In this document: one piece after another, positions 1-64,000 of the stretch
Layout: the number at the start of each line of letters is the position of its first letter
Numbering within the stretch: the stretch's first letter is position 1
Assembly: GCF_033344935.1 (NCBI RefSeq)
Contig: NZ_JAWPMM010000001.1
Span: 1,164,001-1,228,000 of the forward strand
From: Reichenbachiella sp.
Lineage (GTDB): Bacteria; Bacteroidota; Bacteroidia; Cytophagales; Cyclobacteriaceae
DNA length: 64,000 nucleotides
Direction of reading: 5' to 3'
The notes under the pieces: model-generated
What the model was told of the DNA's origin: nothing
The model's database searches: none
Seen by the model: only the letters and a program-made list of their open reading frames with translations
Program-made: the position numbers and the translations under genes

Positions 1-230
1 AGCGTATTTCGGCAAAAAAGGTACTTTTTCCAATCTCCTAATAAGGCATAGGTCTCGCTTGCTTTTTTTGCATAATGTGCTGAGCTATCGTATTGTGCTT
101 TGTTAAAAAAGGATCGAGTCTTATTATAAAGAATTTCTGCTTGTAAACTATCGAAAGATTGAATAGCTAATAAAGAACGGCCCCATATCATTAAAAAAAA
201 GACAAAAAAGTATCGATTTAGAGGCGGCAT
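1..230 (-). CDS. N-terminus of a secreted TPR-type protein (cut by window edge)
   Basis: The reading frame starts at the ATG complementary to 228-230 and runs open to the window edge, giving about 76 residues. It begins with a short hydrophobic stretch (residues 5-22, a likely signal peptide or anchor). A helical, alanine- and tyrosine-rich segment follows, with phrases such as AHYAKKASETYALLGDW that look like a first tetratricopeptide repeat. In Bacteroidota such N-termini often lead to TPR arrays followed by a CHAT domain, a histidine kinase or a LuxR-type domain. The part that would decide lies outside the window. The call of an exported TPR protein rests on the hydrophobic start and one repeat-like segment only. 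Confidence 0.5.
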   Translation of the reverse strand, partial: MPPLNRYFFVFFLMIWGRSLLAIQSFDSLQAEILYNKTRSFFNKAQYDSSAHYAKKASETYALLGDWKKYLFCRNT

Positions 231-436
231 GACAGGTTGTTTAAAACTAATATTTTTATAAGTGAAGGTTGGTTTTTGCAATTGGTTATAATCCACTGAA
301 GATTTATTTCGGCTATCCGAACTGGGGGTAACCTCTTAAAAAAAGGACAATGGAAAGGTTCTTTTGGAAAGGAGAGAAAGTCATATTAATTCATTCGAAG
401 ATAAATGCTTTAGTCTTCCAAAGTTTTGAGTACTTT

Positions 437-850
437 CTACTTCAAATTCTCACCTTCTTTCAGGACATTAATAGAATCGTAGATCAGTACTTTGCTCCAA
501 AGGTTCTTGCAGTCAGCTAAAAACTTCTTGTGAGCGGGTTCCACTTGGTATTTGTCTTGTTCTTCTTTAGACCCAAAGGTGACCATAAGATGATACGTGT
601 AAGAATTGTCCACTACATCTCTGGCCGTGAGGGCAGGTACACCCAAATGGGCAGATCGGATGTAGTCAGAATTCTCTATTAACTCTTTCAGACCCTTTTC
701 AATTTTTTGCCGATCAGAAGCATTATCGGGGTTGTTGAGCCAAATAAGTACAGAATGAGCAAACTTCCCACTGATCATATCTTTGGTTTTGACGGGTTCG
801 CAGCTCATGAACATAGCAGCGATGAGAACTAAGAAAGTGAAGTTTTTCAT
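437..850 (-). CDS. Dabb (stress-responsive alpha/beta barrel) domain lipoprotein
   Basis: A 137-residue protein with an SPII signal (AAMFMSC, lipid-anchored Cys17). The mature part matches the Dabb fold: it opens with a beta strand (FAHSVLIWLNNP), then a helix with many charges (DRQKIEKGLKELIENSDYIRSAHLG), a central ARDVVDNSYTYHLMVTF strand, and near the end the YQVEPAHKKFLADC segment typical of the family. Dabb proteins form dimeric alpha/beta barrels. Most have no known substrate, and the role here is unknown. The lipid anchor places it in the cell envelope. It is monocistronic or weakly linked to the DUF3179 gene on the same strand, with 55 bases between them. Confidence 0.75.
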   Translation of the reverse strand: MKNFTFLVLIAAMFMSCEPVKTKDMISGKFAHSVLIWLNNPDNASDRQKIEKGLKELIENSDYIRSAHLGVPALTARDVVDNSYTYHLMVTFGSKEEQDKYQVEPAHKKFLADCKNLWSKVLIYDSINVLKEGENLK

Positions 851-905
851 GGTTTGGTTTTAAAAGTTTGGTCTAAGATAGTGATTGCAGAAATAACTTG
901 ATCAC

Positions 906-1706
906 CTATTTTCGAAACTGTTCTGTAATGGATTCAACGTCATTGTACTTTGTCCAACTAGTTGGTCGTTGGAAATCCTGGCCGGAGGCTAAAACTTTGA
1001 CATCAGCGTATTTCTCCTTGACCTCTTTCCAAGAGATGTCTTCCCAATATTGTTGCTCCATCTCTAAAAGCTTCACTCCTTCCAACGGACCAGATACTGC
1101 TTGGCCAATCAAAGGCCACCATAGACTTTCAGTTTCTCTATCCCAGAATACAAATCCATCCAATCCATCCCACACGCTAGCATCAAAATAAGTGTAGCCG
1201 CTGAGTCCAAACGTCAATAAACGTCCATTGTAGTCTCTTTCATATATGGCTCCTAAGTCTGCCAAAATACAGTAGGCCGCCATCACTGGCTTGCCACCTA
1301 AGCTATCATTCACTATTTCATGTCGCGTGAGGTCTGGTACTGAATAAGCTTTGGTTTCTCCATTGATCGAGCCCACTAAAAAGCGTGTGCTGTCTGCCCA
1401 GATGGTATCAGCAGCTTCCATGGTTATAAACTCGGGAGCTAATAGTGCCGGAAAAGCTTCTCTACCAATCCCATAGTGAAATTGATTTTCCTTTAGGGTA
1501 AGGTTAGACACATCAAAGTGTTGAGAACTATCTTCTCCTCCATATAAATACCTTGAGTTTTGTAAATCAAAGAACTTCCCATTGTCTGCGGCTATGGGTC
1601 TTTGTATTTTGGGAGCGGGTGCGGCCTCAGTCGGAGGCTCCTTTTTGGTGGGTTGAGAGCAACTTAGAAAAGCGAGCGAGAAAAGAAGACTTAGCAATGA
1701 TTTCAT
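906..1706 (-). CDS. DUF3179 domain lipoprotein
   Basis: A 266-residue lipoprotein (lipobox LAFLSC, anchored Cys16) with a Pro/Ala/Glu-rich linker to about residue 40. The body carries DUF3179 hallmarks: FHYGIGREAFPALLAPEF near residue 75, GSINGETKAYSVPDLTRHEIVND near 112, and the DRETESLWWPLIGQAVSGPL block near 190. In many DUF3179 proteins the central motif has a CPLCG-type cysteine pair. Here that place reads AAYCILADLG, so the pair is missing and only one Cys remains, which argues against a metal or redox role in this copy. The function of the family is unknown. The gene is divergent from the LolA-like operon across 108 bases. Confidence 0.75.
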   Translation of the reverse strand: MKSLLSLLFSLAFLSCSQPTKKEPPTEAAPAPKIQRPIAADNGKFFDLQNSRYLYGGEDSSQHFDVSNLTLKENQFHYGIGREAFPALLAPEFITMEAADTIWADSTRFLVGSINGETKAYSVPDLTRHEIVNDSLGGKPVMAAYCILADLGAIYERDYNGRLLTFGLSGYTYFDASVWDGLDGFVFWDRETESLWWPLIGQAVSGPLEGVKLLEMEQQYWEDISWKEVKEKYADVKVLASGQDFQRPTSWTKYNDVESITEQFRK

Positions 1707-1814
1707 AGTGTTTTGAGTATTAATGTGAGGAACGTTAAATTTAATGAAGATTATTAGAACCTTTTCGTAAAGCGTACGACTATACTATAGGACAAAATGA
1801 TTTAAATTCATTTC

Positions 1815-2561
1815 ATGATTAAAGCAATCCAAACCCTAAGCCTAATCTGCGGAATAATCCTTTCGACTCACGCGCAAGATCCAAAAAATATCATCCAAAA
1901 ATCCCTTGATAAAGTTAACGGTAAGAGTAGCCAGGGAGAAATGGAAATGACTATCGTTCGACCAAGGTATACGCGTACCATGACGATGAAATCCTGGAGT
2001 TTAGGCAGAGATTATTTCTTGATCTACATCACAGGGCCGGCCAGAGACAAAGGACAAGTTTTTTTGAAACGTCAAACGGACATGTGGAATTGGATCCCGA
2101 ATATTAGTCGCATGATCAAGTTGCCTCCTTCTATGATGGGACAAAACTGGATGGGGTCGGATTTCACCAATGATGATTTGGTGAAGATGAATAGTTTGGT
2201 TGATGACTACACCCATAAGATGATAGGATCAGAAAAAGTGGATGGGATTGAATGCTATCAAATTGAGATGATTCCTAAACCAAACTCTTCAGTGGTATGG
2301 GGTAAAATAAATATCTGGATAGGAAAAACAGCATACTATCAAATGAAGGCCGAGTATTATGATGAAGACTTCGAACTGGTGAGTACAATGGAAGCTTCTG
2401 AAATCACTCAATTTGATGATCGTAAGTTGCCAGCTAAGATGGTCATGACGCCTATAAATAAACCAGGTAATCAAACCATCATGGTGAATAAAAATCTGAA
2501 GTTCGATACGGATTTGGAAGAAAGCTTCTTTTCTCAGCAAAACATGAAACGCGTTCGATGA
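1815..2561 (+). CDS. LolA-like outer-membrane lipoprotein-sorting protein
   Basis: A 248-residue periplasmic protein with a cleavable signal peptide (residues 1-20, cleavage near STHAQ). It belongs to the LolA/LolB-like group (PF17131 type) that accompanies transporters: strands built around MEMTIVRPRYTRTMTMKSW, then GPARDKGQVFLKRQTDMWNWIPN, and MMGQNWMGSDFTNDDLVK around residues 107-125. LolA-type folds are half-open barrels that hold acyl chains. It is the first gene of a five-gene operon and overlaps the first permease by 4 bases (ATGA), so coupled translation is likely. From context it probably receives lipid or lipoprotein from the permeases and shuttles it towards the outer membrane. 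The cargo is not known. Confidence 0.8.
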   Translation: MIKAIQTLSLICGIILSTHAQDPKNIIQKSLDKVNGKSSQGEMEMTIVRPRYTRTMTMKSWSLGRDYFLIYITGPARDKGQVFLKRQTDMWNWIPNISRMIKLPPSMMGQNWMGSDFTNDDLVKMNSLVDDYTHKMIGSEKVDGIECYQIEMIPKPNSSVVWGKINIWIGKTAYYQMKAEYYDEDFELVSTMEASEITQFDDRKLPAKMVMTPINKPGNQTIMVNKNLKFDTDLEESFFSQQNMKRVR

Positions 2562-3787
2562 GGAGAAAAATCACATTGGCTTGGCGCAACTTGTGGCGAA
2601 ATAAAAAGCGAACCTATATTACATTAGGTTCTGTGACTTTTGCTGTAGTCATTGCCACTATGATGCGAGGTTTGCAGCTTGGTACCTATGATAAAATGTT
2701 GGACGACGCCATTACCGCTTCTACCGGCCACGTTGCGCTCATGGATAAGCTGTATTGGGAGGACAAAACCCTGCTCAATAGTATAGAGTTTTCCGAAGAT
2801 TTGGAATCTACGCTGGATAGTGATGAACGCATTGATTTTTGGGTGCCGCAGTTGATGAGCGGTGTGCTGGCTTCATCCGGACCTCATACACGAGGGGTAT
2901 TGATACAAGGTGTTGATCCTGCTGTCCAGGATCGACAGATTGGACTGGCGGATAAGATTATTGAAGGAGATTATCTTGACGATAACGATGAAGCGGTGTT
3001 GATTGGTAAAGAACTCTCTCAGTTTTTGAGAATTGGAGTTGGAGATACGCTGGTCTTATTAGGGCAGGGTTACATGGGTGTGACTGCTGCTGGCAAGTAC
3101 CCCATTAAAGGTGTTTTTGACCATCCGATGGCAGAGTTTAACAAGCGTATGATTTTCTTGCCATTAAATGCTGCCCAGTATTTGTTTTTTATGGAAGGTC
3201 GATTGACCAATGTGAACTTGGTACTTAAAGACAACGATGAGGTTGAAGAGACTCAGGCTTACTATGAGTCAATAATGGATACCACCCTCTTAGAAGCTCG
3301 AGGATGGAGATTGATGAACAGAGAGATTCTTTCGGGAATCGAATCAGACAATTTCTTTGGAAAAATCATGATAGGCATACTTTACATGGTGATTGGGTTT
3401 GGATTGTTCGGTACCATTTTGATGATGACCATGGAAAGAAAGAAAGAATTCTCGATTATGATTGCCATAGGAATGAGAAGAACTAAGCTCTTGACACAGG
3501 TGATCTTAGAATCGATAATGATTGCCGGATTGGGTGCCTTGGCTGGATTGATTATTAGCTTCCCTGTGGTTTATTTCTACTACCTTAATCCAATTCCAGT
3601 GCCGGAAGAAAGTGCAGAAATGTATAGGCAAATGAACATGGAACCCATTCTTCAGATCTCAATCAAGCCGGGCTATATGTTGTTGCAGTTTGCCATTGTG
3701 CTAGGAGTCAGTATTGTCGCATCTGTCATTCCGCTCAACAACATTTTGAAATTTAATATTGTGGACATAATCCGAGGAAGGCAATGA
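2558..3787 (+). CDS. ABC transporter permease, FtsX/LolC/MacB family (1)
   Basis: A 409-residue permease with the family layout: TM1 near residues 20-40 after the amphipathic start ITLAWRNLWRNKKRTY, a periplasmic domain of about 220 residues (45-270), then three C-terminal membrane segments at roughly 273-293, 318-342 and 375-397. The motif MERKKEFSIMIAIGMRRTKL after TM2 is the coupling region that contacts the ATPase in FtsX-type permeases. The gene overlaps the LolA-like gene before it and the second permease after it by 4 bases each. Together with that second permease it should form a heterodimer comparable to LolC/LolE. Whether it exports lipoproteins, other lipids or peptides cannot be told from sequence. 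Confidence 0.85.
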   Translation: MRRKITLAWRNLWRNKKRTYITLGSVTFAVVIATMMRGLQLGTYDKMLDDAITASTGHVALMDKLYWEDKTLLNSIEFSEDLESTLDSDERIDFWVPQLMSGVLASSGPHTRGVLIQGVDPAVQDRQIGLADKIIEGDYLDDNDEAVLIGKELSQFLRIGVGDTLVLLGQGYMGVTAAGKYPIKGVFDHPMAEFNKRMIFLPLNAAQYLFFMEGRLTNVNLVLKDNDEVEETQAYYESIMDTTLLEARGWRLMNREILSGIESDNFFGKIMIGILYMVIGFGLFGTILMMTMERKKEFSIMIAIGMRRTKLLTQVILESIMIAGLGALAGLIISFPVVYFYYLNPIPVPEESAEMYRQMNMEPILQISIKPGYMLLQFAIVLGVSIVASVIPLNNILKFNIVDIIRGRQ

Positions 3788-4998
3788 TTATATCACTCGC
3801 TTGGCGCAATGTATGGAGAAATAAAACGCGCAGTGCTGCGGTGATTTTGGCACTTACCGTAGGTTTGTTTGGCGCTTTGTTTATCGCAAGCATGTCCAAC
3901 GGTATGGTGGATAAATGGATCAAGAGCACGATTGAGAATGAGATATCGGATATTCAAATTCATCATGCCGAATATCTCATTATGGAGGAGCTGGAATTAA
4001 CCATGGATGAGAACGAACTGAAGGGTGTTCTTCGGAACAATGATCAAGTGAAGTCATTTACCTCTAGGATAAAAACAGAAGCGATGGCGATGACCGCCAA
4101 TAATAGCGCTCAAATTACACTATATGGCATAGATCCTAATCAGGAAAAACAAGTAACTGAAGTGTATAATCTATTGATTGAGGGGCAATATTTAGAAACC
4201 GAATCTCGATTTAAACCCATCATCATATCTGAGCGATTAGCAGAAAAACTAAAAGTTAGGTTGAAATCGAAAATCATATTTACACTGGCGGACAAGACAG
4301 GAAATATGGTGTATGAAAATTTTAAAGTAAATGGAATTTTTGATACAAACAGTACCATGTTTGATGACCGCAATGTATTTGTTAGAAAAAGTGATCTGCG
4401 AAAGATTCTGAAACTTAACGAGGGTCAGGTGCATGAAATGGCCATTCGCGTTACCAATCAGGAAAACTTATCGAGCACCGTGGCTGTATTGCAGCACACG
4501 TTCCCTGATTACAAAACGGAGGATTGGAAGGAAATCAATCCTACGCTAAGTATGAGCGGATCTTTAATGCAGATGTTTAATTATATCCTTGTAGGAATCG
4601 TGCTTATTGCTTTGATCTTCGGAATTATCAATACTATGCTGATGGTAATTTTAGAACGGACCAAGGAAATTGGTATGCTCAGATCTCTAGGCATGCGAAA
4701 GAAGAAAATTGCTCAAATGATTACGTTAGAAACTATCTTTCTATGTTTGGTAGGGGGAATAATGGGTAATCTTTTGGCGCTCGTTTCCATTGAGTACTTT
4801 GGTCGCGTAGGGATGCATTTTGAAAGTTTCAAAGAAGGCATGGAACAATTCGGTATGTCGGCCATTGTCTATCCTACACTAGACTATAGTTTCTATGCAA
4901 TCATTACAGGCATGGTAGTTTGCACCGCTGTTTTTTCATCCATTTTTCCAATTATTAGGGCTTTTAAGTTAAATCCCGCATTAGCCATAAGAGATTAA
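3784..4998 (+). CDS. ABC transporter permease, FtsX/LolE/MacB family (2)
   Basis: A 404-residue partner of the preceding permease, related to it and of the same layout: start ISLAWRNVWRNKTRSAAV, TM1 at about 16-38, a periplasmic domain to about residue 260, then three membrane segments with the coupling motif ILERTKEIGMLRSLGMRKKK near residue 285. Two unequal permeases plus one ATPase is the LolCDE arrangement. It differs in that E. coli lolC and lolE flank lolD, while here both permeases precede the ATPase. Start and stop codons overlap with the upstream gene (ATGA), and the ATPase starts 2 bases after its stop, so translation of the three is probably coupled. Confidence 0.85.
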   Translation: MIISLAWRNVWRNKTRSAAVILALTVGLFGALFIASMSNGMVDKWIKSTIENEISDIQIHHAEYLIMEELELTMDENELKGVLRNNDQVKSFTSRIKTEAMAMTANNSAQITLYGIDPNQEKQVTEVYNLLIEGQYLETESRFKPIIISERLAEKLKVRLKSKIIFTLADKTGNMVYENFKVNGIFDTNSTMFDDRNVFVRKSDLRKILKLNEGQVHEMAIRVTNQENLSSTVAVLQHTFPDYKTEDWKEINPTLSMSGSLMQMFNYILVGIVLIALIFGIINTMLMVILERTKEIGMLRSLGMRKKKIAQMITLETIFLCLVGGIMGNLLALVSIEYFGRVGMHFESFKEGMEQFGMSAIVYPTLDYSFYAIITGMVVCTAVFSSIFPIIRAFKLNPALAIRD

Positions 4999-5000
4999 TC

Positions 5001-5681
5001 ATGAGTGTTATTCAGACCACAGACGTAACGAAAGTTTATAACCCCGATACAGTGCCAGTTCATGCGGTGAATGGTATTTCACTTGCTTTTGAGAAGGGAG
5101 AGTTCTCTGCCATTGTTGGACCCTCTGGTTGTGGAAAAACGACATTTTTGAATCTATTAGGCGGACTGGAAATACCAACTAGGGGTTCGGTACATGTGGA
5201 TGGTCAGGACATTTCTCAGCTCAGTAGTACAGAATTGACGGATTTTAGACTGCACAATATTGGCTTTGTATTTCAAGCTTATAACCTGATACCTGTAATG
5301 AGTGCCTATGAGAATGTGGCCTTCATTATGGAATTGCAACAGTTTCCTCAGAAAAGCATTGAGGAGCGAGTGATGGAGCTTTTGGAAGCCATGGAGATCG
5401 CAGACAAGGCTCATCAGAGACCGAATCAGTTGTCAGGTGGACAGCAGCAACGAGTGGCTGTGGCCAGAGCTTTGGCGTCTAGGCCAAAGTTCATATTAGC
5501 GGATGAACCGACAGCCAATCTGGATAGTAAGGCAACCGCGAACCTTTTGGACTTGATGTTTAAAATGAATGAAAGGGAAGAAACGACCTTTATTTTTTCA
5601 ACTCATGATGATCGGGTAATGAAACGAGCCAAACGATTGATCAAATTGGAGGATGGGAAGATAGCCGATGAAACGAAGTAA
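5001..5681 (+). CDS. ABC transporter ATP-binding protein, LolD/MacB type
   Basis: A 226-residue ATPase with all expected motifs: Walker A GPSGCGKT (residues 40-47), Q-loop in FVFQAYNL (near 92), signature LSGGQ (144-148), Walker B FILADEP (164-170) and the switch histidine in STHDD (near 208). Length and motif style match the LolD/MacB/FtsE group that works with FtsX-type permeases through mechanotransmission rather than by forming a classic channel. It powers the two permeases encoded just upstream. Its last 14 bases overlap the start of the outer-membrane barrel gene in another frame, which ties that barrel into the same operon. Confidence 0.9.
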   Translation: MSVIQTTDVTKVYNPDTVPVHAVNGISLAFEKGEFSAIVGPSGCGKTTFLNLLGGLEIPTRGSVHVDGQDISQLSSTELTDFRLHNIGFVFQAYNLIPVMSAYENVAFIMELQQFPQKSIEERVMELLEAMEIADKAHQRPNQLSGGQQQRVAVARALASRPKFILADEPTANLDSKATANLLDLMFKMNEREETTFIFSTHDDRVMKRAKRLIKLEDGKIADETK

Positions 5682-6825
5682 ATTTTTAATTCTGGCTTTT
5701 ACCTGTTTGTTCTGCACGTCTACATGGGCGCAGGATGAAAGCATGGTCCTGAATGGCTATATGAAATACATGCATACGGTGATTCTGCCACCTGGTGATA
5801 GTAGTATGATCACAGACAATTTTCTCCACAATCGCTTGAATTATACCTGGTATTGGAATGATAATTTCACTTTTAAGGCCTCTATGAGGAATCGATTTTT
5901 CTGGGGAGAGCTGGTTCGTGATATACCGTTTGCGTATAGCAACCTGGGAGATGATCCGGGTTTTTTTGATATGAGTTTTGTATGGAGCAGCAGTTCTAGT
6001 ACAGTTCTTCATACCATTTTCGATCGAATGAATCTTATGTATCAAAAAAATGACCTGGAAGTGATCGCGGGAAGACAACGGGTGAATTGGGGAACGACAT
6101 TAATTTGGAACCCCAATGATATTTTTAATTCCTATTCCTTTTTTGATTTCGATTATGAAGAGCGGCCAGGCACGGATGCGGTTCAGGTGAACTATTACAC
6201 AAGCGCTGCGTCGTCGCTAAGTGTAGTTTATGCATTGGCAGACAGCTTAAAAGGAAGTACGCTGGCGGCCAAATATAAGTTCAACACACATACCTACGAT
6301 ATTCAATTTATGGCTGGTTACCAAAAGGAATTCTTTGTGGCAGGTGGCGGTTGGGCTGGAGACATCAAGGGAGCAGGCTTTAGAGGTGAGGGTACTTATT
6401 TCATTCCTATGAATGAAGCGGCTGGAGAGACCCAGTTTGTAGGTTCTATGGAGCTTGATTATACTTTTACCAATGGATTGTATTTTCAAACGGCCTATTT
6501 GTTTAATTCCAGAGGCTTGAATGCAAAATCAGGGGATTATGCGGCATTTTACCTGGACCGTAGTTTAAGTGCGCAGACTTTGAGTCCGGCTATGCATAAT
6601 TTGTTTTTTCAGATTTCCGGGGCACTTTCTCCCATATTAAACACGGCACTAGCGACCATGCTTAATCCTAAAGATGGCTCGCTCTTTATTGGACCCAATG
6701 TGACATGGTCCGTGGTTGAAAATTTTGATTTTCTTGTCGCCGCGCAGCTTTTTAGAGGGGATCCTATGACGCTTTACGGTGACGGGGGTTCCATGTTTTT
6801 CGGAAGATTTAAGTATAGCTTTTAG
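5668..6825 (+). CDS. Outer-membrane beta-barrel protein of the Lol-like operon
   Basis: A 385-residue protein with a signal peptide (cleavage near STWAQ, residue 22) and long alternating aromatic strands through to a C-terminal FGRFKYSF, the Phe-terminated last strand typical of outer-membrane barrels. The motif GRQRVNWGTTLIWNPNDIF near residue 130 recalls DUF1302-like porin-shaped proteins. I cannot assign a substrate. The start codon lies inside the ATPase gene (14-base overlap), so the barrel is translated as part of the transporter operon. The likely role is an outer-membrane acceptor, or exit site to the cell surface, for whatever the LolA-like protein carries. That role is an inference from gene order. 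Confidence 0.75.
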   Translation: MKRSKFLILAFTCLFCTSTWAQDESMVLNGYMKYMHTVILPPGDSSMITDNFLHNRLNYTWYWNDNFTFKASMRNRFFWGELVRDIPFAYSNLGDDPGFFDMSFVWSSSSSTVLHTIFDRMNLMYQKNDLEVIAGRQRVNWGTTLIWNPNDIFNSYSFFDFDYEERPGTDAVQVNYYTSAASSLSVVYALADSLKGSTLAAKYKFNTHTYDIQFMAGYQKEFFVAGGGWAGDIKGAGFRGEGTYFIPMNEAAGETQFVGSMELDYTFTNGLYFQTAYLFNSRGLNAKSGDYAAFYLDRSLSAQTLSPAMHNLFFQISGALSPILNTALATMLNPKDGSLFIGPNVTWSVVENFDFLVAAQLFRGDPMTLYGDGGSMFFGRFKYSF

Positions 6826-6905
6826 GCAAATGGGTCTTACAAAAGATTAAAAAACACTCTCAATCCTGCCGAATTACATACTTTATACTTTTACTAAGAT
6901 TTAAT

Positions 6906-6935
6906 TTTCAATCTCAACCAAAAAGGAGATTGAAA
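6906..6935 (+). promoter_or_regulatory. Hairpin masking ribosome binding site and start codon
   Basis: TTTCAATCTC (6906-6915) and GAGATTGAAA (6926-6935) are perfect 10-base inverted repeats around a 10-base loop. The right arm contains most of an AAAGGAGAT Shine-Dalgarno sequence and ends on the A of the ATG at 6935. The folded mRNA would hide both the ribosome site and the start codon. A clear Shine-Dalgarno is itself unusual in this window. No folding energy was calculated. Confidence 0.45.
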
Positions 6936-7480
6936 TGAAAAAAGTTATAGCACTTGGCTTGTGTGCTTTTGCCATGCTTGAAATGGCCTTTAGTCAGAGC
7001 GAAAAAATTAATAATGGTTATAATCTAGAGAGCTATTGTAATCTTCCTGATTGCAAGTATTTCAAATTCAATAATAATATCGGATTCCCTCAAGGAAAGT
7101 TGACCGATTGGGAAATGCTGCACGCGGAGATTGCTGTTAAGAACACAGGAAGTTATTTGCTCACTGGAGACATGGATATCAAGAAAGAGGAGATGGGGGT
7201 AAGGCTCACACTTGATATAGAGTTCTTCAATGCTGGCGATGACCTAATCCATACGGCACAAACAACGCTTCTGGAATATTATTCTGAACCAAATTATGCT
7301 GAACCCATAGTGGTGAAAGGAGAAATCCCTCAGCATGTTATTGAACAAATGGCGTACCTCAACTTTCTTGTAGTTGAAAGCGAGACAGTGCCGTACTACG
7401 AATTAGCCACCAATTGCTATGGCCCTTGCAATAACTATCAGTTGAATGCGAGTATTAAGGCCTTCAAAAAGTCGAAGTAA
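6935..7480 (+). CDS. Secreted protein of unknown function
   Basis: A 181-residue protein with a signal peptide (residues 1-20, cleavage near AFSQS). The mature part has two short cysteine pairs, CNLPDC near residue 36 and CYGPC near 162, which could form disulfides closing a compact beta domain. The middle alternates hydrophobic and charged residues, like a beta sandwich (AEIAVKNTGSYLLTGDMDIKK). I do not recognise the family. The gene stands alone after the Lol-like operon and is convergent with the metalloprotease gene, with 5 bases between stops. A hairpin covering its ribosome site suggests regulated translation. Confidence 0.6.
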   Translation: MKKVIALGLCAFAMLEMAFSQSEKINNGYNLESYCNLPDCKYFKFNNNIGFPQGKLTDWEMLHAEIAVKNTGSYLLTGDMDIKKEEMGVRLTLDIEFFNAGDDLIHTAQTTLLEYYSEPNYAEPIVVKGEIPQHVIEQMAYLNFLVVESETVPYYELATNCYGPCNNYQLNASIKAFKKSK

Positions 7481-7485
7481 TCCAG

Positions 7486-9924
7486 TTATTGGCTACAGCC
7501 AAAGCCTGATCCAATCGGTGATCCGGCTGGGATTGTTTGAGCTGGTTTTGTCATGAACTTTGAAGGGTTTTGGTAAAATTCTTCGATTAGCCTGTGCGCA
7601 TATTGGCGGTTGGCTATGGTGCCTTTGCTACTATTCGATTTATACTCTAGTCTGGTTTTCAATCTATTGAGTGCCTGATAAGCTAGTGCATTGGCCTGAG
7701 GGTTTGTCGTATCATTGGTGGCCAGATTCATGATATGACCGAGCAAATTCAAATTCACTACGTGTTGAATTTCACCCAAATAACCTTCTTTCGGTTTTTG
7801 ATACCAAGTAGCGTCAAGCATCTTGTCTAGTAAAAAATCAAGACTAGGTTGTGAGTTGTCCCGACTATGATATTCTATCATACGCGAAGCCCTAGCTGGA
7901 TTTAGCATGAGCGAAAAGGTAAAATCTGCTGCTGTTTCGGCAGCTCCGAGCGCGTCGAAATTTGGACTGGTTCTAAGATTTACTATTTCTTTGGTTCGAT
8001 CTTGATGTAGCACGCGAGGAGGTAAGATATTTAACAAGTCCTCAGGGATCGCTAAAGCTTCCGGTTGCACGGTATTAAGCAAGGAGTTGATGGCCTCTAC
8101 CTGAGTCGTTCCTGTGACAACTTCCGTGATCAATTGACCATCACCTTTCAACGCATATCGATAATTTCTCCCACCAACTAGTTTTACAGCGGCTTCAACT
8201 TGATATCGGTGCAAAAAGTACATGGGAACTAAGACTTCCTCTAGTTGAGCATACGGTGTTCCTGTTCGGATGGAATTTTCACCAAGATTATTTAATGCAA
8301 CCTTACGGACATCCATCAAGTGATTTAGTTCTTCGCTTGGGTTTTTACCATTATCCCATAAATGAGCGAAGGGGTGAGAACCGCCCTGAGGTCGCGCATC
8401 CTGATCTGATAAGAAGGTGAGTCCATCGTTCAGGGACTGAGCAATGATTTGATTTAATGAGTCTTCTTCATCGACAGATGCATCGAATTGGGAATAACCA
8501 TAAGTAATAGCGACTTTGTCCCAAGCTCCAATTTTGTCATCATAGGCATTGTCCAAACTAATCTTTCCATCTATCAGGTCAATTTTTGGGTGAGGGTAGT
8601 CCATGACCGAAGCGCGACCTTCAGCACTAGAGGCATAACTATGAGCTAGCCCTATGGTATGTCCCACTTCATGTGCTGACAATTGGCGCAGTCTGGCAAG
8701 AGCTAGTTTTTCCATCGTTGGGTCTATCGATTCCTTTGCATATGGTGAGAGCAAGCCTTCGGCAATCAGGTAATCTTGTCTGACACGTAGGGAACCCAAA
8801 GTGACATGTCCTTTGATTATTTCACCTGTCCTTGGGTCGACCACGCTGGCACCATAAGACCATCCTCGGGTAGATCGGTGTACCCATTGAATAATATTAT
8901 ATCTGGCATCCATAGGATCTACACCTTCAGGCAATAATTTGACCTGAAAGGCATCCTTGAAACCGGCTGCCTCAAAGGCCTGATTCCACCAGGAGGCCCC
9001 TTCTAGTAGCGCACTTCTTATAGGCTCAGGTGCTCCTCGATCCAAATAGTAGACGATTGGTTCGACGGCTTCAGATATTTTTGCCGTAGGGTCTTGCTTA
9101 ATGAGTCTATGTCTACAAGTATATTTTTTTAATAGTGGCTCGCTGATAGGAGTGGCGTAGTCATAATAAGAGATACCATAAAATCCTGCTCTTGGGTCAA
9201 ATTTCCTGGTTTGATAGTTGTTATCCGGAAGCTGGACGAAGGAGTGATGAACGGTTACGGTCACTGCTTCTGCAGAAGGAGTTACTGAATAAATCCAGTC
9301 GCCTTGTGGGCTGCCTGCAAAAGTGAGTATAGCATCAAATTCTGTGTTTTTGGGGAAGTTTTTAATTCTTGCTGTGTTTAATGCTGATCTGCTTGGGTCT
9401 AGTGAGTAGTTACCTTGCTGAGTTTGTGCTAAGGTTTTGGCTATACCAACGGCATCTCTGATGATAAAATCGGTGATGTCTATTTTGAAAACCCCATTGT
9501 TGTTTTGTAATATTTCAAATCCCCAAATCACGGATTGGGCAAAAGCTTCTTCAACTGCACGGGCTTCATCTGGATTGTTGCTGATGGCTCGATAATCATA
9601 GTTGGGCTGGATGAGCAGGAGCTTGTTACCAGCTTTTTGAAACTTCACTACTTTCTCGCCACTCAGTTGACCACGATCCAACCCGATATCATTGGACCCA
9701 ACGCCTGAGGATAAGGAGGGCAGGTATAGAAACTCCTCATCTAGCCTCGAAATATGAAGGTAAATTCGATCAGTTGTTTCATCGATAGAATAATCGATAA
9801 ACCCTTTGATAATTGCTTCAGAAGCCGCAAGATTTGATGTAGCTGATTTATCCTTTTTCTTTTTTTGAGCGTTGGCGTTTAATGTCGCCACGGCAAGCAG
9901 TGCGAGTAAATAGTTGAGCTTCAT
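7486..9924 (-). CDS. Secreted zinc metalloprotease, DUF5117/DUF4953 type
   Basis: An 812-residue protein with a signal peptide (residues 1-19, cleavage near LNANAQ). The N-terminal half is the beta-rich DUF5117-type region. The catalytic part has the extended metzincin zinc site HEVGHTIGLAH near residue 417 (HExxHxxGxxH) followed by ASVMDYPHP, a Met-turn. The C-terminal part carries the domain found in bacterial zinc-dependent metalloproteases of the DUF4953 group. The protein ends in GSGFGCSQ and shows no T9SS C-terminal domain, so it is probably periplasmic. Its gene lies 15 bases after the TerB-like/ABC fusion on the same strand, so the two are probably co-transcribed. The substrate is unknown. 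Confidence 0.85.
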   Translation of the reverse strand: MKLNYLLALLAVATLNANAQKKKKDKSATSNLAASEAIIKGFIDYSIDETTDRIYLHISRLDEEFLYLPSLSSGVGSNDIGLDRGQLSGEKVVKFQKAGNKLLLIQPNYDYRAISNNPDEARAVEEAFAQSVIWGFEILQNNNGVFKIDITDFIIRDAVGIAKTLAQTQQGNYSLDPSRSALNTARIKNFPKNTEFDAILTFAGSPQGDWIYSVTPSAEAVTVTVHHSFVQLPDNNYQTRKFDPRAGFYGISYYDYATPISEPLLKKYTCRHRLIKQDPTAKISEAVEPIVYYLDRGAPEPIRSALLEGASWWNQAFEAAGFKDAFQVKLLPEGVDPMDARYNIIQWVHRSTRGWSYGASVVDPRTGEIIKGHVTLGSLRVRQDYLIAEGLLSPYAKESIDPTMEKLALARLRQLSAHEVGHTIGLAHSYASSAEGRASVMDYPHPKIDLIDGKISLDNAYDDKIGAWDKVAITYGYSQFDASVDEEDSLNQIIAQSLNDGLTFLSDQDARPQGGSHPFAHLWDNGKNPSEELNHLMDVRKVALNNLGENSIRTGTPYAQLEEVLVPMYFLHRYQVEAAVKLVGGRNYRYALKGDGQLITEVVTGTTQVEAINSLLNTVQPEALAIPEDLLNILPPRVLHQDRTKEIVNLRTSPNFDALGAAETAADFTFSLMLNPARASRMIEYHSRDNSQPSLDFLLDKMLDATWYQKPKEGYLGEIQHVVNLNLLGHIMNLATNDTTNPQANALAYQALNRLKTRLEYKSNSSKGTIANRQYAHRLIEEFYQNPSKFMTKPAQTIPAGSPIGSGFGCSQ

Positions 9925-9939
9925 TTGAGTATGTTGTGG

Positions 9940-12900
9940 TTAGTATTTAGTGAATTTGTTGGTAATAAAAGTTAGACATTTTCGAAGTACATCATAATAG
10001 AGGGTCATGTAAAAAAATGCGGTCATGAGCCATATAATGATGATATTGAAATAAAAAGTATCAATTTGTGCATTCCCAAAAACTTTAACCGGAGCATAAA
10101 AGTGGGCATTGCCAATATTTGAGTCTGGTGTTTTGAATATGGGATCTTTCTTTTGAATCAACTCATCGTCTGCCTCGAAGATTTTTTCTATTTCATCTCG
10201 ATTGGTTACCAGATTTTCAAGAGTCTTATTGTGGCTTGCATTCTTGAGTTCCAATAGACCCTCTTTTCCCAATTGTTCTACCATTTCATAGTAGTGAGAT
10301 TCTCTCTCCTTTACCGCTTCATCTTTGAAGTTTTTGTATTTTTTTCTAAGCAAATTGAGTTGAGCTAGAATTTGGTGGTGTGAGGTGGAGTCGTATTTTT
10401 CCATATCGAGAAATCGCAGTCGGTAAAACTGTGTATTCCCGTCTTTGGCCTGCATTTTCTCTAATTCTTTTCTACAAATATCGATTTCACGTTGCAAAGC
10501 ACTGGATTGATTTCCAGCCTGAATATTTTGATAAACTAGTTTGAGTTTAGTTTGAATTTTTGGAATGAGGTAGGCAAAGTTGAAACTGGCATCGCTCATT
10601 CGTTTATCATAATCAAAGAAATGCTTTTCATAGTTGTTGTTGCTGAATAGCTCTACAGCTAAAGCTTCATAAGCCCACCGAGAGACCATGGCATCACCCA
10701 CTAGTGGTACGTGTTTTTTGTCTCCGATCTTGTAGTGTAGCTCATCAAACTTAATCATAGCTCCTCCCAATAAAAGTTGTGGCACCAAAATGAGTGGGAT
10801 AAGGATATAAATGGTCACGATAGAATTTAGCCCAGAAGAAATGTTCAGCCCGACCATATTAGCAAAACAGGCTGCCGAAAATAAGACGAGCCAAAAACTA
10901 AAGTTCAGGTCCTTGATTTCTAACAAGTAATTTCCAAACCACACAAAAATGAACATCTGCAAGGCAGATAGACAAAATAGAAAGATGATTTTAGAATTGA
11001 TATAGCTGAATCGACTAAGATTCAAAAACGACTCACGTTCGAGTACTTTCTTGTCTTTGAAAATTTCTTCTGCACTCACCGATAGCCCTAGAAAAAGGGC
11101 CACAACCACAGTCATAAATAGATAAACTGGAATGTTTTTATTTTCACTAAAGATATATTCATTACCAACCGAGTACTTGGCCAGTACACCCAAAATCAAT
11201 GCTAATAGGGGTGGTTCAAGGAGATTGAGCAGAATATACTGTAGGTTAGTTTTTTTCGAAAGCAAGATTCTTTGCAGGAATATATTGGACTGCTGTGCCA
11301 AATTTGGAATCAAGAAGTTGGAAGGAGGAAGCGCGGTTTGAAACTTAATTTTCTTGAGCTTTGGCGCCAAATTCTCCAAGTACTTGTCATACCATTGAGC
11401 AGGTGAAATTTTCCTTTGTTTGGTGGCTTCACCCACTTCGTTTATTTCCTTGGCTTCTATGATGTGAAGAATCTGTTCGGGGATCACGTTTCCGCAGACT
11501 CTACATTCACTTTCTGCCGCATTCACTTGTGTATTCATGGTTTTGAAATACACCACGGCGTCTACAGGGTTTCCATTGTAAATGGGGTATCCTCCTTTGT
11601 CAAGCAGCCAGAGTTTGTCAAACAATTTGAAAATGTCCGACGACGGCTGATGAATAATGGCAATGACCAGTTTGCCCTTTCTGCTTTGTTCTTTCAATAG
11701 ATTCATCACCACTTCTGAGTCCATAGAAGAAAGCCCAGAGGTGGGCTCATCTACGAAAAGAACAGAGGGCTCACGGAGTAGTTCCAACGCTATATTGAGA
11801 CGTTTACGCTGACCGCCACTGATAAACTTATTGAGTGGGCTGCCCACCTGAAGGTCTCGAATTTCGTCGATATCCAAGTCTTCAAGAACTTTGTTAATCG
11901 CCTGATCAAGTCTTTTCTTGGAGAAATCACTGAAAGAAAGGCGCGCATTGAAAAATAAGTTTTGATAGACTGTTAGTTCTTCAAACAAAAGGTCATCCTG
12001 AGGGACATATCCAATAACCCCGGATTGCACACATCTAGGGATGCTGTGTCCATTTATTTTAATTTTTCCACCAGAAGGTTCTAATTTGCCATTGAGCAAA
12101 TTAATGAGCGTGGACTTGCCCGTGCCACTACCTCCCATGATACCGATGAGCTGACCAGATTCTTCGTAAAAACTGAAAGGCTGGATGCCGTTGTTACTGT
12201 TCTTAAACTTGAACTGCATATCATCCCCATGCAAAACAAGATTTACCTTCTTAAGGTCTAGTAAGAATCTCTTACTGATTTCTGATTCGTAAATCGGCTC
12301 AATACTGCTGCCTTTTATAATGGCGCCGGATTTAAGAATGTAGGTTTTGTTTTTGGAAATTTTGTTCCCTTCTAAATACAAATTTAGTGGGCCATCGTAT
12401 TGGATGACGAAGGTGCCTATGCTCTGAATAAATAGGACTTTGATCTGTCCAAACAGATTTTCAACATGGATATGCCTGAACTCATTAATGCCTGGTTCCT
12501 TTTTCTTTTTCATCATCCAAGCAATCTCCTCCGGCCATTCGGTCACCTTATTATCGATGATCATGCCGTTGGCCTTGGATAATTCCTTTATTTCAGGATC
12601 TAGGATGAAGGAGGTGATGTCATTAATTTCTTGTTTGGGTAGATTGAAATTCAACGCAACCAGCTGCATAAAGTCATTTTCCTTGTCAGAGACTTTATTA
12701 TCTGTATTGATTAATTCCACCAGCTGAATGAAAACAATCACCCGTTCGTGCTGAAGTAGTTCTTTGTTTAGCTGTTGGCAGATTTTGGTGACCTGAATGA
12801 TGTTTTTAGTTTCGTTCTCCAACTCTTCCTCTGACGAAGAAGCTTCTCGTCTGTAGAACTCAACATAGTCTTGGTAAAGGTTTAGGTATTGTTCTGCAAG

Positions 12901-13026
12901 ATCATGATTAAGTTGGGCTTCCAGATAGGGTTTCACAATGATATGGCCTGAATCGACCACTTCGTCTTTCACACTTTCAATAATGGCAAACAAGCGCATC
13001 AAGGCGTTGATAATCGATTCACTCAT
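9940..13026 (-). CDS. Fusion protein: TerB-like domain, ABC ATPase (ABCG type) and permease
   Basis: A 1028-residue protein. Residues 1-155 are helical and acidic with VFIQLVELINTDNKVSDKENDFM, like a TerB/DjlA-type domain. Residues 185-250 are beta-rich and could be an FHA-like or cupin-like module (LYLEGNKISKNKTYILKSGA). Residues 255-500 are an ABC ATPase with Walker A GGSGTGKS (298-305), signature ISGGQRKR (402-409) and Walker B VLFVDEP (422-428), closest to the White/ABCG style. A CRVCG cysteine pair follows near residue 510. The C-terminal half has about six membrane segments, with a long charged coiled-coil insertion (about 820-950) before the last one. The order ATPase then permease is as in ABCG half transporters. 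Substrate unknown. Confidence 0.75.
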   Translation of the reverse strand: MSESIINALMRLFAIIESVKDEVVDSGHIIVKPYLEAQLNHDLAEQYLNLYQDYVEFYRREASSSEEELENETKNIIQVTKICQQLNKELLQHERVIVFIQLVELINTDNKVSDKENDFMQLVALNFNLPKQEINDITSFILDPEIKELSKANGMIIDNKVTEWPEEIAWMMKKKKEPGINEFRHIHVENLFGQIKVLFIQSIGTFVIQYDGPLNLYLEGNKISKNKTYILKSGAIIKGSSIEPIYESEISKRFLLDLKKVNLVLHGDDMQFKFKNSNNGIQPFSFYEESGQLIGIMGGSGTGKSTLINLLNGKLEPSGGKIKINGHSIPRCVQSGVIGYVPQDDLLFEELTVYQNLFFNARLSFSDFSKKRLDQAINKVLEDLDIDEIRDLQVGSPLNKFISGGQRKRLNIALELLREPSVLFVDEPTSGLSSMDSEVVMNLLKEQSRKGKLVIAIIHQPSSDIFKLFDKLWLLDKGGYPIYNGNPVDAVVYFKTMNTQVNAAESECRVCGNVIPEQILHIIEAKEINEVGEATKQRKISPAQWYDKYLENLAPKLKKIKFQTALPPSNFLIPNLAQQSNIFLQRILLSKKTNLQYILLNLLEPPLLALILGVLAKYSVGNEYIFSENKNIPVYLFMTVVVALFLGLSVSAEEIFKDKKVLERESFLNLSRFSYINSKIIFLFCLSALQMFIFVWFGNYLLEIKDLNFSFWLVLFSAACFANMVGLNISSGLNSIVTIYILIPLILVPQLLLGGAMIKFDELHYKIGDKKHVPLVGDAMVSRWAYEALAVELFSNNNYEKHFFDYDKRMSDASFNFAYLIPKIQTKLKLVYQNIQAGNQSSALQREIDICRKELEKMQAKDGNTQFYRLRFLDMEKYDSTSHHQILAQLNLLRKKYKNFKDEAVKERESHYYEMVEQLGKEGLLELKNASHNKTLENLVTNRDEIEKIFEADDELIQKKDPIFKTPDSNIGNAHFYAPVKVFGNAQIDTFYFNIIIIWLMTAFFYMTLYYDVLRKCLTFITNKFTKY

Positions 13027-13070
13027 GCAGGTAACAACTTTGTTATGGGTTTAGGAATTTAAATATAGAA

Positions 13071-13105
13071 AAAAAGGCACCCCGATTCATCAGGATGCCT
13101 TTTTA
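13071..13105 (-). terminator. Intrinsic terminator
   Basis: Arms AAAAAGGCA and TGCCTTTTT close a loop of about 16 bases. Read on the minus strand the stem ends in a run of seven T. It lies 22 bases past the stop of the 270-residue lipoprotein gene and separates it from the ABC fusion gene. Confidence 0.8.
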
Positions 13106-13126
13106 TTAATTGGATGATAATTGGTT

Positions 13127-13939
13127 TTAGCCAATAATCTCGTTTCTTGTACTCTCTACGTTGCTAAAAATGTCATCAAGCTGACCTTTCGTAATTCCTG
13201 TAGCCGGGTCAATGCCCTCATAGATGATTTGCATGAATTGCAGCAATGGCCTTACAGCTTCAATGTCTGGGTCGTCAGCGTATTGAGTAGCAAACTCAGC
13301 TAATTTGTTCGCTGATTTTTTCTGCTCAGCTACTATGTTTAGCATTCTTGGATCATAGTCACTAGAGATAGCTAGTTGGCAAGTGATGTAGATGCCTTCA
13401 ATCCAGCTGCCAGCTACTACCAAGAAAGACATTTTATCTTGTCCTGACTTGTTGAGCTCTGAGTAAGTGTTGTAGAATGATTTAGTTACAATAAGTATCA
13501 AAGAATCCTTGTTGTCAAGATTTTTTTCTACTCTGGCTACCATCTCATCGTCAAAAACACCTGGTATTTCTAAACCATCGATCAAAGCTTTAGATGCCTT
13601 TAACATTTGCATCGTTTCTTCCTGACTGTTGTAGGTGCAGGCATAGCTTAAATCAGCACCGTAGATTCCGAGGTTCAGTGCTTTATCTCTCTGGGTCTCG
13701 TATTTGTCTACGTTTTCGATTGGATTTGTAATGTTCCAAACGAATGCAGCACCAGCGTCTTGTAGTAGTTCCGTTACCTCAAAAGAAGTTGGGATTGGAT
13801 ATTTGAATTCCTTTTCCACCTTTTCTTTTACATTTTCTAAAGTGGCCACATCAGCCTCTTCAGATTTCTTACCAGAACTACAGGCTACTACTGAAGCTGC
13901 CAAAATAGCAATAGATAGAATGCTTAGAATATTTTTCAT
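13127..13939 (-). CDS. Lipoprotein of unknown function
   Basis: A 270-residue lipoprotein (lipobox AASVVAC, anchored Cys20, followed by SSGKKSEEAD). The rest is predicted largely helical: EKVEKEFKYPIPTSFEVTELLQDAGAAFVWN, then repeated helices such as AEQKKSANKLAEFATQYADDPD. I recall similar uncharacterised lipoproteins in other Cytophagales but know no function. It has its own intrinsic terminator and an upstream hairpin that probably ends the chitinase transcript, so it looks like a single-gene unit. Confidence 0.6.
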   Translation of the reverse strand: MKNILSILSIAILAASVVACSSGKKSEEADVATLENVKEKVEKEFKYPIPTSFEVTELLQDAGAAFVWNITNPIENVDKYETQRDKALNLGIYGADLSYACTYNSQEETMQMLKASKALIDGLEIPGVFDDEMVARVEKNLDNKDSLILIVTKSFYNTYSELNKSGQDKMSFLVVAGSWIEGIYITCQLAISSDYDPRMLNIVAEQKKSANKLAEFATQYADDPDIEAVRPLLQFMQIIYEGIDPATGITKGQLDDIFSNVESTRNEIIG

Positions 13940-14003
13940 GATTTAGATTTAATTATCGTCTCTTTACTAAAGGGGCAATTTAAAAGAATTGGGCTAGAAA
14001 AGT

Positions 14004-14033
14004 AAAGCCAAATCAATAATTTGATTTGGCTTT
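14004..14033 (-). terminator. Terminator-like hairpin after the chitinase gene
   Basis: AAAGCCAAATCA (14004-14015) and TGATTTGGCTTT (14022-14033) are perfect 12-base inverted repeats with a 6-base loop. On the minus strand the stem is followed by TACTTTTC, a weak T tract. It lies 43 bases beyond the stop codon of the chitinase gene. Confidence 0.55.
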
Positions 14034-14075
14034 GCAAAGTGTGACAATATATGTCGGATATTTTCGGCGTTGAGT

Positions 14076-15197
14076 TTAGTTATTTGCTGCTTTGTACATG
14101 GCATCCAACAAACCATTTTGTTTTTTATCGTTTCTCAGTTCCCAAAACATAATGCCCCCTAATTTTTTGTCTTTCACATATTTTACCTTGGTTTCCACAG
14201 ATTGAGGATTGTCATAGGTGGCAAATTGGTGCAGAGTTTCACTATAGGCATACGGCGCCATGCTTACACTATCCCAATAGGTTTGAAAACCATTGTCAGC
14301 AGAAAGTGTGCTGTCCAAATTTGGATAGCCAATTCCCTTTAGAAACTTTCCAGATTGATAGAGGCCATTATTTTCTTTTGGTACATTTTCCCAAACACGG
14401 GCATAAAAAGCCGCGCCAATGACAATTTTGTTCAATGGAACACCGATGGAGTCTAAAAACTGAACGGCATAGTCTGTGGATACTTCTTGCAATGGGTTGG
14501 AATACAAAGCCGTATGATGTCCAGTCTCTGTACTGAAGCCATTGATCAGGTCATAGGACATTAGATTGACTCTATTGAATAAAGGCATTACTTTATCCCA
14601 TTCCACAGATTCAATAAGAAATTTATCAAAACCACCGGCAGCAAAACTGAGCTCGTAGCCTTCGCCCATAGCTGCACGAAGTTCCTGAACCAATGCCGTG
14701 AAGTTTTGTTTGTCTTCCGGTTTGTATTCATGCCCCGGAAAACCTTCAATGGCCGGATACTCCCAGTCTAGATCTATACCATCCGCGTTGTACTGTTTTA
14801 GTACGTTGACAACCGACGCTGCGAATACTTTTCTATTCTCATCAGTCGAGAAAACGGGAGAGCAGGTTTCACAACCACCCCATCCGCCTAGAGATACCAA
14901 TACTTTCAGGTCTGGGTATTGCTCTTTTAGTGAAGTAATCTGTAGCAATGAAATACTGTCTTCAGCATTGTCGATAGTAAGTTGATTGCCTTTGAGGTGC
15001 ATGAAACTGAATATGATCTGATCCAGCTTGTCGATCGGATAGTCGCCGATTTCTGAACCGGGTCCGCTGTAATAAGCGATGATGTCCAGAGATGGCTTAG
15101 TGTCTTCTGGCATATCTTGTACTGCTGATTCTTTCGGGCTACAGGCAGCCCAAAATATGGCAATACCGATGAAAAATAAATGTTTTGAATAATTCAT
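14076..15197 (-). CDS. GH18 chitinase-like lipoprotein
   Basis: A 373-residue lipoprotein (lipobox FWAAC, Cys19). The GH18 barrel starts near residue 37 with IIAYYSGPG. It has the SxGG-type strand LVSLGGWGG (100-108) and the catalytic DxxDxDxE motif DGIDLDWE (139-146), with Glu146 as the acid/base. The late barrel strand KLGGIMFWELRNDKK is also typical of the family. No carbohydrate-binding module or T9SS tail is present, so the enzyme is probably a lipid-anchored, cell-bound chitinase or beta-N-acetylglucosaminidase of the endo type rather than a secreted chitin degrader. No SusC/D pair or other chitin gene is adjacent. Family assignment is firm. The substrate is inferred. Confidence 0.88.
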   Translation of the reverse strand: MNYSKHLFFIGIAIFWAACSPKESAVQDMPEDTKPSLDIIAYYSGPGSEIGDYPIDKLDQIIFSFMHLKGNQLTIDNAEDSISLLQITSLKEQYPDLKVLVSLGGWGGCETCSPVFSTDENRKVFAASVVNVLKQYNADGIDLDWEYPAIEGFPGHEYKPEDKQNFTALVQELRAAMGEGYELSFAAGGFDKFLIESVEWDKVMPLFNRVNLMSYDLINGFSTETGHHTALYSNPLQEVSTDYAVQFLDSIGVPLNKIVIGAAFYARVWENVPKENNGLYQSGKFLKGIGYPNLDSTLSADNGFQTYWDSVSMAPYAYSETLHQFATYDNPQSVETKVKYVKDKKLGGIMFWELRNDKKQNGLLDAMYKAANN

Positions 15198-15364
15198 GTA
15201 TGATTTTTTAGAATGAAAAATGGAATAACCATGCCTTCAATAATGAAGGTAAATCATACGAGTTTTAGAAAAAAAGCTATTCGCTCAATGGCAGGAATGA
15301 GACTCTGAATGTAAAATAATTTTCACCAATCGGTGGATGTTGAATGGCCTATCTACCTTAAGGC

Positions 15365-16324
15365 CTATTCATCCCAGAGATTGGCCAGTGTGTAATCAGA
15401 TCCAGGTAAGGCAAAAAATGTCCCAGTCACATATCGAAAATGCCTGTCCAATTGATTGATTTGATTCATTTCTTCTACAGACAATTTAATGTTAGCAGCT
15501 TCCAGATTCTGCTTGAGACGTGCTTCATTCGTAGATTTTGGGATAACTACGGTGTCCCTATTTACAGCCCAGGCGATTAGCACTTGAGCCGGTGAACAGT
15601 TATGGTTTTCTGCTATGGCTTGTATTGCTGGTATTTCGAACATATCCGGTTCGTCCTCTGCCTTCATCTGAGGAATACGGTCTCTAGACCCTAAGGGCGA
15701 ATAAGCAGTTAAAATAACCTCTTCTTTTTTGCAGAAATCAAGTAAGTCTTTTTGCTGAAGCAAAGGATGAAGTTCTACTTGGTTGACCTCAATTTTCTGA
15801 GAGGCAGATTGGTTGACTTGTGCAATTTTTTTAGCGCTGAAGTTAGATACACCAATATGTTTGGCCAGGCCAGCTTCTTTAATCTCTTCCATACCCGCCC
15901 AGGTTTCTTCTAGAGGGATTTTATCTAAACTGATCAATCCATTTCCTTCATGAGGGAAGATGACATCCTTTTGATGAGCCACTGGCCAGTGAATCAAATA
16001 CAAGTCGAGGTAGTCAAGTTGTAAAGCTTTGAGTGTCATATCCAGACACTCTTTTACATCGTTTTTTCGGTGATGGGTGTTCCATAGTTTGGAGGTGATC
16101 CATAGCTCTTCTCGATTCACCTCGCCGGTCATGATGGCGTCACTCAGCGCTGCTCCTATTTCAGTTTCATTTTGATAGATATAGGCACAGTCAAAATGCT
16201 TATACCCAACAGATATGGCGGTACGAATGGCTTTGTAAACTTCGCCAGGTTCTGACTTCCAGGTGCCAAGGCCGAGAGCTGGCATTTGATCTCCGTTGCT
16301 GAGTGGGTATGTTTTCATAATCAT
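15365..16324 (-). CDS. Aldo/keto reductase
   Basis: A 319-residue cytosolic NADPH-dependent oxidoreductase. The catalytic tetrad is intact: Asp45 (FDCAY), Tyr50, Lys79 (ITSKLW) and His112 (LIHWP). The cofactor-binding end is also recognisable (VVIPKSTNEARLKQNL, near residue 262). The length fits the larger eukaryote-like members (about 315-325 residues, aldehyde or aldose reductase type) more than the 270-residue bacterial DkgA type. An in-frame ATG two codons in (16318) is an equally good start. It is a single-gene unit: a terminator lies before it and the chitinase gene follows after 167 bases. Confidence 0.88.
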   Translation of the reverse strand: MIMKTYPLSNGDQMPALGLGTWKSEPGEVYKAIRTAISVGYKHFDCAYIYQNETEIGAALSDAIMTGEVNREELWITSKLWNTHHRKNDVKECLDMTLKALQLDYLDLYLIHWPVAHQKDVIFPHEGNGLISLDKIPLEETWAGMEEIKEAGLAKHIGVSNFSAKKIAQVNQSASQKIEVNQVELHPLLQQKDLLDFCKKEEVILTAYSPLGSRDRIPQMKAEDEPDMFEIPAIQAIAENHNCSPAQVLIAWAVNRDTVVIPKSTNEARLKQNLEAANIKLSVEEMNQINQLDRHFRYVTGTFFALPGSDYTLANLWDE

Positions 16325-16377
16325 AGGCTTTTATTAAAGCTACAAGTTTTATATTCAGCTTGAAAATGTATGGGCAC

Positions 16378-16413
16378 AAAAAAACCTCTTGAGCTAGCTC
16401 AAGAGGTTTTTTT
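16378..16413 (-). terminator. Intrinsic terminator
   Basis: A perfect palindrome, centred between 16395 and 16396, has arms AAAACCTCTTGAGCT and AGCTCAAGAGGTTTT (15 bases each) and is flanked by A and T runs. It is symmetric, but only the minus-strand lipoprotein gene ends here (stop at 16429), so that is the transcript it would terminate. Confidence 0.8.
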
Positions 16414-16428
16414 GAATAATTATGTTTT

Positions 16429-16902
16429 TTATTGAGGGAATGCGAATGTAAAATCCCATTCTCCGCCTATTTGCTTTATTCTTCCTCCTGTTGAAGGCTG
16501 TACAACGGTAAAAGTGGTTTCAAGCTGAGTTGTTCCAACTGCAACAGCGACATCTGTCGTGCCATCTCTTACAATTACTTTGCCATCTGTACCTTCTTTA
16601 AATGCCCAGTCACCATTTGCAGGCCAAACGTCAGTGTTTGGAGAGTTGGTCGTTGTGTATTTACCGCCATCTACTCCACCTGTAAATGTCAAGGTCATTG
16701 TAGACCACTCTAAAGTGGAAGCACCATCTGGAGGTGTAACATCACTAAAAGATGCTTGACCTTTAGTAAGTGCTTCTGCGATAGCGATTGTAGCATCTAC
16801 ATCGCCTGCACCATCGTCATCGTCTCCTCCTCCACAGCTCGCCATAGTTACTACGAGTGATAGAACTAGCGAGTACTTTAAAATGTTTAAAAAATGTTTC
16901 AT
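16429..16902 (-). CDS. Small beta-rich lipoprotein of unknown function
   Basis: A 157-residue lipoprotein (lipobox VTMASC, Cys23) followed directly by GGGDDDDGAGD. Acidic runs just after the lipidated Cys act as surface-export signals in other Bacteroidota lipoproteins, so exposure on the cell surface is possible. The mature domain is rich in Thr, Gly and beta strands (TLEWSTMTLTFTGGVDGGKYTT; GGEWDFTFAFPQ at the end), like a small lipocalin- or Ig-like sandwich. I do not recognise the family. It has a likely -7 promoter element at 16943-16950 and its own terminator. Confidence 0.6.
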   Translation of the reverse strand: MKHFLNILKYSLVLSLVVTMASCGGGDDDDGAGDVDATIAIAEALTKGQASFSDVTPPDGASTLEWSTMTLTFTGGVDGGKYTTTNSPNTDVWPANGDWAFKEGTDGKVIVRDGTTDVAVAVGTTQLETTFTVVQPSTGGRIKQIGGEWDFTFAFPQ

Positions 16903-16942
16903 TGTTGTTGTGTGTTTTAAAATAATTAAAATCCTAATTGAT

Positions 16943-16950
16943 CAAAAATA
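16943..16950 (-). promoter_or_regulatory. Candidate -7 promoter element of the small lipoprotein gene
   Basis: On the minus strand the bases read TATTTTTG, a full match to the Bacteroidota -7 consensus TAnnTTTG, 41 bases before the start codon at 16902. About 20 bases further upstream there is TTA instead of the -33 TTG. TTGATCAA (16938-16945) overlaps its downstream edge. Confidence 0.35.
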
Positions 16951-16990
16951 TATCATTTTGGATATTATACCTAATCACTTTCATACATTT

Positions 16991-17007
16991 CGATCAATAG
17001 TTGATCG
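16991..17007. promoter_or_regulatory. Operator-like palindrome
   Basis: CGATCAA and TTGATCG form a perfect 7-base inverted repeat with a 3-base spacer. Its centre lies about 60 bases upstream of the transcription start predicted from the -7 element at 16943-16950, a usual place for an activator. The TTGATC half-site occurs again at that promoter. The binding protein is unknown. Confidence 0.3.
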
Positions 17008-17050
17008 TGTTTGAATGAAATAGTAGGGATTAAGATATTAGTTGATAAGA

Positions 17051-17539
17051 CTAAGCGTCTTTTCTTACGATAGTGGCGGTCATTTCTCCTTCGCAGACGA
17101 GTTTGCCTCCCACTTTAGCCGTACCTTTCATTTTTGCAATGCCTCTTCTGATAGGGGCAAGCAATTCACAAGTTATCTCCAAAGTATCACCAGGCAATAC
17201 CATTTTTCTGAATTTGAACTTTTCGACACCCATAAAGTAAGCCCAGTAATTTTCGGGGTCGGGTACCGAAGTCAATACCAAAATGCCACCGATTTGTGCC
17301 ATAGCTTCTATTTGAAGTACGCCAGGCATCACAGGATTGTCGGGAAAGTGACCTTGAAAAAATGGTTCGTTGAATGTCACATTTTTTATACCCGCCACAG
17401 TGGTATCGTCCTTATAAAAGATCTTGTCTATTAAGAGAAAAGGATAACGGTGAGGTAAAATTTTTGTGATTTGATTGATGTCAAAAGCCGCTGGCATTGT
17501 TGGGTCATATGCCGGAACTACTGATTCGGTTTTTTCCAT
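17051..17539 (-). CDS. fabZ: 3-hydroxyacyl-ACP dehydratase FabZ, stand-alone
   Basis: A 162-residue hot-dog fold dehydratase. It catalyses removal of water from 3-hydroxyacyl-ACP in fatty acid synthesis. Catalytic His64 lies in QGHFPDNPVMPG and Glu78 in QIEAMAQ, spaced 14 residues as in Pseudomonas FabZ. The closest resemblance is to the FabZ half of the bifunctional LpxC-FabZ proteins common in Bacteroidota. The first 20 residues (MEKTESVVPAYDPTMPAAFD) resemble the linker of such fusions, and APIRRGIAKMKG also fits that group. No lpxC is seen upstream, where 577 bases of repeats lie instead. It may be a second copy or a split fusion. Confidence 0.88.
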   Translation of the reverse strand: MEKTESVVPAYDPTMPAAFDINQITKILPHRYPFLLIDKIFYKDDTTVAGIKNVTFNEPFFQGHFPDNPVMPGVLQIEAMAQIGGILVLTSVPDPENYWAYFMGVEKFKFRKMVLPGDTLEITCELLAPIRRGIAKMKGTAKVGGKLVCEGEMTATIVRKDA

Positions 17540-17646
17540 TCTAATATTATTAACAATTGTTTGATTTGATTTGAAGGTGGCAATTTAGTGGAAATTTCTT
17601 CAAGATGCGTAGGCACTGTTTGAAATTTGATTTTGCATAAATGTTA

Positions 17647-17741
17647 CGAAGATCCCTCCACTTGCGCTCCGGGATGACTTGTTCTTTTGTTTGTCAAGGC
17701 TGCTACCCAAGTCATTTCGTAGCGCAGCGGAGAAATCTTCG
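17647..17741. repeat. Palindromic repeat, copy A
   Basis: About 95 bases bounded by imperfect inverted repeats: CGAAGATCCCTCCACTTGCG at the left and the complement of CGAAGATTTCTCC at the right. The core is TTGTCAAGGCTGCTACC, then GTCATTTCGTAGCGCAGCGG. Copies B, C and D in the next 850 bases share all of these blocks. It can fold into a long stem. It lies upstream of fabZ and contains no gene. Confidence 0.8.
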
Positions 17742-17857
17742 CTCTACAGAAACGATTAAATCTGAAACCCACTGTATGGAAAAAGAGACGGCAGCGGTAT
17801 TCAGTGAGAGTTTTTTGCGAAAGCGTACCTTCTTGATGCTGAGTGGGCATCTTACTT

Positions 17858-17957
17858 CGAAGATCCCTTCACTACGTTACGGGATAGCTCGGTCTTCTGC
17901 TTGTCAAGGCTACTATTCAAGTCATTTCGCAGTGAGACATGACCAGAGAAATCTTGG
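17858..17957. repeat. Palindromic repeat, copy B
   Basis: About 100 bases with the same order of blocks as copy A: CGAAGATCCCTTCACTACG, TTGTCAAGGCTACTATTC, GTCATTTCGCAGTGAGAC and GAGAAATCTTGG. It is more diverged at the right end than copy A. Between A and B lie about 115 bases with no gene that I can support. Confidence 0.75.
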
Positions 17958-18043
17958 TGAAACATCTATTGAAACTTTAATCCTCTATCAAGGGAATCAT
18001 TATATTGGTTTGTCGTCAGTGCTATGGTATGCTTTTATTATGA

Positions 18044-18094
18044 TTGTCAAGTCTTCCCTCAAAGTCATTTCGTAGCGCAGCGAAGAAATCTTCG
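18044..18094. repeat. Palindromic repeat, copy C (right half only)
   Basis: This is the right half of the repeat: TTGTCAAG, then GTCATTTCGTAGCGCAGCG and AAGAAATCTTCG. The left CGAAGATCCC arm is absent. It ends 23 bases before the stop codon of the GIY-YIG gene, and the sequence from here into that gene is repeated after copy D. Confidence 0.75.
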
Positions 18095-18116
18095 CGATAG
18101 AAGGAAGACTTGGCTT

Positions 18117-18446
18117 TCAATAGTTCGATTGCACATCAGGGTGGGGAGGCCATTCCATGATGATGGGGTTTAGCGACTTCCAACCTGGATTGGTTTGATT
18201 GATTAATGCTTCTTTTTTAGCTCTATTCCAATCCTTAATTTCCTTTTCTCTTTTGATAGCATGCATGGCTCGAGGAAATTCTTCAAAATAAATGAGGTTG
18301 TAGCAGTAAAACTTGCCTGCAAACGACTTTTTGCTGCCCTTGTTTCTAAAGTGCTCTACAATCCTTCTCTCCAAGTTATTGGTCATGCCAGTGTAAAGGA
18401 CTGTTTTATTAGAATTGGTTGTGATGTAGGTAAAGTAGGTCGGCAT
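18117..18446 (-). CDS. GIY-YIG nuclease family protein
   Basis: A 109-residue single-domain protein of the small GIY-YIG group (UPF0213/URI type). The two hallmark strands read YFTYITT and LYTGMTNNLERRIVEH, so the GIY and YIG tripeptides appear as TYI and YTG. The catalytic Arg is in LERRI and the metal-binding Glu in AIKREKEIKDW. Such proteins cut DNA, often in repair, restriction or mobile elements. After the domain there is a 13-residue tail, MEWPPHPDVQSNY, that is not part of the usual fold. The gene sits between palindromic repeats C and D, and its 3' end is duplicated at 18608-18676. This links the gene with the repeat. Confidence 0.85.
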   Translation of the reverse strand: MPTYFTYITTNSNKTVLYTGMTNNLERRIVEHFRNKGSKKSFAGKFYCYNLIYFEEFPRAMHAIKREKEIKDWNRAKKEALINQTNPGWKSLNPIIMEWPPHPDVQSNY

Positions 18447-18480
18447 GGAACGGTTACAAATTTAGTAAAAGTAATAAATA

Positions 18481-18585
18481 CGAAGATCCCTCCGCTTCGC
18501 TACGGGATGGCTCGTTCTTCTGTTTGTCAAGGTTGCTACCTAAGCCATTTCGTAATGAAGCTCAAGCGGAATGGAGAAATCTTCG
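18481..18585. repeat. Palindromic repeat, copy D
   Basis: About 105 bases with the best-preserved outer arms: CGAAGATCCCTCCGCTTCGC at the left and GGAGAAATCTTCG at the right. The core has an extra insertion (AATGAAGCTCAAGCGGAAT) against copy A. It lies 34 bases upstream of the GIY-YIG start codon, so the gene is flanked by repeat C on its 3' side and repeat D on its 5' side. Confidence 0.8.
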
Positions 18586-18607
18586 CGTTAGAAGGGAGAC
18601 TTGGCTT

Positions 18608-18676
18608 TCAATAGTTGGATTGCACAATAGGGTGAGGAGGCCATTCTGTGATGGTTGGGTTGATGAACGTCAAACC
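18608..18676 (-). pseudogene. Remnant of a second GIY-YIG gene (3' end)
   Basis: On the minus strand these 69 bases read GLTFINPTITEWPPHPIVQS followed by NY and a TGA stop. They match the end of the neighbouring GIY-YIG protein (GWKSLNPIIMEWPPHPDVQSNY) at about 14 of 22 positions, including the unusual EWPPHP-VQSNY tail. No domain precedes it. The bases after the stop (GAAGGGAGACTTGGCTTTCA on the plus strand) also match those after the intact gene. It lies directly behind the HD-domain gene and is in frame with that gene's stop codon. Confidence 0.7.
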
Positions 18677-18685
18677 TTTGTGCCC

Positions 18686-19912
18686 TCATACCTCCGGCCA
18701 GCAAAAGAAGTGCTTGGTTACAATCTTGCTCATGGCTTTAATGTTGGGTAGGTCAGTGGCTTTTACAATGTCCAGAACAAGTCCTTTTTTGGTTAAAATC
18801 TTGATTTTCTGGCCACTTGAAATATAAGCCGAATTGCTAATCTGACCTGATCCAGTATAAAACTCCAACTCTTCATCGTTGAGTTTGTATTTGTTTTTCA
18901 CCTTGCTCTTCAAGGTTTCAGTCCATTCGTCTAACGGTTTTTCACTGGCCAGTATGATTTTGAAAATCTTTCGTTCGAGGAGTTTGGTGCTTAAGCCCGA
19001 TAGTACGGTATCCTTGTGTTCTCTCCAAAATTTCATTGAGCCCCAAATATCACTATCGTCGAGAAGTGCAAACAAATCCAAAATCTCAGGATCTTCCTCA
19101 AAGTGATTCAATTCGATATTTCGTTCGAGCAGCATTTTTAGTGCAGGGGTGGCTTCTACTTCAATCCCATTTTGTGTTAAATATTTTGCTCGGGTAATGA
19201 GTTTAATGAGCATTTCCTCTCCACTTACCGCTGTTTTGTGCAGATAAACTTGCCAATACATGAGTCTTCTCGCACTTAGAAAATTTTCTATACTATAAAT
19301 GCCTTTTTCTTCCACTACGATTTCATCATCATGCACATTGAGCATGTTGATGATCCTTTCTGATCCAATGTGACCTTCTGACACTCCTGTGAAGTACGAG
19401 TCTCTTTTTAAATAATCCAATCGATCGATATCCAGCTGACTAGAAACGAGTTGATAAAAGAATTTTCTAGGGTATTGGTTAGTGAATATTTGTAGTGCAG
19501 TAGTCAGTGCCCCGTTAAACTCTTTGTTGAGTCTTTCGAAAAAAAGAACGGATATCTTCTCGTGAGTCACATTGTTAAGCAGATTGAATTCTAATGTGTG
19601 AGAAAAGGGGCCGTGTCCAATGTCATGCAGCAAAATGGCAATAAGGCATGCTTCGAACTCTTCATCCGAAATTTCTATTCTTTTTGATCGCAAGCTATAC
19701 AACGCTTGCTGCATCAAATACATTGAACCTATAGCATGGTGAAAACGAGTATGCAATGCCCCTGGGTAGATAAGACTTGTAAGACCCAGTTGCTTGATCT
19801 GACGGAGGCGTTGGAAGAAGGGATGTTCTATGATTTCAAAAATCAGGTCGTTGGGGATGGTGATAAAGCCATAGACCGGATCATTTATGATTTTGTTTTT
19901 GTTCGTCATCAA
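18686..19912 (-). CDS. HD-domain phosphohydrolase (COG1078, dNTPase-like)
   Basis: A 408-residue cytosolic HD hydrolase. The metal-binding residues are visible: His58/His59 in RFHHAIG, His96-Asp97 in LLHDIGHGPFSH, and Asp in DIDRLDYLKRDSYFTGV near residue 170. The motif set is that of the COG1078 group related to dGTPases and SAMHD1, which remove triphosphate from dNTPs. The exact nucleotide is not known for this branch. The C-terminal part (300-400) is a charged accessory region. It is a single gene on the minus strand, divergent from porX. Its stop codon is directly followed in frame by a GIY-YIG remnant. Confidence 0.85.
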   Translation of the reverse strand: MMTNKNKIINDPVYGFITIPNDLIFEIIEHPFFQRLRQIKQLGLTSLIYPGALHTRFHHAIGSMYLMQQALYSLRSKRIEISDEEFEACLIAILLHDIGHGPFSHTLEFNLLNNVTHEKISVLFFERLNKEFNGALTTALQIFTNQYPRKFFYQLVSSQLDIDRLDYLKRDSYFTGVSEGHIGSERIINMLNVHDDEIVVEEKGIYSIENFLSARRLMYWQVYLHKTAVSGEEMLIKLITRAKYLTQNGIEVEATPALKMLLERNIELNHFEEDPEILDLFALLDDSDIWGSMKFWREHKDTVLSGLSTKLLERKIFKIILASEKPLDEWTETLKSKVKNKYKLNDEELEFYTGSGQISNSAYISSGQKIKILTKKGLVLDIVKATDLPNIKAMSKIVTKHFFCWPEV

Positions 19913-20006
19913 ATTGAGATGTGATTAGTAGGTAGTTGTGTCCGGTTTCCCTTATTTTGAACCTTTGTCAAGTTAGACATTCGATTTATTCAAAGAAATA
20001 TACAAT

Positions 20007-21566
20007 ATGCGAAATTATGAAATATTATGGGCTGATGATGAGATTGATCTCTTAAAGCCTCATATACTTTTTTTGAATAACAAGGGATACAACGTGACGC
20101 CAGTCAATAGCGGCTCGGATGCCTTGGATGAAATGAATAAAAATGTCTTCGATGTGGTTTTTCTTGACGAAAACATGCCGGGACTGACCGGTTTGGAAAC
20201 GCTTGCTGAGATTAAGACACATCATCCTAATGTGCCGGTAGTAATGATCACCAAGAGTGAAGAGGAGCATATCATGGAAGAGGCCATCGGTGCGAAGATT
20301 GCTGACTACCTGATCAAACCACTCAACCCAAATCAGATATTACTTTCGGTAAAGAAAATATTGGATAACAAGCGTTTGGTGACTGAAAAGACGAACATGA
20401 GTTACCAGCAGGACTTCAGAAATATAAGCACTGCGGTAAATGAAAATCTCGATTTTCAAGAGTGGATTGACGTCTATAAGAAAATGGTTTATTGGGAGCT
20501 CGAAATAGACGATACCGAAGAGCGGGCTATGGCCGAGGTACTCAATATGCAAAAGGATGAAGCTAATTCTGAGTTTTGTGATTTTATTACTTCTAACTAT
20601 CCGACCTGGCTCAATGATCCTAATGCAGAGAAGCCATTGCTTTCGCATCGTGTCATGCGCGAGCAGGTATTTCCACTACTCGAAGAAAAGAAGCCTGTTT
20701 TTTTCTTTTTGATTGACAACTTGAGATACGATCAGTGGGAAATTCTTGAACCCATCATTTCTGAATACTACAATGTAGAAAAGGAAGTGCCCTTTTATGC
20801 CACGCTCCCTACCACTACAGCTTATTCTAGAAATTCAATTTTTAGCGGTATGCTGCCGGATGAAATGGCTAAAAAGCATAGCGACATTTGGATTTCCGAA
20901 GATGGAGAGGAAGGAAAAAACATGCAAGAAGAAGAATTTCTTAGAAGGAATTTGAAAAGAAACAATCATGACATTAGCTTCTCTTATCACAAAATTTTGC
21001 AAAAGCAACAAGGCAGGCAACTTGTAACCAATGTAAATAATCTGCTTAATAATGATTTGAACGCAATTGTTTATAATTTCATTGACGTATTATCACATGC
21101 GCGAACGGATATGAAAATGATCCGAGAATTAGCGCCAGATGAGCCGGCATACCGGTCTCTAACTATATCGTGGTTCAAGCATTCTACCTTATTGGAGCTA
21201 CTGCAGATATTGGCCCAAAAAGACGTGAAGGTGATTATCACCACAGATCACGGAACCATAAGAGTAAAGAAGCCATACAAGATAGTAGGAGACAAAAAGA
21301 CGAACACGAACCTGAGATATAAAGTAGGAAAGAATCTAAATGTGGATGATACAGAAGGTGTATTTATCTGCAGAAACCCTGAGGAACTTCATTTACCTAA
21401 GGAAAATGTCTCAAGCTCTTATATTTTTGGAATGAAAGATGATTTCTTTGTATATCCAAATAACTATAATCACTTTGTGAATTACTATAAGGATACTTTT
21501 CAACATGGAGGAATTTCGATGGAAGAAATGATTGTTCCTTTGATTCATTTAACACCTAAGAGTTAA
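20007..21566 (+). CDS. porX: T9SS regulator PorX (response regulator with PglZ domain)
   Basis: A 519-residue protein. Residues 1-120 are a receiver domain with acidic residues Asp10/Asp11, phospho-acceptor Asp54 (FLDENMPG) and Lys104 (LIKPL). A helical linker follows to about residue 200. The rest is an alkaline-phosphatase-superfamily PglZ domain with FFLIDNLRYDQWE, TTTAYSRNSIFSG and ITTDHGTIRVKKP. In Porphyromonas and Flavobacterium PorX, with PorY and sigma factor SigP, governs type IX secretion, and its PglZ domain has zinc-dependent phosphodiesterase activity. All hallmark segments are intact. It heads a tight run with tsaE (7-base gap) and the alanine dehydrogenase gene. No porY is seen in the window. 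Confidence 0.93.
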   Translation: MRNYEILWADDEIDLLKPHILFLNNKGYNVTPVNSGSDALDEMNKNVFDVVFLDENMPGLTGLETLAEIKTHHPNVPVVMITKSEEEHIMEEAIGAKIADYLIKPLNPNQILLSVKKILDNKRLVTEKTNMSYQQDFRNISTAVNENLDFQEWIDVYKKMVYWELEIDDTEERAMAEVLNMQKDEANSEFCDFITSNYPTWLNDPNAEKPLLSHRVMREQVFPLLEEKKPVFFFLIDNLRYDQWEILEPIISEYYNVEKEVPFYATLPTTTAYSRNSIFSGMLPDEMAKKHSDIWISEDGEEGKNMQEEEFLRRNLKRNNHDISFSYHKILQKQQGRQLVTNVNNLLNNDLNAIVYNFIDVLSHARTDMKMIRELAPDEPAYRSLTISWFKHSTLLELLQILAQKDVKVIITTDHGTIRVKKPYKIVGDKKTNTNLRYKVGKNLNVDDTEGVFICRNPEELHLPKENVSSSYIFGMKDDFFVYPNNYNHFVNYYKDTFQHGGISMEEMIVPLIHLTPKS

Positions 21567-21573
21567 AAAAACA

Positions 21574-21996
21574 GTGCAACTAAAATTATCTGACCTGGGA
21601 GAAATAGATCAAGTCGCTCAGAAGATCATAGCGTACGCTGGCAATGAGTCAATTTGGCTTTTTGACGGTGAAATGGGAGCTGGTAAAACGACTTTAATTA
21701 AGGCCATCTGCAAACAATTAGGAATTGTAGATGAAACCAGTTCACCTACTTTTGCTCTAGTCAACGTGTATGAAAATGAAAAGGCGGAAGAGTTTTATCA
21801 TTTTGATTTTTACAGGATCAACGACGAAGTAGAGGCCATTGACATTGGAGCGGATGAGTATTTTTATTCTGGGCGTCCATGTTTTATAGAGTGGTCAGAG
21901 AAGATACCCACACTGACCCCGCAAAAAAACCTAAAAATTAGTATTAACTTAGATGCTGAAAGGAATCGTATGATCAGCCTTAGTAAGCATGAATAA
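21574..21996 (+). CDS. tsaE: tRNA threonylcarbamoyladenosine biosynthesis ATPase TsaE
   Basis: A 140-residue P-loop protein needed for the universal t6A37 modification of ANN-decoding tRNAs, working with TsaB and TsaD. Walker A is GEMGAGKT (residues 32-39). The switch segment SSPTFALVNVYE and the conserved FYHFDFYRI and FIEWSEKI blocks are all present. Translation starts at a GTG 7 bases after the porX stop. A leader peptide or ATG alternative is not available in frame. The last 8 bases overlap the alanine dehydrogenase gene. Confidence 0.93.
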   Translation: MQLKLSDLGEIDQVAQKIIAYAGNESIWLFDGEMGAGKTTLIKAICKQLGIVDETSSPTFALVNVYENEKAEEFYHFDFYRINDEVEAIDIGADEYFYSGRPCFIEWSEKIPTLTPQKNLKISINLDAERNRMISLSKHE

Positions 21997-23218
21997 GCAT
22001 TTAATGGGAAGTAGCGTATCCGCGCTGGTAGAAGAATCAAAACTGTATCCTCAGGAAAAATTGGCGGCAATCCGAACGTCCAACAAGTCCTTGAATATTG
22101 GTATTCCGAAGGAAAATTCAACGTATGAAAACAGGGTTCCGCTTACTCCCAAGGCTGTAGGTGCGCTGACCAATCAAGGGCATAAAGTCCTCATAGAGTC
22201 TGGTACCGGCAATGCTGCCAATTTTTTTGATAAAGAATATACCGAAGCTGGAGCGAACATCACTAAGAGTGCAAGTGAGGTTTTTAAATCTGATATCATC
22301 ATCAAAGTAGAGTTTCCGACCAAGAAAGAAATTGAAATGATGAGTATGGGTAAAACCATTATCTCTACTATTCATGCAGACAAAGATCTCGGACAACGGT
22401 TATCCCTTTTGAATCAAAAGAAAGCTACGTCCATTGGCTATGAGTTCATAGAGGATCAAATAGGCGGTCTGCCAATCGTCAGAGCTATGAGTGAAATAGT
22501 AGGGGCTGTGGTCATACCTACCGCTGCAGAATATCTTACTACCAATCAAGGCGGAATTGGAATCATTCTTGGAGGTATCACAGGAGTGCCTCCAACCAAC
22601 GTCGTAATCCTCGGGGCAGGTACAGTGGCTGAATATGCCGCTCGGACGGCACTAGGACTAGGCGCCTCAGTGAAAGTTTTTGACAAACATTTATACAAGC
22701 TTCACCGACTTAAGCATATTCTTTCGTCTCCAATATTTACTTCCACGATAGATCAGGTAGCGCTTAAGAAGGCATTAATGGAAGCTGATGTAGTGATTGG
22801 GGCAGTGCGAGCGGATAAGGGCGTACTTAAGAAAATCGTAAGTGAAGACATGGTTAAGGCTATGAAAAGCAGTGCTGTAGTAGTCGATGTGAGTATTGAT
22901 GAGGGAGGGTGTTTTGAAACTTCTCGTCCTACTAACCTTAAGAGTCCTGTCTTTGAAAAATTCGGTGTGAAGCACTATTGTGTGCCCAATATAGCATCTA
23001 AAGTGCCTAGAACATCTACGAAAGTATTAAGCAATATTTTCACACCCATATTGAACAGCATTGCACATAATGGTGGCGTGGATCAAATGATCTTCGAAAA
23101 TAAATGGTTTATGAAGGGGGTCTATACTTATAAGGGATATATGACCAATTATCATCTATCGGAAAAATTCAAGTTAAGGTTTAAAGACCTTAACTTACTT
23201 ATGGCTGCTAGATTCTAA
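21989..23218 (+). CDS. ald: Alanine dehydrogenase-like NAD(P)-dependent enzyme
   Basis: A 409-residue protein of the alanine dehydrogenase/PNT N-terminal family. After an N-terminal extension of about 35 residues not found in Bacillus Ald, it reads NIGIPKENSTYENRVPLTPKAV, the first family block. The nucleotide-binding Rossmann motif is VVILGAGTVAEYAA near residue 205. HYCVPNIASKVPRTSTKVLSN near 330 matches the HYCVANMPGAVPRTST signature, with IAS replacing the usual MPG. The enzyme would convert alanine to pyruvate and ammonia with NAD. Given the changed signature and the extension, a related substrate is possible. It is the third gene of the porX-tsaE run and is convergent with a small lipoprotein gene, 3 bases apart. 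Confidence 0.8.
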   Translation: MNKHLMGSSVSALVEESKLYPQEKLAAIRTSNKSLNIGIPKENSTYENRVPLTPKAVGALTNQGHKVLIESGTGNAANFFDKEYTEAGANITKSASEVFKSDIIIKVEFPTKKEIEMMSMGKTIISTIHADKDLGQRLSLLNQKKATSIGYEFIEDQIGGLPIVRAMSEIVGAVVIPTAAEYLTTNQGGIGIILGGITGVPPTNVVILGAGTVAEYAARTALGLGASVKVFDKHLYKLHRLKHILSSPIFTSTIDQVALKKALMEADVVIGAVRADKGVLKKIVSEDMVKAMKSSAVVVDVSIDEGGCFETSRPTNLKSPVFEKFGVKHYCVPNIASKVPRTSTKVLSNIFTPILNSIAHNGGVDQMIFENKWFMKGVYTYKGYMTNYHLSEKFKLRFKDLNLLMAARF

Positions 23219-23221
23219 GAA

Positions 23222-23458
23222 TTAATTTTCTCCATTACAATCAGCCAATGCTTTTTCTGCCTCATCGGCTCTGCGTTTGGCTGTAGTAGCTTGCTCTTTA
23301 GCAAATTCAGATAGTTTAGTCTGTTCCTTAAGTTGCAGTTTGGTTTCTTCTAGTTCCTTTTTCAGCTGTGCATTCTCGGCTTCAAGTTCACCAGTGCAAG
23401 AAGACAAGGAAAAAGCAGTGACTAAGGCTAGTGCCAGGATGGTGCGTTTAATATTCAT
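23222..23458 (-). CDS. Small coiled-coil lipoprotein
   Basis: A 78-residue lipoprotein: signal peptide with lipobox SLSSC (Cys21), then one uninterrupted heptad-rich helix (ELEAENAQLKKELEETKLQL onwards) to the C-terminal DCNGEN. The format resembles Lpp/Braun-type lipoproteins, but the C-terminal Lys used for peptidoglycan attachment is absent. A role as periplasmic spacer or scaffold is possible but not shown. It lies between the alanine dehydrogenase gene (convergent) and valS (same strand, 85 bases away). Confidence 0.7.
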   Translation of the reverse strand: MNIKRTILALALVTAFSLSSCTGELEAENAQLKKELEETKLQLKEQTKLSEFAKEQATTAKRRADEAEKALADCNGEN

Positions 23459-23543
23459 TCTGAGAAGGATTGATTTTTATATTTCTTTAAAGTAGTTATA
23501 AATTAGAATACTTCCAATGAAAACACCTGCTTTTGGCTTTAAA

Positions 23544-26162
23544 TTATAATTGAGCTTCTAATATTGCAATTTTTGCTTCAGCATCTGCTTTTTTCTTTTT
23601 TTCCATGGCCACTACTTGCTCTGGCGCATTATTTACAAACTTTTCATTGCTGAGTTTTTTGTCAATGCCGATAATAAAACCTTTCAGTCTTTTTATTTCT
23701 TTCTCTGCCTCTTCTTTCTGATCTTCTGCTTTCGCATGCTCTCCCAGCGGCACAAAGAATTCAGTTCTATTTACTATAAAACTTGCTGCATTGTCCACCT
23801 TCTTGTCTGTGGCTGCAATCGAGCCTACGTTGGCTAGTTTTTTTATCACGACTTCGTAAGCGTTGAACCCAGAGGTGTCTTGTTTTTTGATGAACAAGTC
23901 AAGTATCTCCTTTGGTGAAATTCCAACGCTGTTTCTTGCATTTCTTACGTTGGAAATGATTTCAAATATTTCTGACGTTTGCTTCAGTTCATTCTGGTCG
24001 AATTTAGCAAGTGATGGCCATTCAGCGACTATCAAACAGTCATCTTCATTTCTTTGCTTGATGTTTTTCCAAATTTCTTCTGAAATAAATGGCATAAACG
24101 GATGCAAAACACGCATCAATTGCTCAATGAAGCCAATGGCTTGATCTACTGTCTTTTGATCCGTTGGTTGCTGATAGGCTGGTTTGATCATCTCCAAGTA
24201 CCAAGAGCAGAAATCATCCCATACCAACTTGTAGGTCGCCATCAGCGCTTCTGACAATCTAAATTTGGAAAATAGATCGTTGATTTCTTGGAGCGCTTCA
24301 TTAAATCTATTTTCAAACCAAGAAGCCGCCACGGCCGCCGCTGGATCCTGAGGAATATCCTGGACTTCCCAAGATTTAATGAGCCTGAAGGCATTCCAGA
24401 TTTTGTTGGAGAAGTTTCTGCCCTGCTCGCAAAGCTTCTCGTCAAATAAAAGGTCATTACCGGCTGCAGAACTCAATAGCATTCCTACTCTCACTCCATC
24501 CGCTCCGTACTGATCGATAAGGCCAAGTGCATCAGGAGAATTACCCAATGATTTGGACATTTTCCTTCGTTGCAAATCACGAACCATTCCTGTGAAATAT
24601 ACCTTTTCAAATGGCTTGTCTTTACCGAATTCATAACCCGAAATAATCATTCTAGCCACCCAGAAGAAGATAATGTCCCATCCTGTAACTAGAACCTGAG
24701 TGGGGTAGTAATACTTATATTCCTCATTGTCTGGATTTCTGAATCCATCAAATACTGAAATGGGTAGCAAGGCACTGCTAAACCAGGTGTCTACTACATC
24801 TTCATCTCTCTTTAAGTCAGCAAGAGTAAGAGACTCATCTCCAGTGTCCTTTCTGGCCATCTCTAAGGCCTCTTCTGGTGTTTTTCCCACAGCCACACCG
24901 TCTTCTCCATAGTAGTAAGCTGGAATTTGCTGTCCCCACCATAGTTGGCGTGATATAGGCCAATCTTTAATATTTTCTAACCAGTGTTTGTAGGTGTTTT
25001 TGAACTTTTCAGGGAAAAATTCAATGTTGTCGTTCATTACATTTTCCAGCGCCGGTGTCACCAGTTTTTGCATGTCTACGAACCATTGGAGAGAAAGCTT
25101 AGGCTCAATGGCTGTATCTGGGTTTCTTTCAGAAAAACCTACTTTGTGTCTTAGGTTTTCGGTTTTGACAAGGCTACCTAAGCTCTTTAGTTCCTTGGAA
25201 ATTAGCTTTCTAGCGCTTTCTCTGGTTTCACCTACATAAAATTGAGCTTTTTCATTCAATGTGCCATCGTCATTAAGAATGTCAATGGTCTCCAGATTGT
25301 GTTTTTGCCCTAAATCATAGTCATTGGTGTCATGTGCTGGCGTTACTTTCAAACATCCAGTACCAAATTCGATGTCTACGTATTCGTCTTCGATGATAGG
25401 GATGACACGATTCACTAATGGGACAATTGCCTTTTTGCCTTTGAGATGTGTATATCTTTCGTCGTTGGGGTTGATGCAAATAGCTGAATCACCCAAGATG
25501 GTTTCAGGACGAGTAGTTGCAATCGTTACAAATTCGTTTGAGCCTTCAATGGCATATTGGACATGATAAAGTGCAGCGTTTACATCTCGATAAATTACCT
25601 CTTCGTTCGATATGGTGGTTTGGGCAGTTGGATCCCAGTTTACCATCTTATAATCACGATAAATGAATCCCTTTTTGAAATAGCTAATAAAAACTTCTTG
25701 AACAGCATCAGAGTTTTTTTCATCCATGGTGAAAAACGTTCTGTCCCAATCGCAAGAAGCACCAAGCCTTTGTAGCTGATTCAGAATAATGCCGCCGTAT
25801 TTTTCTTTCCATTCCCAGGCGTGTGATAGGAATTCCTCTCTCGTCAGATCCGATTTTTTGATACCTTTTTCACGCAACATACCCACTACTTTGGCTTCCG
25901 TTGCAATAGATGCATGGTCTGTCCCTGGTATCCAGCAAGCTTCTTTTCCTTCCATTCTTGCCTTCCGGATCAAGACATCCTGGATAGTATTATTCAGCAT
26001 GTGTCCCATGTGTAACACGCCCGTTACATTTGGAGGAGGGATAAGGATAGTATAGGGCTCTTTATCAGGATTTGGTTCTGAATGAAAAAAGCCTTTATCT
26101 AGCCATTCTTGGTAGATTTTTCCTTCAACTTCTGCTGGATTGTATTTTGTAGAAATAGACAT
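23544..26162 (-). CDS. valS: Valyl-tRNA synthetase
   Basis: An 872-residue class Ia aminoacyl-tRNA synthetase charging tRNA-Val. The HIGH motif reads HMGH in PPNVTGVLHMGHMLNN near residue 50. The editing (CP1) domain has the ATTRPETILGD segment near 220. KMSKS is exact (RRKMSKSLGNSPD near 540). The anticodon-binding domain follows, and the last 70 residues are the C-terminal coiled-coil arm typical of ValRS (KRLKGFIIGIDKKLSNEKFVNNAPEQVV). The length is normal. A -7 type promoter element lies 27 bases upstream of the start codon. Confidence 0.97.
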   Translation of the reverse strand: MSISTKYNPAEVEGKIYQEWLDKGFFHSEPNPDKEPYTILIPPPNVTGVLHMGHMLNNTIQDVLIRKARMEGKEACWIPGTDHASIATEAKVVGMLREKGIKKSDLTREEFLSHAWEWKEKYGGIILNQLQRLGASCDWDRTFFTMDEKNSDAVQEVFISYFKKGFIYRDYKMVNWDPTAQTTISNEEVIYRDVNAALYHVQYAIEGSNEFVTIATTRPETILGDSAICINPNDERYTHLKGKKAIVPLVNRVIPIIEDEYVDIEFGTGCLKVTPAHDTNDYDLGQKHNLETIDILNDDGTLNEKAQFYVGETRESARKLISKELKSLGSLVKTENLRHKVGFSERNPDTAIEPKLSLQWFVDMQKLVTPALENVMNDNIEFFPEKFKNTYKHWLENIKDWPISRQLWWGQQIPAYYYGEDGVAVGKTPEEALEMARKDTGDESLTLADLKRDEDVVDTWFSSALLPISVFDGFRNPDNEEYKYYYPTQVLVTGWDIIFFWVARMIISGYEFGKDKPFEKVYFTGMVRDLQRRKMSKSLGNSPDALGLIDQYGADGVRVGMLLSSAAGNDLLFDEKLCEQGRNFSNKIWNAFRLIKSWEVQDIPQDPAAAVAASWFENRFNEALQEINDLFSKFRLSEALMATYKLVWDDFCSWYLEMIKPAYQQPTDQKTVDQAIGFIEQLMRVLHPFMPFISEEIWKNIKQRNEDDCLIVAEWPSLAKFDQNELKQTSEIFEIISNVRNARNSVGISPKEILDLFIKKQDTSGFNAYEVVIKKLANVGSIAATDKKVDNAASFIVNRTEFFVPLGEHAKAEDQKEEAEKEIKRLKGFIIGIDKKLSNEKFVNNAPEQVVAMEKKKKADAEAKIAILEAQL

Positions 26163-26188
26163 TGCTCGTCATTAAAAAAATTGAACGG

Positions 26189-26196
26189 CAAAATTA
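26189..26196 (-). promoter_or_regulatory. Candidate -7 promoter element of valS
   Basis: On the minus strand the bases read TAATTTTG, matching TAnnTTTG. No TTG is found at the expected -33 place, so the support comes from the -7 box and its position, 27 bases before the valS start, only. Confidence 0.3.
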
Positions 26197-26265
26197 TAAA
26201 ATTTCGGCGCATAGCCATTTTTTTTAGCAGGTAATGTCCAACCTATTTTGTCGCACGTGGTAATA

Positions 26266-26296
26266 AAAAAAGGAACGCTGTGAGGCGTTCCTTTTC
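26266..26296 (-). terminator. Intrinsic terminator of recA
   Basis: AAAAAGGAACGC and GCGTTCCTTTT pair around a 6-base loop. On the minus strand the stem is followed by a run of T. It lies about 20 bases past the recA stop codon. Confidence 0.85.
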
Positions 26297-26316
26297 AAAT
26301 CCTTTAATTGATCAGT

Positions 26317-27345
26317 TTATGCTTCTGTTTCTGCTGGTACTTCTTCTTCAACACCATTGATTTTATTTCGGATACCCATTTCCATTTCTTCCATCAGTTC
26401 AGGGTTATCAAGAAGTAAATTTTTAACGGAATCCCTACCTTGACCAAGTTTGTTGCCTTTGTAGGAGAACCATGACCCTGCTTTATTGATAATTCCGAGC
26501 TCTACGCCTAAGTCAATGATTTCACCGACTTTGGATATGCCTTCTCCGTACATAATGTCGAATTCTACTACTTTGAAAGGAGGAGCTACTTTGTTTTTTA
26601 CCACCTTCACCCTCGTTCTGTTACCTAGAACGTTATCAGCACTTTCTTTGATTTGACCAATTCTGCGAATATCGAGTCTAACCGAGGAGTAGAATTTGAG
26701 CGCATTACCACCTGTAGTTGTTTCTGGATTTCCGAACATTACACCAATTTTTTCACGCAATTGGTTAATGAAAATACAAGTACAGCCTGTTTTGTTAATG
26801 GCACCTGTTAGTTTTCTTAGAGCCTGACTCATCAATCGGGCTTGCAGTCCCATTTTGCTATCGCCCATTTCACCTTCCAGTTCAGCTTTTGGAACCAACG
26901 CAGCCACAGAGTCAATAACAATAATATCGATAGCTCCAGAACGAATCAAATGTTCCGCAATCTCCAAAGCTTGCTCTCCATTATCAGGTTGAGAGATGAG
27001 CAAGTTTTCAGTATCTATGCCTAATTTTTCTGCATATACCTTATCAAAAGCGTGCTCTGCATCGATAAACGCTGCCATGCCTCCTTGCTTCTGTGCTTCG
27101 GCAATGCAGTGAAGGGTAAGTGTTGTTTTTCCTGAAGACTCTGGGCCATAAATTTCTACGATTCTACCTCTTGGCACACCACCAACACCGAGCGCTATAT
27201 CCAAGCTTACCGATCCAGTAGGGATAGAAGGGATGTCGATCACGCTTTCGTCAGATAACTTCATAACGGCACCTTTCCCGTATGATTTTTCCAGCTTATC
27301 TATAGTTAACTGAAGTGCTTTTAATTTTTCGTTATTTTCACTCAT
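26317..27345 (-). CDS. recA: Recombinase RecA
   Basis: A 342-residue DNA recombinase that forms filaments on single-stranded DNA, drives strand exchange and triggers LexA-type self-cleavage where present. Walker A is GPESSGKTT, Walker B is [12 protein letters not shown], and the L2-loop region is [28 protein letters not shown] with its usual residues. I chose the ATG at 27345 ([11 protein letters not shown]). The frame stays open to an upstream ATG at 27381, which would add 12 residues not usual for RecA. The C-terminus ends in acidic residues ([10 protein letters not shown]), as in other RecA proteins. A candidate promoter box lies about 100 bases upstream, and a strong terminator follows. 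Confidence 0.97.
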
Positions 27346-27443
27346 GATGAGATTGTTTTCAGGTTCTAAATGGAAGTGCAAGTTATTTGAAAATAATGAC
27401 TATTCGAATATTCCGCACAAGACATTGATTATAAAAATATTAG

Positions 27444-27451
27444 CAAATATA
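27444..27451 (-). promoter_or_regulatory. Candidate -7 promoter element of recA
   Basis: On the minus strand the bases read TATATTTG, matching TAnnTTTG, 99 bases upstream of the recA start. The -33 region is TTT rather than TTG. No clear SOS-box palindrome was recognised between it and the gene. Confidence 0.3.
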
Positions 27452-27581
27452 TATTCATTTAATTGAGAAATTAAAGAAAATGCTAAAAAAATTAGTAAAA
27501 TATTTTTCTTTCACTTTTGAATGTTGCAGTCTATAATTGTACTGATTGAACGGTTCAACTTAACATGATTTGACAAATAGA

Positions 27582-28607
27582 ATGAAGAAAAATTTGAAGT
27601 GGCTGATTCTGGTAGTTGGAGTGTTATTTGTGGTTTCAGAGGCACAGTTTATTAGTTATTTATTGATGCAGGGGCAGGGGCAGTTAGAGGTGCTTTGGAA
27701 TGCAAGGCCAGTGGATGAAGTGCTTAAGGATTCTATTGACCAAAAGTTAAGGGAAAAATTATTGCTTGTTGAGGAGGTTAAAGCTTTTGCCAAAGAGGAT
27801 TTGGGCTTGGACTCTGAGGGACTATATACTACCGTTTATGATCAAAATGGAGAAGATATTTTATGGAATCTTACTGCTTGCGATCCTTTTGCATTACAGT
27901 CGATTGAGTGGTCATTTCCAATTGTAGGAAATGTTTCGTACAAAGGATTTTTTGATTTAGAAAAGGCAAAGTATGAAGAACAGAAGCTAAAAGAAAAGGG
28001 ATATGATACACGTATCAGGCCCGTCAATGCTTGGTCAACTTTGGGCTGGTTTCAAGACCCGATTTTATCAAATAATTTAGAACGAAGCGAAGGGAGATTG
28101 GCTGAATTATTTATACATGAAATCACTCATGCCAACATTTTTCTTAAAGATTCATTAACGTTCAATGAAAATTTGGCATCATTTATTGGTGAGCAGGGAG
28201 CTCTTCAGTTTTTAACTAATAAATATGGACAAGAAAGTACTTTGTTGGATGATTACAAAGCGTCAGAAAATGATACGCAAAGTTTTGTTAAACATTGTTT
28301 AAATGGGGTATCGGATTTGAAAATTCTCTATACTAGCTTTAATGAAAACATGTCTTTTTCAGAAAAAGTAAAATCAAAAGAAATGTATATGAAAAAGTGG
28401 GTGGAGACACTTGATTCTATGCCGTTCAACAATCCTAAGATCTATATTGGCAGATTTGAAGAGAAACTACCCAATAATGCTTTTTTTATGGCTTTTGAGC
28501 GATATGATTCAAAGAAAGAATCTTTCGATTTGCAACTTCAAGGTGAGTTTGAGGGTGATCTGAAAGCTTTCATAAAGTATTATGTCAAGAATAGTGATGG
28601 GCTTTAG
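27582..28607 (+). CDS. Putative aminopeptidase, PF10023/COG4324 family
   Basis: A 341-residue protein counted from the ATG at 27582. A TTG four codons earlier is also open. It has one N-terminal membrane segment (residues 5-25 or so). The zinc site is HEITH (residues 179-183), followed by NENLASFIGEQG, whose Glu provides the third ligand in this family. The segment GWFQDPIL before it is also a family hallmark. Members are annotated as putative aminopeptidases without biochemical proof. The coding sequence is visibly more A+T-rich than its neighbours. It is divergent from recA and ends 131 bases before the two-component genes. Confidence 0.8.
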   Translation: MKKNLKWLILVVGVLFVVSEAQFISYLLMQGQGQLEVLWNARPVDEVLKDSIDQKLREKLLLVEEVKAFAKEDLGLDSEGLYTTVYDQNGEDILWNLTACDPFALQSIEWSFPIVGNVSYKGFFDLEKAKYEEQKLKEKGYDTRIRPVNAWSTLGWFQDPILSNNLERSEGRLAELFIHEITHANIFLKDSLTFNENLASFIGEQGALQFLTNKYGQESTLLDDYKASENDTQSFVKHCLNGVSDLKILYTSFNENMSFSEKVKSKEMYMKKWVETLDSMPFNNPKIYIGRFEEKLPNNAFFMAFERYDSKKESFDLQLQGEFEGDLKAFIKYYVKNSDGL

Positions 28608-28738
28608 TTATATTTCCTTTGTATTAAATAATTGTTATGTCTTTAAGGAATGGCTGATTTAGTAATTATTATTTGGGAATTTGCAGGAAGAAATTATTAA
28701 TCTGAATTTCATAAACATAAGCTAATTACATTTTAATT

Positions 28739-29422
28739 ATGTCAGGGAATAAAAAAATCCTAGTAGTAGATGATGAAGTGGATATTCTGGATCTTTTGAA
28801 ATATAATCTCGAGAAAGAAGGATATCAGGTGGAGGTAGCGGATAATGGAATCAAAGGTGTTGAGGTTGCTCAATCTTTTGTTCCAGACTTAATTCTTTTA
28901 GACATTATGATGCCAGGTCAAGATGGGGTCGAGACCTGTCGGCAGTTGAGAGAGGTTAAATCATTGGCTAATACTTTTATACTATTCCTTACTGCCAGGG
29001 TTGAAGAGTACTCTGAGATTGCTGCTTTCGACAGTGGAGCAGATGACTATCTCACTAAACCTATCAAGCCTCGAGCTTTGATGAGTCGAATCAATGCAAT
29101 TTTCAGAAGATCCAAAAAGGAAGAGGATGTGGATGAAAAAATCACAGCCGGAGATTTGGTGATTGATAGGCAGAGTTATGTAGTATCTCAAAACGGTAAA
29201 GAATTCACTTTGCCAAAGAAAGAGTTTGAACTCCTATTCTTTTTGGCACAGCATCCGGGTAAAGTTTTTAGTCGGGACGATTTGTTGATCAATATTTGGG
29301 GGACAGATGTATTTGTATTGGCGCGTACCGTTGATGTGCACATTAGAAAGGTTCGCGAGAAAATTGGTGACGGTTATATATCTACTATAAAAGGTGTAGG
29401 GTATAAATTTGAGTTAGACTAA
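28739..29422 (+). CDS. OmpR/PhoB-type response regulator
   Basis: A 227-residue regulator. The receiver domain (1-120) has DDE at 11-13, phospho-acceptor Asp55 (LILLDIMMPG) and Lys near 105 (LTKPIKP). A winged-helix DNA-binding domain follows (about 130-225), with the typical LPKKEFELLFFLAQHPGKVF and ARTVDVHIRKVREKIG segments. It is the partner of the histidine kinase whose gene starts 9 bases later. The pair resembles the PhoB/PhoR or RprY-like pairs of Bacteroidota. The signal is not evident from the sequence. Confidence 0.92.
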   Translation: MSGNKKILVVDDEVDILDLLKYNLEKEGYQVEVADNGIKGVEVAQSFVPDLILLDIMMPGQDGVETCRQLREVKSLANTFILFLTARVEEYSEIAAFDSGADDYLTKPIKPRALMSRINAIFRRSKKEEDVDEKITAGDLVIDRQSYVVSQNGKEFTLPKKEFELLFFLAQHPGKVFSRDDLLINIWGTDVFVLARTVDVHIRKVREKIGDGYISTIKGVGYKFELD

Positions 29423-29431
29423 TTATTCTCA

Positions 29432-30472
29432 ATGTTATTGAATTCCAAAGGGCTTGCTCTGATACTGGCTGCTAGTATTGCGATTATCATAGGGGCTAGT
29501 CTTCTTCTGATTCCAGAGCTTCCCGATTTCGTTTTCTGGCTAGTACCAATTATTTGTTTTGGTACGAGCTACATTCTTATTAATGTAGTTCTCGAATTCT
29601 TGTTCTTTAAAGAACTGAGAAATATTTATGAGATGTTCGAGAAAATTCGAAACAATGACCTGACTACTTTAAAGCCAGAACGTTCATACGGTCATAGCTC
29701 CCTTAACCAAATACAACAGGAAATTTACTCCTATGCACACGTCAAGCAATCGGAAATAGATGAGCTTAAGCAGATGGCTAAATTCAGACGACAATTTCTG
29801 GCTGATGTATCACATGAATTGAAAACTCCTATTTTTGCTGCACAAGGATTTGTGCATACATTGTTGGATGGAGCGATCGACGATAAGTCTATCCGAATGA
29901 AATTCTTAAGGAAAGCAGCAAAAAATCTGGATGGACTAGATGCCTTGGTTCAGGATCTGCTTACGGTATCGCATATGGAGGCTGGAGATATCACCATGCA
30001 ATTCGAGCCTACAAATATTTGTGAGGTAGTAGAGGAGATATTTGATCAGCTAGAAGATCGTGCGGCAAAAAAAAGTATCTCCTTGAAATTGAATAATGAA
30101 GGAGAAAACAAAATTTTGGTTTTGGCGGACAATCAGAGAATTCATCAAGTATTTGTTAATCTCATCTCCAATGCCATTAAATATTCAGATGAAAAGGGTG
30201 AGGTAACAGTTACATTAACTCCAAACAATGAAAAACTTGATATTTCAGTTCGGGACAATGGAATTGGAATCCCACCAGAGCACCTCAACCGTATCTTTGA
30301 ACGGTTTTATCGTGTAGATAAAAGTAGATCAAAGGCGCAGGGAGGTACTGGCCTCGGGCTCTCTATAGTAAAACACATTGTTGAGGCTCATTCAAGTGAA
30401 ATTAAAGTAGTAAGCAATGTTGGGCAGGGCTCTTCTTTTAGTTTTGAACTCGAGCTTTATCAAGCGAGGTAG
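29432..30472 (+). CDS. Sensor histidine kinase (short, PhoR-like)
   Basis: A 346-residue kinase with two adjacent membrane helices (about 7-28 and 33-55) and almost no periplasmic part, so it must sense within the membrane, sense from the cytoplasm, or depend on a partner. A HAMP-like helix pair follows (60-110), then the H-box ADVSHELKTPI with phosphorylated His128, the N-box NLISNAIKYS, and G-boxes DNGIGIP and GGTGLGLSIV. It is co-transcribed with the response regulator upstream. The layout fits PhoR-like kinases that depend on a partner for signalling. No pst or pho transport gene is present nearby. Confidence 0.92.
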   Translation: MLLNSKGLALILAASIAIIIGASLLLIPELPDFVFWLVPIICFGTSYILINVVLEFLFFKELRNIYEMFEKIRNNDLTTLKPERSYGHSSLNQIQQEIYSYAHVKQSEIDELKQMAKFRRQFLADVSHELKTPIFAAQGFVHTLLDGAIDDKSIRMKFLRKAAKNLDGLDALVQDLLTVSHMEAGDITMQFEPTNICEVVEEIFDQLEDRAAKKSISLKLNNEGENKILVLADNQRIHQVFVNLISNAIKYSDEKGEVTVTLTPNNEKLDISVRDNGIGIPPEHLNRIFERFYRVDKSRSKAQGGTGLGLSIVKHIVEAHSSEIKVVSNVGQGSSFSFELELYQAR

Positions 30473-30525
30473 ATTTTTTTGAATATCTTTTCTAATTCCT
30501 AGAATTCACTAACTACATTGCCGGC

Positions 30526-31245
30526 ATGAAGAAGAATGTTTGGAATGCTGAAGATATGATAGTTTTCGATGATGAAAACTATACCATTATTAATAAACCA
30601 CCACATCTGTCTACACTTGAAGATCGAAATGATCAATCTAACGTCTTAAATCTTTTTAGAGCAATAGATAGCAACTATCAGGTTTGTCACAGATTGGATA
30701 AAGAAACAAGCGGAGCTTTACTTCTCTCCAAGAATGATGAAGCCTACCGGCATGCCGCTCTACAATTTCAAGAAAGAGAAGTAGAGAAAATATATCATGC
30801 AATTGTAAAAGGTCGTTTTCTGAACGAATCGTTACAGGTGGATGTCCCACTTAGAACCTCAGGTTCTGGAAAGGTAATTTTTGATAAACGTAAAGGTAAA
30901 GAAGCTATTACTTTGATTCGACCTAAGCAGTTTTTTAGAAACTACACCTTAGTAGAGGCGAAACCAATAACAGGTCGAACACATCAAATTAGAGCTCATT
31001 TGGCTTATCTTGACTTTCCAATTTGTGGGGACAATATGTATGGTGGAGAACCGATTTTTCTTTCTTCTCTAAAAAAAGACTTCAAGAAAAAGGATCATGA
31101 AGAAGAAAGACCATTGTTCAATCGTGTGGGACTGCATTCCAATTCAATTGAACTAACAAATGTTAATAAAAATATTATTTCGAAAATGTGTGATTATCCA
31201 AAGGATATGAAGATAATTATGAAAAAACTTAATAAGTTCAATTAG
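30526..31245 (+). CDS. RluA-family pseudouridine synthase
   Basis: A 239-residue enzyme that isomerises uridine in rRNA or tRNA. The catalytic aspartate is Asp58 in HRLDKETSG, and the other family motifs are EKIYHAIVKG, ITGRTHQIRAHL and FPICGDNMYG. An N-terminal S4 RNA-binding domain is absent, as in RluA/RluC-like short members. The target position cannot be told from the sequence. It lies 53 bases after the kinase gene on the same strand and may be part of that transcript. Confidence 0.9.
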   Translation: MKKNVWNAEDMIVFDDENYTIINKPPHLSTLEDRNDQSNVLNLFRAIDSNYQVCHRLDKETSGALLLSKNDEAYRHAALQFQEREVEKIYHAIVKGRFLNESLQVDVPLRTSGSGKVIFDKRKGKEAITLIRPKQFFRNYTLVEAKPITGRTHQIRAHLAYLDFPICGDNMYGGEPIFLSSLKKDFKKKDHEEERPLFNRVGLHSNSIELTNVNKNIISKMCDYPKDMKIIMKKLNKFN

Positions 31246-31292
31246 TTTTTGAAAAATGAAAAAATATTATGTTTTTCCTGGTTGTTTTGGAA

Positions 31293-31349
31293 ATGTCGCC
31301 AAATGCAACATCAGTTTAAATATTATCAATAAAGTTTCATAAATGTTGC
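31293..31349. promoter_or_regulatory. Repeated ATGTYGC motif upstream of susC
   Basis: ATGTCGC at 31293-31299 faces GCAACAT (its near inverse) at 31305-31311, and ATGTTGC occurs again at 31343-31349. The two forward copies share AAATGTYGCCAAA and are spaced 50 bases, about five helical turns. They lie in the 265-base A+T-rich stretch before susC, which otherwise shows no gene. This is a possible operator. Confidence 0.3.
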
Positions 31350-31510
31350 CAAAATAGTAATATTGCCATTACTAGAATTGGCTGTATTGAGATATTAGCA
31401 ATTTCAGAGCAGTTAATTCGCTTTTTGAAATAAAGAATTAAACCAACTTCAAGCATCATAAGATGGGAGAAGATTTTTTATTTTATTTTTTAACTAAACC
31501 ATATTTTATT

Positions 31511-34500
31511 ATGAGAAAACTATTACTGATTTTCTTGTTCGTATCTGGCTTGATGGTTCAAGCTTCAGCACAGGACAGGACAGTTTCTGGTAAGGTTTCG
31601 TCGGCTGAAGACGATTCTACTCTTCCAGGCGTGACGGTTGTACTTAAGGGTACAACAACCGGTACCACTACCGATTTGGATGGTAACTACAAGTTATCTG
31701 TTCCTTCAGAAGGTGGAACTCTAGTTTATTCTTTTGTGGGTCTTGCTACACAAGAAGTTGAAATCGGCTCTAGAAGCGTGATTGATCTTGTTATGCAGCC
31801 AGATGCTCAGCAATTGACGGAAGTTGTTGTTACGGCATTGGGTATTTCTAGAGAAAAAGCTTCATTAGGATATTCTGTTCAGGAAGTACAGGGAGAGGAT
31901 ATCGACAAAGCTAAAGAAGTAAACATTGTAAATGCACTTCAAGGACAAGTAGCTGGTGTACAAATTAACGGTACTACTGGTGCGTTGGGAGGTTCGTCAA
32001 GAATCACAATCAGAGGAGCAAATTCATTGACTGGTAATAACCAGCCTTTGTTTGTTGTTGATGGTGTCCCAATGGACAACAGAAACTTTGCTACTTCTTC
32101 GCAGCAAAATGGTTTCGGAGGAGGAACTTACGATTATGGTAACTCTGCTTCTGATATTAACCCAGCAGATATTGAGTCAATGTCTGTATTGAAAGGTGCG
32201 GCTGCAACTTCACTTTATGGATCAAGAGGTAGTAATGGTGTAATTGTTATTACTACTAAAAAAGGATCTAAAGGCAGTGGAATAGGCGTTAGCGTTAATT
32301 CTTCAGTTACTTTCGACAATGCCTTCAGATTGATTGATCACCAAAGAGAATATGGTGGAGGTGCTTCATATGCCACTGCATCTGGATTCAACGAATTCTA
32401 TGAAAATGGACAATTGAACTATGCGCCTGCATACGGTAAGGATGGTTCATGGGGACCTAAATATGACGGCACTAGATATGTTAGACATTGGGATTCATGG
32501 GATGAAAACAATGATGCATATGGTGAAACTAGACCATGGGTAGCTCCTGAGGGAAGTTACAAAGACTTCTTCGAAACAGGTGTAACTATGAATAACTCTG
32601 TTTCTGTGACTTCTGGTCATGACAATGGTTCATTTAGATTGAGCTACACTAACGTTAACCAAGATGGTATACTTCCAAATTCAAATTTGAGTAGAAATAC
32701 GGTTACTTTTGGTGCTACTCAAAACTTGAGCGAAAAGTTGACTGCTAACTTTTCTGGATCTTATGTTTATACTGATGTAAAAGGTAGAAACGTAACTGGG
32801 TATGATAACAAAAACCCAATGCAAGCATTTACCCAATGGTACCAAGTACAGTTGGATATGGATAGATTGAAGGATTATACCTTAGATGACGGTGTCACCC
32901 AACAGACTTGGAATGCCAGAGGTATTACTAAAGATGGTGACGGTAATTTGGATAGCTATGATCCTCATCCAAACTACTTCGATAACCCATACTGGGTACG
33001 TTACAAAAACCTTCAGAAGGATAATCGTAACAGGTTCTTTGGAAATATGGAGCTAGTTTATGATATCACTGATGATTTGAAAGTTAGCGGTAAAGTAATG
33101 AGAGATGGTTATTCTTCACAAGCTTATGAAGGAATCGCTCCAGGTGGAGTAGATCAGTCTGAGTACAGAGAAACTACACGTCATTTTGCTGAAATGAATT
33201 ACATGGGTATGATCATGTACAACAAGACGTTGGATGATCTTTCTATTAGCGCTAGTCTTGGTGGAAACATCATGAAGCAAAATTATAACAGAACAATTAA
33301 TGAGACTGTTGGAGGTTTGGCACTAGCTGGTTTTTGGAACTTGGGCAACTCAGTTCAAGCTGCAAAAATTGACACCTACGAGGAAGCAAAGAAAATTAAC
33401 TCAGTGTTCGCTACTGCGTCTCTTGGATTCAAAAATATTGTTTTCTTGGATTTGACAGCCAGAAATGACTGGTCATCAGCTTTGAGTAAGACGGACAGAT
33501 CTTATTTCTATCCTTCTGCAACCACAAGTTTCGTATTCTCAGAAGTTGTTCAGCCTTCTTGGTTGTCAATGGGTAAAGTGAGAGTTGCTGTTGGTCAGGC
33601 TGGTAATGATGCAGATCCTTATCAATTGAGCGATGTATATGATCCAATAGTTCCAAATTTTGGAGATTACTCAAGATACTCTGTTCCTGATACAAGAAAT
33701 AACCCTGACTTGGTTAATGAGTTGACTACTGAATTTGAAGTAGGTTTGGAGATGAGCTTTTTGGATAATAGAGTTGGATTTGATTTAGCTTATTATGACA
33801 GAACTACTGATGATCAAATCATGCAAGTAGCTTCTTCTGCCACTACTGGCTACACAGCTAAGTGGGTAAATGCTGGGTCAATGAGAAACAGAGGTATTGA
33901 GTTGATGATCAATGCTGTTCCTTTGAAAATTGGTGACTTCCAGTGGGATGTAAACTTTAACATGGCTACTTATAACAACGAAGTTGTTTCTTTGGCTGAA
34001 GGTGTTAATGAAATTAGTCAAGGAAGTACTTGGGCAGCTGATTTAAGAATTGTTAAGGGTGAATCTTACATGGGACTCTATGGACAAGATTGGGAAAGAC
34101 ATGAAAATGGATCTCCTTTAGTTGACGCAGATGGTGCTCCAATTGCTCAAGATGACTATTCTTACCTAGGTACAGCGATTGCTGATTTCACTGGTGGATT
34201 TAGAAATACATTCACTTGGAAAGGTATTACAGCTTCTGCTTTGATCGACTTTCAAAAAGGTGGAATTGTTCACTCTACTTCATTGCAATGGGCTAACTAC
34301 TCAGGTATGACTCCTGAAAGTGTATGGCAAGACGGTGTTGATATCAGAGAAAATGGATACATTTTCCCAGGTGTAAATGCTGACGGTAGTGCAAACACTA
34401 CGCCAATAAGCGCACAGGGATATTTCCAATCATACTGGAATGTAGCAGCACCAAATGTTTATGATGCAAGTTTTGTTAAGTTGAGAGAAGTTTCTTTGAG

Positions 34501-34708
34501 CTATACTATTCCTAACAATGTTCTTGGTGGATTCCCAATTAAGAATTTGACTGTAGGTGCGTTTGGTAGAAACTTGGCTGTATTGAGCAGTGATCTTCCA
34601 TACTTGGATCCACAGGCATCGACTGGTACGGGTAACCGACAGGGTCTTGAAAATGCTCAAGTTCCTTCTACTCGATCTGTAGGGTTCAACCTTTCATTTA
34701 ACCTTTAA
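31511..34708 (+). CDS. SusC/RagA-type TonB-linked outer-membrane protein
   Basis: A 1065-residue importer counted from the ATG at 31511, chosen because it gives a clean signal peptide (MRKLLLIFLFVSGL to ASAQ). The frame is open from 31463, which would add 16 residues. After the signal comes a carboxypeptidase-regulatory-like beta domain (VSGKVSSAEDDSTLPGVTV onwards, to about 100), then the plug with TEVVVTALGISREK and the VDGVPMD and GSRGSNGVIVITTKKG segments, then a 22-strand barrel ending in FNLSFNL. SusC proteins import oligosaccharides or peptides with a SusD lid. The partner follows 18 bases downstream. No polysaccharide-degrading enzyme, ECF sigma or anti-sigma gene is adjacent, so the ligand is open. 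Confidence 0.93.
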   Translation: MRKLLLIFLFVSGLMVQASAQDRTVSGKVSSAEDDSTLPGVTVVLKGTTTGTTTDLDGNYKLSVPSEGGTLVYSFVGLATQEVEIGSRSVIDLVMQPDAQQLTEVVVTALGISREKASLGYSVQEVQGEDIDKAKEVNIVNALQGQVAGVQINGTTGALGGSSRITIRGANSLTGNNQPLFVVDGVPMDNRNFATSSQQNGFGGGTYDYGNSASDINPADIESMSVLKGAAATSLYGSRGSNGVIVITTKKGSKGSGIGVSVNSSVTFDNAFRLIDHQREYGGGASYATASGFNEFYENGQLNYAPAYGKDGSWGPKYDGTRYVRHWDSWDENNDAYGETRPWVAPEGSYKDFFETGVTMNNSVSVTSGHDNGSFRLSYTNVNQDGILPNSNLSRNTVTFGATQNLSEKLTANFSGSYVYTDVKGRNVTGYDNKNPMQAFTQWYQVQLDMDRLKDYTLDDGVTQQTWNARGITKDGDGNLDSYDPHPNYFDNPYWVRYKNLQKDNRNRFFGNMELVYDITDDLKVSGKVMRDGYSSQAYEGIAPGGVDQSEYRETTRHFAEMNYMGMIMYNKTLDDLSISASLGGNIMKQNYNRTINETVGGLALAGFWNLGNSVQAAKIDTYEEAKKINSVFATASLGFKNIVFLDLTARNDWSSALSKTDRSYFYPSATTSFVFSEVVQPSWLSMGKVRVAVGQAGNDADPYQLSDVYDPIVPNFGDYSRYSVPDTRNNPDLVNELTTEFEVGLEMSFLDNRVGFDLAYYDRTTDDQIMQVASSATTGYTAKWVNAGSMRNRGIELMINAVPLKIGDFQWDVNFNMATYNNEVVSLAEGVNEISQGSTWAADLRIVKGESYMGLYGQDWERHENGSPLVDADGAPIAQDDYSYLGTAIADFTGGFRNTFTWKGITASALIDFQKGGIVHSTSLQWANYSGMTPESVWQDGVDIRENGYIFPGVNADGSANTTPISAQGYFQSYWNVAAPNVYDASFVKLREVSLSYTIPNNVLGGFPIKNLTVGAFGRNLAVLSSDLPYLDPQASTGTGNRQGLENAQVPSTRSVGFNLSFNL

Positions 34709-34726
34709 TGTTTAGAATAGAAGATT

Positions 34727-36178
34727 ATGAAAATAATAAATAGATTAAAATATATAGGACTTGCCATGCTTACATTGTTTGTGAGTGCGTGTGAAGATGG
34801 ATTTGATGAGATCAATACTGATCCAAACTCTCCAATTTCAGTACCTGCAAGTACACTTGTTACCAATGGTATTTTTAATGTTACTTATACCTATTGGGAT
34901 AGAGATTTAAATTCAGAGTTTGGCGAGTTGATGGTTCAACATATGGCTCAAAATGAGTATACTGAAGAACAGCGTTATTCTTTTGCTCAATCTGACTTTA
35001 ACTTCAGATGGGGAAATTTATTCTCTGGACAAAATGTTGCGGCACCAAGAGGTGGTCTATATGATTTGGCAGCAGCGAGACTTATAGTAGAGGAGAATGA
35101 ATCTTTGTCTGATGCTGTAAAAGCGAATCAGTTGGCTGTAATTGACATCTATATGGCGTTTGCTTTCCAGTTTATTACTGATTTATGGGGAGATATTCCT
35201 TACTCTCAGGCTTTCCAAGCTGGAGAGTATGCTTTCCCAGCTTATGATTCTCAGGCGGATATTTACTCTAGTTTGATTGCTTCTGTTACGAATGCAGTTG
35301 GTACTATTGATGCCTCTGAAGAAGGATTCGAATCAGGTGATATTTTATTTGAAGGCGACATGGCTTCTTGGCAAGCGTTTGGTAATGCTATGTTGATTAG
35401 ATTAGGAATGAGAGTTGGAAATGGAACTGCAGTTGCTGCTGGATTTTCTGGCCCACTTCCTACTTCTGACGTGATGTTAGTATTTGGAGCGAATCAAGAC
35501 GTAGCAAATCCTTTTTATCAGGATAAAGTTATTTCTGTTAGAGATGACTTTAGAATTTCTGCTGAATTGGTTGCTGCAATGAATCTTCAGGCTGACCCTA
35601 GATTGGCGAAATATGCAATGCCTGCTCCTGGAACTGACGAGATTGTAGGTATGCCATATGGTTTGGCTGATGGACCTGCATTTACTTTGAAAAATTCTAC
35701 CTCTGATATTCATACAGATATTGAAGATGTAGCGACTGCTCCTGCTTATTTATTTACTATGGCAGAGCTAGAGTTCTTCAGAGCTGAAGCCTTAATAAGA
35801 GATTATATCTCTACAGGTGATGATGCTGTTGCTTTTGCAGCTGCCATTGATCACTCATTGGCTCAGTGGGGTGTTACAAGCCCAGGTTTCGGAGCTTCTA
35901 TTGCTTACGGATCTAGTGATACTGAAAAATTGCAAGCTATTGCTCTTCAAAAATGGATCGCTCTTTACACCAATGGTGTTGAAGCGTATGCTGAATGGAG
36001 AAGGTTGGATTATCCAGTATTGGAACCAAGTGCAAACATGGCTCCTGGAGTGACTGGTATTCCTACTAGAATGTTGTACCCAAGTACTGAAGATGGTACC
36101 AATGGAGAAAATCTAGCTGCTGCGAATGGCGGATCACCAAATGCATTGGATACAAGGGTGTTTTGGGATGCCAACTAA
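34727..36178 (+). CDS. SusD/RagB-like lipoprotein (SusD-like family 2)
   Basis: A 483-residue surface lipoprotein (lipobox FVSAC, Cys22, followed by EDGFDEINTDPNSP, the classic start of this group). The helical TPR-like scaffold is visible, with the family segments VIDIYMAFAFQFITDLWGDIPYSQAF near residue 140 and the late ALQKWIALYTNGVEAYAEWRR near 410. The features match SusD-like family 2 (PF12771) rather than canonical SusD. It forms the substrate-binding lid on the SusC protein encoded just upstream. A very stable hairpin in the following gap may set its mRNA level relative to the third gene. Confidence 0.92.
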   Translation: MKIINRLKYIGLAMLTLFVSACEDGFDEINTDPNSPISVPASTLVTNGIFNVTYTYWDRDLNSEFGELMVQHMAQNEYTEEQRYSFAQSDFNFRWGNLFSGQNVAAPRGGLYDLAAARLIVEENESLSDAVKANQLAVIDIYMAFAFQFITDLWGDIPYSQAFQAGEYAFPAYDSQADIYSSLIASVTNAVGTIDASEEGFESGDILFEGDMASWQAFGNAMLIRLGMRVGNGTAVAAGFSGPLPTSDVMLVFGANQDVANPFYQDKVISVRDDFRISAELVAAMNLQADPRLAKYAMPAPGTDEIVGMPYGLADGPAFTLKNSTSDIHTDIEDVATAPAYLFTMAELEFFRAEALIRDYISTGDDAVAFAAAIDHSLAQWGVTSPGFGASIAYGSSDTEKLQAIALQKWIALYTNGVEAYAEWRRLDYPVLEPSANMAPGVTGIPTRMLYPSTEDGTNGENLAAANGGSPNALDTRVFWDAN

Positions 36179-36199
36179 TTAGATAGATATCCCAATTAT

Positions 36200-36244
36200 G
36201 TTTATTCAATTTCTGGTTAAGACTTAACCAGAAATTGAATAAAC
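36200..36244. other. Perfect 21-base-pair hairpin between susD and the third operon gene
   Basis: Bases 36200-36220 and 36224-36244 are exact inverted repeats with a GAC loop of three. The left arm begins GTTTATTCAATTTC. No T run follows (CATCAC), so it does not look like a normal intrinsic terminator. It lies 22 bases after the susD stop and 27 before the next start, and may protect the susCD message or attenuate the next gene. Confidence 0.75.
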
Positions 36245-36271
36245 CATCACTAACTTATAAATAAAGATTAA

Positions 36272-37651
36272 ATGAAAAAAATACTTAATATAGCGATAGT
36301 TGCCTTTCTTGCGCTTGCGATAGTGGCTTGTAAGGACGATTTACCTGCGGGGGAAGGTATTCCTCAAATATATGTGACTGGTGCTACTACGGCGCTTCCA
36401 ACTGATGTTGAGGAGTATAGCGTAGGAGACGCCGGGTCTGCAACTTGGACTGTAAGTGATGCCGCAGTGGCAGAGGTTACAGGAAATGGTGCAACTGCCA
36501 GTGTAGAATTCTTAAGCCCTGGTGACGTAAGAATTACTGCTACTGTTGGATCTGAGTCTGGATATGTAGATGTACGTGTTTCTTCTGTTGGTGCAGGTGT
36601 GACTGTATCTTATGATATGGATGGAATGTTGAGAGAAGACAGTACTGGTACTGTAACTTTTACGTTCGATGCTCCTTTGGCTTCAGATCCATTGTTTGGT
36701 TTGAATCCTAAGTCAGATGCTGATTTGATTAAAACGCTTGGAACTATTGCTGGAAGCGCTGACAAGTACACTGTAGGTGTAACTGGTGGTGTAGGTAATG
36801 GTACGCCAATGGCTTATTTGAGAGATGTTATAGTTACTGACGCCTTCGGTGGAGATAAAGCTGATACTATTGAAGTGGCTTTATTTACTATTGATAACAT
36901 TCAGCCTTCTATGGAGGACTTCACTCAGGAAGGTGTTAATCTGTCTGGAACTGCTACTTGGGGAACCGATGTTTCAGCTTCTGTTACTTTCAACGAAGCT
37001 ATGAGAGTTTCAATGAAAGATGCAGGAGATACTGCACTTTGGGTTACTTATACATATACACGTGATATGGTGGCTGGAGCAACTGCGAAAACTGATTCAG
37101 CTCGTTTGGTTACTGAAGATATGCTTACTTGGACGGCTTCTTGGACTATTCCTGATAGTATCTCTGATGGAATGAATGTGAATTTTGTAAATGTTGTGGG
37201 TGCTGATTTGTTGGATTTAGCTGGAAATGAACCATATAATGACTTAACGAATCCTGCTAGTTTCACAATTGATATTACTGGACCAAGTGAGCCAACTGTT
37301 GTGGTTAATGAACCAGAGACCACTCCAACAGGTGTTGGAAATGTGAGATGGTTAGATATTACCGCAACATCTGTAGATGCTAGTTCTAGTGTAGCAGGTT
37401 ATCATTACCTACTTAAGGAGGCTTATGAGAGTGATACCACTGCTGCTGGTGTTCACAATCCTGGTCCTGCTTCTTTAGCTGACTTCAGTAGCGATATGAT
37501 TGCTTCTGGTATGCTAGCTAAAGGAATGTCTACTGATTCAGCTGCCTATGATTTATTCTGGATTGCAGTTGATGAATTCGGATATGAAAGTGATATTGAT
37601 AGTACACGTTTGACTTACTCAAATACTGGAGTACTTACAGTTACTAACTAA
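36272..37651 (+). CDS. Ig-like-domain lipoprotein of the susCD operon
   Basis: A 459-residue lipoprotein (lipobox AIVAC, Cys20, then KDDLPAGEG). Residues 30-110 form a bacterial Ig-like (BIG2-type) domain with TWTVSDAAVAEVTGNGATASV and GDVRITATVG. The rest is a run of Thr/Asp-rich beta domains (TGTVTFTFDAPL, ASVTFNEAMRVSM, TSVDASSSVAGYHYLL), again Ig- or cadherin-like. The acidic KDD after the Cys fits a surface-export signal. As third gene of the SusC/D unit it is probably a surface glycan- or protein-binding lipoprotein, in the position of SusE/SusF. The ligand is unknown. A strong terminator follows. Confidence 0.75.
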   Translation: MKKILNIAIVAFLALAIVACKDDLPAGEGIPQIYVTGATTALPTDVEEYSVGDAGSATWTVSDAAVAEVTGNGATASVEFLSPGDVRITATVGSESGYVDVRVSSVGAGVTVSYDMDGMLREDSTGTVTFTFDAPLASDPLFGLNPKSDADLIKTLGTIAGSADKYTVGVTGGVGNGTPMAYLRDVIVTDAFGGDKADTIEVALFTIDNIQPSMEDFTQEGVNLSGTATWGTDVSASVTFNEAMRVSMKDAGDTALWVTYTYTRDMVAGATAKTDSARLVTEDMLTWTASWTIPDSISDGMNVNFVNVVGADLLDLAGNEPYNDLTNPASFTIDITGPSEPTVVVNEPETTPTGVGNVRWLDITATSVDASSSVAGYHYLLKEAYESDTTAAGVHNPGPASLADFSSDMIASGMLAKGMSTDSAAYDLFWIAVDEFGYESDIDSTRLTYSNTGVLTVTN

Positions 37652-37683
37652 AATTATAAAAGGCTTAATGCCTAATTAAATTG

Positions 37684-37716
37684 AAAAACCGAAAGATTCG
37701 TCTTTCGGTTTTTTTG
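37684..37716 (+). terminator. Intrinsic terminator of the susCD operon
   Basis: AAAAACCGAAAGA and TCTTTCGGTTTTT pair around a short loop and are followed by more T (TTTTTTTGTTTT). It ends the three-gene SusC/SusD/Ig-lipoprotein transcript. Confidence 0.88.
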
Positions 37717-37773
37717 TTTTATATCAATCTCATCCTATAAGTTGGTGAGATTCAGTCTTTTTCTACATAAGGC

Positions 37774-37805
37774 TTTGCATTTCAAAAATTAAACTTCTAT
37801 TTTTG
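37774..37805 (+). promoter_or_regulatory. Promoter of the rplM operon
   Basis: A full Bacteroidota-type promoter: TTTG ending at 37777, a 20-base spacer, then TATTTTTG at 37798-37805 (consensus TAnnTTTG). The transcript would start near 37812 and have a leader of about 45 bases before the GTG of rplM, in which CCC and GGG could form a small hairpin. Confidence 0.65.
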
Positions 37806-37856
37806 TGTCCCTTTTTGAGGGGAGTAGGATTTTGACTAGAAAAAATCGATAAAAAA

Positions 37857-38300
37857 GTGGATTCAATAAGTTATAAAACAGCGATGACCAACAAAGCGAC
37901 TGCCAGTAAAAACTGGGTGGTTGTAGATGCTGATGGAAAAGTATTGGGAAGATTGGCTAGTGAAGTGGCCAAGATGATAAGAGGAAAGCACAAGCCGGGC
38001 TACACACCTAATACCGACTGTGGTGATAATGTGATCGTTATCAACTCTGACAAGGTGAAAATGACTGGGAAAAAGTGGACAGATAAGAAATATATCTCTC
38101 ACACCGGATATCCAGGAGGACAAAGAGAGCAAACCCCAAACGAAGTGTTGGCTAAGTCATCCACTATTCTTGTTGAAAGAGCCGTGAGAGGTATGCTTCC
38201 TAAAAACAGACTAGGTAGAGCCTTGTTTGGTAACTTGTTTGTATATGAAGGCGCTGAGCACAAGCACGAAGCTCAAAGTCCTAAAGAGATAAAATTATAA
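37857..38300 (+). CDS. rplM: Ribosomal protein L13
   Basis: A 147-residue large-subunit protein, an early assembly protein. Clear motifs are WVVVDADGKVLGRLAS, RGKHKPGYTPNTDCGDNV, SHTGYPGGQRE and RGMLPKNRLGRALFGNL. I kept the GTG start at 37857 because the first residues (DSISYKTAMTNKATASKNW) match the start of L13 in other Bacteroidota. An ATG nine codons in would remove them. It heads the operon rplM-rpsI-rpsB(-tsf) behind a consensus promoter. Confidence 0.97.
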   Translation: MDSISYKTAMTNKATASKNWVVVDADGKVLGRLASEVAKMIRGKHKPGYTPNTDCGDNVIVINSDKVKMTGKKWTDKKYISHTGYPGGQREQTPNEVLAKSSTILVERAVRGMLPKNRLGRALFGNLFVYEGAEHKHEAQSPKEIKL

Positions 38301-38305
38301 TCTAG

Positions 38306-38692
38306 ATGGAAGTAACTAACACCATTGGAAGAAGAAAAACATCTGTAGCCAGATTGTTTATGACACCTGGAAAAGGTGAGGTAAGAATTAATAACAGGGA
38401 ATTGAAAGAATATTTCCCATTTGAAATCTATCAAACTATTGTAAAGCAGCCATTAGTATTGGTTGAAGAAGATGGAAATTTTGATTTTAAAGTAAATGTT
38501 GGAGGCGGTGGCTATAAAGGTCAGGCTGAAGCGATCAGATTAGCTATATCAAGAGCATTGGTAGAAGTTAACCCTGAGCACAGACCAGCATTGAAGAAAG
38601 AAGGTTTCATGACTAGAGACCCTAGAATGGTAGAACGTAAGAAGCCAGGTAGAAGAAAGGCGAGAAGAGCGTTCCAGTTCAGTAAGCGTTAA
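38306..38692 (+). CDS. rpsI: Ribosomal protein S9
   Basis: A 128-residue small-subunit protein whose C-terminal tail reaches the P-site tRNA. The family features are NTIGRRKTSVARLFMTPGKG at the start, GGGYKGQAEAIRLAISRAL in the middle and the basic tail ending RRAFQFSKR, with the invariant final Lys-Arg. It starts 5 bases after the rplM stop, the usual L13-S9 pairing. Confidence 0.97.
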   Translation: MEVTNTIGRRKTSVARLFMTPGKGEVRINNRELKEYFPFEIYQTIVKQPLVLVEEDGNFDFKVNVGGGGYKGQAEAIRLAISRALVEVNPEHRPALKKEGFMTRDPRMVERKKPGRRKARRAFQFSKR

Positions 38693-38724
38693 TCATATTT
38701 TATTTTTATATATAAGTAAACTTA

Positions 38725-39492
38725 ATGGCCAAATTAGAGCATAAAGACTTACTTGATGCTGGTGTTCACTTCGGACACTTGACGAGAAAGTGGGATCCAC
38801 GTATGGCACCGTTCATCTTCATGGAGAAGAATGGTATCCATATTATCGATCTACATAAATCGCTTGAATGCCTCGAAGAAGCATCAAATGCACTCAAGCA
38901 GATCGTGAAATCAGGACGAAAAGTAATGTTCGTTGCTACAAAAAAGCAAGCGCGTGAAATCGTAACTGAGGAAGCAAAGAGATTAAGAATGCCTTACGTA
39001 ACCGATAGATGGTTGGGTGGTATGCTTACTAACTTTGCAACAATTAGAAAATCTCTCAAGAAGATGTCTTCTATGGACAAGATGTTGAAAGATGATGCTT
39101 TCAAAAATCTTGCAAAAAGAGAAAAGTTGATGATTAGCAGAGAGAAAATCAAATTAGAAAGAGTCCTTGGTGGAATCGCTGATTTGACAAGATTACCTGC
39201 AGCACTTTTCGTAGTAGATATCAAAAGAGAGCATATCGCTATCAAAGAAGCACAGAAATTGAATATTCCTGTATTCGCGATGGTAGATACTAACTCTGAT
39301 CCAAATCAAGTGGATTTCCCAATTCCTGCAAATGATGATGCATTCAAATCAATTCAGTTGATTATCAATCACATTGGCAAAGAGATGGAAGAAGCACTTG
39401 CTGAAAGAAAGAAAGATAGAGACGAGAAGAAGGATCAGGAAGAGGCAGCAGCAAAAGCAGCAGCTGACGAAAAAGTAGAGACAGCAGAATAA
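38725..39492 (+). CDS. rpsB: Ribosomal protein S2
   Basis: A 255-residue small-subunit protein. The typical segments are [50 protein letters not shown] and [20 protein letters not shown]. The C-terminal 30 residues form an acidic and Ala-rich tail ([21 protein letters not shown]), a common lineage-specific extension. It follows rpsI after 32 bases. A hairpin with T run lies between it and tsf. Confidence 0.97.
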
Positions 39493-39522
39493 TTACTAAG
39501 TAAATATTCGTCACAATATAAG

Positions 39523-39561
39523 AAAATTGAACATTGATCTCATCGGTGTTCAATTTTTGTT
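39523..39561 (+). terminator. Terminator or attenuator between rpsB and tsf
   Basis: AAAATTGAACA (39523-39533) and TGTTCAATTTT (39547-39557) are perfect 11-base inverted repeats with a 13-base loop, followed by TGTTT. It lies 31 bases after rpsB and 35 before the tsf start, so it would lower tsf transcription relative to rpsB. Confidence 0.7.
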
Positions 39562-39595
39562 TAAATCGATTTTAAAAGACATAAATACATTAATA

Positions 39596-40429
39596 ATGGC
39601 AATTACTGCACAAGATGTAAACAAGCTGCGTCAGATGACTGGAGCTGGTATGATGGATTGTAAAAAGGCTTTGGTAGAAGCTGAAGGTGATTTCGACAAA
39701 GCGATCGAAATTCTTAGAAAGAAGGGTCAGAAAGTATCTGCTTCTAGAGCTGATAGAGAAACTAATGAAGGTATTGTAATCGTAAAAACTAACGAAGACA
39801 ACACAGTAGGCGTTTTGGTGGCATTCTCATGTGAGACTGACTTCGTAGCTAAGAACGAAGAATTCGTTGCTCTAGGTGAAAAATTGGCTACGGCTGCTTT
39901 CACTAACAAACCTGCTGATGCAGCAGCTTTGAAAGCTTTGAAAGCTGAAGGCGATTTGACTTTTGATGACAAAATCACTGAATTGATCGGTAAAATTGGT
40001 GAGAAGCTTGATATCGTTGCTTATGAAGTAATGGAAGGCGAAGCAGTTGTTCCTTACATTCATGCGGGAAGCAAACTAGGCGTATTGGTTTCGTTGAAGA
40101 ACACTAATGGAGCTGACGTACTAGAAGCTGGTAAAGACGTAGGAATGCAGATCGCTGCAATGAACCCAATCGCTGTTGATAAAGACGGTGTTGATTCTAC
40201 AGTAGTAGAGAAGGAGATTGAGATCGGAAAAGATCAAGCGAGACAGGAAGGTAAGCCTGAAGCAATGCTAGAGAAAATTGCGATGGGTAAACTGAACAAA
40301 TTCTACAAAGAGAACACATTGTTGAGCCAGGCATTTGTTAAAGATAGCGGAGTAAATATCTCTCAATATCTTGACAGTGTAAGCAAAGGAATGACAGTTG
40401 CAGAATTCAAAAGAATTACGATCGGATAA
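39596..40429 (+). CDS. tsf: Elongation factor Ts
   Basis: A 277-residue nucleotide-exchange factor for EF-Tu. I chose the ATG at 39596 (MAITAQDVNKLRQMTGAGMM), which matches the conserved N-terminal UBA-like module. The frame is open from 39527, but those 23 residues are not conserved and would overlap the rpsB-tsf hairpin. Other hallmarks are DCKKALVEAEGDFDKAIEILRKKG, the CETDFVAKNEEF core motif, and a C-terminal QAFVKDSGVNISQYLDSV. It is separated from rpsB by a terminator-like hairpin and followed by a strong terminator. Confidence 0.97.
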   Translation: MAITAQDVNKLRQMTGAGMMDCKKALVEAEGDFDKAIEILRKKGQKVSASRADRETNEGIVIVKTNEDNTVGVLVAFSCETDFVAKNEEFVALGEKLATAAFTNKPADAAALKALKAEGDLTFDDKITELIGKIGEKLDIVAYEVMEGEAVVPYIHAGSKLGVLVSLKNTNGADVLEAGKDVGMQIAAMNPIAVDKDGVDSTVVEKEIEIGKDQARQEGKPEAMLEKIAMGKLNKFYKENTLLSQAFVKDSGVNISQYLDSVSKGMTVAEFKRITIG

Positions 40430-40449
40430 GTAGACATTCGATTTAAAAT

Positions 40450-40487
40450 AAAAAGCCATTCTGATGAAAATCGGAATGGCTTTTTTG
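40450..40487 (+). terminator. Intrinsic terminator of tsf
   Basis: AAAAAGCCATTC and GAATGGCTTTTTT pair around a 12-base loop, 20 bases after the tsf stop. The T run on the plus strand shows it serves the ribosomal operon. Confidence 0.85.
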
Positions 40488-40494
40488 TTGGCAT

Positions 40495-40533
40495 AAAAAA
40501 TAGGTAAGGTTTTTAACCCTCACCTATTTTTTT
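40495..40533 (-). terminator. Intrinsic terminator of the convergent 156-residue protein gene
   Basis: AAAAAATAGGT (40495-40505) and ACCTATTTTTTT (40522-40533) form the outer stem, extended inwards by AGG/CCT with one mismatch. Read on the minus strand it follows the stop at 40548. The two convergent genes therefore have separate back-to-back terminators. Confidence 0.8.
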
Positions 40534-40547
40534 CATATTGAGCAGCC

Positions 40548-41018
40548 TTACTTCTTTCCAAATAACTTTCGAAGTTTTGATTTCTTTTCCACTACAGGTT
40601 CTTCTACCACTATTCCGGCTAGCCAGTTTGAAGCTGGTTGAGTATAATCAAATACTTTCGACTCAATAGATGGGTTTACTTTTTTGATAGCTTCGGCGAG
40701 GACATTAGAAGAAATAGTAGCGATAGGAGATTCAGACTCCAGTACAGCTATTTTGTCTATTTTCTTCAATAATTCAGTGCCTTCTTTATTTACGAATTCG
40801 CTTTTGATCCATATTCGGCATTCACCGTCATATCCTTCAAGAGCCCTTCTATCAACTAGCCAATGTACAGTTTTATGGTCTTTAGCAATTTCAGAAGCCA
40901 TACGCATAATTTTCTGCATTGAATCCAATCCTACTGTTCCTTTCCATCCAAATTGAAAAGTTGTGTTGTCTTCGTCAAATTGGAATATGGCGTCTTCTGC
41001 TTCAAAAAGAGTTTTCAT
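40548..41018 (-). CDS. Cytosolic protein of unknown function, STAS/SpoIIAA-like
   Basis: A 156-residue soluble protein without signal or membrane segments. The alternating strands and helices (FQFGWKGTVGLDSMQKIMRMA, HKTVHWLVDRRALEGYDGE, KIDKIAVLESESP) resemble the SpoIIAA-like/STAS-like fold found in many uncharacterised Bacteroidota proteins. The Ser or Thr used for phosphorylation in true anti-anti-sigma factors is not evident. The C-terminus is strongly basic (KKSKLRKLFGKK) and may touch nucleic acid or membrane. The fold assignment is tentative. It has its own terminator and is convergent with tsf. Confidence 0.55.
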   Translation of the reverse strand: MKTLFEAEDAIFQFDEDNTTFQFGWKGTVGLDSMQKIMRMASEIAKDHKTVHWLVDRRALEGYDGECRIWIKSEFVNKEGTELLKKIDKIAVLESESPIATISSNVLAEAIKKVNPSIESKVFDYTQPASNWLAGIVVEEPVVEKKSKLRKLFGKK

Positions 41019-41147
41019 AAGAAATATTATTTCTGGTTGTAAAATCTGAGAAAGGCGGAGCGCAAAATTAGTTCAAATGGAAAAGATAAACTAGTATGAT
41101 CTGAATGAAAAAGTCAATAATAGATGAAAGGAAATGTAATGGTTTGA

Positions 41148-41155
41148 TAAATTTG
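41148..41155 (+). promoter_or_regulatory. Candidate -7 promoter element of prfB
   Basis: TAAATTTG matches TAnnTTTG, 26 bases before the prfB start codon. The -33 TTG is not seen at the usual spacing, so the support is partial. Confidence 0.3.
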
Positions 41156-41181
41156 CCAACCATTTAAAAAAATCATATTCA

Positions 41182-42274
41182 ATGACATCAGATCAATTGA
41201 AAGAAGCAAAGGCCCGAGTGAGTGATCTCCGGGGCTATCTTTGACTACGATATCAAAGTAAAAGAAGTAGAAGAGGAAGAATCTATTACTACACAGGCCG
41301 ATTTTTGGGATGATCCTAAACAAGCTGAGGCCATGCTCAAGCAAATCAAAGCCAAGAAAATCTGGACAGATGGTTTTGCTAAGGTGAATGCAATGTGCGA
41401 GGATCTAGAGACTTTGTATGAGTTTTATGAAGCGGACGAAGTCGAAATGACTGAGATAGACGCAGAGTATAAAAAATTCATGGGAGTTCTTGAAGAACTT
41501 GAATTTAAGCGCATGCTGAGTGGTGAAGAAGATCAGTTGGGTGCGGTGATGGAAATCAACCCTGGGGCCGGAGGTACAGAGAGTATGGACTGGGCTTCCA
41601 TGCTCATGCGGATGTATATCATGTGGGGAGAAAAAAACGGCTATTCAGTAAAACAATTGAATTACCAGGCAGGTGAAACTGCAGGTGTAAAGTCGGTCAC
41701 TCTTGAATTTGATGGACAGTTTGGCTACGGATATCTGAAATCAGAAATTGGTGTTCATAGATTAGTAAGAATTTCTCCTTTCGATTCGGGAGGAAGAAGA
41801 CATACTTCTTTTGTATCCGTCTATGTTTACCCTATAGTGGATGATTCCATTGAAATTGAAATCAACCAGGGAGATATCGAATGGCAAACTTCCAGATCTG
41901 GTGGAGCAGGTGGTCAGAATGTAAACAAGGTGGAAACCAAAGTACAGCTGACTCATAAGCCTTCAGGTATAGTGATAGTTTGTTCGATCGAACGGTCGCA
42001 GTTGGCCAATAAAGAGCATGCGATGAAAATGCTTAAATCTCGACTTTATCAAATCGAAGTAGATAAACGCAACGAGAAGCGCGATGAGATAGAGAGTAGC
42101 AAAATGAAAATTGACTTCGGAAGTCAAATAAGGAATTACGTATTACACCCCTATAAATTGATTAAGGATGCTCGAACTGGTGTAGAGCGAACTGATGTGC
42201 AGAATGTGTTGGATGGTGATTTGGATGATTACATCAAAGCTTTTTTAATGGGTCAGGGGCAAGAAACCGACTAA
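41182..42274 (+). CDS. prfB: Peptide chain release factor 2, with programmed +1 frameshift
   Basis: RF2 recognises UGA and UAA stop codons. The gene is in two frames: ATG at 41182 through CTT at 41239-41241, then an in-frame TGA at 41242-41244, with reading resumed one base on at GAC (41243). The full product is 364 residues, the normal RF2 length. The slip site CTTTGAC with GGGGCTAT before it closely matches the E. coli site AGGGGGTATCTTTGAC. The GGQ hydrolysis motif is at residues 243-245 ([13 protein letters not shown]), and the stop-reading SPF tripeptide is in [11 protein letters not shown]. Low RF2 levels let the ribosome shift, so the protein controls its own synthesis. A plain gene-caller would start at 41222 and lose the first 20 residues. 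Confidence 0.97.
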
Positions 42275-43162
42275 ATGATATTAGCAGCAATCGACATTGG
42301 TTCGAATGCCGTAAGGCTTCAGATCAACCGCCCGATCACCTACGATGGGGTGACCATCTTCAAAAAACTTCAATACATTAGATTCCCACTTAGGTTGGGA
42401 TCTGATGTGTTTGAAAACAATGAAATTGGGGATGAGAAATTTCGCGAGTTTGTCAAACTGATGCAGGCTTTCAAGAATATGATCGACCTGTATAAGGTGG
42501 ACGAATATTATGCGTGTGCGACCTCTGCGATGAGAGAAGCAGAGAACGGCAATGCGCTGGTTCAGGCAGTCAAGGCAGCTTGTGATTTGGATATCAATAT
42601 CATTAGTGGTGATTTGGAAGCCGAGTTGATCAATCGGGTGATCGCCCTAAACTTCCAGCCCGATGAGCAGTATTTGCATATTGATGTAGGTGGGGGTAGT
42701 ACAGAACTTACCCTGTATCATGGGGATCAAAAAGTGGTTTCCAGATCATTCCCCTTGGGTACCGTAAGATTATTGAAACACTCTGAAAGAGCAGAAACTT
42801 GGGATGAAATGCTCCAATGGATATTGGATCATAAAGGAAAGGTAGGACATTTGATAGCGATTGGAACCGGAGGAAACATCCGAAAGCTCTACGAATTGAC
42901 CAATAAGGAAAAAGGCAAATACATAGGGCTCAAAAAGCTGGAAGAGGAGCTCGAGATTCTCAAAGGTATGCCTTACGAAGAACGCGTAGTCAACCTTCAG
43001 TTGAATGAAGACCGTGCTGATGTGATAATTCCAGCCTCAGAAATCTATATTACCATTATGAAAAAGGCAGGGGCCAAAAAAATCATGGTTCCCGATGTGG
43101 GGTTAAAGGATGGTATAATCAGTTATCTTTATGATAAGAATGTCTTAAATAAACAGATATAG
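42275..43162 (+). CDS. Exopolyphosphatase / (p)ppGpp phosphohydrolase family (Ppx/GppA)
   Basis: A 295-residue ASKHA-fold enzyme. The phosphate-1 motif AAIDIGSNAVRLQI opens the protein. The core has YACATSAMREAENG, ISGDLEAELI and the second phosphate motif LHIDVGGGSTELTLY. It covers only the two-domain ASKHA core, like the short Ppx forms of many bacteria, and lacks the C-terminal HD-like domain of E. coli Ppx. Whether polyphosphate or guanosine pentaphosphate is the substrate cannot be told. The ATG directly follows the prfB stop with no gap, and the YihY gene follows after 12 bases. Confidence 0.88.
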   Translation: MILAAIDIGSNAVRLQINRPITYDGVTIFKKLQYIRFPLRLGSDVFENNEIGDEKFREFVKLMQAFKNMIDLYKVDEYYACATSAMREAENGNALVQAVKAACDLDINIISGDLEAELINRVIALNFQPDEQYLHIDVGGGSTELTLYHGDQKVVSRSFPLGTVRLLKHSERAETWDEMLQWILDHKGKVGHLIAIGTGGNIRKLYELTNKEKGKYIGLKKLEEELEILKGMPYEERVVNLQLNEDRADVIIPASEIYITIMKKAGAKKIMVPDVGLKDGIISYLYDKNVLNKQI

Positions 43163-43174
43163 TATCTTAAAGAC

Positions 43175-44506
43175 TTGAAGAAGATCATATCAAAAACCAA
43201 AGAAGCAGCCGAATTCGTCAAAAGTGAAATTTGGAAAACCACCGAAACGGAAGGTTGGAAAGGTTTTAGACTCAAACTTTTGAAAATTCTGGTCATCACG
43301 GCTAAGGAATTCAAAAAGGACAACATTGTACTACAAGCTTCGGCACTTACCTATCTGACTATCCTCTCGATCGTTCCAGTTGTGGCCATGATTTTTGGGA
43401 TTGCCAAAGGATTCGGTATCGAAAATCTTATTCGGAAAGAGCTAGATAAAATCTTCATTGGTCAGGAAGTGGTGAAAGAAACCATTTTTGATTTTGCTCA
43501 GAATTTGTTGGCCAATGCCAAAGGGGGGGTGATTATTGGCGTTTCGATTGTTGTACTCTTCTTCACCGTGATGAAGCTATTGAATAATATTGAAGTGGTG
43601 TTCAATAGCATTTGGGGTAAACAAAAAGCTCGGGTACTGATCCGTAAGTTTACAGACTATTTAGCATTAATAGTAATATCTCCCATTTTGATAATCCTCT
43701 CGAGTGGCGTAACCATATTCATTCAGAATCAGCTTCAGGTGATCGGCCAAAATGGAGAAATGGAAGCACTAGTGACACCGGTAGCGGCATTCTTTGTGCA
43801 GCTATCGCCTTATGTATTGATCTGGCTATTGTTTACCATGATCTATGTGATTATGCCAAATACGAAAGTCAAACTGGTGAATGGCTTGATTGCAGGAGTG
43901 ATTGCAGGCACCATGTTTCAGTTGATACAAAAAGGGTTCATTACGTTCTCTGTTCTGATGGGTAACTATGGCGCTGTATATGGTGGTTTAGCCGTACTTC
44001 CTTTGTTCTTTATCTTTTGCCAACTGAGCTGGGTCATTGTCTGCATTGGTGGTGAATTGTCATATGCAATTCAAAAAGTGGACGAGTATATTCCAGACGA
44101 AACTGACATTAAATTCAGTATGGCTGAGAAAAATAAGATTGCTCTATTAATTGTTCATACTGTGGTAAAGGCCTTCAAAAAGGACGAAGAGCCTTGGACA
44201 AAACGAGCACTGTCGATCAAATTACAAATTCCGCATCGATTCGTGAGTAATGCAGTGAATCGCTTGGTCAATGCTGATATCTTGGTTAGAAGCCTTAGCG
44301 ATAAGGGAGCAAATTACGTATACCTTCCTGCTTTAGATATCAATCAGATTGATATCCACCTCGTTTTTAAGAGGCTCAGTGAAGATGGAGATAAAAGTCT
44401 ACACAAGTCAAAAGTTAAAGCCATTGGTTCCATCGAACAAGTCCTCAATCTCTTGAACACCGATTTAAGTAAGTCCAAAGGCAATAAACTACTCAAGGAC
44501 ATTTAA
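43175..44506 (+). CDS. YihY/BrkB-family membrane protein with C-terminal winged helix
   Basis: A 443-residue inner-membrane protein with about six membrane helices between residues 50 and 310 (for example LTYLTILSIVPVVAMIFGIA and GVIIGVSIVVLFFTVM). The family was once called ribonuclease BN, a wrong name, and its function is unclear. The last 130 residues (from about 315) are soluble and look like a winged-helix domain (KRALSIKLQIPHRFVSNAVNRLV), a fusion seen in part of this family. Translation starts at TTG 12 bases after the Ppx stop. An ATG is not available nearby, so the start is less certain than the rest. Confidence 0.85.
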   Translation: MKKIISKTKEAAEFVKSEIWKTTETEGWKGFRLKLLKILVITAKEFKKDNIVLQASALTYLTILSIVPVVAMIFGIAKGFGIENLIRKELDKIFIGQEVVKETIFDFAQNLLANAKGGVIIGVSIVVLFFTVMKLLNNIEVVFNSIWGKQKARVLIRKFTDYLALIVISPILIILSSGVTIFIQNQLQVIGQNGEMEALVTPVAAFFVQLSPYVLIWLLFTMIYVIMPNTKVKLVNGLIAGVIAGTMFQLIQKGFITFSVLMGNYGAVYGGLAVLPLFFIFCQLSWVIVCIGGELSYAIQKVDEYIPDETDIKFSMAEKNKIALLIVHTVVKAFKKDEEPWTKRALSIKLQIPHRFVSNAVNRLVNADILVRSLSDKGANYVYLPALDINQIDIHLVFKRLSEDGDKSLHKSKVKAIGSIEQVLNLLNTDLSKSKGNKLLKDI

Positions 44507-44585
44507 AAACTCTCTTATAGTATAATTCATTGTTGAAATAGTTATATTTACATAGCCAGCGGCAGTGTATTTAAAGAAAGGAACA

Positions 44586-46007
44586 ATGAAGCAACCTCCA
44601 AAATTTACTCTGCGTTGGAGCATCTATGTCTTATGCTCAACGCTTATATTTCAATCATGTATATTAGATAATACAGATGACCCACCAGATGATGATGGTG
44701 ACGGTATCGAAAACGCTGTGGATATATGCCCTGATGTGGCCAATGCAGATCAGGCAGATGAAGATGGTGACGGTATCGGAGATGCCTGCGAAACTGATAC
44801 AGATGAAGATGGTGTCATAGATGACTTGGACAATTGTCCTACTATGGCCAATGCTGATCAGGCGGATGCAAACAATGACGGAATCGGTGATGTTTGTGAA
44901 GGAGATGGTGATGAGGATGGAATTCAGGATTATTTAGACAATTGTCCCGAGATTGCCAACCCTGAGCAGTCTGACTTTGATGGAGATGGTATCGGCGATT
45001 CCTGTGATGATACTACGGTAGCTGAGGACAAAACACACATACAATCAGCCTTGGATGGCACATTCAATTGTATTAGAAATTTGAAGAATGGCGATGCCAT
45101 GGGTGTAGTATTAGATGATATGGTTGGTCTCAGCAATGGAATAACACCGGATGAGGTCTGGATGGATGCTGTATTGGAAAACCTAGGGTCTATTATAGAT
45201 ACAGGAGAAGAAGATGAATCTTTCCGTTTGGTCATGGCTGATATTGGTGGTGTGTTTGAATTCAATAAATCGGATAGTAGTTGGACGGAGACCAGCGCTT
45301 CTAATTCTAAAATCGAATTAAAATTTCCTACCGTAGAAGGAGGAAGCAATAATGCTATCCTAAAATTGGACAACTACACAGATAAGGCATTTACTACTGA
45401 CGATAGTACCTATTATTTACCTACTTCAGCTGCTTTGAGCTTATCGGTTGATGGTACGGAAGTAATCGGTATAACCATAAACGAAGTGGTATATGGTTCA
45501 GGGAATGTGCCATTACCGACAAAAGTGGACTTAGAAATATTCCTAAAACCATCCAACTTCCATATTGTAATTGAGAGCCCGGTGGATACCAAATTTGCCT
45601 TAGACTTAGAAGTGTCCAATGAAGAAGGATGTGGGTATGGAATAGAAGTAGATGTAGAATTGGCGCATAATCAATATGATGATATTGATTTTGACACGGA
45701 TATTATATCCCTAACAGCTGGAATTCATTTAGAACATCTCTCTGTTGTCACCGCCTCGGATTTGGCTCCATTGTTTGGGCTTCAGGATCCTACTGATGCT
45801 CAAATCAATGAGTTAGTCGATCTGGATTTATTGATCAATAACTTCAAAGTGGCGGATGTTGAATATAATGGCACAGAGGATATACTGTATTTAATCTTCA
45901 AAGATGACTCTCAAGAAGATGCATTCAATTACTTCGAAAGCTTTTTTGATGATGTGCTGGGTCAAATCGAATATTACACCGGAGATTTGTTTGAAGAGGA
46001 AGTATAA
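44586..46007 (+). CDS. Lipoprotein with thrombospondin type-3 calcium repeats
   Basis: A 473-residue lipoprotein from the ATG at 44586. A GTG at 44565 is in frame but gives no better signal. The lipobox is LIFQSC. Residues 32-150 carry four thrombospondin type-3 repeats of the DxDxDGxxDxxDNCP type (DEDGDGIGDACETD, DGVIDDLDNCPTMANADQAD), each binding calcium through Asp side chains and pinned by Cys. The C-terminal 300 residues are a beta-rich region I cannot assign (GVFEFNKSDSSWTETSASNS). In Bacteroidota such proteins are often stalks on the outer surface. It is a single gene with its own terminator. Confidence 0.8.
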   Translation: MKQPPKFTLRWSIYVLCSTLIFQSCILDNTDDPPDDDGDGIENAVDICPDVANADQADEDGDGIGDACETDTDEDGVIDDLDNCPTMANADQADANNDGIGDVCEGDGDEDGIQDYLDNCPEIANPEQSDFDGDGIGDSCDDTTVAEDKTHIQSALDGTFNCIRNLKNGDAMGVVLDDMVGLSNGITPDEVWMDAVLENLGSIIDTGEEDESFRLVMADIGGVFEFNKSDSSWTETSASNSKIELKFPTVEGGSNNAILKLDNYTDKAFTTDDSTYYLPTSAALSLSVDGTEVIGITINEVVYGSGNVPLPTKVDLEIFLKPSNFHIVIESPVDTKFALDLEVSNEEGCGYGIEVDVELAHNQYDDIDFDTDIISLTAGIHLEHLSVVTASDLAPLFGLQDPTDAQINELVDLDLLINNFKVADVEYNGTEDILYLIFKDDSQEDAFNYFESFFDDVLGQIEYYTGDLFEEEV

Positions 46008-46014
46008 TGATAGT

Positions 46015-46056
46015 GAAGCTTGAGTTCGATAATTTATTGGGCTCAAGCTTTTTTTC
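46015..46056 (+). terminator. Intrinsic terminator of the TSP3 lipoprotein gene
   Basis: AAGCTTGAG (46016-46024) and CTCAAGCTT (46042-46050) are perfect inverted repeats followed by TTTTTTCTTT. It overlaps the 3' end of the convergent DUF4442 gene. Confidence 0.8.
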
Positions 46057-46540
46057 TTTGTTTGAAAGACCAGGTAAAATGAAAAACAGCGACCAAAGTA
46101 CCGTCCGCTGTTTTACCTTCAGTTCTAAGTTTAACAGTCTCTGATTCGCCCGACTGTATACAACGTTCGACCGCTTCAAAAACATGGTTTCCTTCGCTAC
46201 AAGTGAATTTCACTCTGGTAGTCGCTCGTTTGACGAATTCTCCTTCCATCCCCACAATAATGGATGCAATGCCAGGTTTGATTCCCTCAATGGCCATTAA
46301 TGCTATAGCGCCAGTAGAAAGTTCAGCTGCCATGGCCATCACGGCAAAGTACATCGATCGAAATGGATTTTGATTGAGCCAGCGGTGCGCTACTGTTGTA
46401 GTGGCATGCTCTTGTTCCAATTCAATCACTTTCATACCAGAAGCCCATCCTAATGGGATTTTGAAAAGTAAGAAGGTGCGAAATATCCATGCATTGAGCA
46501 TGCGTTTTCTATATCGGGCTTGAAGGGGAGATAATGTCAT
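46043..46540 (-). CDS. DUF4442 hot-dog fold protein (thioesterase-like)
   Basis: A 165-residue soluble protein of the DUF4442 family (PF14539), related to hot-dog acyl-CoA thioesterases. The hallmark region is HRWLNQNPFRSMYFAVMAMAAELSTGAIAL (residues 52-81), the long central helix with a possible catalytic Glu/Ser, then MEGEFVKRATTRVKFTC. No activity has been proved for this family to my knowledge. It lies on the minus strand between the TSP3 lipoprotein gene and the copper locus, and shares a 113-base upstream region with the latter. That region contains a CRP/FNR-like palindrome that could act on either gene. Confidence 0.8.
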   Translation of the reverse strand: MTLSPLQARYRKRMLNAWIFRTFLLFKIPLGWASGMKVIELEQEHATTTVAHRWLNQNPFRSMYFAVMAMAAELSTGAIALMAIEGIKPGIASIIVGMEGEFVKRATTRVKFTCSEGNHVFEAVERCIQSGESETVKLRTEGKTADGTLVAVFHFTWSFKQRKKA

Positions 46541-46605
46541 TTGATATTGTTTAATGCCTCGTGAATCTAATCATTTAGTCATTGACGACCAATTTCATTT
46601 AAAAC

Positions 46606-46621
46606 TATGACGCAGATCATA
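46606..46621. promoter_or_regulatory. CRP/FNR-type operator candidate upstream of the copper locus
   Basis: TATGA (46606-46610) and TCATA (46617-46621) are perfect inverted repeats with a 6-base spacer, the geometry of CRP/FNR family sites (E. coli CRP: TGTGA-N6-TCACA). The centre, 46613.5, lies about 41 bases before the transcription start predicted from the -7 box at 46642-46649, the usual place for a class II activator. Confidence 0.45.
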
Positions 46622-46641
46622 ATTCAATAGAGATACTTCTC

Positions 46642-46649
46642 TACATTTG
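46642..46649 (+). promoter_or_regulatory. -7 promoter element of the copper locus
   Basis: TACATTTG matches TAnnTTTG. It ends only 4 bases before the ATG at 46654, so transcription would begin at or just beside the start codon and the mRNA would have almost no leader. No TTG lies at -33, which fits a promoter that needs an activator. Confidence 0.45.
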
Positions 46650-46653
46650 CATC

Positions 46654-47028
46654 ATGCCATTGCGGTTAATCTCCATATTGCTCATTTCAGTCATGATGTA
46701 CAAGCCCATCTTGTGCACTTGGACAGTCGTGGATTTTGCTATGAACAGAGATTATATCGCTGCCTACCTTTGTGAAAATCAAAACCGACCTGAATTAGAA
46801 TGTCAGGGCAAGTGTTTTTTGATGACTAAACTAAAAAATCAGATGAATGATAGTCAGGAGCACAAGGCCAAACAGCTGACGCAACTGAGTAAAATCGAAC
46901 TGATGAATGTACATGAGGCAACCACTTTCGGTTTCTTCAATACTGATTTTGTCACGCTAAAAACACCTGAAAGCCCAGCGGTCATCGAAGGATACTTGGC
47001 TTCTATTTTTCACCCACCCATCGTTTGA
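46654..47028 (+). CDS. Small membrane-anchored protein with CxGKC motif (copper locus)
   Basis: A 124-residue protein with one N-terminal hydrophobic segment (residues 3-22), then VVDFAMNRDYIAAYLCENQN and the cluster ELECQGKCFLM, giving Cys40, Cys50, Cys54 and Met57. Similar small Bacteroidota proteins, named only hypothetical, share the pattern Y-DYI--LC-N---PE--C-GKC-L. Closely spaced Cys and Met outside the membrane suggest a metal site, most likely copper given the genes that follow. I know no experimental work on them. It opens a three-gene locus with a YtkA-like lipoprotein and an OprC-like receptor. Confidence 0.65.
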   Translation: MPLRLISILLISVMMYKPILCTWTVVDFAMNRDYIAAYLCENQNRPELECQGKCFLMTKLKNQMNDSQEHKAKQLTQLSKIELMNVHEATTFGFFNTDFVTLKTPESPAVIEGYLASIFHPPIV

Positions 47029-47184
47029 GGTTGTCTGATTAGATAGCCGAATACCCCTTTTAATATTCCCTGTTCATAGGGATAATCAAGAAGTTCTCTT
47101 TGTAATAGAGAATATCATTAACTATTTATTATTCAATAAGTGTAGTGGGATGAATTGTATCCACACTGCCCAATATTTCAAACG

Positions 47185-47991
47185 ATGAAAACATTACACA
47201 ATATATTTTTATTAGCCGTTTTGGTACTTGCTCAAGCCTGTTCTGATAACGATGAAGTTATGAATCCCGTAAGCAATATGATCGAAATCGCTTCGGTTGC
47301 AGTTCCAGATTCAGATTTCAAAGTGGTTATGTATATGGAAGAAGGAATGAGCCCAGAAGTAGGCTATAACGATTTCTCTTTAGGCCTTTATACCAATGCT
47401 GGAGAGTGGCTGAGCAATGCTCATTTGAGTATCACCCCGATGATGGACATGACGGAAATGAACATGATGCATAGTGCACCATTCGAAGCGGACGAACATG
47501 ATGCAAGCATGGACATGCTGCAAACATTCGCTACAGTATTTGTCATGCCGTCTACCGCAGGAAATTGGACGCTTGACGTAACCGTCATGGAAATGGACTC
47601 TGAGTTTCAGGGTGAGGTTTCTTTGCCATTGACTGTAACTGCCCCTGAACTAACCAGACTCAAGTCTGTAACCAGTGAAGAAACTAGCTATTTCATTACT
47701 ATGATTGACAATCCTGATTTTGCTGTAAACAGTAATGATATTGAGTTTACGATTCACAAACGCGAGTCGATGATGAGCTGGCCTGCAGTGGAGAATTTGA
47801 CTATAGAAATAGAACCAGAAATGCCAGCCATGGGTCATGGATCACCAAACAATGTGAATCCTACTCATCAAGGCAATGGACACTATAAAGGCACTGTCAA
47901 TTTTACTATGATGGGTGATTGGGTAATCAATGTGATTGTAAAGGATGGGGATACTATCATTCTTGAGGACGCATTTGATGTCGTATTGTGA
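47185..47991 (+). CDS. Met/His-rich YtkA-like lipoprotein (copper locus)
   Basis: A 268-residue lipoprotein from the ATG at 47185 (lipobox VLAQAC, Cys19). The frame opens at a TTG ten codons earlier, which would spoil the signal. It has two similar beta domains (about 33-152 and 153-268). The first contains MMDMTEMNMMHSAPFEADEH near residue 86, a stretch very rich in Met with His. The second has EPEMPAMGHGS near 211, then GHYKGTVNFTMMGDWVINV, as in YtkA/FixH-like domains. Met-rich stretches of this kind bind Cu(I) in other periplasmic proteins. It probably hands copper over between the receptor and inner-membrane proteins. That role is inferred. Confidence 0.7.
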   Translation: MKTLHNIFLLAVLVLAQACSDNDEVMNPVSNMIEIASVAVPDSDFKVVMYMEEGMSPEVGYNDFSLGLYTNAGEWLSNAHLSITPMMDMTEMNMMHSAPFEADEHDASMDMLQTFATVFVMPSTAGNWTLDVTVMEMDSEFQGEVSLPLTVTAPELTRLKSVTSEETSYFITMIDNPDFAVNSNDIEFTIHKRESMMSWPAVENLTIEIEPEMPAMGHGSPNNVNPTHQGNGHYKGTVNFTMMGDWVINVIVKDGDTIILEDAFDVVL

Positions 47992-48034
47992 ACAGTTTAA
48001 AGTTCCATTCAAGACTTTAGCTAAACAACTTTTG

Positions 48035-48113
48035 ATTGTCATTTCGACGAAGGAGAAATCTCATCACCTGTAGCAGATGAATTGGATTTCTCCCTACCGG
48101 TCGAAATGACAAT
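48035..48113. repeat. Palindromic repeat of the GTCATTTCG family
   Basis: ATTGTCATTTCGA (48035-48047) and TCGAAATGACAAT (48101-48113) are perfect 13-base inverted repeats. Inside, GGAGAAATC (48052-48060) pairs with GATTTCTCC (48085-48093). The words GTCATTTCG and GAGAAATCT also occur in copies A-D at 17.6-18.6 kb. It sits between the YtkA-like gene and the receptor gene, inside the locus, with no gene of its own. Confidence 0.75.
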
Positions 48114-48130
48114 TAGGAAAAAAATAAAAA

Positions 48131-50176
48131 ATGAACAGTAAACCGATTCAGTTCCTTGTTGTGATATGTGCATTGGCTTTACAGTCAAATGCTCAAATCT
48201 CTCACCAGGCTTGGCTCGACTCCATCCAAAGCGATTCCTATATAGGAATGGAAGTATGGCTGGATGATCTGGAACTGTCTGAGGCCAGACATATCGACGA
48301 ATCAGCAGCCTATGGTTTTTACAAAAACAATCCGCTCAATAGTACGGAAGAAGTGCTGTCTCGTCTACCAGGGATGAGCATGATCCGCCGGGGCAATTAC
48401 GCTTGGGAACCTACCATTAATGGATTGAGTAGCGGACAAGTGAATGTGGCTATAGACGGCATGCGGATGTTTGGCGCTTGTACGGACAAGATGGACCCGG
48501 TGTCTTCTTATGTGGAGCCTAACAATCTGGAAAGTATTGTAATTGAAAAAGGCGGAGCGGGAAGTGCACATGGTAGCACTGTTGGTGGTGCTGTAGATTT
48601 CAAGCTCAAAAGACCGAGATTCAACCAAGCATGGAGTGGCAGTCTAAATTCCAGATATGAAACCGTGTCTAATGGAATGAGTCAATCGGCTAGTCTGAGT
48701 TATGGTACTGAAAAGCTGGCGATCAGAATGAATGGCAGTTACCGAAACTATCAAGACTATACCGATGGAGAGGGTGACGAAGTGTATCATTCTGGATATA
48801 AGAAGCTGAATTATTCCCTGAGCGGCGCCTATCGATTGAAGGGAAATAACCTGATCAATTTTGATTTTCTAATCGATGACGCTCGAGACATTGGATACCC
48901 CGGTTTACCCATGGATGTAGCATTCGCTAAAGCGAAAATTGGAGCGGTGAGTTATACGATGTTCGAACCATTGAACTGGTTGACAGAAGTGGAGTTTAAG
49001 GCCTACGCTAATACAGTCGATCACCTGATGGACGATTCCAAACGAATGGATATACCTGTCCGTATGGACATGCCTGGCGAAACTAAAACTTATGGAGGGT
49101 ATGCACAGGCCAGTGCGGTTCGCGGGAATCACATCATACAAGCGAAGCTCGATGGCTATGCCACGAATGCCTATGCCGAAATGACCATGTTCATCCCGAA
49201 CGAACGAGATATGTTTATGTTGACTTGGCCAGATGTAGATCGAAAGGATGTGGGGTTATTTGTCTCCGACCAATGGCAGACCACTGAAAAATTGACTACC
49301 GAGATAAGTATGAGAGGAGAGCAAGCTTTTACTCAAATGAACAGCGAAATGGGCAAAGGCCAATTTGCAGTGTTTGGCTATGGTGAAGAGGATTTTCAAG
49401 TCAATCATTTTGTGCTCAATACGGGTGTTTCTTTGAATTATAGTTGGTCCTCAGCATTTTCTACGAAAATAGGTGGTAGCTATGGTGAGCGATTGCCATC
49501 GGTCTCTGAGATGTATGGGTTCTACTTGTACAACAATTTTGATGGCTATGACTATATAGGCAATCCGGAGATTAAAAAAGAAAGTTCTTATCAACTGACG
49601 GGCTCAATCAACTACCAGCCGGTAGAAAAACTCGAAATCAATGTAAGTGGCTTTCATTATTGGTTCAATGACTACATCATTGGGTATGTAGATGAATCTT
49701 TGGATGCCATGACTATAGGAGCCAAGGGGGTGAAGGTGTATGAAAATGTAGATGGGGTGACTTTCTCTGGCTTTGATGCTCAAGTGTTGTATCAGGCTTC
49801 CAAACATCTGCAATTGTTGTATGCGGTGAAAGCTACCTATGCGACTGATGGTGAAGGCACGCCTTTGCCACTGATACCACCGCTCAAAAACAATTTGACG
49901 GTAGTGGGACAAATCAAAGGGTTCAAACTTCAGGCAGATGGAGAGTGGTCTATGGCGCAAAATCAGATTAGTGAAAATACCGGAGAGATAGCCACGCCGG
50001 CCTATCAGCTTATCCACCTGAGAGCCAGCAAGGATTGGGATATGGAAAAGGTAAAACTCGGCCTTTCATTAGGGGTAGAGAATGTGTTGGACGAAAGCTA
50101 CAGAGAGCATCTGGACTGGGGTGGGGTATTGCGACCTGGTAGAAATTTTTATGCCTCGCTAAAGGTTGGGTTTTAA
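48131..50176 (+). CDS. TonB-dependent receptor, OprC/NosA-like copper importer
   Basis: A 681-residue outer-membrane receptor: signal peptide to SNAQ (residue 22), plug domain (about 60-165) and a barrel ending in YASLKVGF. The plug reads DGMRMFGACTDKMDPVSSYV, giving the CxxxM motif Cys117/Met121. In the barrel, VDHLMDD gives the HxM motif His298/Met300. In Pseudomonas OprC the copper site is Cys143-x3-Met147 with His323-x-Met325, a spacing of 180 from Cys to His. Here it is 181. Extra Met-rich loops (MDIPVRMDMP, MTMFIPNERDMFML) support copper. NosA, the related receptor, supplies copper for nitrous-oxide reductase. Its TonB box was not clearly identified. It ends the locus with a strong terminator. 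Confidence 0.85.
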   Translation: MNSKPIQFLVVICALALQSNAQISHQAWLDSIQSDSYIGMEVWLDDLELSEARHIDESAAYGFYKNNPLNSTEEVLSRLPGMSMIRRGNYAWEPTINGLSSGQVNVAIDGMRMFGACTDKMDPVSSYVEPNNLESIVIEKGGAGSAHGSTVGGAVDFKLKRPRFNQAWSGSLNSRYETVSNGMSQSASLSYGTEKLAIRMNGSYRNYQDYTDGEGDEVYHSGYKKLNYSLSGAYRLKGNNLINFDFLIDDARDIGYPGLPMDVAFAKAKIGAVSYTMFEPLNWLTEVEFKAYANTVDHLMDDSKRMDIPVRMDMPGETKTYGGYAQASAVRGNHIIQAKLDGYATNAYAEMTMFIPNERDMFMLTWPDVDRKDVGLFVSDQWQTTEKLTTEISMRGEQAFTQMNSEMGKGQFAVFGYGEEDFQVNHFVLNTGVSLNYSWSSAFSTKIGGSYGERLPSVSEMYGFYLYNNFDGYDYIGNPEIKKESSYQLTGSINYQPVEKLEINVSGFHYWFNDYIIGYVDESLDAMTIGAKGVKVYENVDGVTFSGFDAQVLYQASKHLQLLYAVKATYATDGEGTPLPLIPPLKNNLTVVGQIKGFKLQADGEWSMAQNQISENTGEIATPAYQLIHLRASKDWDMEKVKLGLSLGVENVLDESYREHLDWGGVLRPGRNFYASLKVGF

Positions 50177-50221
50177 AACCCAAGTTTTCTGTGTTGGGAA
50201 AGTTCTCAATTCAATCTCATT

Positions 50222-50262
50222 TAAACCCTTCCAAAGTTCTAAACTTTGGAAGGGTTTTTATT
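50222..50262 (+). terminator. Intrinsic terminator of the copper receptor gene
   Basis: AAACCCTTCCAAAGTT and AACTTTGGAAGGGTTT form a 16-base perfect stem with a short loop, followed by TTATTTTT. It lies 45 bases after the receptor stop. Confidence 0.9.
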
Positions 50263-50312
50263 TTTATATTCGTTAGTTATTATCCGTTGCAACGAATCAC
50301 AACCACCTAATA

Positions 50313-51059
50313 ATGAGAAAATATGTAGTCCTATTCCTTTTCTTGATAGTAACCACTACCATAAATGCTCAAGAGACAATTCTGTACGGGATAGATGATC
50401 TTGAAAAAAATAAATTCTCACCATGGGAATTTAATGGGCCAACTGATATTGTTGGAAGCTATGGGTTTGGTTGGTCAGAATGGGAATGGGGTTTAATTGT
50501 TTTAAAAGCCGGAGAAAATTGGTGCATTCAGACCGAGGCTAGTAGCTGGGATGTTAATGAGCTTGGAGAAGCCATTGGAATTTTAACTGACTTCAAAACA
50601 TACAATGAACTGACCTTAAAAGGCAATGAACTTATCGATGAAATGGGAAACAGTATTGTTTCATTTAATGTATACGATAACTCGAGTAAAATTTACAATT
50701 TAACTGATGAAGAAGATTTGCTTTATGGAGCGATTCATGTTAGGCATAATAAAGTGGAATTTGGAACGTATCACGAATATGTCAATAAATTGGGTAATTA
50801 CGGAATGCTATCAACTAGAGTATTTGACCGTTCAGAACTTGCGGCCTTTTCCGCCTATGAATTGAAAATAATGAGAAATGAGATATTCGCTCGATACGGA
50901 TACATATTTCGAGAAGGTGGAGAAATGGCAGAATATTTTAAAATGAAAAGATGGTATAAGGGAACAAGCAATAATGTTGATAAAAACTTGACTTGTGTTG
51001 AAATGGAGAATATTAAGACTATTCTAGCTTTAGAAAAAGAATTGAAAAACCGAAATTAA
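50313..51059 (+). CDS. YARHG-domain protein
   Basis: A 248-residue exported protein (signal peptide to TTTINAQ, residue 20). The C-terminal 80 residues carry a YARHG domain: FSAYELKIMRNEIFARYGYIF, then MAEYFKMKRWYKG, with the family's Y-A-R-G core read here as FARYG. YARHG domains are found in envelope proteins of many bacteria and are thought to bind at the periplasmic side, possibly to peptidoglycan, but no activity is established. The N-terminal 150 residues (SPWEFNGPTDIVGSYGFGWSEW) are not recognised. Its base composition is more A+T-rich than the flanking genes. The DUF1272 gene follows after 5 bases. Confidence 0.75.
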   Translation: MRKYVVLFLFLIVTTTINAQETILYGIDDLEKNKFSPWEFNGPTDIVGSYGFGWSEWEWGLIVLKAGENWCIQTEASSWDVNELGEAIGILTDFKTYNELTLKGNELIDEMGNSIVSFNVYDNSSKIYNLTDEEDLLYGAIHVRHNKVEFGTYHEYVNKLGNYGMLSTRVFDRSELAAFSAYELKIMRNEIFARYGYIFREGGEMAEYFKMKRWYKGTSNNVDKNLTCVEMENIKTILALEKELKNRN

Positions 51060-51064
51060 AATAG

Positions 51065-51355
51065 ATGCTCTCCCTACGACCCACCTGCGAAAACTGCAAC
51101 AAGCCACTACCACCTAATAGCACAGAAGCCATGATCTGTAGTTATGAATGTACATTCTGCTCAGAATGTGTGAAAGAGGTACTGCACAATGTCTGCCCCA
51201 ACTGTGGCGGAGGTTTTGAAAATAGACCCATCAGACCAAGTGCAGGACTTCAGAAGCATCCTGCTAGCCAAGACGTGGTATTTAAGCCCGTAGATCAAGC
51301 GGCCTTCCAACCGCTCATGGAGAAAAACCAGAATATTCGACCAGAGGAAAGGTAG
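51065..51355 (+). CDS. DUF1272 zinc-ribbon protein
   Basis: A 96-residue protein whose first 60 residues match DUF1272 (PF06906) closely: LRPTCENCNKPLPP, then MICSYECTFCSECVKEVLHNVCPNCGG. Eight cysteines form two zinc-binding sets, as expected. The tail (residues 60-96) is not conserved and is proline- and glutamine-rich. The function of the family is unknown. It is cytosolic. It starts 5 bases after the YARHG gene, so the two may share a transcript, but no shared role is known. Confidence 0.88.
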   Translation: MLSLRPTCENCNKPLPPNSTEAMICSYECTFCSECVKEVLHNVCPNCGGGFENRPIRPSAGLQKHPASQDVVFKPVDQAAFQPLMEKNQNIRPEER

Positions 51356-51394
51356 TTTTTTATTTTGGTATTAAATTGTTGAATAGTTAGGCCT

Positions 51395-51470
51395 GAGGCC
51401 TGACGAACATTGTTTTTTTAGCCCTTGTTGGTCTTGTCCAGATGGGATGCCTTTGGCATGATCAACAAAT
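51395..51470. repeat. Possible repeat element with nested inverted repeats
   Basis: TTGTTGGTCTTG (51425-51436) and CATGATCAACAA (51457-51468) pair at 10 of 12 positions, with ATGCC-TTT-GGCAT (51447-51459) nested inside. Just upstream AGGCCTG occurs twice in tandem. No other copy was found in the window. It lies in the gap before the M3 peptidase gene and could simply be a weak terminator region. Confidence 0.25.
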
Positions 51471-51494
51471 ATGTACTTCAAACCATTTCCAAAA

Positions 51495-53543
51495 ATGAAA
51501 TTTTTATACTGTCTTTCTATTCTTAGTGTTGTATTCGCCTGTCAACCTTCAGAAACTACCGAAACAATCGACAATCCTTTTGTTGTCGAGCTCAACGAAC
51601 TCGTTGATTTTGCCAACGTTACTGCCACTGATGTGGAAGCTTATGGCACCTATACTATCAATCAGTCTGCACAAGCAGTAGAGCAGATCAAGGCGGCAAG
51701 TACCCCTACATTTGCCAATATATTCGAAGCCTTCGATGATATCAGCAACAGCGCAGCCACTGCCTCCAACAAGACTTTTCTGATGTACTGGACTTCGCCT
51801 GATTCATTGATAAGAGCGACTGGCTTAGAAACCTACAAAAGAATCGATTCCTTGTTTAGAAGTGTGTATTCGGATAAGGACCTTTACAATAAGATGGTCA
51901 GTTTCAAAGAGACGGATGACTACGCAAGTTTGTCCCCTAAGAAAAAGCTATTGGTAGATGATTTGATTGATGGTTTTGAATTGTCCGGCGTGGGGTTGAA
52001 TGCGGAAGATTTGGCTACTTATAAAAAATTGAACGAAGAGATCAATGACTTGACCTCGGAATATGCTACCAATATGAATACCGCAAACGAAATATTAGTA
52101 TTGAATGAGGTGGGCGCAGAAGGGCTTCCTGAAAATTTCAAAAAAACCTATGCCATAGGTGAAGGCAGGTATGAAATACCAGTAATCAATGCCACCAACG
52201 GGCCTGTGATGAAAAATGCTTCCAGAGAAATGACAAGGAAGAATTACTACGTCAAGTTTAACAACCGAGCGGCCGACAGCAACCTGGCTATTCTTGATGA
52301 ACTGGTACAGAAAAGATATGAGCTCGCACAATTGATGGGTTATGATACTTACGCCGATTACAATCTCGTGCCCAAAATGGCCAAGAATCCAACCAATGTA
52401 TGGGACTTCGTGAATGGTTTAGTGGAGGCAAGTAAGGGCAAAGCGATTTCGGATCTCAAAGAACTGGATCAAGCAAGAGCCACGTATAGCAATGGAGCCG
52501 ATGAGGCTTTGGACAGTTGGGATATGTCTTATTACAAAAATGAAATACTGAAAAACGAATACAATGTAGACCCCGAAGAAATCAGAAACTATTTGCCTAT
52601 GGACGAATGTCTCAAAGGTATGTTTGCTGTATACCAGAACTTACTGAATTATGAATTCAAAAAGGTAGAAAATGGCAGCGTATGGCACGAAGAAGTAGAG
52701 ATGTATGAGGTCTTTGAGGCGGGCAATCTAAAAGGACGTTTTTATCTGGATCTTTATCCACGGCCAAACAAAGAGACTTGGTTTTACTGTGTGCCGCTTG
52801 TGAGCGGAAAGCAAAAGCCTAAAGGTTATGAAGTGCCTGAAGCCATGTTATTAGGCAATTTCACCAGGCCTACAGAGACCCTTCCATCGCTATTGAGTCA
52901 CAACGAATTGAGTACATTGTTTCACGAGTTTGGTCACATCATGGACCAGATGGCCTATACTGGAGAGTATTCACTTCAGCACGATTCGAAATCTGATTTT
53001 ACTGAGGCGATGTCTCAAATTTTCGAAAACTGGATTTGGGATTATGAAACAGTGAGTTCTTTTGCGAAGCACTATGAAACTGGAGAGGTACTACCGAAAG
53101 AAACTTTTGACAATATGTTGAAAGCCAAAAATGTCGCTTCAGGATATTCTGCTATCGGCTCACTAAGGAATTGTATGTATGATCTCAACCTCTACAATCT
53201 GTATGATCCGAACAACAAAATACCTACGGATGATCTTTGGAAGAAGATCGATAATGAGCTGGGTATAAAGGATTTTTATGTGGAAGGTACGCACAAGCAG
53301 GCCAGCTGGATTCATATCAATACGCACCCGGTGTATTATTATGGATATTTGTGGTCCGATGTATATGCGCAGGACATGTTTAGCGTATTCGAAAAGAATG
53401 GACTACAAGATCAAGCCACTGGGGTGAAATACCGAAAGTTGATTTTGGCCAACGGCTCTCAAAGAGACATTGTTGAAGCTGTTGAGGAGTTTCTTGGGCG
53501 CCCATCAAACAATGAAGCTTATATGAAGAGCTTGGGACTGTAA
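51495..53543 (+). CDS. M3-family metallopeptidase lipoprotein
   Basis: A 682-residue lipoprotein from the ATG at 51495, chosen over 51471 because it gives the lipobox SVVFAC. The zinc site is HEFGH (residues 477-481), followed about 25 residues on by the third ligand Glu in SDFTEAMSQIFENW. The C-terminal block WSDVYAQDMFSVFEKNGLQD is also typical. M3 enzymes (thimet oligopeptidase, Dcp, OpdA) cut short peptides and usually do not attack folded proteins. E. coli Dcp and OpdA are soluble. A lipid-anchored form that trims peptides in the periplasm is common in Bacteroidota. The S41-type protease gene follows after 12 bases. Confidence 0.9.
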   Translation: MKFLYCLSILSVVFACQPSETTETIDNPFVVELNELVDFANVTATDVEAYGTYTINQSAQAVEQIKAASTPTFANIFEAFDDISNSAATASNKTFLMYWTSPDSLIRATGLETYKRIDSLFRSVYSDKDLYNKMVSFKETDDYASLSPKKKLLVDDLIDGFELSGVGLNAEDLATYKKLNEEINDLTSEYATNMNTANEILVLNEVGAEGLPENFKKTYAIGEGRYEIPVINATNGPVMKNASREMTRKNYYVKFNNRAADSNLAILDELVQKRYELAQLMGYDTYADYNLVPKMAKNPTNVWDFVNGLVEASKGKAISDLKELDQARATYSNGADEALDSWDMSYYKNEILKNEYNVDPEEIRNYLPMDECLKGMFAVYQNLLNYEFKKVENGSVWHEEVEMYEVFEAGNLKGRFYLDLYPRPNKETWFYCVPLVSGKQKPKGYEVPEAMLLGNFTRPTETLPSLLSHNELSTLFHEFGHIMDQMAYTGEYSLQHDSKSDFTEAMSQIFENWIWDYETVSSFAKHYETGEVLPKETFDNMLKAKNVASGYSAIGSLRNCMYDLNLYNLYDPNNKIPTDDLWKKIDNELGIKDFYVEGTHKQASWIHINTHPVYYYGYLWSDVYAQDMFSVFEKNGLQDQATGVKYRKLILANGSQRDIVEAVEEFLGRPSNNEAYMKSLGL

Positions 53544-53555
53544 TTCCGTTTGTCA

Positions 53556-54974
53556 ATGGTGAGATTGTTTGTGATTTTTATTGGTGTAGTCCTGTCAATT
53601 CGGGTTTCTGCTCAGAAGTCTAGCAGTTATCAAGAAGATTTTCAGATTTATAAAAAAGCCCTCTTAGAAACACACCCCTCGCTGTATCGATTTACACCTC
53701 AAAAACAATTTGATGCCGTATTAGATTCGGTAGAAAGTACCATAGACAGTGAAACTACCGAGTGGGAGTTTTTCCGAGCTTTACATCTTGTTCATACCAT
53801 GATTCGCGAAAGTCATTCTTTTCTTGGCGTTCCTAATCAGCTAATGAGAAAAGCCACTTCTGCTAAGTTGTTTCCTCTGCAGGTTTGGATAACAGAAAGC
53901 AAAATGCTAATCACTGGGTCAAGAGAGGAATCTTATGCGCATTTGGTGGGCCAGGAAATAGTAAGTATCAATGGGCAATCTGTGAAATCGTTGGTTCAAA
54001 CATTGGAGACTTTTTCTCTGTTGAATACTGGCTACAACAATTCAGCGATCTACAAAGAGCTCTCTGGCTTCAACAACTTCGCTTTTGCCTATTATTTTTT
54101 TGTGAGTAAAGCCGAATCCTTTGAATTAGTTTATGGATCAGATGAAAAATTGCAGAGCGAAACGCTAGCCGGCAGCAAGAAGGGTTTGAAAGGTGAATAC
54201 CCTCAGTTTCCTGATGAGCCCAAGCCGCCATTTTCTCTGAAAATAGACGAAAGTAAAAGTATGGCTCAACTGACTATTTCGACTTTTGCTTATTGGGTAG
54301 TGGGTAAAAAACAAGAGGATTATCAGGAGTTTTTTGAAAACTGCTTTACTGAATTAGAAGAAAAGAATATTAAGCACCTCATTATTGATGTTTCGAATAA
54401 TCGGGGAGGGGAGGAAATGATCGGCGCAGAATTTTTGACGTACTTCATAGATCAGCCTTTTCGGCTTTATAGACAGGTAAGTGCGAAAACGCTCGACTAT
54501 AGTTGTATCAACCGCCTCCCGAATTCGTCCAGGCCCAAGTTTTCAAATAATGATTTCATCGACTGCGACTCTATCTATGTTTTGAAGAAAGGAGATATTC
54601 TAAAGACTTTTGAACCCAAGCAAGAACATCGATTTACTGGAAATGTTTACTTCATTGCCAGCGGCAGGTCTAGGTCAGCCACCAATATCTTATTGTCACT
54701 GGCAAAATCCCATGATCTGGGGATCATCATAGGACAAGAGTCTGGAGGTGCTTCCCAAGATTTGGATGGAAGATGGAGAGTTAAGTTCAACTTGCCTTTT
54801 TCAAACGTATTTGTTTCTTATCCAGTTTGGCGACTTGAAATAGATTCAGAAAATCAAAACCCAAGGCGTGGAGTGATTCCGGATTTTGTTGTGGATAGAA
54901 GCAATGAAGATGTATTGTCAGGGAGAGAGCCTGAGCTGGATTTTGTTTACCAACTCATCCAAAATGAACAGTAG
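53556..54974 (+). CDS. S41-family (tail-specific-like) peptidase
   Basis: A 472-residue exported protein from the ATG at 53556. A TTG two codons earlier is also in frame. Signal peptide to SIRVSAQ (residue 20). The N-terminal cap is helical. An embedded PDZ-like stretch (LVGQEIVSINGQSVKSLV) lies near residue 130. The protease core has IIDVSNNRGGEEMIGAEFLTY and FIASGRSRSATNILLSLAKSH, where Ser of RSAT is the probable nucleophile, then GQESGGAS. This follows the S41 pattern of non-CtpA members. The Lys of the classical CtpA Ser-Lys dyad was not identified. It is probably co-transcribed with the M3 peptidase gene. Confidence 0.8.
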   Translation: MVRLFVIFIGVVLSIRVSAQKSSSYQEDFQIYKKALLETHPSLYRFTPQKQFDAVLDSVESTIDSETTEWEFFRALHLVHTMIRESHSFLGVPNQLMRKATSAKLFPLQVWITESKMLITGSREESYAHLVGQEIVSINGQSVKSLVQTLETFSLLNTGYNNSAIYKELSGFNNFAFAYYFFVSKAESFELVYGSDEKLQSETLAGSKKGLKGEYPQFPDEPKPPFSLKIDESKSMAQLTISTFAYWVVGKKQEDYQEFFENCFTELEEKNIKHLIIDVSNNRGGEEMIGAEFLTYFIDQPFRLYRQVSAKTLDYSCINRLPNSSRPKFSNNDFIDCDSIYVLKKGDILKTFEPKQEHRFTGNVYFIASGRSRSATNILLSLAKSHDLGIIIGQESGGASQDLDGRWRVKFNLPFSNVFVSYPVWRLEIDSENQNPRRGVIPDFVVDRSNEDVLSGREPELDFVYQLIQNEQ

Positions 54975-55010
54975 CAGTTTGTTCTGGAGTTGAATCCAGA
55001 TTGGATAAAC

Positions 55011-57029
55011 CTATTGATCGTCGAACTGACTGTCAATATCTTGTTCTACTTTGATAGCAGGTCGATAGATTTCAAATTCAACCCTTCGGTTAAGCTTGCG
55101 ATCTTCCTCGGTCACTTCTTCCACAATAGGTTGTGAACTTCCGTAGCCGTTGAATTCGACTCGATTAGACCCTACGCCACCAAAAATGACCACATAATCT
55201 CTAATGGTTTGCGCACGATCTTTGGATAGTTGCAGATTCAGATCGTCCGATCCGTATTTGTCCGTGTGGCCTGAAATCCGCAGATAGAAATCGGGATTGT
55301 CATACATGAAGTTGATGATCTTATTCAAGTCGCCATACATTTCCACTTTCAAATTGGCTTGACCGGCATCAAATTCAATGGATTCGAATTTAACCTTACT
55401 CGCAATCGGTTCGGTGACTTCATGGAATTGAACGGGTCCATCCAGATAGAACATCTCTTCTATTCTAAAGAATTCATCCCCCTGAATGATAAGCAAGTAG
55501 TTCCTATGATTGATCAAATCAAATTCAAAACTACCGTCAGGCCGTAAGTACTTAGGTGCCACCGCTGTGCCTTCATCCAAATCTATCACAGACACAATAC
55601 CCGTAAATGGCTTTCCCGTCAAGGAGTCTGTCAATGAACCAGATATTTTGGTTAATGCATCTGGCTGTGCTTCCATCGGAAGTGGAAAAGAATACAGATC
55701 CAACATATTCAGATCATGCGTAGCAGATCTGGAATAGAACAAATCTTTGGATTCCGAATCAATAGAAAAGTAGAATTCACTACCCCTCCCATTCACCAAA
55801 GGACCAATATTGATTGGTTCACTCCATTGATTGTTTTCGTGATAGGTTTTGTAAATGTCAAACTCCCCAAACTTGAATAGCTGTCCGTTAGAGCTGAAAA
55901 ATAAAACTTCATGATTAGGGTGGTAGAATGGGCTTACTTCATTTTTCCTTGTGTTCACTACTGGCCCAAGGTTCTGAGCCGGCATCCATTCATTCTTGTC
56001 ATTTTTGTAGGTGAAATAGATGTCTGACAAGCCAAAACCGCCGATCCTGTCGGAGGCGAAATAAAGGGTGTCTTCCGTGTGAGATAAGCTCGGGTGGGAA
56101 TCCCAACTGACACTATTCACAGTAAAGCCAATATTTTCAATATCAGTCCAAACACTGTCTGCATTCAGTTTAGCAATAAAGATGTCACAATTGCCCATGG
56201 ATCCGGGAGAGTCGCACCTTGAGAAGAAAAGTGTCTTACCGTCCTTGGAGATACATGCCGACCCTTCATTGTACTGTGTATTGATTTCTTTTAAGTCTGT
56301 ACTCAGCTCCCAATAGCCATCGTTCTTCACTGAGATGAAGAGATCTTCATTTTTTCTATAAGTCAATCCCTGAAAGCGTTCATTCCTCTTGGAGGTAAAA
56401 ATCATTACTTGATTGCCCATGCCCAAAGTAGGGGCATAGTCTGCATGTCTTGAGTTTATCTTCCTTCCCATGTTTAGCAATACGCCTCGTGGGGGACGAA
56501 TGGTATCAATAGCTTTTCTATGTTCCACCAGCTTGTAGTAGTAATCTAGCGGAACAAAATTGTCAGTCTCTTGGGTATTGAGTGAATCATAGTATAATTC
56601 GATTTCCCGGATGTCGATACTTTGATGATGGTGTCTGAGTACTAATTTGTAAAGTGCGCGAGCTTCTTCTTCTGTGCCATATACTTCTGTCAATTTGGCC
56701 AGTCGCCAAATCCAGTAGGTGTCCACATAAAAATTTCTGATGCCAAATTGCATGACATAATGTTGAAGTGCTGGATAGAGTTCGGCCCAATTTTTTTCCG
56801 ACTCCAATTTTTTGATGTGGTTCAATTTCGATTTGTCATAGTATTCGTTGACAACATTGATGTTTTTGAAGTTGTAAATACTGAACTCACCTTCCGTACC
56901 TAAGGTGTCGATCTGCAAAAGGGCGCTGCTTTCCTTTTTTTTACCCAATAGCTGAGCATTTGACGATGTATAGGTCAGGACCAGAACACTCAGTAGCAAG
57001 AAGATATTTTGGGATAAAAATTTAATCAA
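55011..57029 (-). CDS. OmpA-family protein with TPR, PD40 propeller and CRD (PorE-like)
   Basis: A 672-residue envelope protein with an N-terminal signal peptide (to TSSNAQ, residue 26). Helical TPR-like repeats span about 70-170. A PD40 beta-propeller spans about 195-445, with repeated DGKTLFFSRCDSPG- and DTLYFASDRIGGFG-type blades. A carboxypeptidase-regulatory-like domain starts near 463 (SGSLTDSLTGKPFTGIVSV), and an OmpA peptidoglycan-binding domain near 560-660 (LRISGHTDKYGSDDLNLQLS). This order matches Porphyromonas PorE, the T9SS component tying the secretion ring to the cell wall. Other Bacteroidota OmpA proteins share the layout, so the T9SS role is likely but not certain. Confidence 0.8.
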   Translation of the reverse strand: MIKFLSQNIFLLLSVLVLTYTSSNAQLLGKKKESSALLQIDTLGTEGEFSIYNFKNINVVNEYYDKSKLNHIKKLESEKNWAELYPALQHYVMQFGIRNFYVDTYWIWRLAKLTEVYGTEEEARALYKLVLRHHHQSIDIREIELYYDSLNTQETDNFVPLDYYYKLVEHRKAIDTIRPPRGVLLNMGRKINSRHADYAPTLGMGNQVMIFTSKRNERFQGLTYRKNEDLFISVKNDGYWELSTDLKEINTQYNEGSACISKDGKTLFFSRCDSPGSMGNCDIFIAKLNADSVWTDIENIGFTVNSVSWDSHPSLSHTEDTLYFASDRIGGFGLSDIYFTYKNDKNEWMPAQNLGPVVNTRKNEVSPFYHPNHEVLFFSSNGQLFKFGEFDIYKTYHENNQWSEPINIGPLVNGRGSEFYFSIDSESKDLFYSRSATHDLNMLDLYSFPLPMEAQPDALTKISGSLTDSLTGKPFTGIVSVIDLDEGTAVAPKYLRPDGSFEFDLINHRNYLLIIQGDEFFRIEEMFYLDGPVQFHEVTEPIASKVKFESIEFDAGQANLKVEMYGDLNKIINFMYDNPDFYLRISGHTDKYGSDDLNLQLSKDRAQTIRDYVVIFGGVGSNRVEFNGYGSSQPIVEEVTEEDRKLNRRVEFEIYRPAIKVEQDIDSQFDDQ

Positions 57030-57250
57030 TTAAAATTCCTTTTTTCGTTACATGCACATCAGCTATCTTAAGTTTGATTAGGATCGCGTCAGGTTTTTCA
57101 AATTTAGTACAGGCAACATTGATAACGAATGAAAGCCACAATTAAATATAGTTAGTTTGGCATACCGATTGTAATTATAGTACGTCTAAAAAATAGACCA
57201 GCTGTTGAAGTGCAATTGTGCCAATATGACAGCATTGGAGCGAATAGTTT

Positions 57251-59722
57251 ATGGAGTTGAATAATTTTTATAATTCTTATCTTTTTTCGGAGTTGGCAAG
57301 TGAAGATGCGGAAGAACTCATACCGCTGGATTTAACTGGAGAAGATGATGAATTGGATCCGGCGGATCTACCCGAAGAGCTACCTATTTTACCTTTAAAA
57401 AATGCGGTTTTATTTCCAGGAGTAGTTATTCCAATTACGGTAGGGAGATCAAAATCCATCCGGTTGGTAAAGAAAGCCTATCGAACGAATAAGATCATAG
57501 GTGTGGCCGCTCAGATGAACGCCAGCGCAGAAGACCCAGGGGAAAAAGAGATATATAAAGTTGGTACTGTTGCCAAAATATTGAAGATGTTGGTTTTGCC
57601 TGATGGAAACACCACCATTATCATTCAAGGCAAAAGTCGAATGGAGATCAAACAGGTGGTGCAGGAGAATCCTTACCTCACGGCCAAAGTGGATTTGCTG
57701 ACGGAAAACTTCATTGAAGATGAAAATAAAGAAACAGTTGCCATCATTTATTCTCTGAAAGATGCAGCGAAGAAGATATTAAAACTGAATCCTGAAATTC
57801 CGAAGGAGGCACAGGCGGCCTTGGAAAACATCAATAGTTTCAAGTTTTTGACTCACTTCTTATGCTCTAACATTAACACAGAAGTTAAGGATAAGCAGAA
57901 GTTGCTTGAGATCAACGACGGCAACAAAAGAGCGGAGGCGCTTTTGAAATACATGCTCAAGGATATTCAGGTGCTGGAGCTCAAGCATGAAATTCATGAC
58001 AAAGTGAATACCGATATCGACCAGCAGCAAAGAGATTATTATTTGCGACAGCAAATGAAGGTGTTGCAAGATGAGCTAGGTCAAGGCGGAGCAGAGCAGG
58101 AGTTAGAGGAACTGAGATCCAAGGGCCTGAAGAAAAACTGGCCGGAGGAAGTGGCGCAACATTTCGATAAAGAGTTAGGCAAGATTGAGCGAATGAATCC
58201 AATGGCTGCTGAGTATCCAGTCGCTATGAACTACGCCGAGCTGTTGGTAGAACTGCCATGGAATGATATTTCAGAAGACAATTTTGATCTCAAACGCGCC
58301 AAAAAAATATTGGATCAAGACCACTTCGGTCTTGAAAAAGTAAAGGACCGTATCATTGAGTATTTAGCCGTACGCAAGTTGAAGAACGATCTGAAGGGAC
58401 CGATTTTGTGTTTGTTTGGCCCTCCTGGTGTTGGTAAAACCTCTTTGGGTAAATCCATTGCCAAAGCCTTGAATAGAGAGTACGTGAGGATGTCTCTTGG
58501 TGGTGTACACGATGAAGCTGAGATTCGAGGGCACAGAAAAACCTACATTGGCGCCATGCCAGGTAAGGTGATTCAAAACATTAATAAGGCTAAATATTCC
58601 AACCCGGTATTTGTATTGGATGAAATTGATAAGGTGTCTTCTGACTTTAGAGGAGACCCATCTTCTGCTTTGCTTGAAGTATTGGATCCTGAGCAGAATG
58701 AGGCGTTCAAGGATAATTTCCTTGAGGTAGAATACGATTTGTCAAAAGTCCTTTTTATAGCTACTGCTAACTCTTTGGATACCATTCAACCAGCCTTGCG
58801 AGATAGAATGGAAATCATCGAGATTACAGGATATACTTTAGAAGAAAAGATTCAAATCGCCAAGAAGCATTTGCTACCAAAGCAGTTGGAAGAGCATGGT
58901 TTGAAGTCAAACCAATTATCCATGGATAAAAAGGCTTTCTCGAAACTGGTGGATGATTATACTCGCGAATCAGGTGTTAGAAACTTAGAGCGAAAAGTGG
59001 GCGCAGTAGTACGAGACGCAGCCAAGTCCATCGCAATGGAGGAGGAGTATCAAAAGAAAGTAACTCCAGACGAAATCAGAAGGATTCTTGGTGCAGAGGT
59101 ATTCGACAAAGAGCTTTACCAGGACAACAAACATGCGGGTGTAGTAACCGGATTGGCTTGGACTTCGGTAGGAGGAGAAATCTTATTCATAGAATCTAGT
59201 TTGAGCAGAGGAAAAGGAAAATTGACTCTTTCTGGTCAACTAGGTGATGTAATGAAAGAATCTGCGATGACGGCTTTGTCTTATCTGAAGTCAAATGCTG
59301 AGAAGCTAGGGTTGGATTATCGTGTGTTCGATAATTATGATTTGCATATACACGTGCCCGCTGGAGCTGTACCTAAGGATGGTCCGTCAGCTGGTATCAC
59401 AATGCTTACTTCATTGGCTTCCGTGTTTACACAACGAAAAGTAAAGCAGAAGTTGGCCATGACTGGTGAAATTACACTGCGTGGAAAGGTACTTCCTGTT
59501 GGAGGCATTAAGGAGAAGATTCTCGCTGCAAAAAGAGCCGGTATTAAAGAGATTATCCTTTGCCAAAAGAACAAGAAGGATATTGATGAAATAGATGATA
59601 GATACGTTAAGGATCTGAAGTTTCACTTTGCAGAAACCGTAGAAGAAGTATTGGAGGTGGCCTTATTGACGCAGAAAGTGCCGAATGCCATGGAATTAGT
59701 TACTGTTGAGCAAAAGGCCTAA
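57251..59722 (+). CDS. lon: ATP-dependent Lon protease
   Basis: An 823-residue AAA+ protease of the LonA group that removes misfolded and regulatory proteins in the cytosol. The N-terminal substrate-binding domain (about 42-250) begins ELPILPLKNAVLFPGVVIPI. Walker A is GPPGVGKT (390-397). The protease domain has the catalytic Ser713 in PKDGPSAGITM and Lys756 in GGIKEK, spaced 43 residues as in E. coli (679/722). Length and order are normal. The acidic first 40 residues are lineage-typical. It lies divergent from the PorE-like gene across 221 bases and is followed by porQ after 26 bases. Confidence 0.97.
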   Translation: MELNNFYNSYLFSELASEDAEELIPLDLTGEDDELDPADLPEELPILPLKNAVLFPGVVIPITVGRSKSIRLVKKAYRTNKIIGVAAQMNASAEDPGEKEIYKVGTVAKILKMLVLPDGNTTIIIQGKSRMEIKQVVQENPYLTAKVDLLTENFIEDENKETVAIIYSLKDAAKKILKLNPEIPKEAQAALENINSFKFLTHFLCSNINTEVKDKQKLLEINDGNKRAEALLKYMLKDIQVLELKHEIHDKVNTDIDQQQRDYYLRQQMKVLQDELGQGGAEQELEELRSKGLKKNWPEEVAQHFDKELGKIERMNPMAAEYPVAMNYAELLVELPWNDISEDNFDLKRAKKILDQDHFGLEKVKDRIIEYLAVRKLKNDLKGPILCLFGPPGVGKTSLGKSIAKALNREYVRMSLGGVHDEAEIRGHRKTYIGAMPGKVIQNINKAKYSNPVFVLDEIDKVSSDFRGDPSSALLEVLDPEQNEAFKDNFLEVEYDLSKVLFIATANSLDTIQPALRDRMEIIEITGYTLEEKIQIAKKHLLPKQLEEHGLKSNQLSMDKKAFSKLVDDYTRESGVRNLERKVGAVVRDAAKSIAMEEEYQKKVTPDEIRRILGAEVFDKELYQDNKHAGVVTGLAWTSVGGEILFIESSLSRGKGKLTLSGQLGDVMKESAMTALSYLKSNAEKLGLDYRVFDNYDLHIHVPAGAVPKDGPSAGITMLTSLASVFTQRKVKQKLAMTGEITLRGKVLPVGGIKEKILAAKRAGIKEIILCQKNKKDIDEIDDRYVKDLKFHFAETVEEVLEVALLTQKVPNAMELVTVEQKA

Positions 59723-59748
59723 TCAAAGTCTCTCTTCTACTTAAGAAT

Positions 59749-60762
59749 ATGAATATGAAAAAACCTGCTTTTATCTTTTTATTATGGATTCAAGCAGGTT
59801 TTTTGTTTGCTCAGTTGGACAATTCGTTTCAATTTTTGAACCTGCCTATTGGCGCACGAGTGGCTGGTTTAGGGGGAGTGATTAGTTCATCTACGGATGA
59901 GGATGTTAATCTTTTTTTAACCAATCCTGCACTGCTAGACTCTGCCAATGATAATCATGTTTCTTGGAGTCATTTGGGGTTTTATGCTGACGTAAAGTAC
60001 AATACATTGGCCTATGCTAAGACCTTTGAAAAGGCCGGTACATTTGGAGTAGGAATCCAACACTTGGGCTATGGTTCTATCGATAGTTATGATGCATCTG
60101 GAAATTCGGTAGGCAGTTTTGACGCTAGCGAGACTGCAGTGGTTGTTTCTCACAGTCATCAGCTGAGTGTTTTTAAATTGGGGGCCAATTTGAAATATGT
60201 TTATTCTGGCATATACACTTACAACAGTTCGGTATTAGCCATGGATATTGGTGGAGCATTTATTCATCCAGAGAAAGAATTCATGGTTTCTGTTTTGTTT
60301 AAAAACCTTGGCTTCGTCATGTCTGAATATTCGGACACCGCAGACTCATCGTTGCCCACTGATTTGCAAATTGGTCTAACGTTTAAACCAGAGCACATGC
60401 CATTTAGATTCTCGTTTACTGGATTCAACCTGCTCAATCCAAATGAAAATTATTACGATGAAAATCTGGACGAAGAAAAGCCTGGAATTGGAGATCGGGT
60501 ATTCCGCCATTTGAATATTGGAACAGAAATACTGTTCAGCCGTAATTTTAATATTCGACTGGGATATAATCATCAGGTAAGAAAGGAGTTGAGTTTGTCT
60601 GAAAAATCAGGATTGTCTGGGATGTCTATGGGCCTGATGGCAAGGATTAAAGCTTTTGAGCTTTCTTATACGTTTACCACGTATCATGTGGATAGTGGGA
60701 GAAGTTATTTCACCCTTACGAGTAATTTGAATAGAGTATTTAAGAAAAAGTCAATCATATAA
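59749..60762 (+). CDS. porQ: Type IX secretion protein PorQ
   Basis: A 337-residue outer-membrane beta-barrel with a signal peptide (to LFAQ, residue 22). The start of the mature chain, FQFLNLPIGARVAGLGG, then the DEDVNLFLTNPALLDS block, are hallmarks of PorQ, related to the FadL/PorV barrel family. With PorZ and PorU, PorQ belongs to the attachment complex that links secreted T9SS cargo to surface A-LPS in Porphyromonas. Here it is followed by hslU after 1 base and preceded by lon. Apart from the PorE-like gene across lon, no other T9SS gene is nearby. Confidence 0.88.
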   Translation: MNMKKPAFIFLLWIQAGFLFAQLDNSFQFLNLPIGARVAGLGGVISSSTDEDVNLFLTNPALLDSANDNHVSWSHLGFYADVKYNTLAYAKTFEKAGTFGVGIQHLGYGSIDSYDASGNSVGSFDASETAVVVSHSHQLSVFKLGANLKYVYSGIYTYNSSVLAMDIGGAFIHPEKEFMVSVLFKNLGFVMSEYSDTADSSLPTDLQIGLTFKPEHMPFRFSFTGFNLLNPNENYYDENLDEEKPGIGDRVFRHLNIGTEILFSRNFNIRLGYNHQVRKELSLSEKSGLSGMSMGLMARIKAFELSYTFTTYHVDSGRSYFTLTSNLNRVFKKKSII

Positions 60763-60763
60763 A

Positions 60764-62158
60764 ATGTTAAATAAAGATCAATATCTCACCCCAAAGCAGA
60801 TAGTAGCCGAATTAGATAAATATATTATCGGGCAAAATGATGCTAAGCGAAATGTGGCCATTGCACTTAGAAATCGCTGGAGAAGGATGAATGTGAAAAC
60901 CGAAATTCAGGGTGAAATCGTCCCGAACAACATTTTGATGATAGGAGCAACTGGTGTGGGTAAAACGGAGATTGCTCGGAGACTGGCCAAAGTAGCGGAT
61001 GCGCCATTTGTAAAAGTGGAGGCATCTAAATTCACAGAGGTCGGCTATGTAGGACGTGATGTGGAAAGCATGGTTCGTGATTTGGTAGAGCAGTCCGTGA
61101 GCTTAGTAAAGCATGCACAGAAGGAAAAGGTGAAGGAAAAAGCCGAAGAGATTGTGGAGAGCATTATTTTGGATGCCCTGATTCCTCCGGTAAAAAAGAC
61201 ACCTTCTACGATGACTACAAATGCTGATGGGATGCCGACCATACCTGTAGATGATGCTGAACTTAATGAAAAAACACGTGAACGCTTCAGAGAGAAAATC
61301 AGAAACGGAGAACTCGAAGACCGTAAGATTGATATCAGTGTCAGCCAGAATTCTTCTGGTGGTATTGGCATGATAGGAGGTGGAGGTATGGATGAGACCT
61401 CTATGATGAATATTCAAGAAATGATTGGGCAAATGATGCCTAAGAAATCCAAGAAAAGAAAGGTAACTATTGCCGACGCTAGAAAGTTGCTCATGGAAGA
61501 GGAGTCTTCACGACTGATCGACATGGATGAGGTGAAAGAAGAAGCGATTGAAAAGGCAGAAAATACTGGAATTATCTTCATCGATGAAGTCGACAAAATA
61601 GCTGTAGGAGCTTCCAAGAAAGGTGGCCCAGATGTGAGCAGAGAGGGTGTGCAGCGAGATCTGCTACCCATAGTGGAGGGTAGCGCCGTAAATACCAAAT
61701 ATGGGGTGATCAACACAGACCATATACTATTTATAGCAGCTGGAGCGTTCCACTTTGCTAAACCTTCGGATCTTATTCCAGAACTTCAAGGGCGGTTCCC
61801 CATTAGAGTAGAACTTGAGAACCTCACGAAGGGAGATTTTGTGAGAATATTGAGTGAACCAAAGAATGCACTAACGAAGCAATACACGGCTTTAATAGGC
61901 TCTGAGGATGTAGATATCACCTTTAACGAAGAGGCCATAGAAGAGATCGCTTCCATTGCGTTCAATATCAACGCGGAAATTGAAAATATTGGCGCAAGAA
62001 GGTTACATACCGTAATGAGTCGTTTGCTCAACGATATTCTTTTCGACATTCCTGATAAAATTGGACCCAATGCGAAAATTGTCATTGACAAAGCAAAAGT
62101 TCAGGAGAAGCTTGATGGAATGGTAGAAAATAAGGATTTGAGTCAATTTATTTTGTAA
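60764..62158 (+). CDS. hslU: ATP-dependent protease ATPase subunit HslU
   Basis: A 464-residue AAA+ unfoldase that feeds the HslV peptidase. The N-terminal LTPKQIVAELDKYIIGQNDAKR is diagnostic. Walker A is GATGVGKT, and the I-domain (about 110-245) carries Gly- and Met-rich stretches (GGIGMIGGGGMDET). Walker B is IIFIDEVDKI, and the pore-loop GYVGRD is intact. The C-terminus ends in NKDLSQFIL, the tail that docks on HslV. No hslV gene adjoins it, unlike the usual hslVU pair, so its partner must be elsewhere. Its ATG comes 1 base after the porQ stop. Confidence 0.95.
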   Translation: MLNKDQYLTPKQIVAELDKYIIGQNDAKRNVAIALRNRWRRMNVKTEIQGEIVPNNILMIGATGVGKTEIARRLAKVADAPFVKVEASKFTEVGYVGRDVESMVRDLVEQSVSLVKHAQKEKVKEKAEEIVESIILDALIPPVKKTPSTMTTNADGMPTIPVDDAELNEKTRERFREKIRNGELEDRKIDISVSQNSSGGIGMIGGGGMDETSMMNIQEMIGQMMPKKSKKRKVTIADARKLLMEEESSRLIDMDEVKEEAIEKAENTGIIFIDEVDKIAVGASKKGGPDVSREGVQRDLLPIVEGSAVNTKYGVINTDHILFIAAGAFHFAKPSDLIPELQGRFPIRVELENLTKGDFVRILSEPKNALTKQYTALIGSEDVDITFNEEAIEEIASIAFNINAEIENIGARRLHTVMSRLLNDILFDIPDKIGPNAKIVIDKAKVQEKLDGMVENKDLSQFIL

Positions 62159-62169
62159 GTTGCTACCGT

Positions 62170-63057
62170 ATGCTACTTACCACCAAAATCCCACTCAAGT
62201 ATATTTTTAAGAGCACCAAAAAAGATATATTCTTTGTGTTCTGCGTGGCCTTGGTCACGGTTGTGTGCTATCGCTACTATGATATTGCGGATATTCCCCC
62301 AAATATTACGGGTTTGGTGGGTACATCCATTTCTTTGGTTATTGCTTTCAAATTGAGTCAGTCTTACGATCGTTGGTGGGAAGCCCGAAAAATTTGGGGG
62401 GCTATTGTCAATGATTCGAGAACACTAGTGTTGCAGCTGCGCAGCTTCACCAAAGGCAATGAGGTCTCTATTGTAAATAGAATGGCCGAGCGGCAGATCG
62501 CTTGGTGTTATTCTTTGGGTCAGTCGCTGCGCAAGCTATCTCCGATTGTGGGATTGGAGTCTTTTTTGACCTCCGAAGAACTCGAACAGGTTACGAAACA
62601 TAAAAATGTGCCATTGGGTTTGTTGGATTTTCACTCCCTAGATATTGCCTCCTTACATCAGGCTGGAGTTATTAATGACTACCAGCAAATGCAATTAGAT
62701 GAGACCATCGTTCGATTGTGTGAATCTATGGGAAAAGCAGAGCGAATAAAAAACACCGTTTTTCCGACTACCTATCGCCTATTCTTACGCTGGTTTATTT
62801 ACATATTCGTGATTTTGCTTTCTATTACTCTGGCCGAAACAGAAGGTTATGGGGACATACCACTCTTGATGTTAATCACTGCTCCATTTTTTCTCCTAGA
62901 AAAAACGGCCTATTTTCTTCAGGATCCTTTTGAAAATAGACCCACTGATATTCCAGTTACACTTATTGCTACAACCATTCACACAAATATTCGGCAGCTG
63001 GTGGGCAATACAGATCTTCCTGAAGCTCCTAAAAATGGAGAGTTTTATGTGATGTAG
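62170..63057 (+). CDS. Bestrophin-family channel
   Basis: A 295-residue inner-membrane protein of the bestrophin/RFP-TM family (PF01062). The two N-terminal membrane segments (about 17-37 and 40-62) are followed by the signature SYDRWWEARKIWGAIVNDSRTL, and a late pair (about 208-250) includes LRWFIYIFVILLSITLAE. The C-terminus has NRPTDIPVTLIATTIHTNI, typical of prokaryotic members, which form pentameric ion channels. Cation selectivity was found for Klebsiella bestrophin, so chloride transport should not be assumed. It starts 11 bases after hslU. Confidence 0.88.
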   Translation: MLLTTKIPLKYIFKSTKKDIFFVFCVALVTVVCYRYYDIADIPPNITGLVGTSISLVIAFKLSQSYDRWWEARKIWGAIVNDSRTLVLQLRSFTKGNEVSIVNRMAERQIAWCYSLGQSLRKLSPIVGLESFLTSEELEQVTKHKNVPLGLLDFHSLDIASLHQAGVINDYQQMQLDETIVRLCESMGKAERIKNTVFPTTYRLFLRWFIYIFVILLSITLAETEGYGDIPLLMLITAPFFLLEKTAYFLQDPFENRPTDIPVTLIATTIHTNIRQLVGNTDLPEAPKNGEFYVM

Positions 63058-63177
63058 GATAAATATCTGGAGCAATGTCTGGGTGATTATGCTTCATTTG
63101 TGTCTTGATAGCAGACTTTTCTAAGTTTTTATACTTTGAGCCGAGAATGATTATATTTATAGTCTAACCCTTGCAGC

Positions 63178-64000
63178 ATGTTTAAGAAGCTATTGAAGTT
63201 TGTTTTATTTCAAACAATAGGCCTTTGTCTTATTCAAAATCTGCATGCTCAAAAACACTCCTCCAAAGAGCAATATATTCTCAATCAATTTTCTACTGAG
63301 ACGGGCTTATCTCAAGGGAATATCTATCAAATCATGAAAGACACCGATGGATTCCTATGGATCGTCAGTGAAGATGGACTGAATCGTTTTGATGGGTATA
63401 CATTTAACGTTTTTAGTCATCGCAAGGAAGACTCTACCAGTATTTCGGATAATAGTGTTTGGTGTGTAAAAGAAGACTCCAAAGGAAGACTTTGGGTAGG
63501 GACAAACCAGGGTGGTCTTTGCTTATACAAAAAGGAACTAGATCAATTTGTGTCTTATCAGCACGAGGCTAATGATACTAGCACGATCAGTGACAATACA
63601 GTGAACGCCATTCTGGAAGATTCCAATGGAAAATTATGGATAGGTACAAGTTGGGGGGTGAATATTTTTCATCCTGAAACACAAACTTTCAAAAGAATGT
63701 TTGCCAATCAAAAAATTGAGGAGGAGGTAATCTCTTATAAGGTTTATTCGCTATTGGAGAGTATGGATCGTGAGATATGGGTAGGAACCAGTGATGGTAT
63801 TTCCATTTATGATTTAGATGGTCATTTGTTGCGATCCATTTCTCCGGGTCAGTTGGGTTTGCCAAAAGGGAAAGTAACTAATATGATTCTGGATGAAAAG
63901 GGGACAATTTGGATTTCAGTAGACGGGAAAGGTTTGTTGCGATATCATGCCTCCGACACCCGCATGCAGCTGTATGAGGCCGACCCAAACGATCCAAATT
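63178..64000 (+). CDS. Two-component-regulator propeller protein, 5' part (cut by window edge)
   Basis: The frame opens at the ATG at 63178 and stays open to the window edge, giving 274 residues. A signal peptide (to LHAQK, residue 25) is followed by tandem propeller blades of the Reg_prop type: GLSQGNIYQIMKDTDGFLWI, then ISDNSVWCVKEDSKGRLWVG, ISDNTVNAILEDSNGKLWIG, and VTNMILDEKGTIWISV. In Bacteroidota such periplasmic propellers belong to hybrid sensor kinases that control glycan use, or to proteins ending in a LuxR-type or GGDEF output. Which of these applies depends on sequence beyond the window. Confidence 0.85.
   Translation, partial: MFKKLLKFVLFQTIGLCLIQNLHAQKHSSKEQYILNQFSTETGLSQGNIYQIMKDTDGFLWIVSEDGLNRFDGYTFNVFSHRKEDSTSISDNSVWCVKEDSKGRLWVGTNQGGLCLYKKELDQFVSYQHEANDTSTISDNTVNAILEDSNGKLWIGTSWGVNIFHPETQTFKRMFANQKIEEEVISYKVYSLLESMDREIWVGTSDGISIYDLDGHLLRSISPGQLGLPKGKVTNMILDEKGTIWISVDGKGLLRYHASDTRMQLYEADPNDPN

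Follow-up and report, generated by a model that had tools for sequence, protein, structure and literature searches.

Gene arrangement at the locus

The analysed window, a 64-kb stretch (64,000 nucleotides) of a Reichenbachiella sp. genome, contains a small leader ORF with a CxGKC segment, followed by the genes for a Met/His-rich YtkA-domain lipoprotein and an OprC/NosA-like TonB-dependent receptor and preceded by promoter-type elements (Table 1). The gene upstream of the leader is divergent in the window; among the 39 first-set members, 30 have a same-strand gene there.

Table 1. Features of the locus, with positions given in window coordinates.
Feature	Position	Strand	Basis
Crp/Fnr-type inverted repeat TATGA-N6-TCATA	46606..46621	+	palindrome half-sites
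TACATTTG, promoter -7-type element	46642..46649	+	match to TAnnTTTG
Small CxGKC leader ORF, 124 aa, C-terminus FHPPIV; proposed copper-sensing arrest peptide	46654..47028	+	
Leader codons 39-57, LCENQNRPELECQGKCFLM; proposed copper-sensing segment	46768..46824	+	invariant C40, C50, G52, C54
Leader codons 115-124, LASIFHPPIV; proposed ribosome-arrest tail	46996..47025	+	invariant P121, P122
Intergenic region, 156 nt; proposed control region	47029..47184	+	CruR-like length
Met/His-rich YtkA-domain lipoprotein, 268 aa	47185..47991	+	PF13115
OprC/NosA-like TonB-dependent receptor, 681 aa, ligands C117, M121, H298, M300	48131..50176	+	OprC alignment and fold

Conserved adjacency of the three families, which an earlier sequence-only reading had proposed as a check, was borne out in a 148-genome order sample, where the order leader-lipoprotein-receptor was found in 11 of 11 lipoprotein-bearing genomes. 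The small CxGKC gene is present in 90 of these 148 genomes and in at least 118 of the 296 genomes of a phylum sample, the adjacency counts for this gene being lower bounds in the latter. Fetched loci, as referred to below, were selected by the authors and are not a random sample; two receptor fragments of one genome (G361) were merged into one for counting.

The receptor

The receptor possesses a single CxxxM motif, in the plug, and a single HxM motif, in the barrel (script scan), with 181 residues from Cys117 to His298, and its four candidate ligands locate to the positions given by the sequence-only reading. They align with OprC residues C143, M147, H323 and M325 (phmmer, E 4e-20; counted along the printed alignment), OprC being the best PDB sequence match, and are conserved without exception in 14 of 14 aligned relatives, which together argues against a chance occurrence of the motifs. 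The copper ligands and the CxxxM-HxM site of OprC are described in the accessible part of PMC8610252. With the structural model of the receptor, PDB fold matches of rank 1-28 were all OprC chains, followed by PhuR and ZnuD. The window receptor thus shares with OprC/NosA from Pseudomonas the ligands at aligned positions, the fold and the NosZ link known for NosA, but differs in being only 18-20% identical to OprC across the fold match, in scoring under the cut-off of TIGR01778 and in having as companions a YtkA lipoprotein and a leader outside DUF2946.

TIGR01778 is the top NCBIfam model for the window receptor and matches in 14 of 14 cases, yet the score of 163.1 bits lies far under the curated cut-off of 472.45, and haem-receptor and ZnuD models match likewise below their cut-offs. 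This would be in line with import of chelated copper or of another metal instead of free copper ions, as with the chelated Cu(II) of CrtA/BfrG or the zinc of ZnuD, and the available portion of PMC12914433 presents CrtA, which is under CruR, as a copper receptor family of its own. Considering the invariance of the four OprC ligands and the OprC chains among the top fold matches, such a substrate is judged unlikely. An OprC-like receptor from Bizionia argentinensis (PMC11213822) likewise comes from the Bacteroidota, carries CxxxM-HxM and has a locus tag near CcoG and NosL, but differs in that no leader or lipoprotein is described with it in the accessible part of that report. An OprC/NosA-like copper receptor is thus supported, as is its conserved pairing with a Met/His-rich lipoprotein at the same locus.

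The Reichenbachiella genome carries nosZ with nosL, nosD and ABC genes, consistent with a demand for copper. nosZ was found in 44 of 77 receptor genomes as compared to 55 of 219 others; of the 47 receptors of nosZ-bearing genomes, 12 lie at most 20 kb from it. For the order sample, the respective numbers are 4 of 11 lipoprotein-receptor genomes and 19 of 137 (p 0.07). As nosZ is absent from 7 of the 11 full-locus genomes of this sample, there must be clients besides N2O reductase, and the idea of nosZ as sole client was rejected.

The lipoprotein

The lipoprotein had been read as Met/His-rich and YtkA-like, which holds: 24 Met and 8 His were counted in 268 aa, and the YtkA domain (PF13115) was identified at residues 165-250, scoring 48.4 bits (cut-off 25.9). 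Residues invariant in 11 of 11 sequences include C19, M87, M89, H96, M121, M197, M213, M216, H218 and M242. The structural model is beta-rich (mean pLDDT 74), and its PDB fold matches are mostly generic Ig-like domains, with CrdA from H. pylori (9ll2) at rank 35; the PDB sequence search returned as top match an H. pylori copper resistance protein at E 0.22, CrdA being a weak match in both sequence and fold. A role of YtkA-domain proteins in B. subtilis copper delivery is given in the accessible part of PMC13344008. The YtkA domain (B. subtilis CtaK, YcnJ C-terminus), the copper context and, for CtaK, the lipoprotein character are shared with the window protein, which differs by its additional Met-rich N-terminal part and by having an outer-membrane receptor as partner.

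It is quite possible, if on balance somewhat doubtful, that the lipoprotein acts outside the cell and not in the periplasm, catching copper for the receptor as a surface lid or ferry, which would be compatible with the explanation preferred below. The residues following the lipid Cys, S-D-N-D-E in the window and S-D-D-N-D in Reichenbachiella faecimaris, are near the published surface-export signals SDDDD and SDDFE. However, across the family, in which 43 of 44 members possess a lipobox by the authors' rule, acidic residues at +2 to +6 average 1.49 as compared to 1.19 for 74 other lipoproteins of the loci, thus giving no clear surface-export signal, and YtkA relatives elsewhere serve oxidase assembly according to the available text of PMC13344008.

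The leader ORF

In the small protein, Cys40, Cys50, Cys54 and Met57 were confirmed by sequence scan, and Cys21 was identified in its hydrophobic N-terminus. Six columns are invariant in 35 of 35 aligned relatives, namely C40, C50, G52, C54 and the terminal Pro-Pro pair P121 and P122. Neither did the leader match any Pfam family at E<=1, nor was PF11162 (DUF2946) matched by any of the 35 members at this threshold or found in the leader's own genome. The PP motif lies at most 8 residues from the stop in 59 of 61 members from fetched loci and 17-18 residues before the end in the other two. All 39 first-set members carry it 1-8 residues from the stop, whereas 9 of 461 other ORFs have a PP in their last 12 residues; among ORFs of 90-204 aa the background is 20 of 261 with swapped leaders (see below) and 9 of 250 without them. 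The residue preceding PP varies among the 61 members, being mostly H (26) or R (15) but also Q, P, K and others, with FHPP in the window, and RAPP or RGPP was found in 0 of 61. In comparison with the leader of R. faecimaris (L126), residues 1-62 keep 60 positions, residues 85-114 keep 9 of 30 and the last 10 keep 9.

Leaders with the PP tail stand before 42 of 56 receptors in the fetched loci; 14 were counted as lacking one, a tally in which two loci are miscounted, i.e., L132 (as without lipoprotein and leader) and L042, whose receptor has an internal stop and is preceded by a leader. Of these 42 leaders, 11 fail the family model, yet are Cys/His-rich with the same tail. At 23 receptor places of the phylum sample a lipoprotein is nearby while the small gene is absent among the matches listed, and 19 of these were fetched. 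In 8 of the 19 loci the position of the listed member is occupied by a Cys/His-rich ORF that carries the same tail (swapped leader). In L135, where the gene order is of nos type, the family member present has no terminal PP. In L132 the ORF caller had overlooked, in a G+C-rich stretch, a family leader that ends in FHPPRTETTA and lies about 2.7 kb upstream of the lipoprotein match. Three nos-type clusters are without PP-tailed ORF, assigned as such by Pfam (L139), by gene order and a nosZ 2.2 kb away (L141) or by gene order only (L140); no nosZ was found in the genomes of L135 (G350) and L140 (G370). Five further loci lack a PP-tailed ORF (L128, L130, L131, L134, L145), and L129 is cut by a contig start. 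Where the first protein downstream of a leader is neither the lipoprotein nor a matched receptor (26 cases, one matched receptor having been added by hand), 15 match MbnP and 3 TonB receptors. A second and divergent leader-like ORF in the window's genome precedes a TonB receptor and a PepSY_TM protein, the gene order of Bordetella cruR-bfrG-bp2921.

The sequence-only reading had joined the three genes into one copper route, leading from the receptor via a periplasmic lipoprotein to the CxGKC protein as receiving inner-membrane component. The 11 of 11 conservation of gene order, the Cys/Met-rich segment and the N-terminal hydrophobic stretch of the small protein are consistent with such a relay, and its receptor-lipoprotein part, i.e., a partnership at one locus, stands. 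Its inner-membrane end is not supported: the linker drifts but the terminal PP is kept, in 8 of 19 loci the small protein is replaced by a different ORF with this tail, L139 combines receptor and lipoprotein inside a nos cluster without such an ORF, and family members also precede MbnP and other, unrelated copper or receptor genes. The copper chaperone function was rejected on these grounds, and the three-protein relay as a whole is considered improbable.

Relation to known leader peptides

Leader ORFs already described include CruR and CutF (PMC9426467, PMC9973294); along with the YtkA work (PMC13344008, accessible part) they render the earlier statement that the two smaller proteins have no described function outdated. 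With CruR from Bordetella (DUF2946; before bfrG/crtA) the window leader shares being a small exported-type ORF with a Cys pair, a near-stop PP, a long gap and a TonB receptor in the operon, and its family precedes copper or TonB-receptor genes with a gap. It differs by CxxxC and an extra Cys in place of CXXC, by F[H/R]PP in place of RAPP, by the lack of a DUF2946 match and by another receptor family. CutF-like proteins (Rhodobacter; 5,334 listed, some from Bacteroidota) share CxxxC, terminal PP, a length below 150 aa and a same-strand neighbour. Under the published rules (PMC9973294: <150 aa, CxxxC, PP no further than 15 residues from the end, a neighbour on the same strand at no more than 1,000 nt) the window leader qualifies with 124 aa, C50-C54, PP 2 from the end and a neighbour 156 nt away, and the published Bacteroidota members may well include its family. 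CutF differs in controlling a multicopper oxidase, with opposite sign, and strong arrest by its PP motif alone was not demonstrated.

This layout, matching that of copper-responsive leader ORFs, suggests the leader to be a nascent-chain copper sensor; its conservation pattern, the terminal PP, the place before unrelated copper genes and the replacement by a same-tailed ORF argue for a cis-acting leader. A CutF-like sign, with copper on the nascent leader promoting downstream expression and the locus serving copper handling under excess, is rated very unlikely: CxxxC and terminal PP are among the CutF rules, and opposite signs of CutF and CruR are described (PMC9973294), but the downstream genes encode an importer and its partner, the gap of 156 nt resembles the 162 nt of Bordetella cruR-bfrG (PMC9426467), and no conserved stem-loop across the next start was found when the gap was compared with L126.

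Promoter and intergenic region

The inverted repeat occurs only once in the window, and its half-sites are conserved in R. faecimaris L126, whereas the spacer differs. Its core TGA-N6-TCA was found within 150 nt upstream in 11 of 13 nearest loci as compared to 36 of 570 control genes; elsewhere the count is 1 of 13 for more distant lipoprotein loci, 7 of 35 for other leaders and 0 of 11 for swapped leaders. The Bacteroidota -7 element consensus, TAnnTTTG, is fitted by TACATTTG, which sits 34 nt downstream of TGA and is conserved in L126. Applying spacings of 33-37 or 53-57 nt, windows picked after the data had been seen, TGA-N6-TCA is combined with TAnnTTTG in 10 of 13 nearest loci, 0 of 13 distant loci, 1 of 35 other leaders and 0 of 570 controls, and at one place in the window with both strands scanned. 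A Crp/Fnr-type promoter is therefore a feature of near relatives only, and was rejected for the whole family.

Hairpins fold in the gap between leader and lipoprotein, but the region is poorly conserved as compared to L126, and a simple conserved stem-loop was rejected. The Rho-type C-over-G excess near the leader stop is ordinary in the window (63rd percentile of 565 controls); its median is 0.154 in the 13 nearest loci versus 0.103 in controls, and it is 0.179 in all 61 leaders versus 0.103 in 674 controls, both tests being inflated by relatedness.

Proposed mechanism and implications

Considering these data, the small gene heading the locus probably encodes a sensor that is read out during its synthesis, and not a copper carrier; it would switch the importer off at plentiful copper. 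The locus is quite likely an operon for copper import in which a built-in nascent-chain sensor of copper controls lipoprotein and receptor. The data themselves demonstrate the gene order, the conservation of ligands and tail, the fold, the exchange of sensors, the promoter pattern of near relatives and the co-occurrence with nosZ; stalling, copper binding, the sign of regulation and transport are the parts that we infer. As judged from the site, a Crp/Fnr-family activator would turn the promoter on, the usual signals of this family being low oxygen or nitrogen oxides. The leader would then be translated, with its N-terminus exported or membrane-inserted. When copper is scarce, the ribosome may stall two codons short of the stop, on the terminal FHPP, whereby the downstream region would stay open. 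With plentiful copper, the CxGKC segment, together with Cys40, would bind copper and relieve the stall, and lipoprotein and receptor would be shut off via Rho-type termination or a hidden next start site. The receptor is expected to move ionic copper over the outer membrane via its CxxxM-HxM site in an OprC-like manner, with the lipoprotein as putative partner, serving either as surface copper catcher or as periplasmic relay to enzymes such as N2O reductase.

A presumed metallochaperone is thereby recast as a testable nascent-chain copper sensor that is widespread in Bacteroidota. According to the accessible part of a 2025 survey (PMC12992588), RAPP/RGPP leaders stand before TonB-related genes in Gram-negatives generally, and Bacteroidota are named among the groups without such leaders of copper-related genes; the F[H/R]PP tail falls outside the RAPP/RGPP search rule, which would explain this absence from the copper-gene list as far as that source goes. 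Tentatively, and with belief and doubt nearly balanced, Bacteroidota may possess modular metal-sensing leaders, in which one shared arrest module, [F/L][H/R]PPxx-stop, is joined to exchangeable Cys/His sensors without detectable similarity, the whole preceding genes of copper import; combination with the Crp/Fnr-type promoter, as in the window and near relatives, would yield a copper importer for respiratory enzymes made only when a respiratory signal and copper hunger coincide. The nearness of some receptors to nosZ (12 of 47) ties copper import to the removal of N2O, a greenhouse gas.

Receptor and lipoprotein

The sequence-only reading had assigned the receptor four copper ligands like those of Pseudomonas OprC, and all four residues were found at the positions claimed for them, with 181 residues from Cys to His and with a single CxxxM and a single HxM in the sequence. 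A PDB sequence search returned OprC as the top match (E 4e-20) and aligned them with OprC C143, M147, H323 and M325, reported as the copper ligands of that protein (PMC8610252). The four residues are invariant in 14/14 aligned relatives, one of which is cut by a contig end; the receptor model derived from these 14 sequences reached a mean pLDDT of 82, and a PDB fold search with it placed OprC chains at ranks 1-28, followed by PhuR and ZnuD. On the NCBIfam copper-receptor model the receptor scored 163 bits, far under the cut-off of 472, hence it is, as judged by sequence, OprC-like yet not a member of this curated family. At locus L042, an in-frame stop breaks the receptor ORF while the upstream leader ORF is intact.

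The lipoprotein carries a YtkA domain at its C-terminus, and M87, M89, H96, M121, M197, M213, M216, H218 and M242 are invariant in 11/11 sequences; in B. subtilis, YtkA proteins were reported to help load copper into oxidase (PMC13344008). The residues following its lipid cysteine resemble described surface export signals (PMC5080379), but in the family overall the post-cysteine residues are not distinct from those of other lipoproteins, so the protein may face either the surface or the periplasm.

Features of the window and of loci in the same and other genomes
Feature	Position	Strand	Remarks
Putative lipoprotein	window 44565-46007	+	thrombospondin type 3 repeats
DUF4442 (thioesterase-like) gene	window 46043-46540	-	divergent from leader, common promoter region
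Small gene (putative leader ORF)	window 46654-47028	+	124 aa
Lipoprotein gene	window 47185-47991	+	268 aa
Receptor gene	window 48131-50176	+	681 residues; Cys117, Met121, His298, Met300
Second, divergent leader-like ORF, TonB receptor, PepSY_TM protein	L170 2787-7141		own genome, C1 about 4314.8-4319.1 kb
nos cluster: cytochrome c, fasciclin-domain protein, NosZ, NosL, NosD, ABC ATPase, permease	L171 6556-13451		own genome, C1 about 3686.6-3693.5 kb
Broken receptor ORF	L042 6516-8780
Cys-motif protein	L052 6262-7170
Putative swapped leaders (family match absent)	L133, L136, L137, L138, L142, L143, L144, L146, L160, L162, L163

Conservation of the three-gene locus

Of the 148 order genomes, 90 carry the small gene, 14 the receptor (E<=1e-40) and 11 the lipoprotein. 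The proposed conserved adjacency of the three families in Bacteroidota was borne out within the order, as in 11/11 lipoprotein-bearing genomes, the own genome included, the three genes lie side by side on the same strand and in the same order; in the remaining three receptor genomes the small gene adjoins the receptor and a lipoprotein match is absent. The lipoprotein of Reichenbachiella faecimaris is 73% identical to that of the window. In the phylum sample (296 genomes), matches to the receptor profile lie at 82 places in 77 genomes and those to the lipoprotein profile at 42 places in 37 genomes; 37/42 lipoprotein genes sit directly before a receptor. The small gene stands upstream of at least 14 of the 82 receptors together with the lipoprotein and of at least 25 without it; among the matches listed, 23 receptors have the lipoprotein only and 20 neither gene.

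The small gene as a probable leader ORF

The sequence-only reading had joined the three genes into one copper route ending at an inner-membrane CxGKC protein. Copper import through receptor and lipoprotein is likely, while the inner-membrane relay is unlikely. The most fitting reading of the small gene is a putative copper-sensing leader ORF, a Bacteroidota form of the CruR/CutF kind. In CruR, a described leader ORF, a Cys pair acts as the copper sensor, the downstream receptor depends on the C-terminal RAPP for its expression, and Rho terminates transcription in the presence of copper (PMC9426467); arrest of CruR at RAPP was demonstrated in a cell-free system (PMC12992588), and CutF combines CxxxC with a terminal PP (PMC9973294).

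Across 35 aligned small-gene members, only C40, C50, G52, C54, P121 and P122 are identical in all. In 39/39 members of a first set, between 1 and 8 residues separate PP from the stop, as compared to PP within the last 12 residues in 9/461 other ORFs of the same loci; in 59/61 members of a larger set the distance is at most 8 residues (exactly 2 in 29), many members having first been detected through matches ending short of the tail. Compared with R. faecimaris, residues 1-62 keep 60 and residues 63-84 keep 19/22, residues 85-114 keep 9/30 and the last 10 keep 9, a profile typical of a free linker separating two conserved parts, sensor and tail. None of the 35 members matches DUF2946, and their few Pfam matches are each single, weak and unrelated.

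Twenty-six first downstream proteins were scanned, namely 25 without a match to the lipoprotein or receptor profile and one hand-added receptor (L064); 15 belong to the MbnP family and three are TonB receptors. Three of the 25 follow second leaders: the clusters L152, L153 and L155 each hold two leader ORFs, the order leader-lipoprotein-receptor being followed by the second leader and further genes. In L058 the leader precedes a receptor-sized gene and a PepSY_TM gene, and in L052 the leader is preceded by a di-haem peroxidase gene. L052 also encodes, next to leader ORFs and MbnP-type genes, a protein of about 300 aa whose mature part starts with a Cys motif, CDICGC or one like it; similar starts occur in L049, L057, L059 and L066, and the L052 copy, the one scanned, gave no Pfam match. 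The own genome's second leader-like ORF (129 aa, ending ASPPPKHT), with the TonB receptor and PepSY_TM protein that it precedes, is arranged like cruR-bfrG-bp2921 of Bordetella (PMC9426467).

Of the 19 fetched phylum loci that have lipoprotein and receptor but no family member listed, 8 carry in its place a Cys/His-rich PP-tailed ORF of 129-158 residues, in which 2 or 3 residues follow a final RPP or KPP and which gives no match to the leader-family profile; three more precede receptors without lipoprotein (L160, L162, L163). They often contain CTCHH, while PP tail and receptor are the same as with the leader family, and by their sequence are putative swapped sensors before the same receptor. 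In the fetched loci, which are not a random sample, a PP-tailed leader was counted before 42/56 receptors (32/43 with lipoprotein, 10/13 without), a count containing two miscounts, as L132 was scored without lipoprotein and leader and L042 without leader, leaders being present in both.

RAPP/RGPP leaders were reported before TonB-related genes across Gram-negative bacteria, with Bacteroidota named among the groups lacking such leaders of copper-related genes (PMC12992588). Bacteroidota contribute 19% of 5,334 CutF-like proteins, or 40% once normalised (PMC9973294), and the leader family may be among these. A literature search over partial texts did not find its tail or the three-gene locus described, which does not prove absence.

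Promoter pattern

TATGA-N6-TCATA occurs upstream of the leader as its sole copy in the window, and 34 nt downstream of its TGA lies TACATTTG, which fits the Bacteroidota -7 element. R. faecimaris retains the half-sites of the palindrome and the -7 element with a changed spacer. At the 13 nearest loci (the window, ten other order loci, R. faecimaris and one metagenome bin), TGA-N6-TCA lies within 150 nt upstream of 11 leaders, compared with 36/570 control genes; paired with a -7 element at 33-37 or 53-57 nt, it occurs at 10/13 nearest loci and in 0/570 controls, these spacings having been picked after inspecting the data and the species being related. Over both strands of the window taken together, this pair occurs once. 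The two spacings lie about two helix turns apart, like class II versus class I activator sites. Outside the nearest loci the site precedes 1/13 more distant leader-lipoprotein loci, 7/35 other leaders and 0/11 swapped leaders, and the pair 0/13, 1/35 and 0/11, respectively. The pattern is limited to near relatives of the window; narrowing the promoter claim leaves the odds for the leader reading unaffected, as that reading is independent of the promoter.

In front of the own nos operon, TGACCGTTGTCA lies 66 nt upstream of the first start codon; TACTTTTA, which differs from the -7 element by one mismatch, is at a distance of 35 nt from it. HcpR sites TTGAC-N4-GTCAA were reported at nitrogen-oxide genes (PMC1274295).

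Possible copper clients

The own genome has nosZ (920 bits, cut-off 625), accompanied by nosL, nosD and ABC transporter genes. In the phylum sample nosZ occurs in 44/77 receptor genomes versus 55/219 others, and in 19/35 genomes with receptor and lipoprotein versus 80/261 others; among receptors from genomes with nosZ, 12/47 are no more than 20 kb away from that gene, and in L139 receptor and lipoprotein are situated within the nos cluster. In the order nosZ occurs in 7/14 receptor genomes versus 16/134 others. OprC was likewise reported without denitrification (PMC8610252). That the nosZ product is the sole copper client is excluded by the 7/11 full-locus genomes of the order without nosZ, and therefore further copper enzymes must also be clients.
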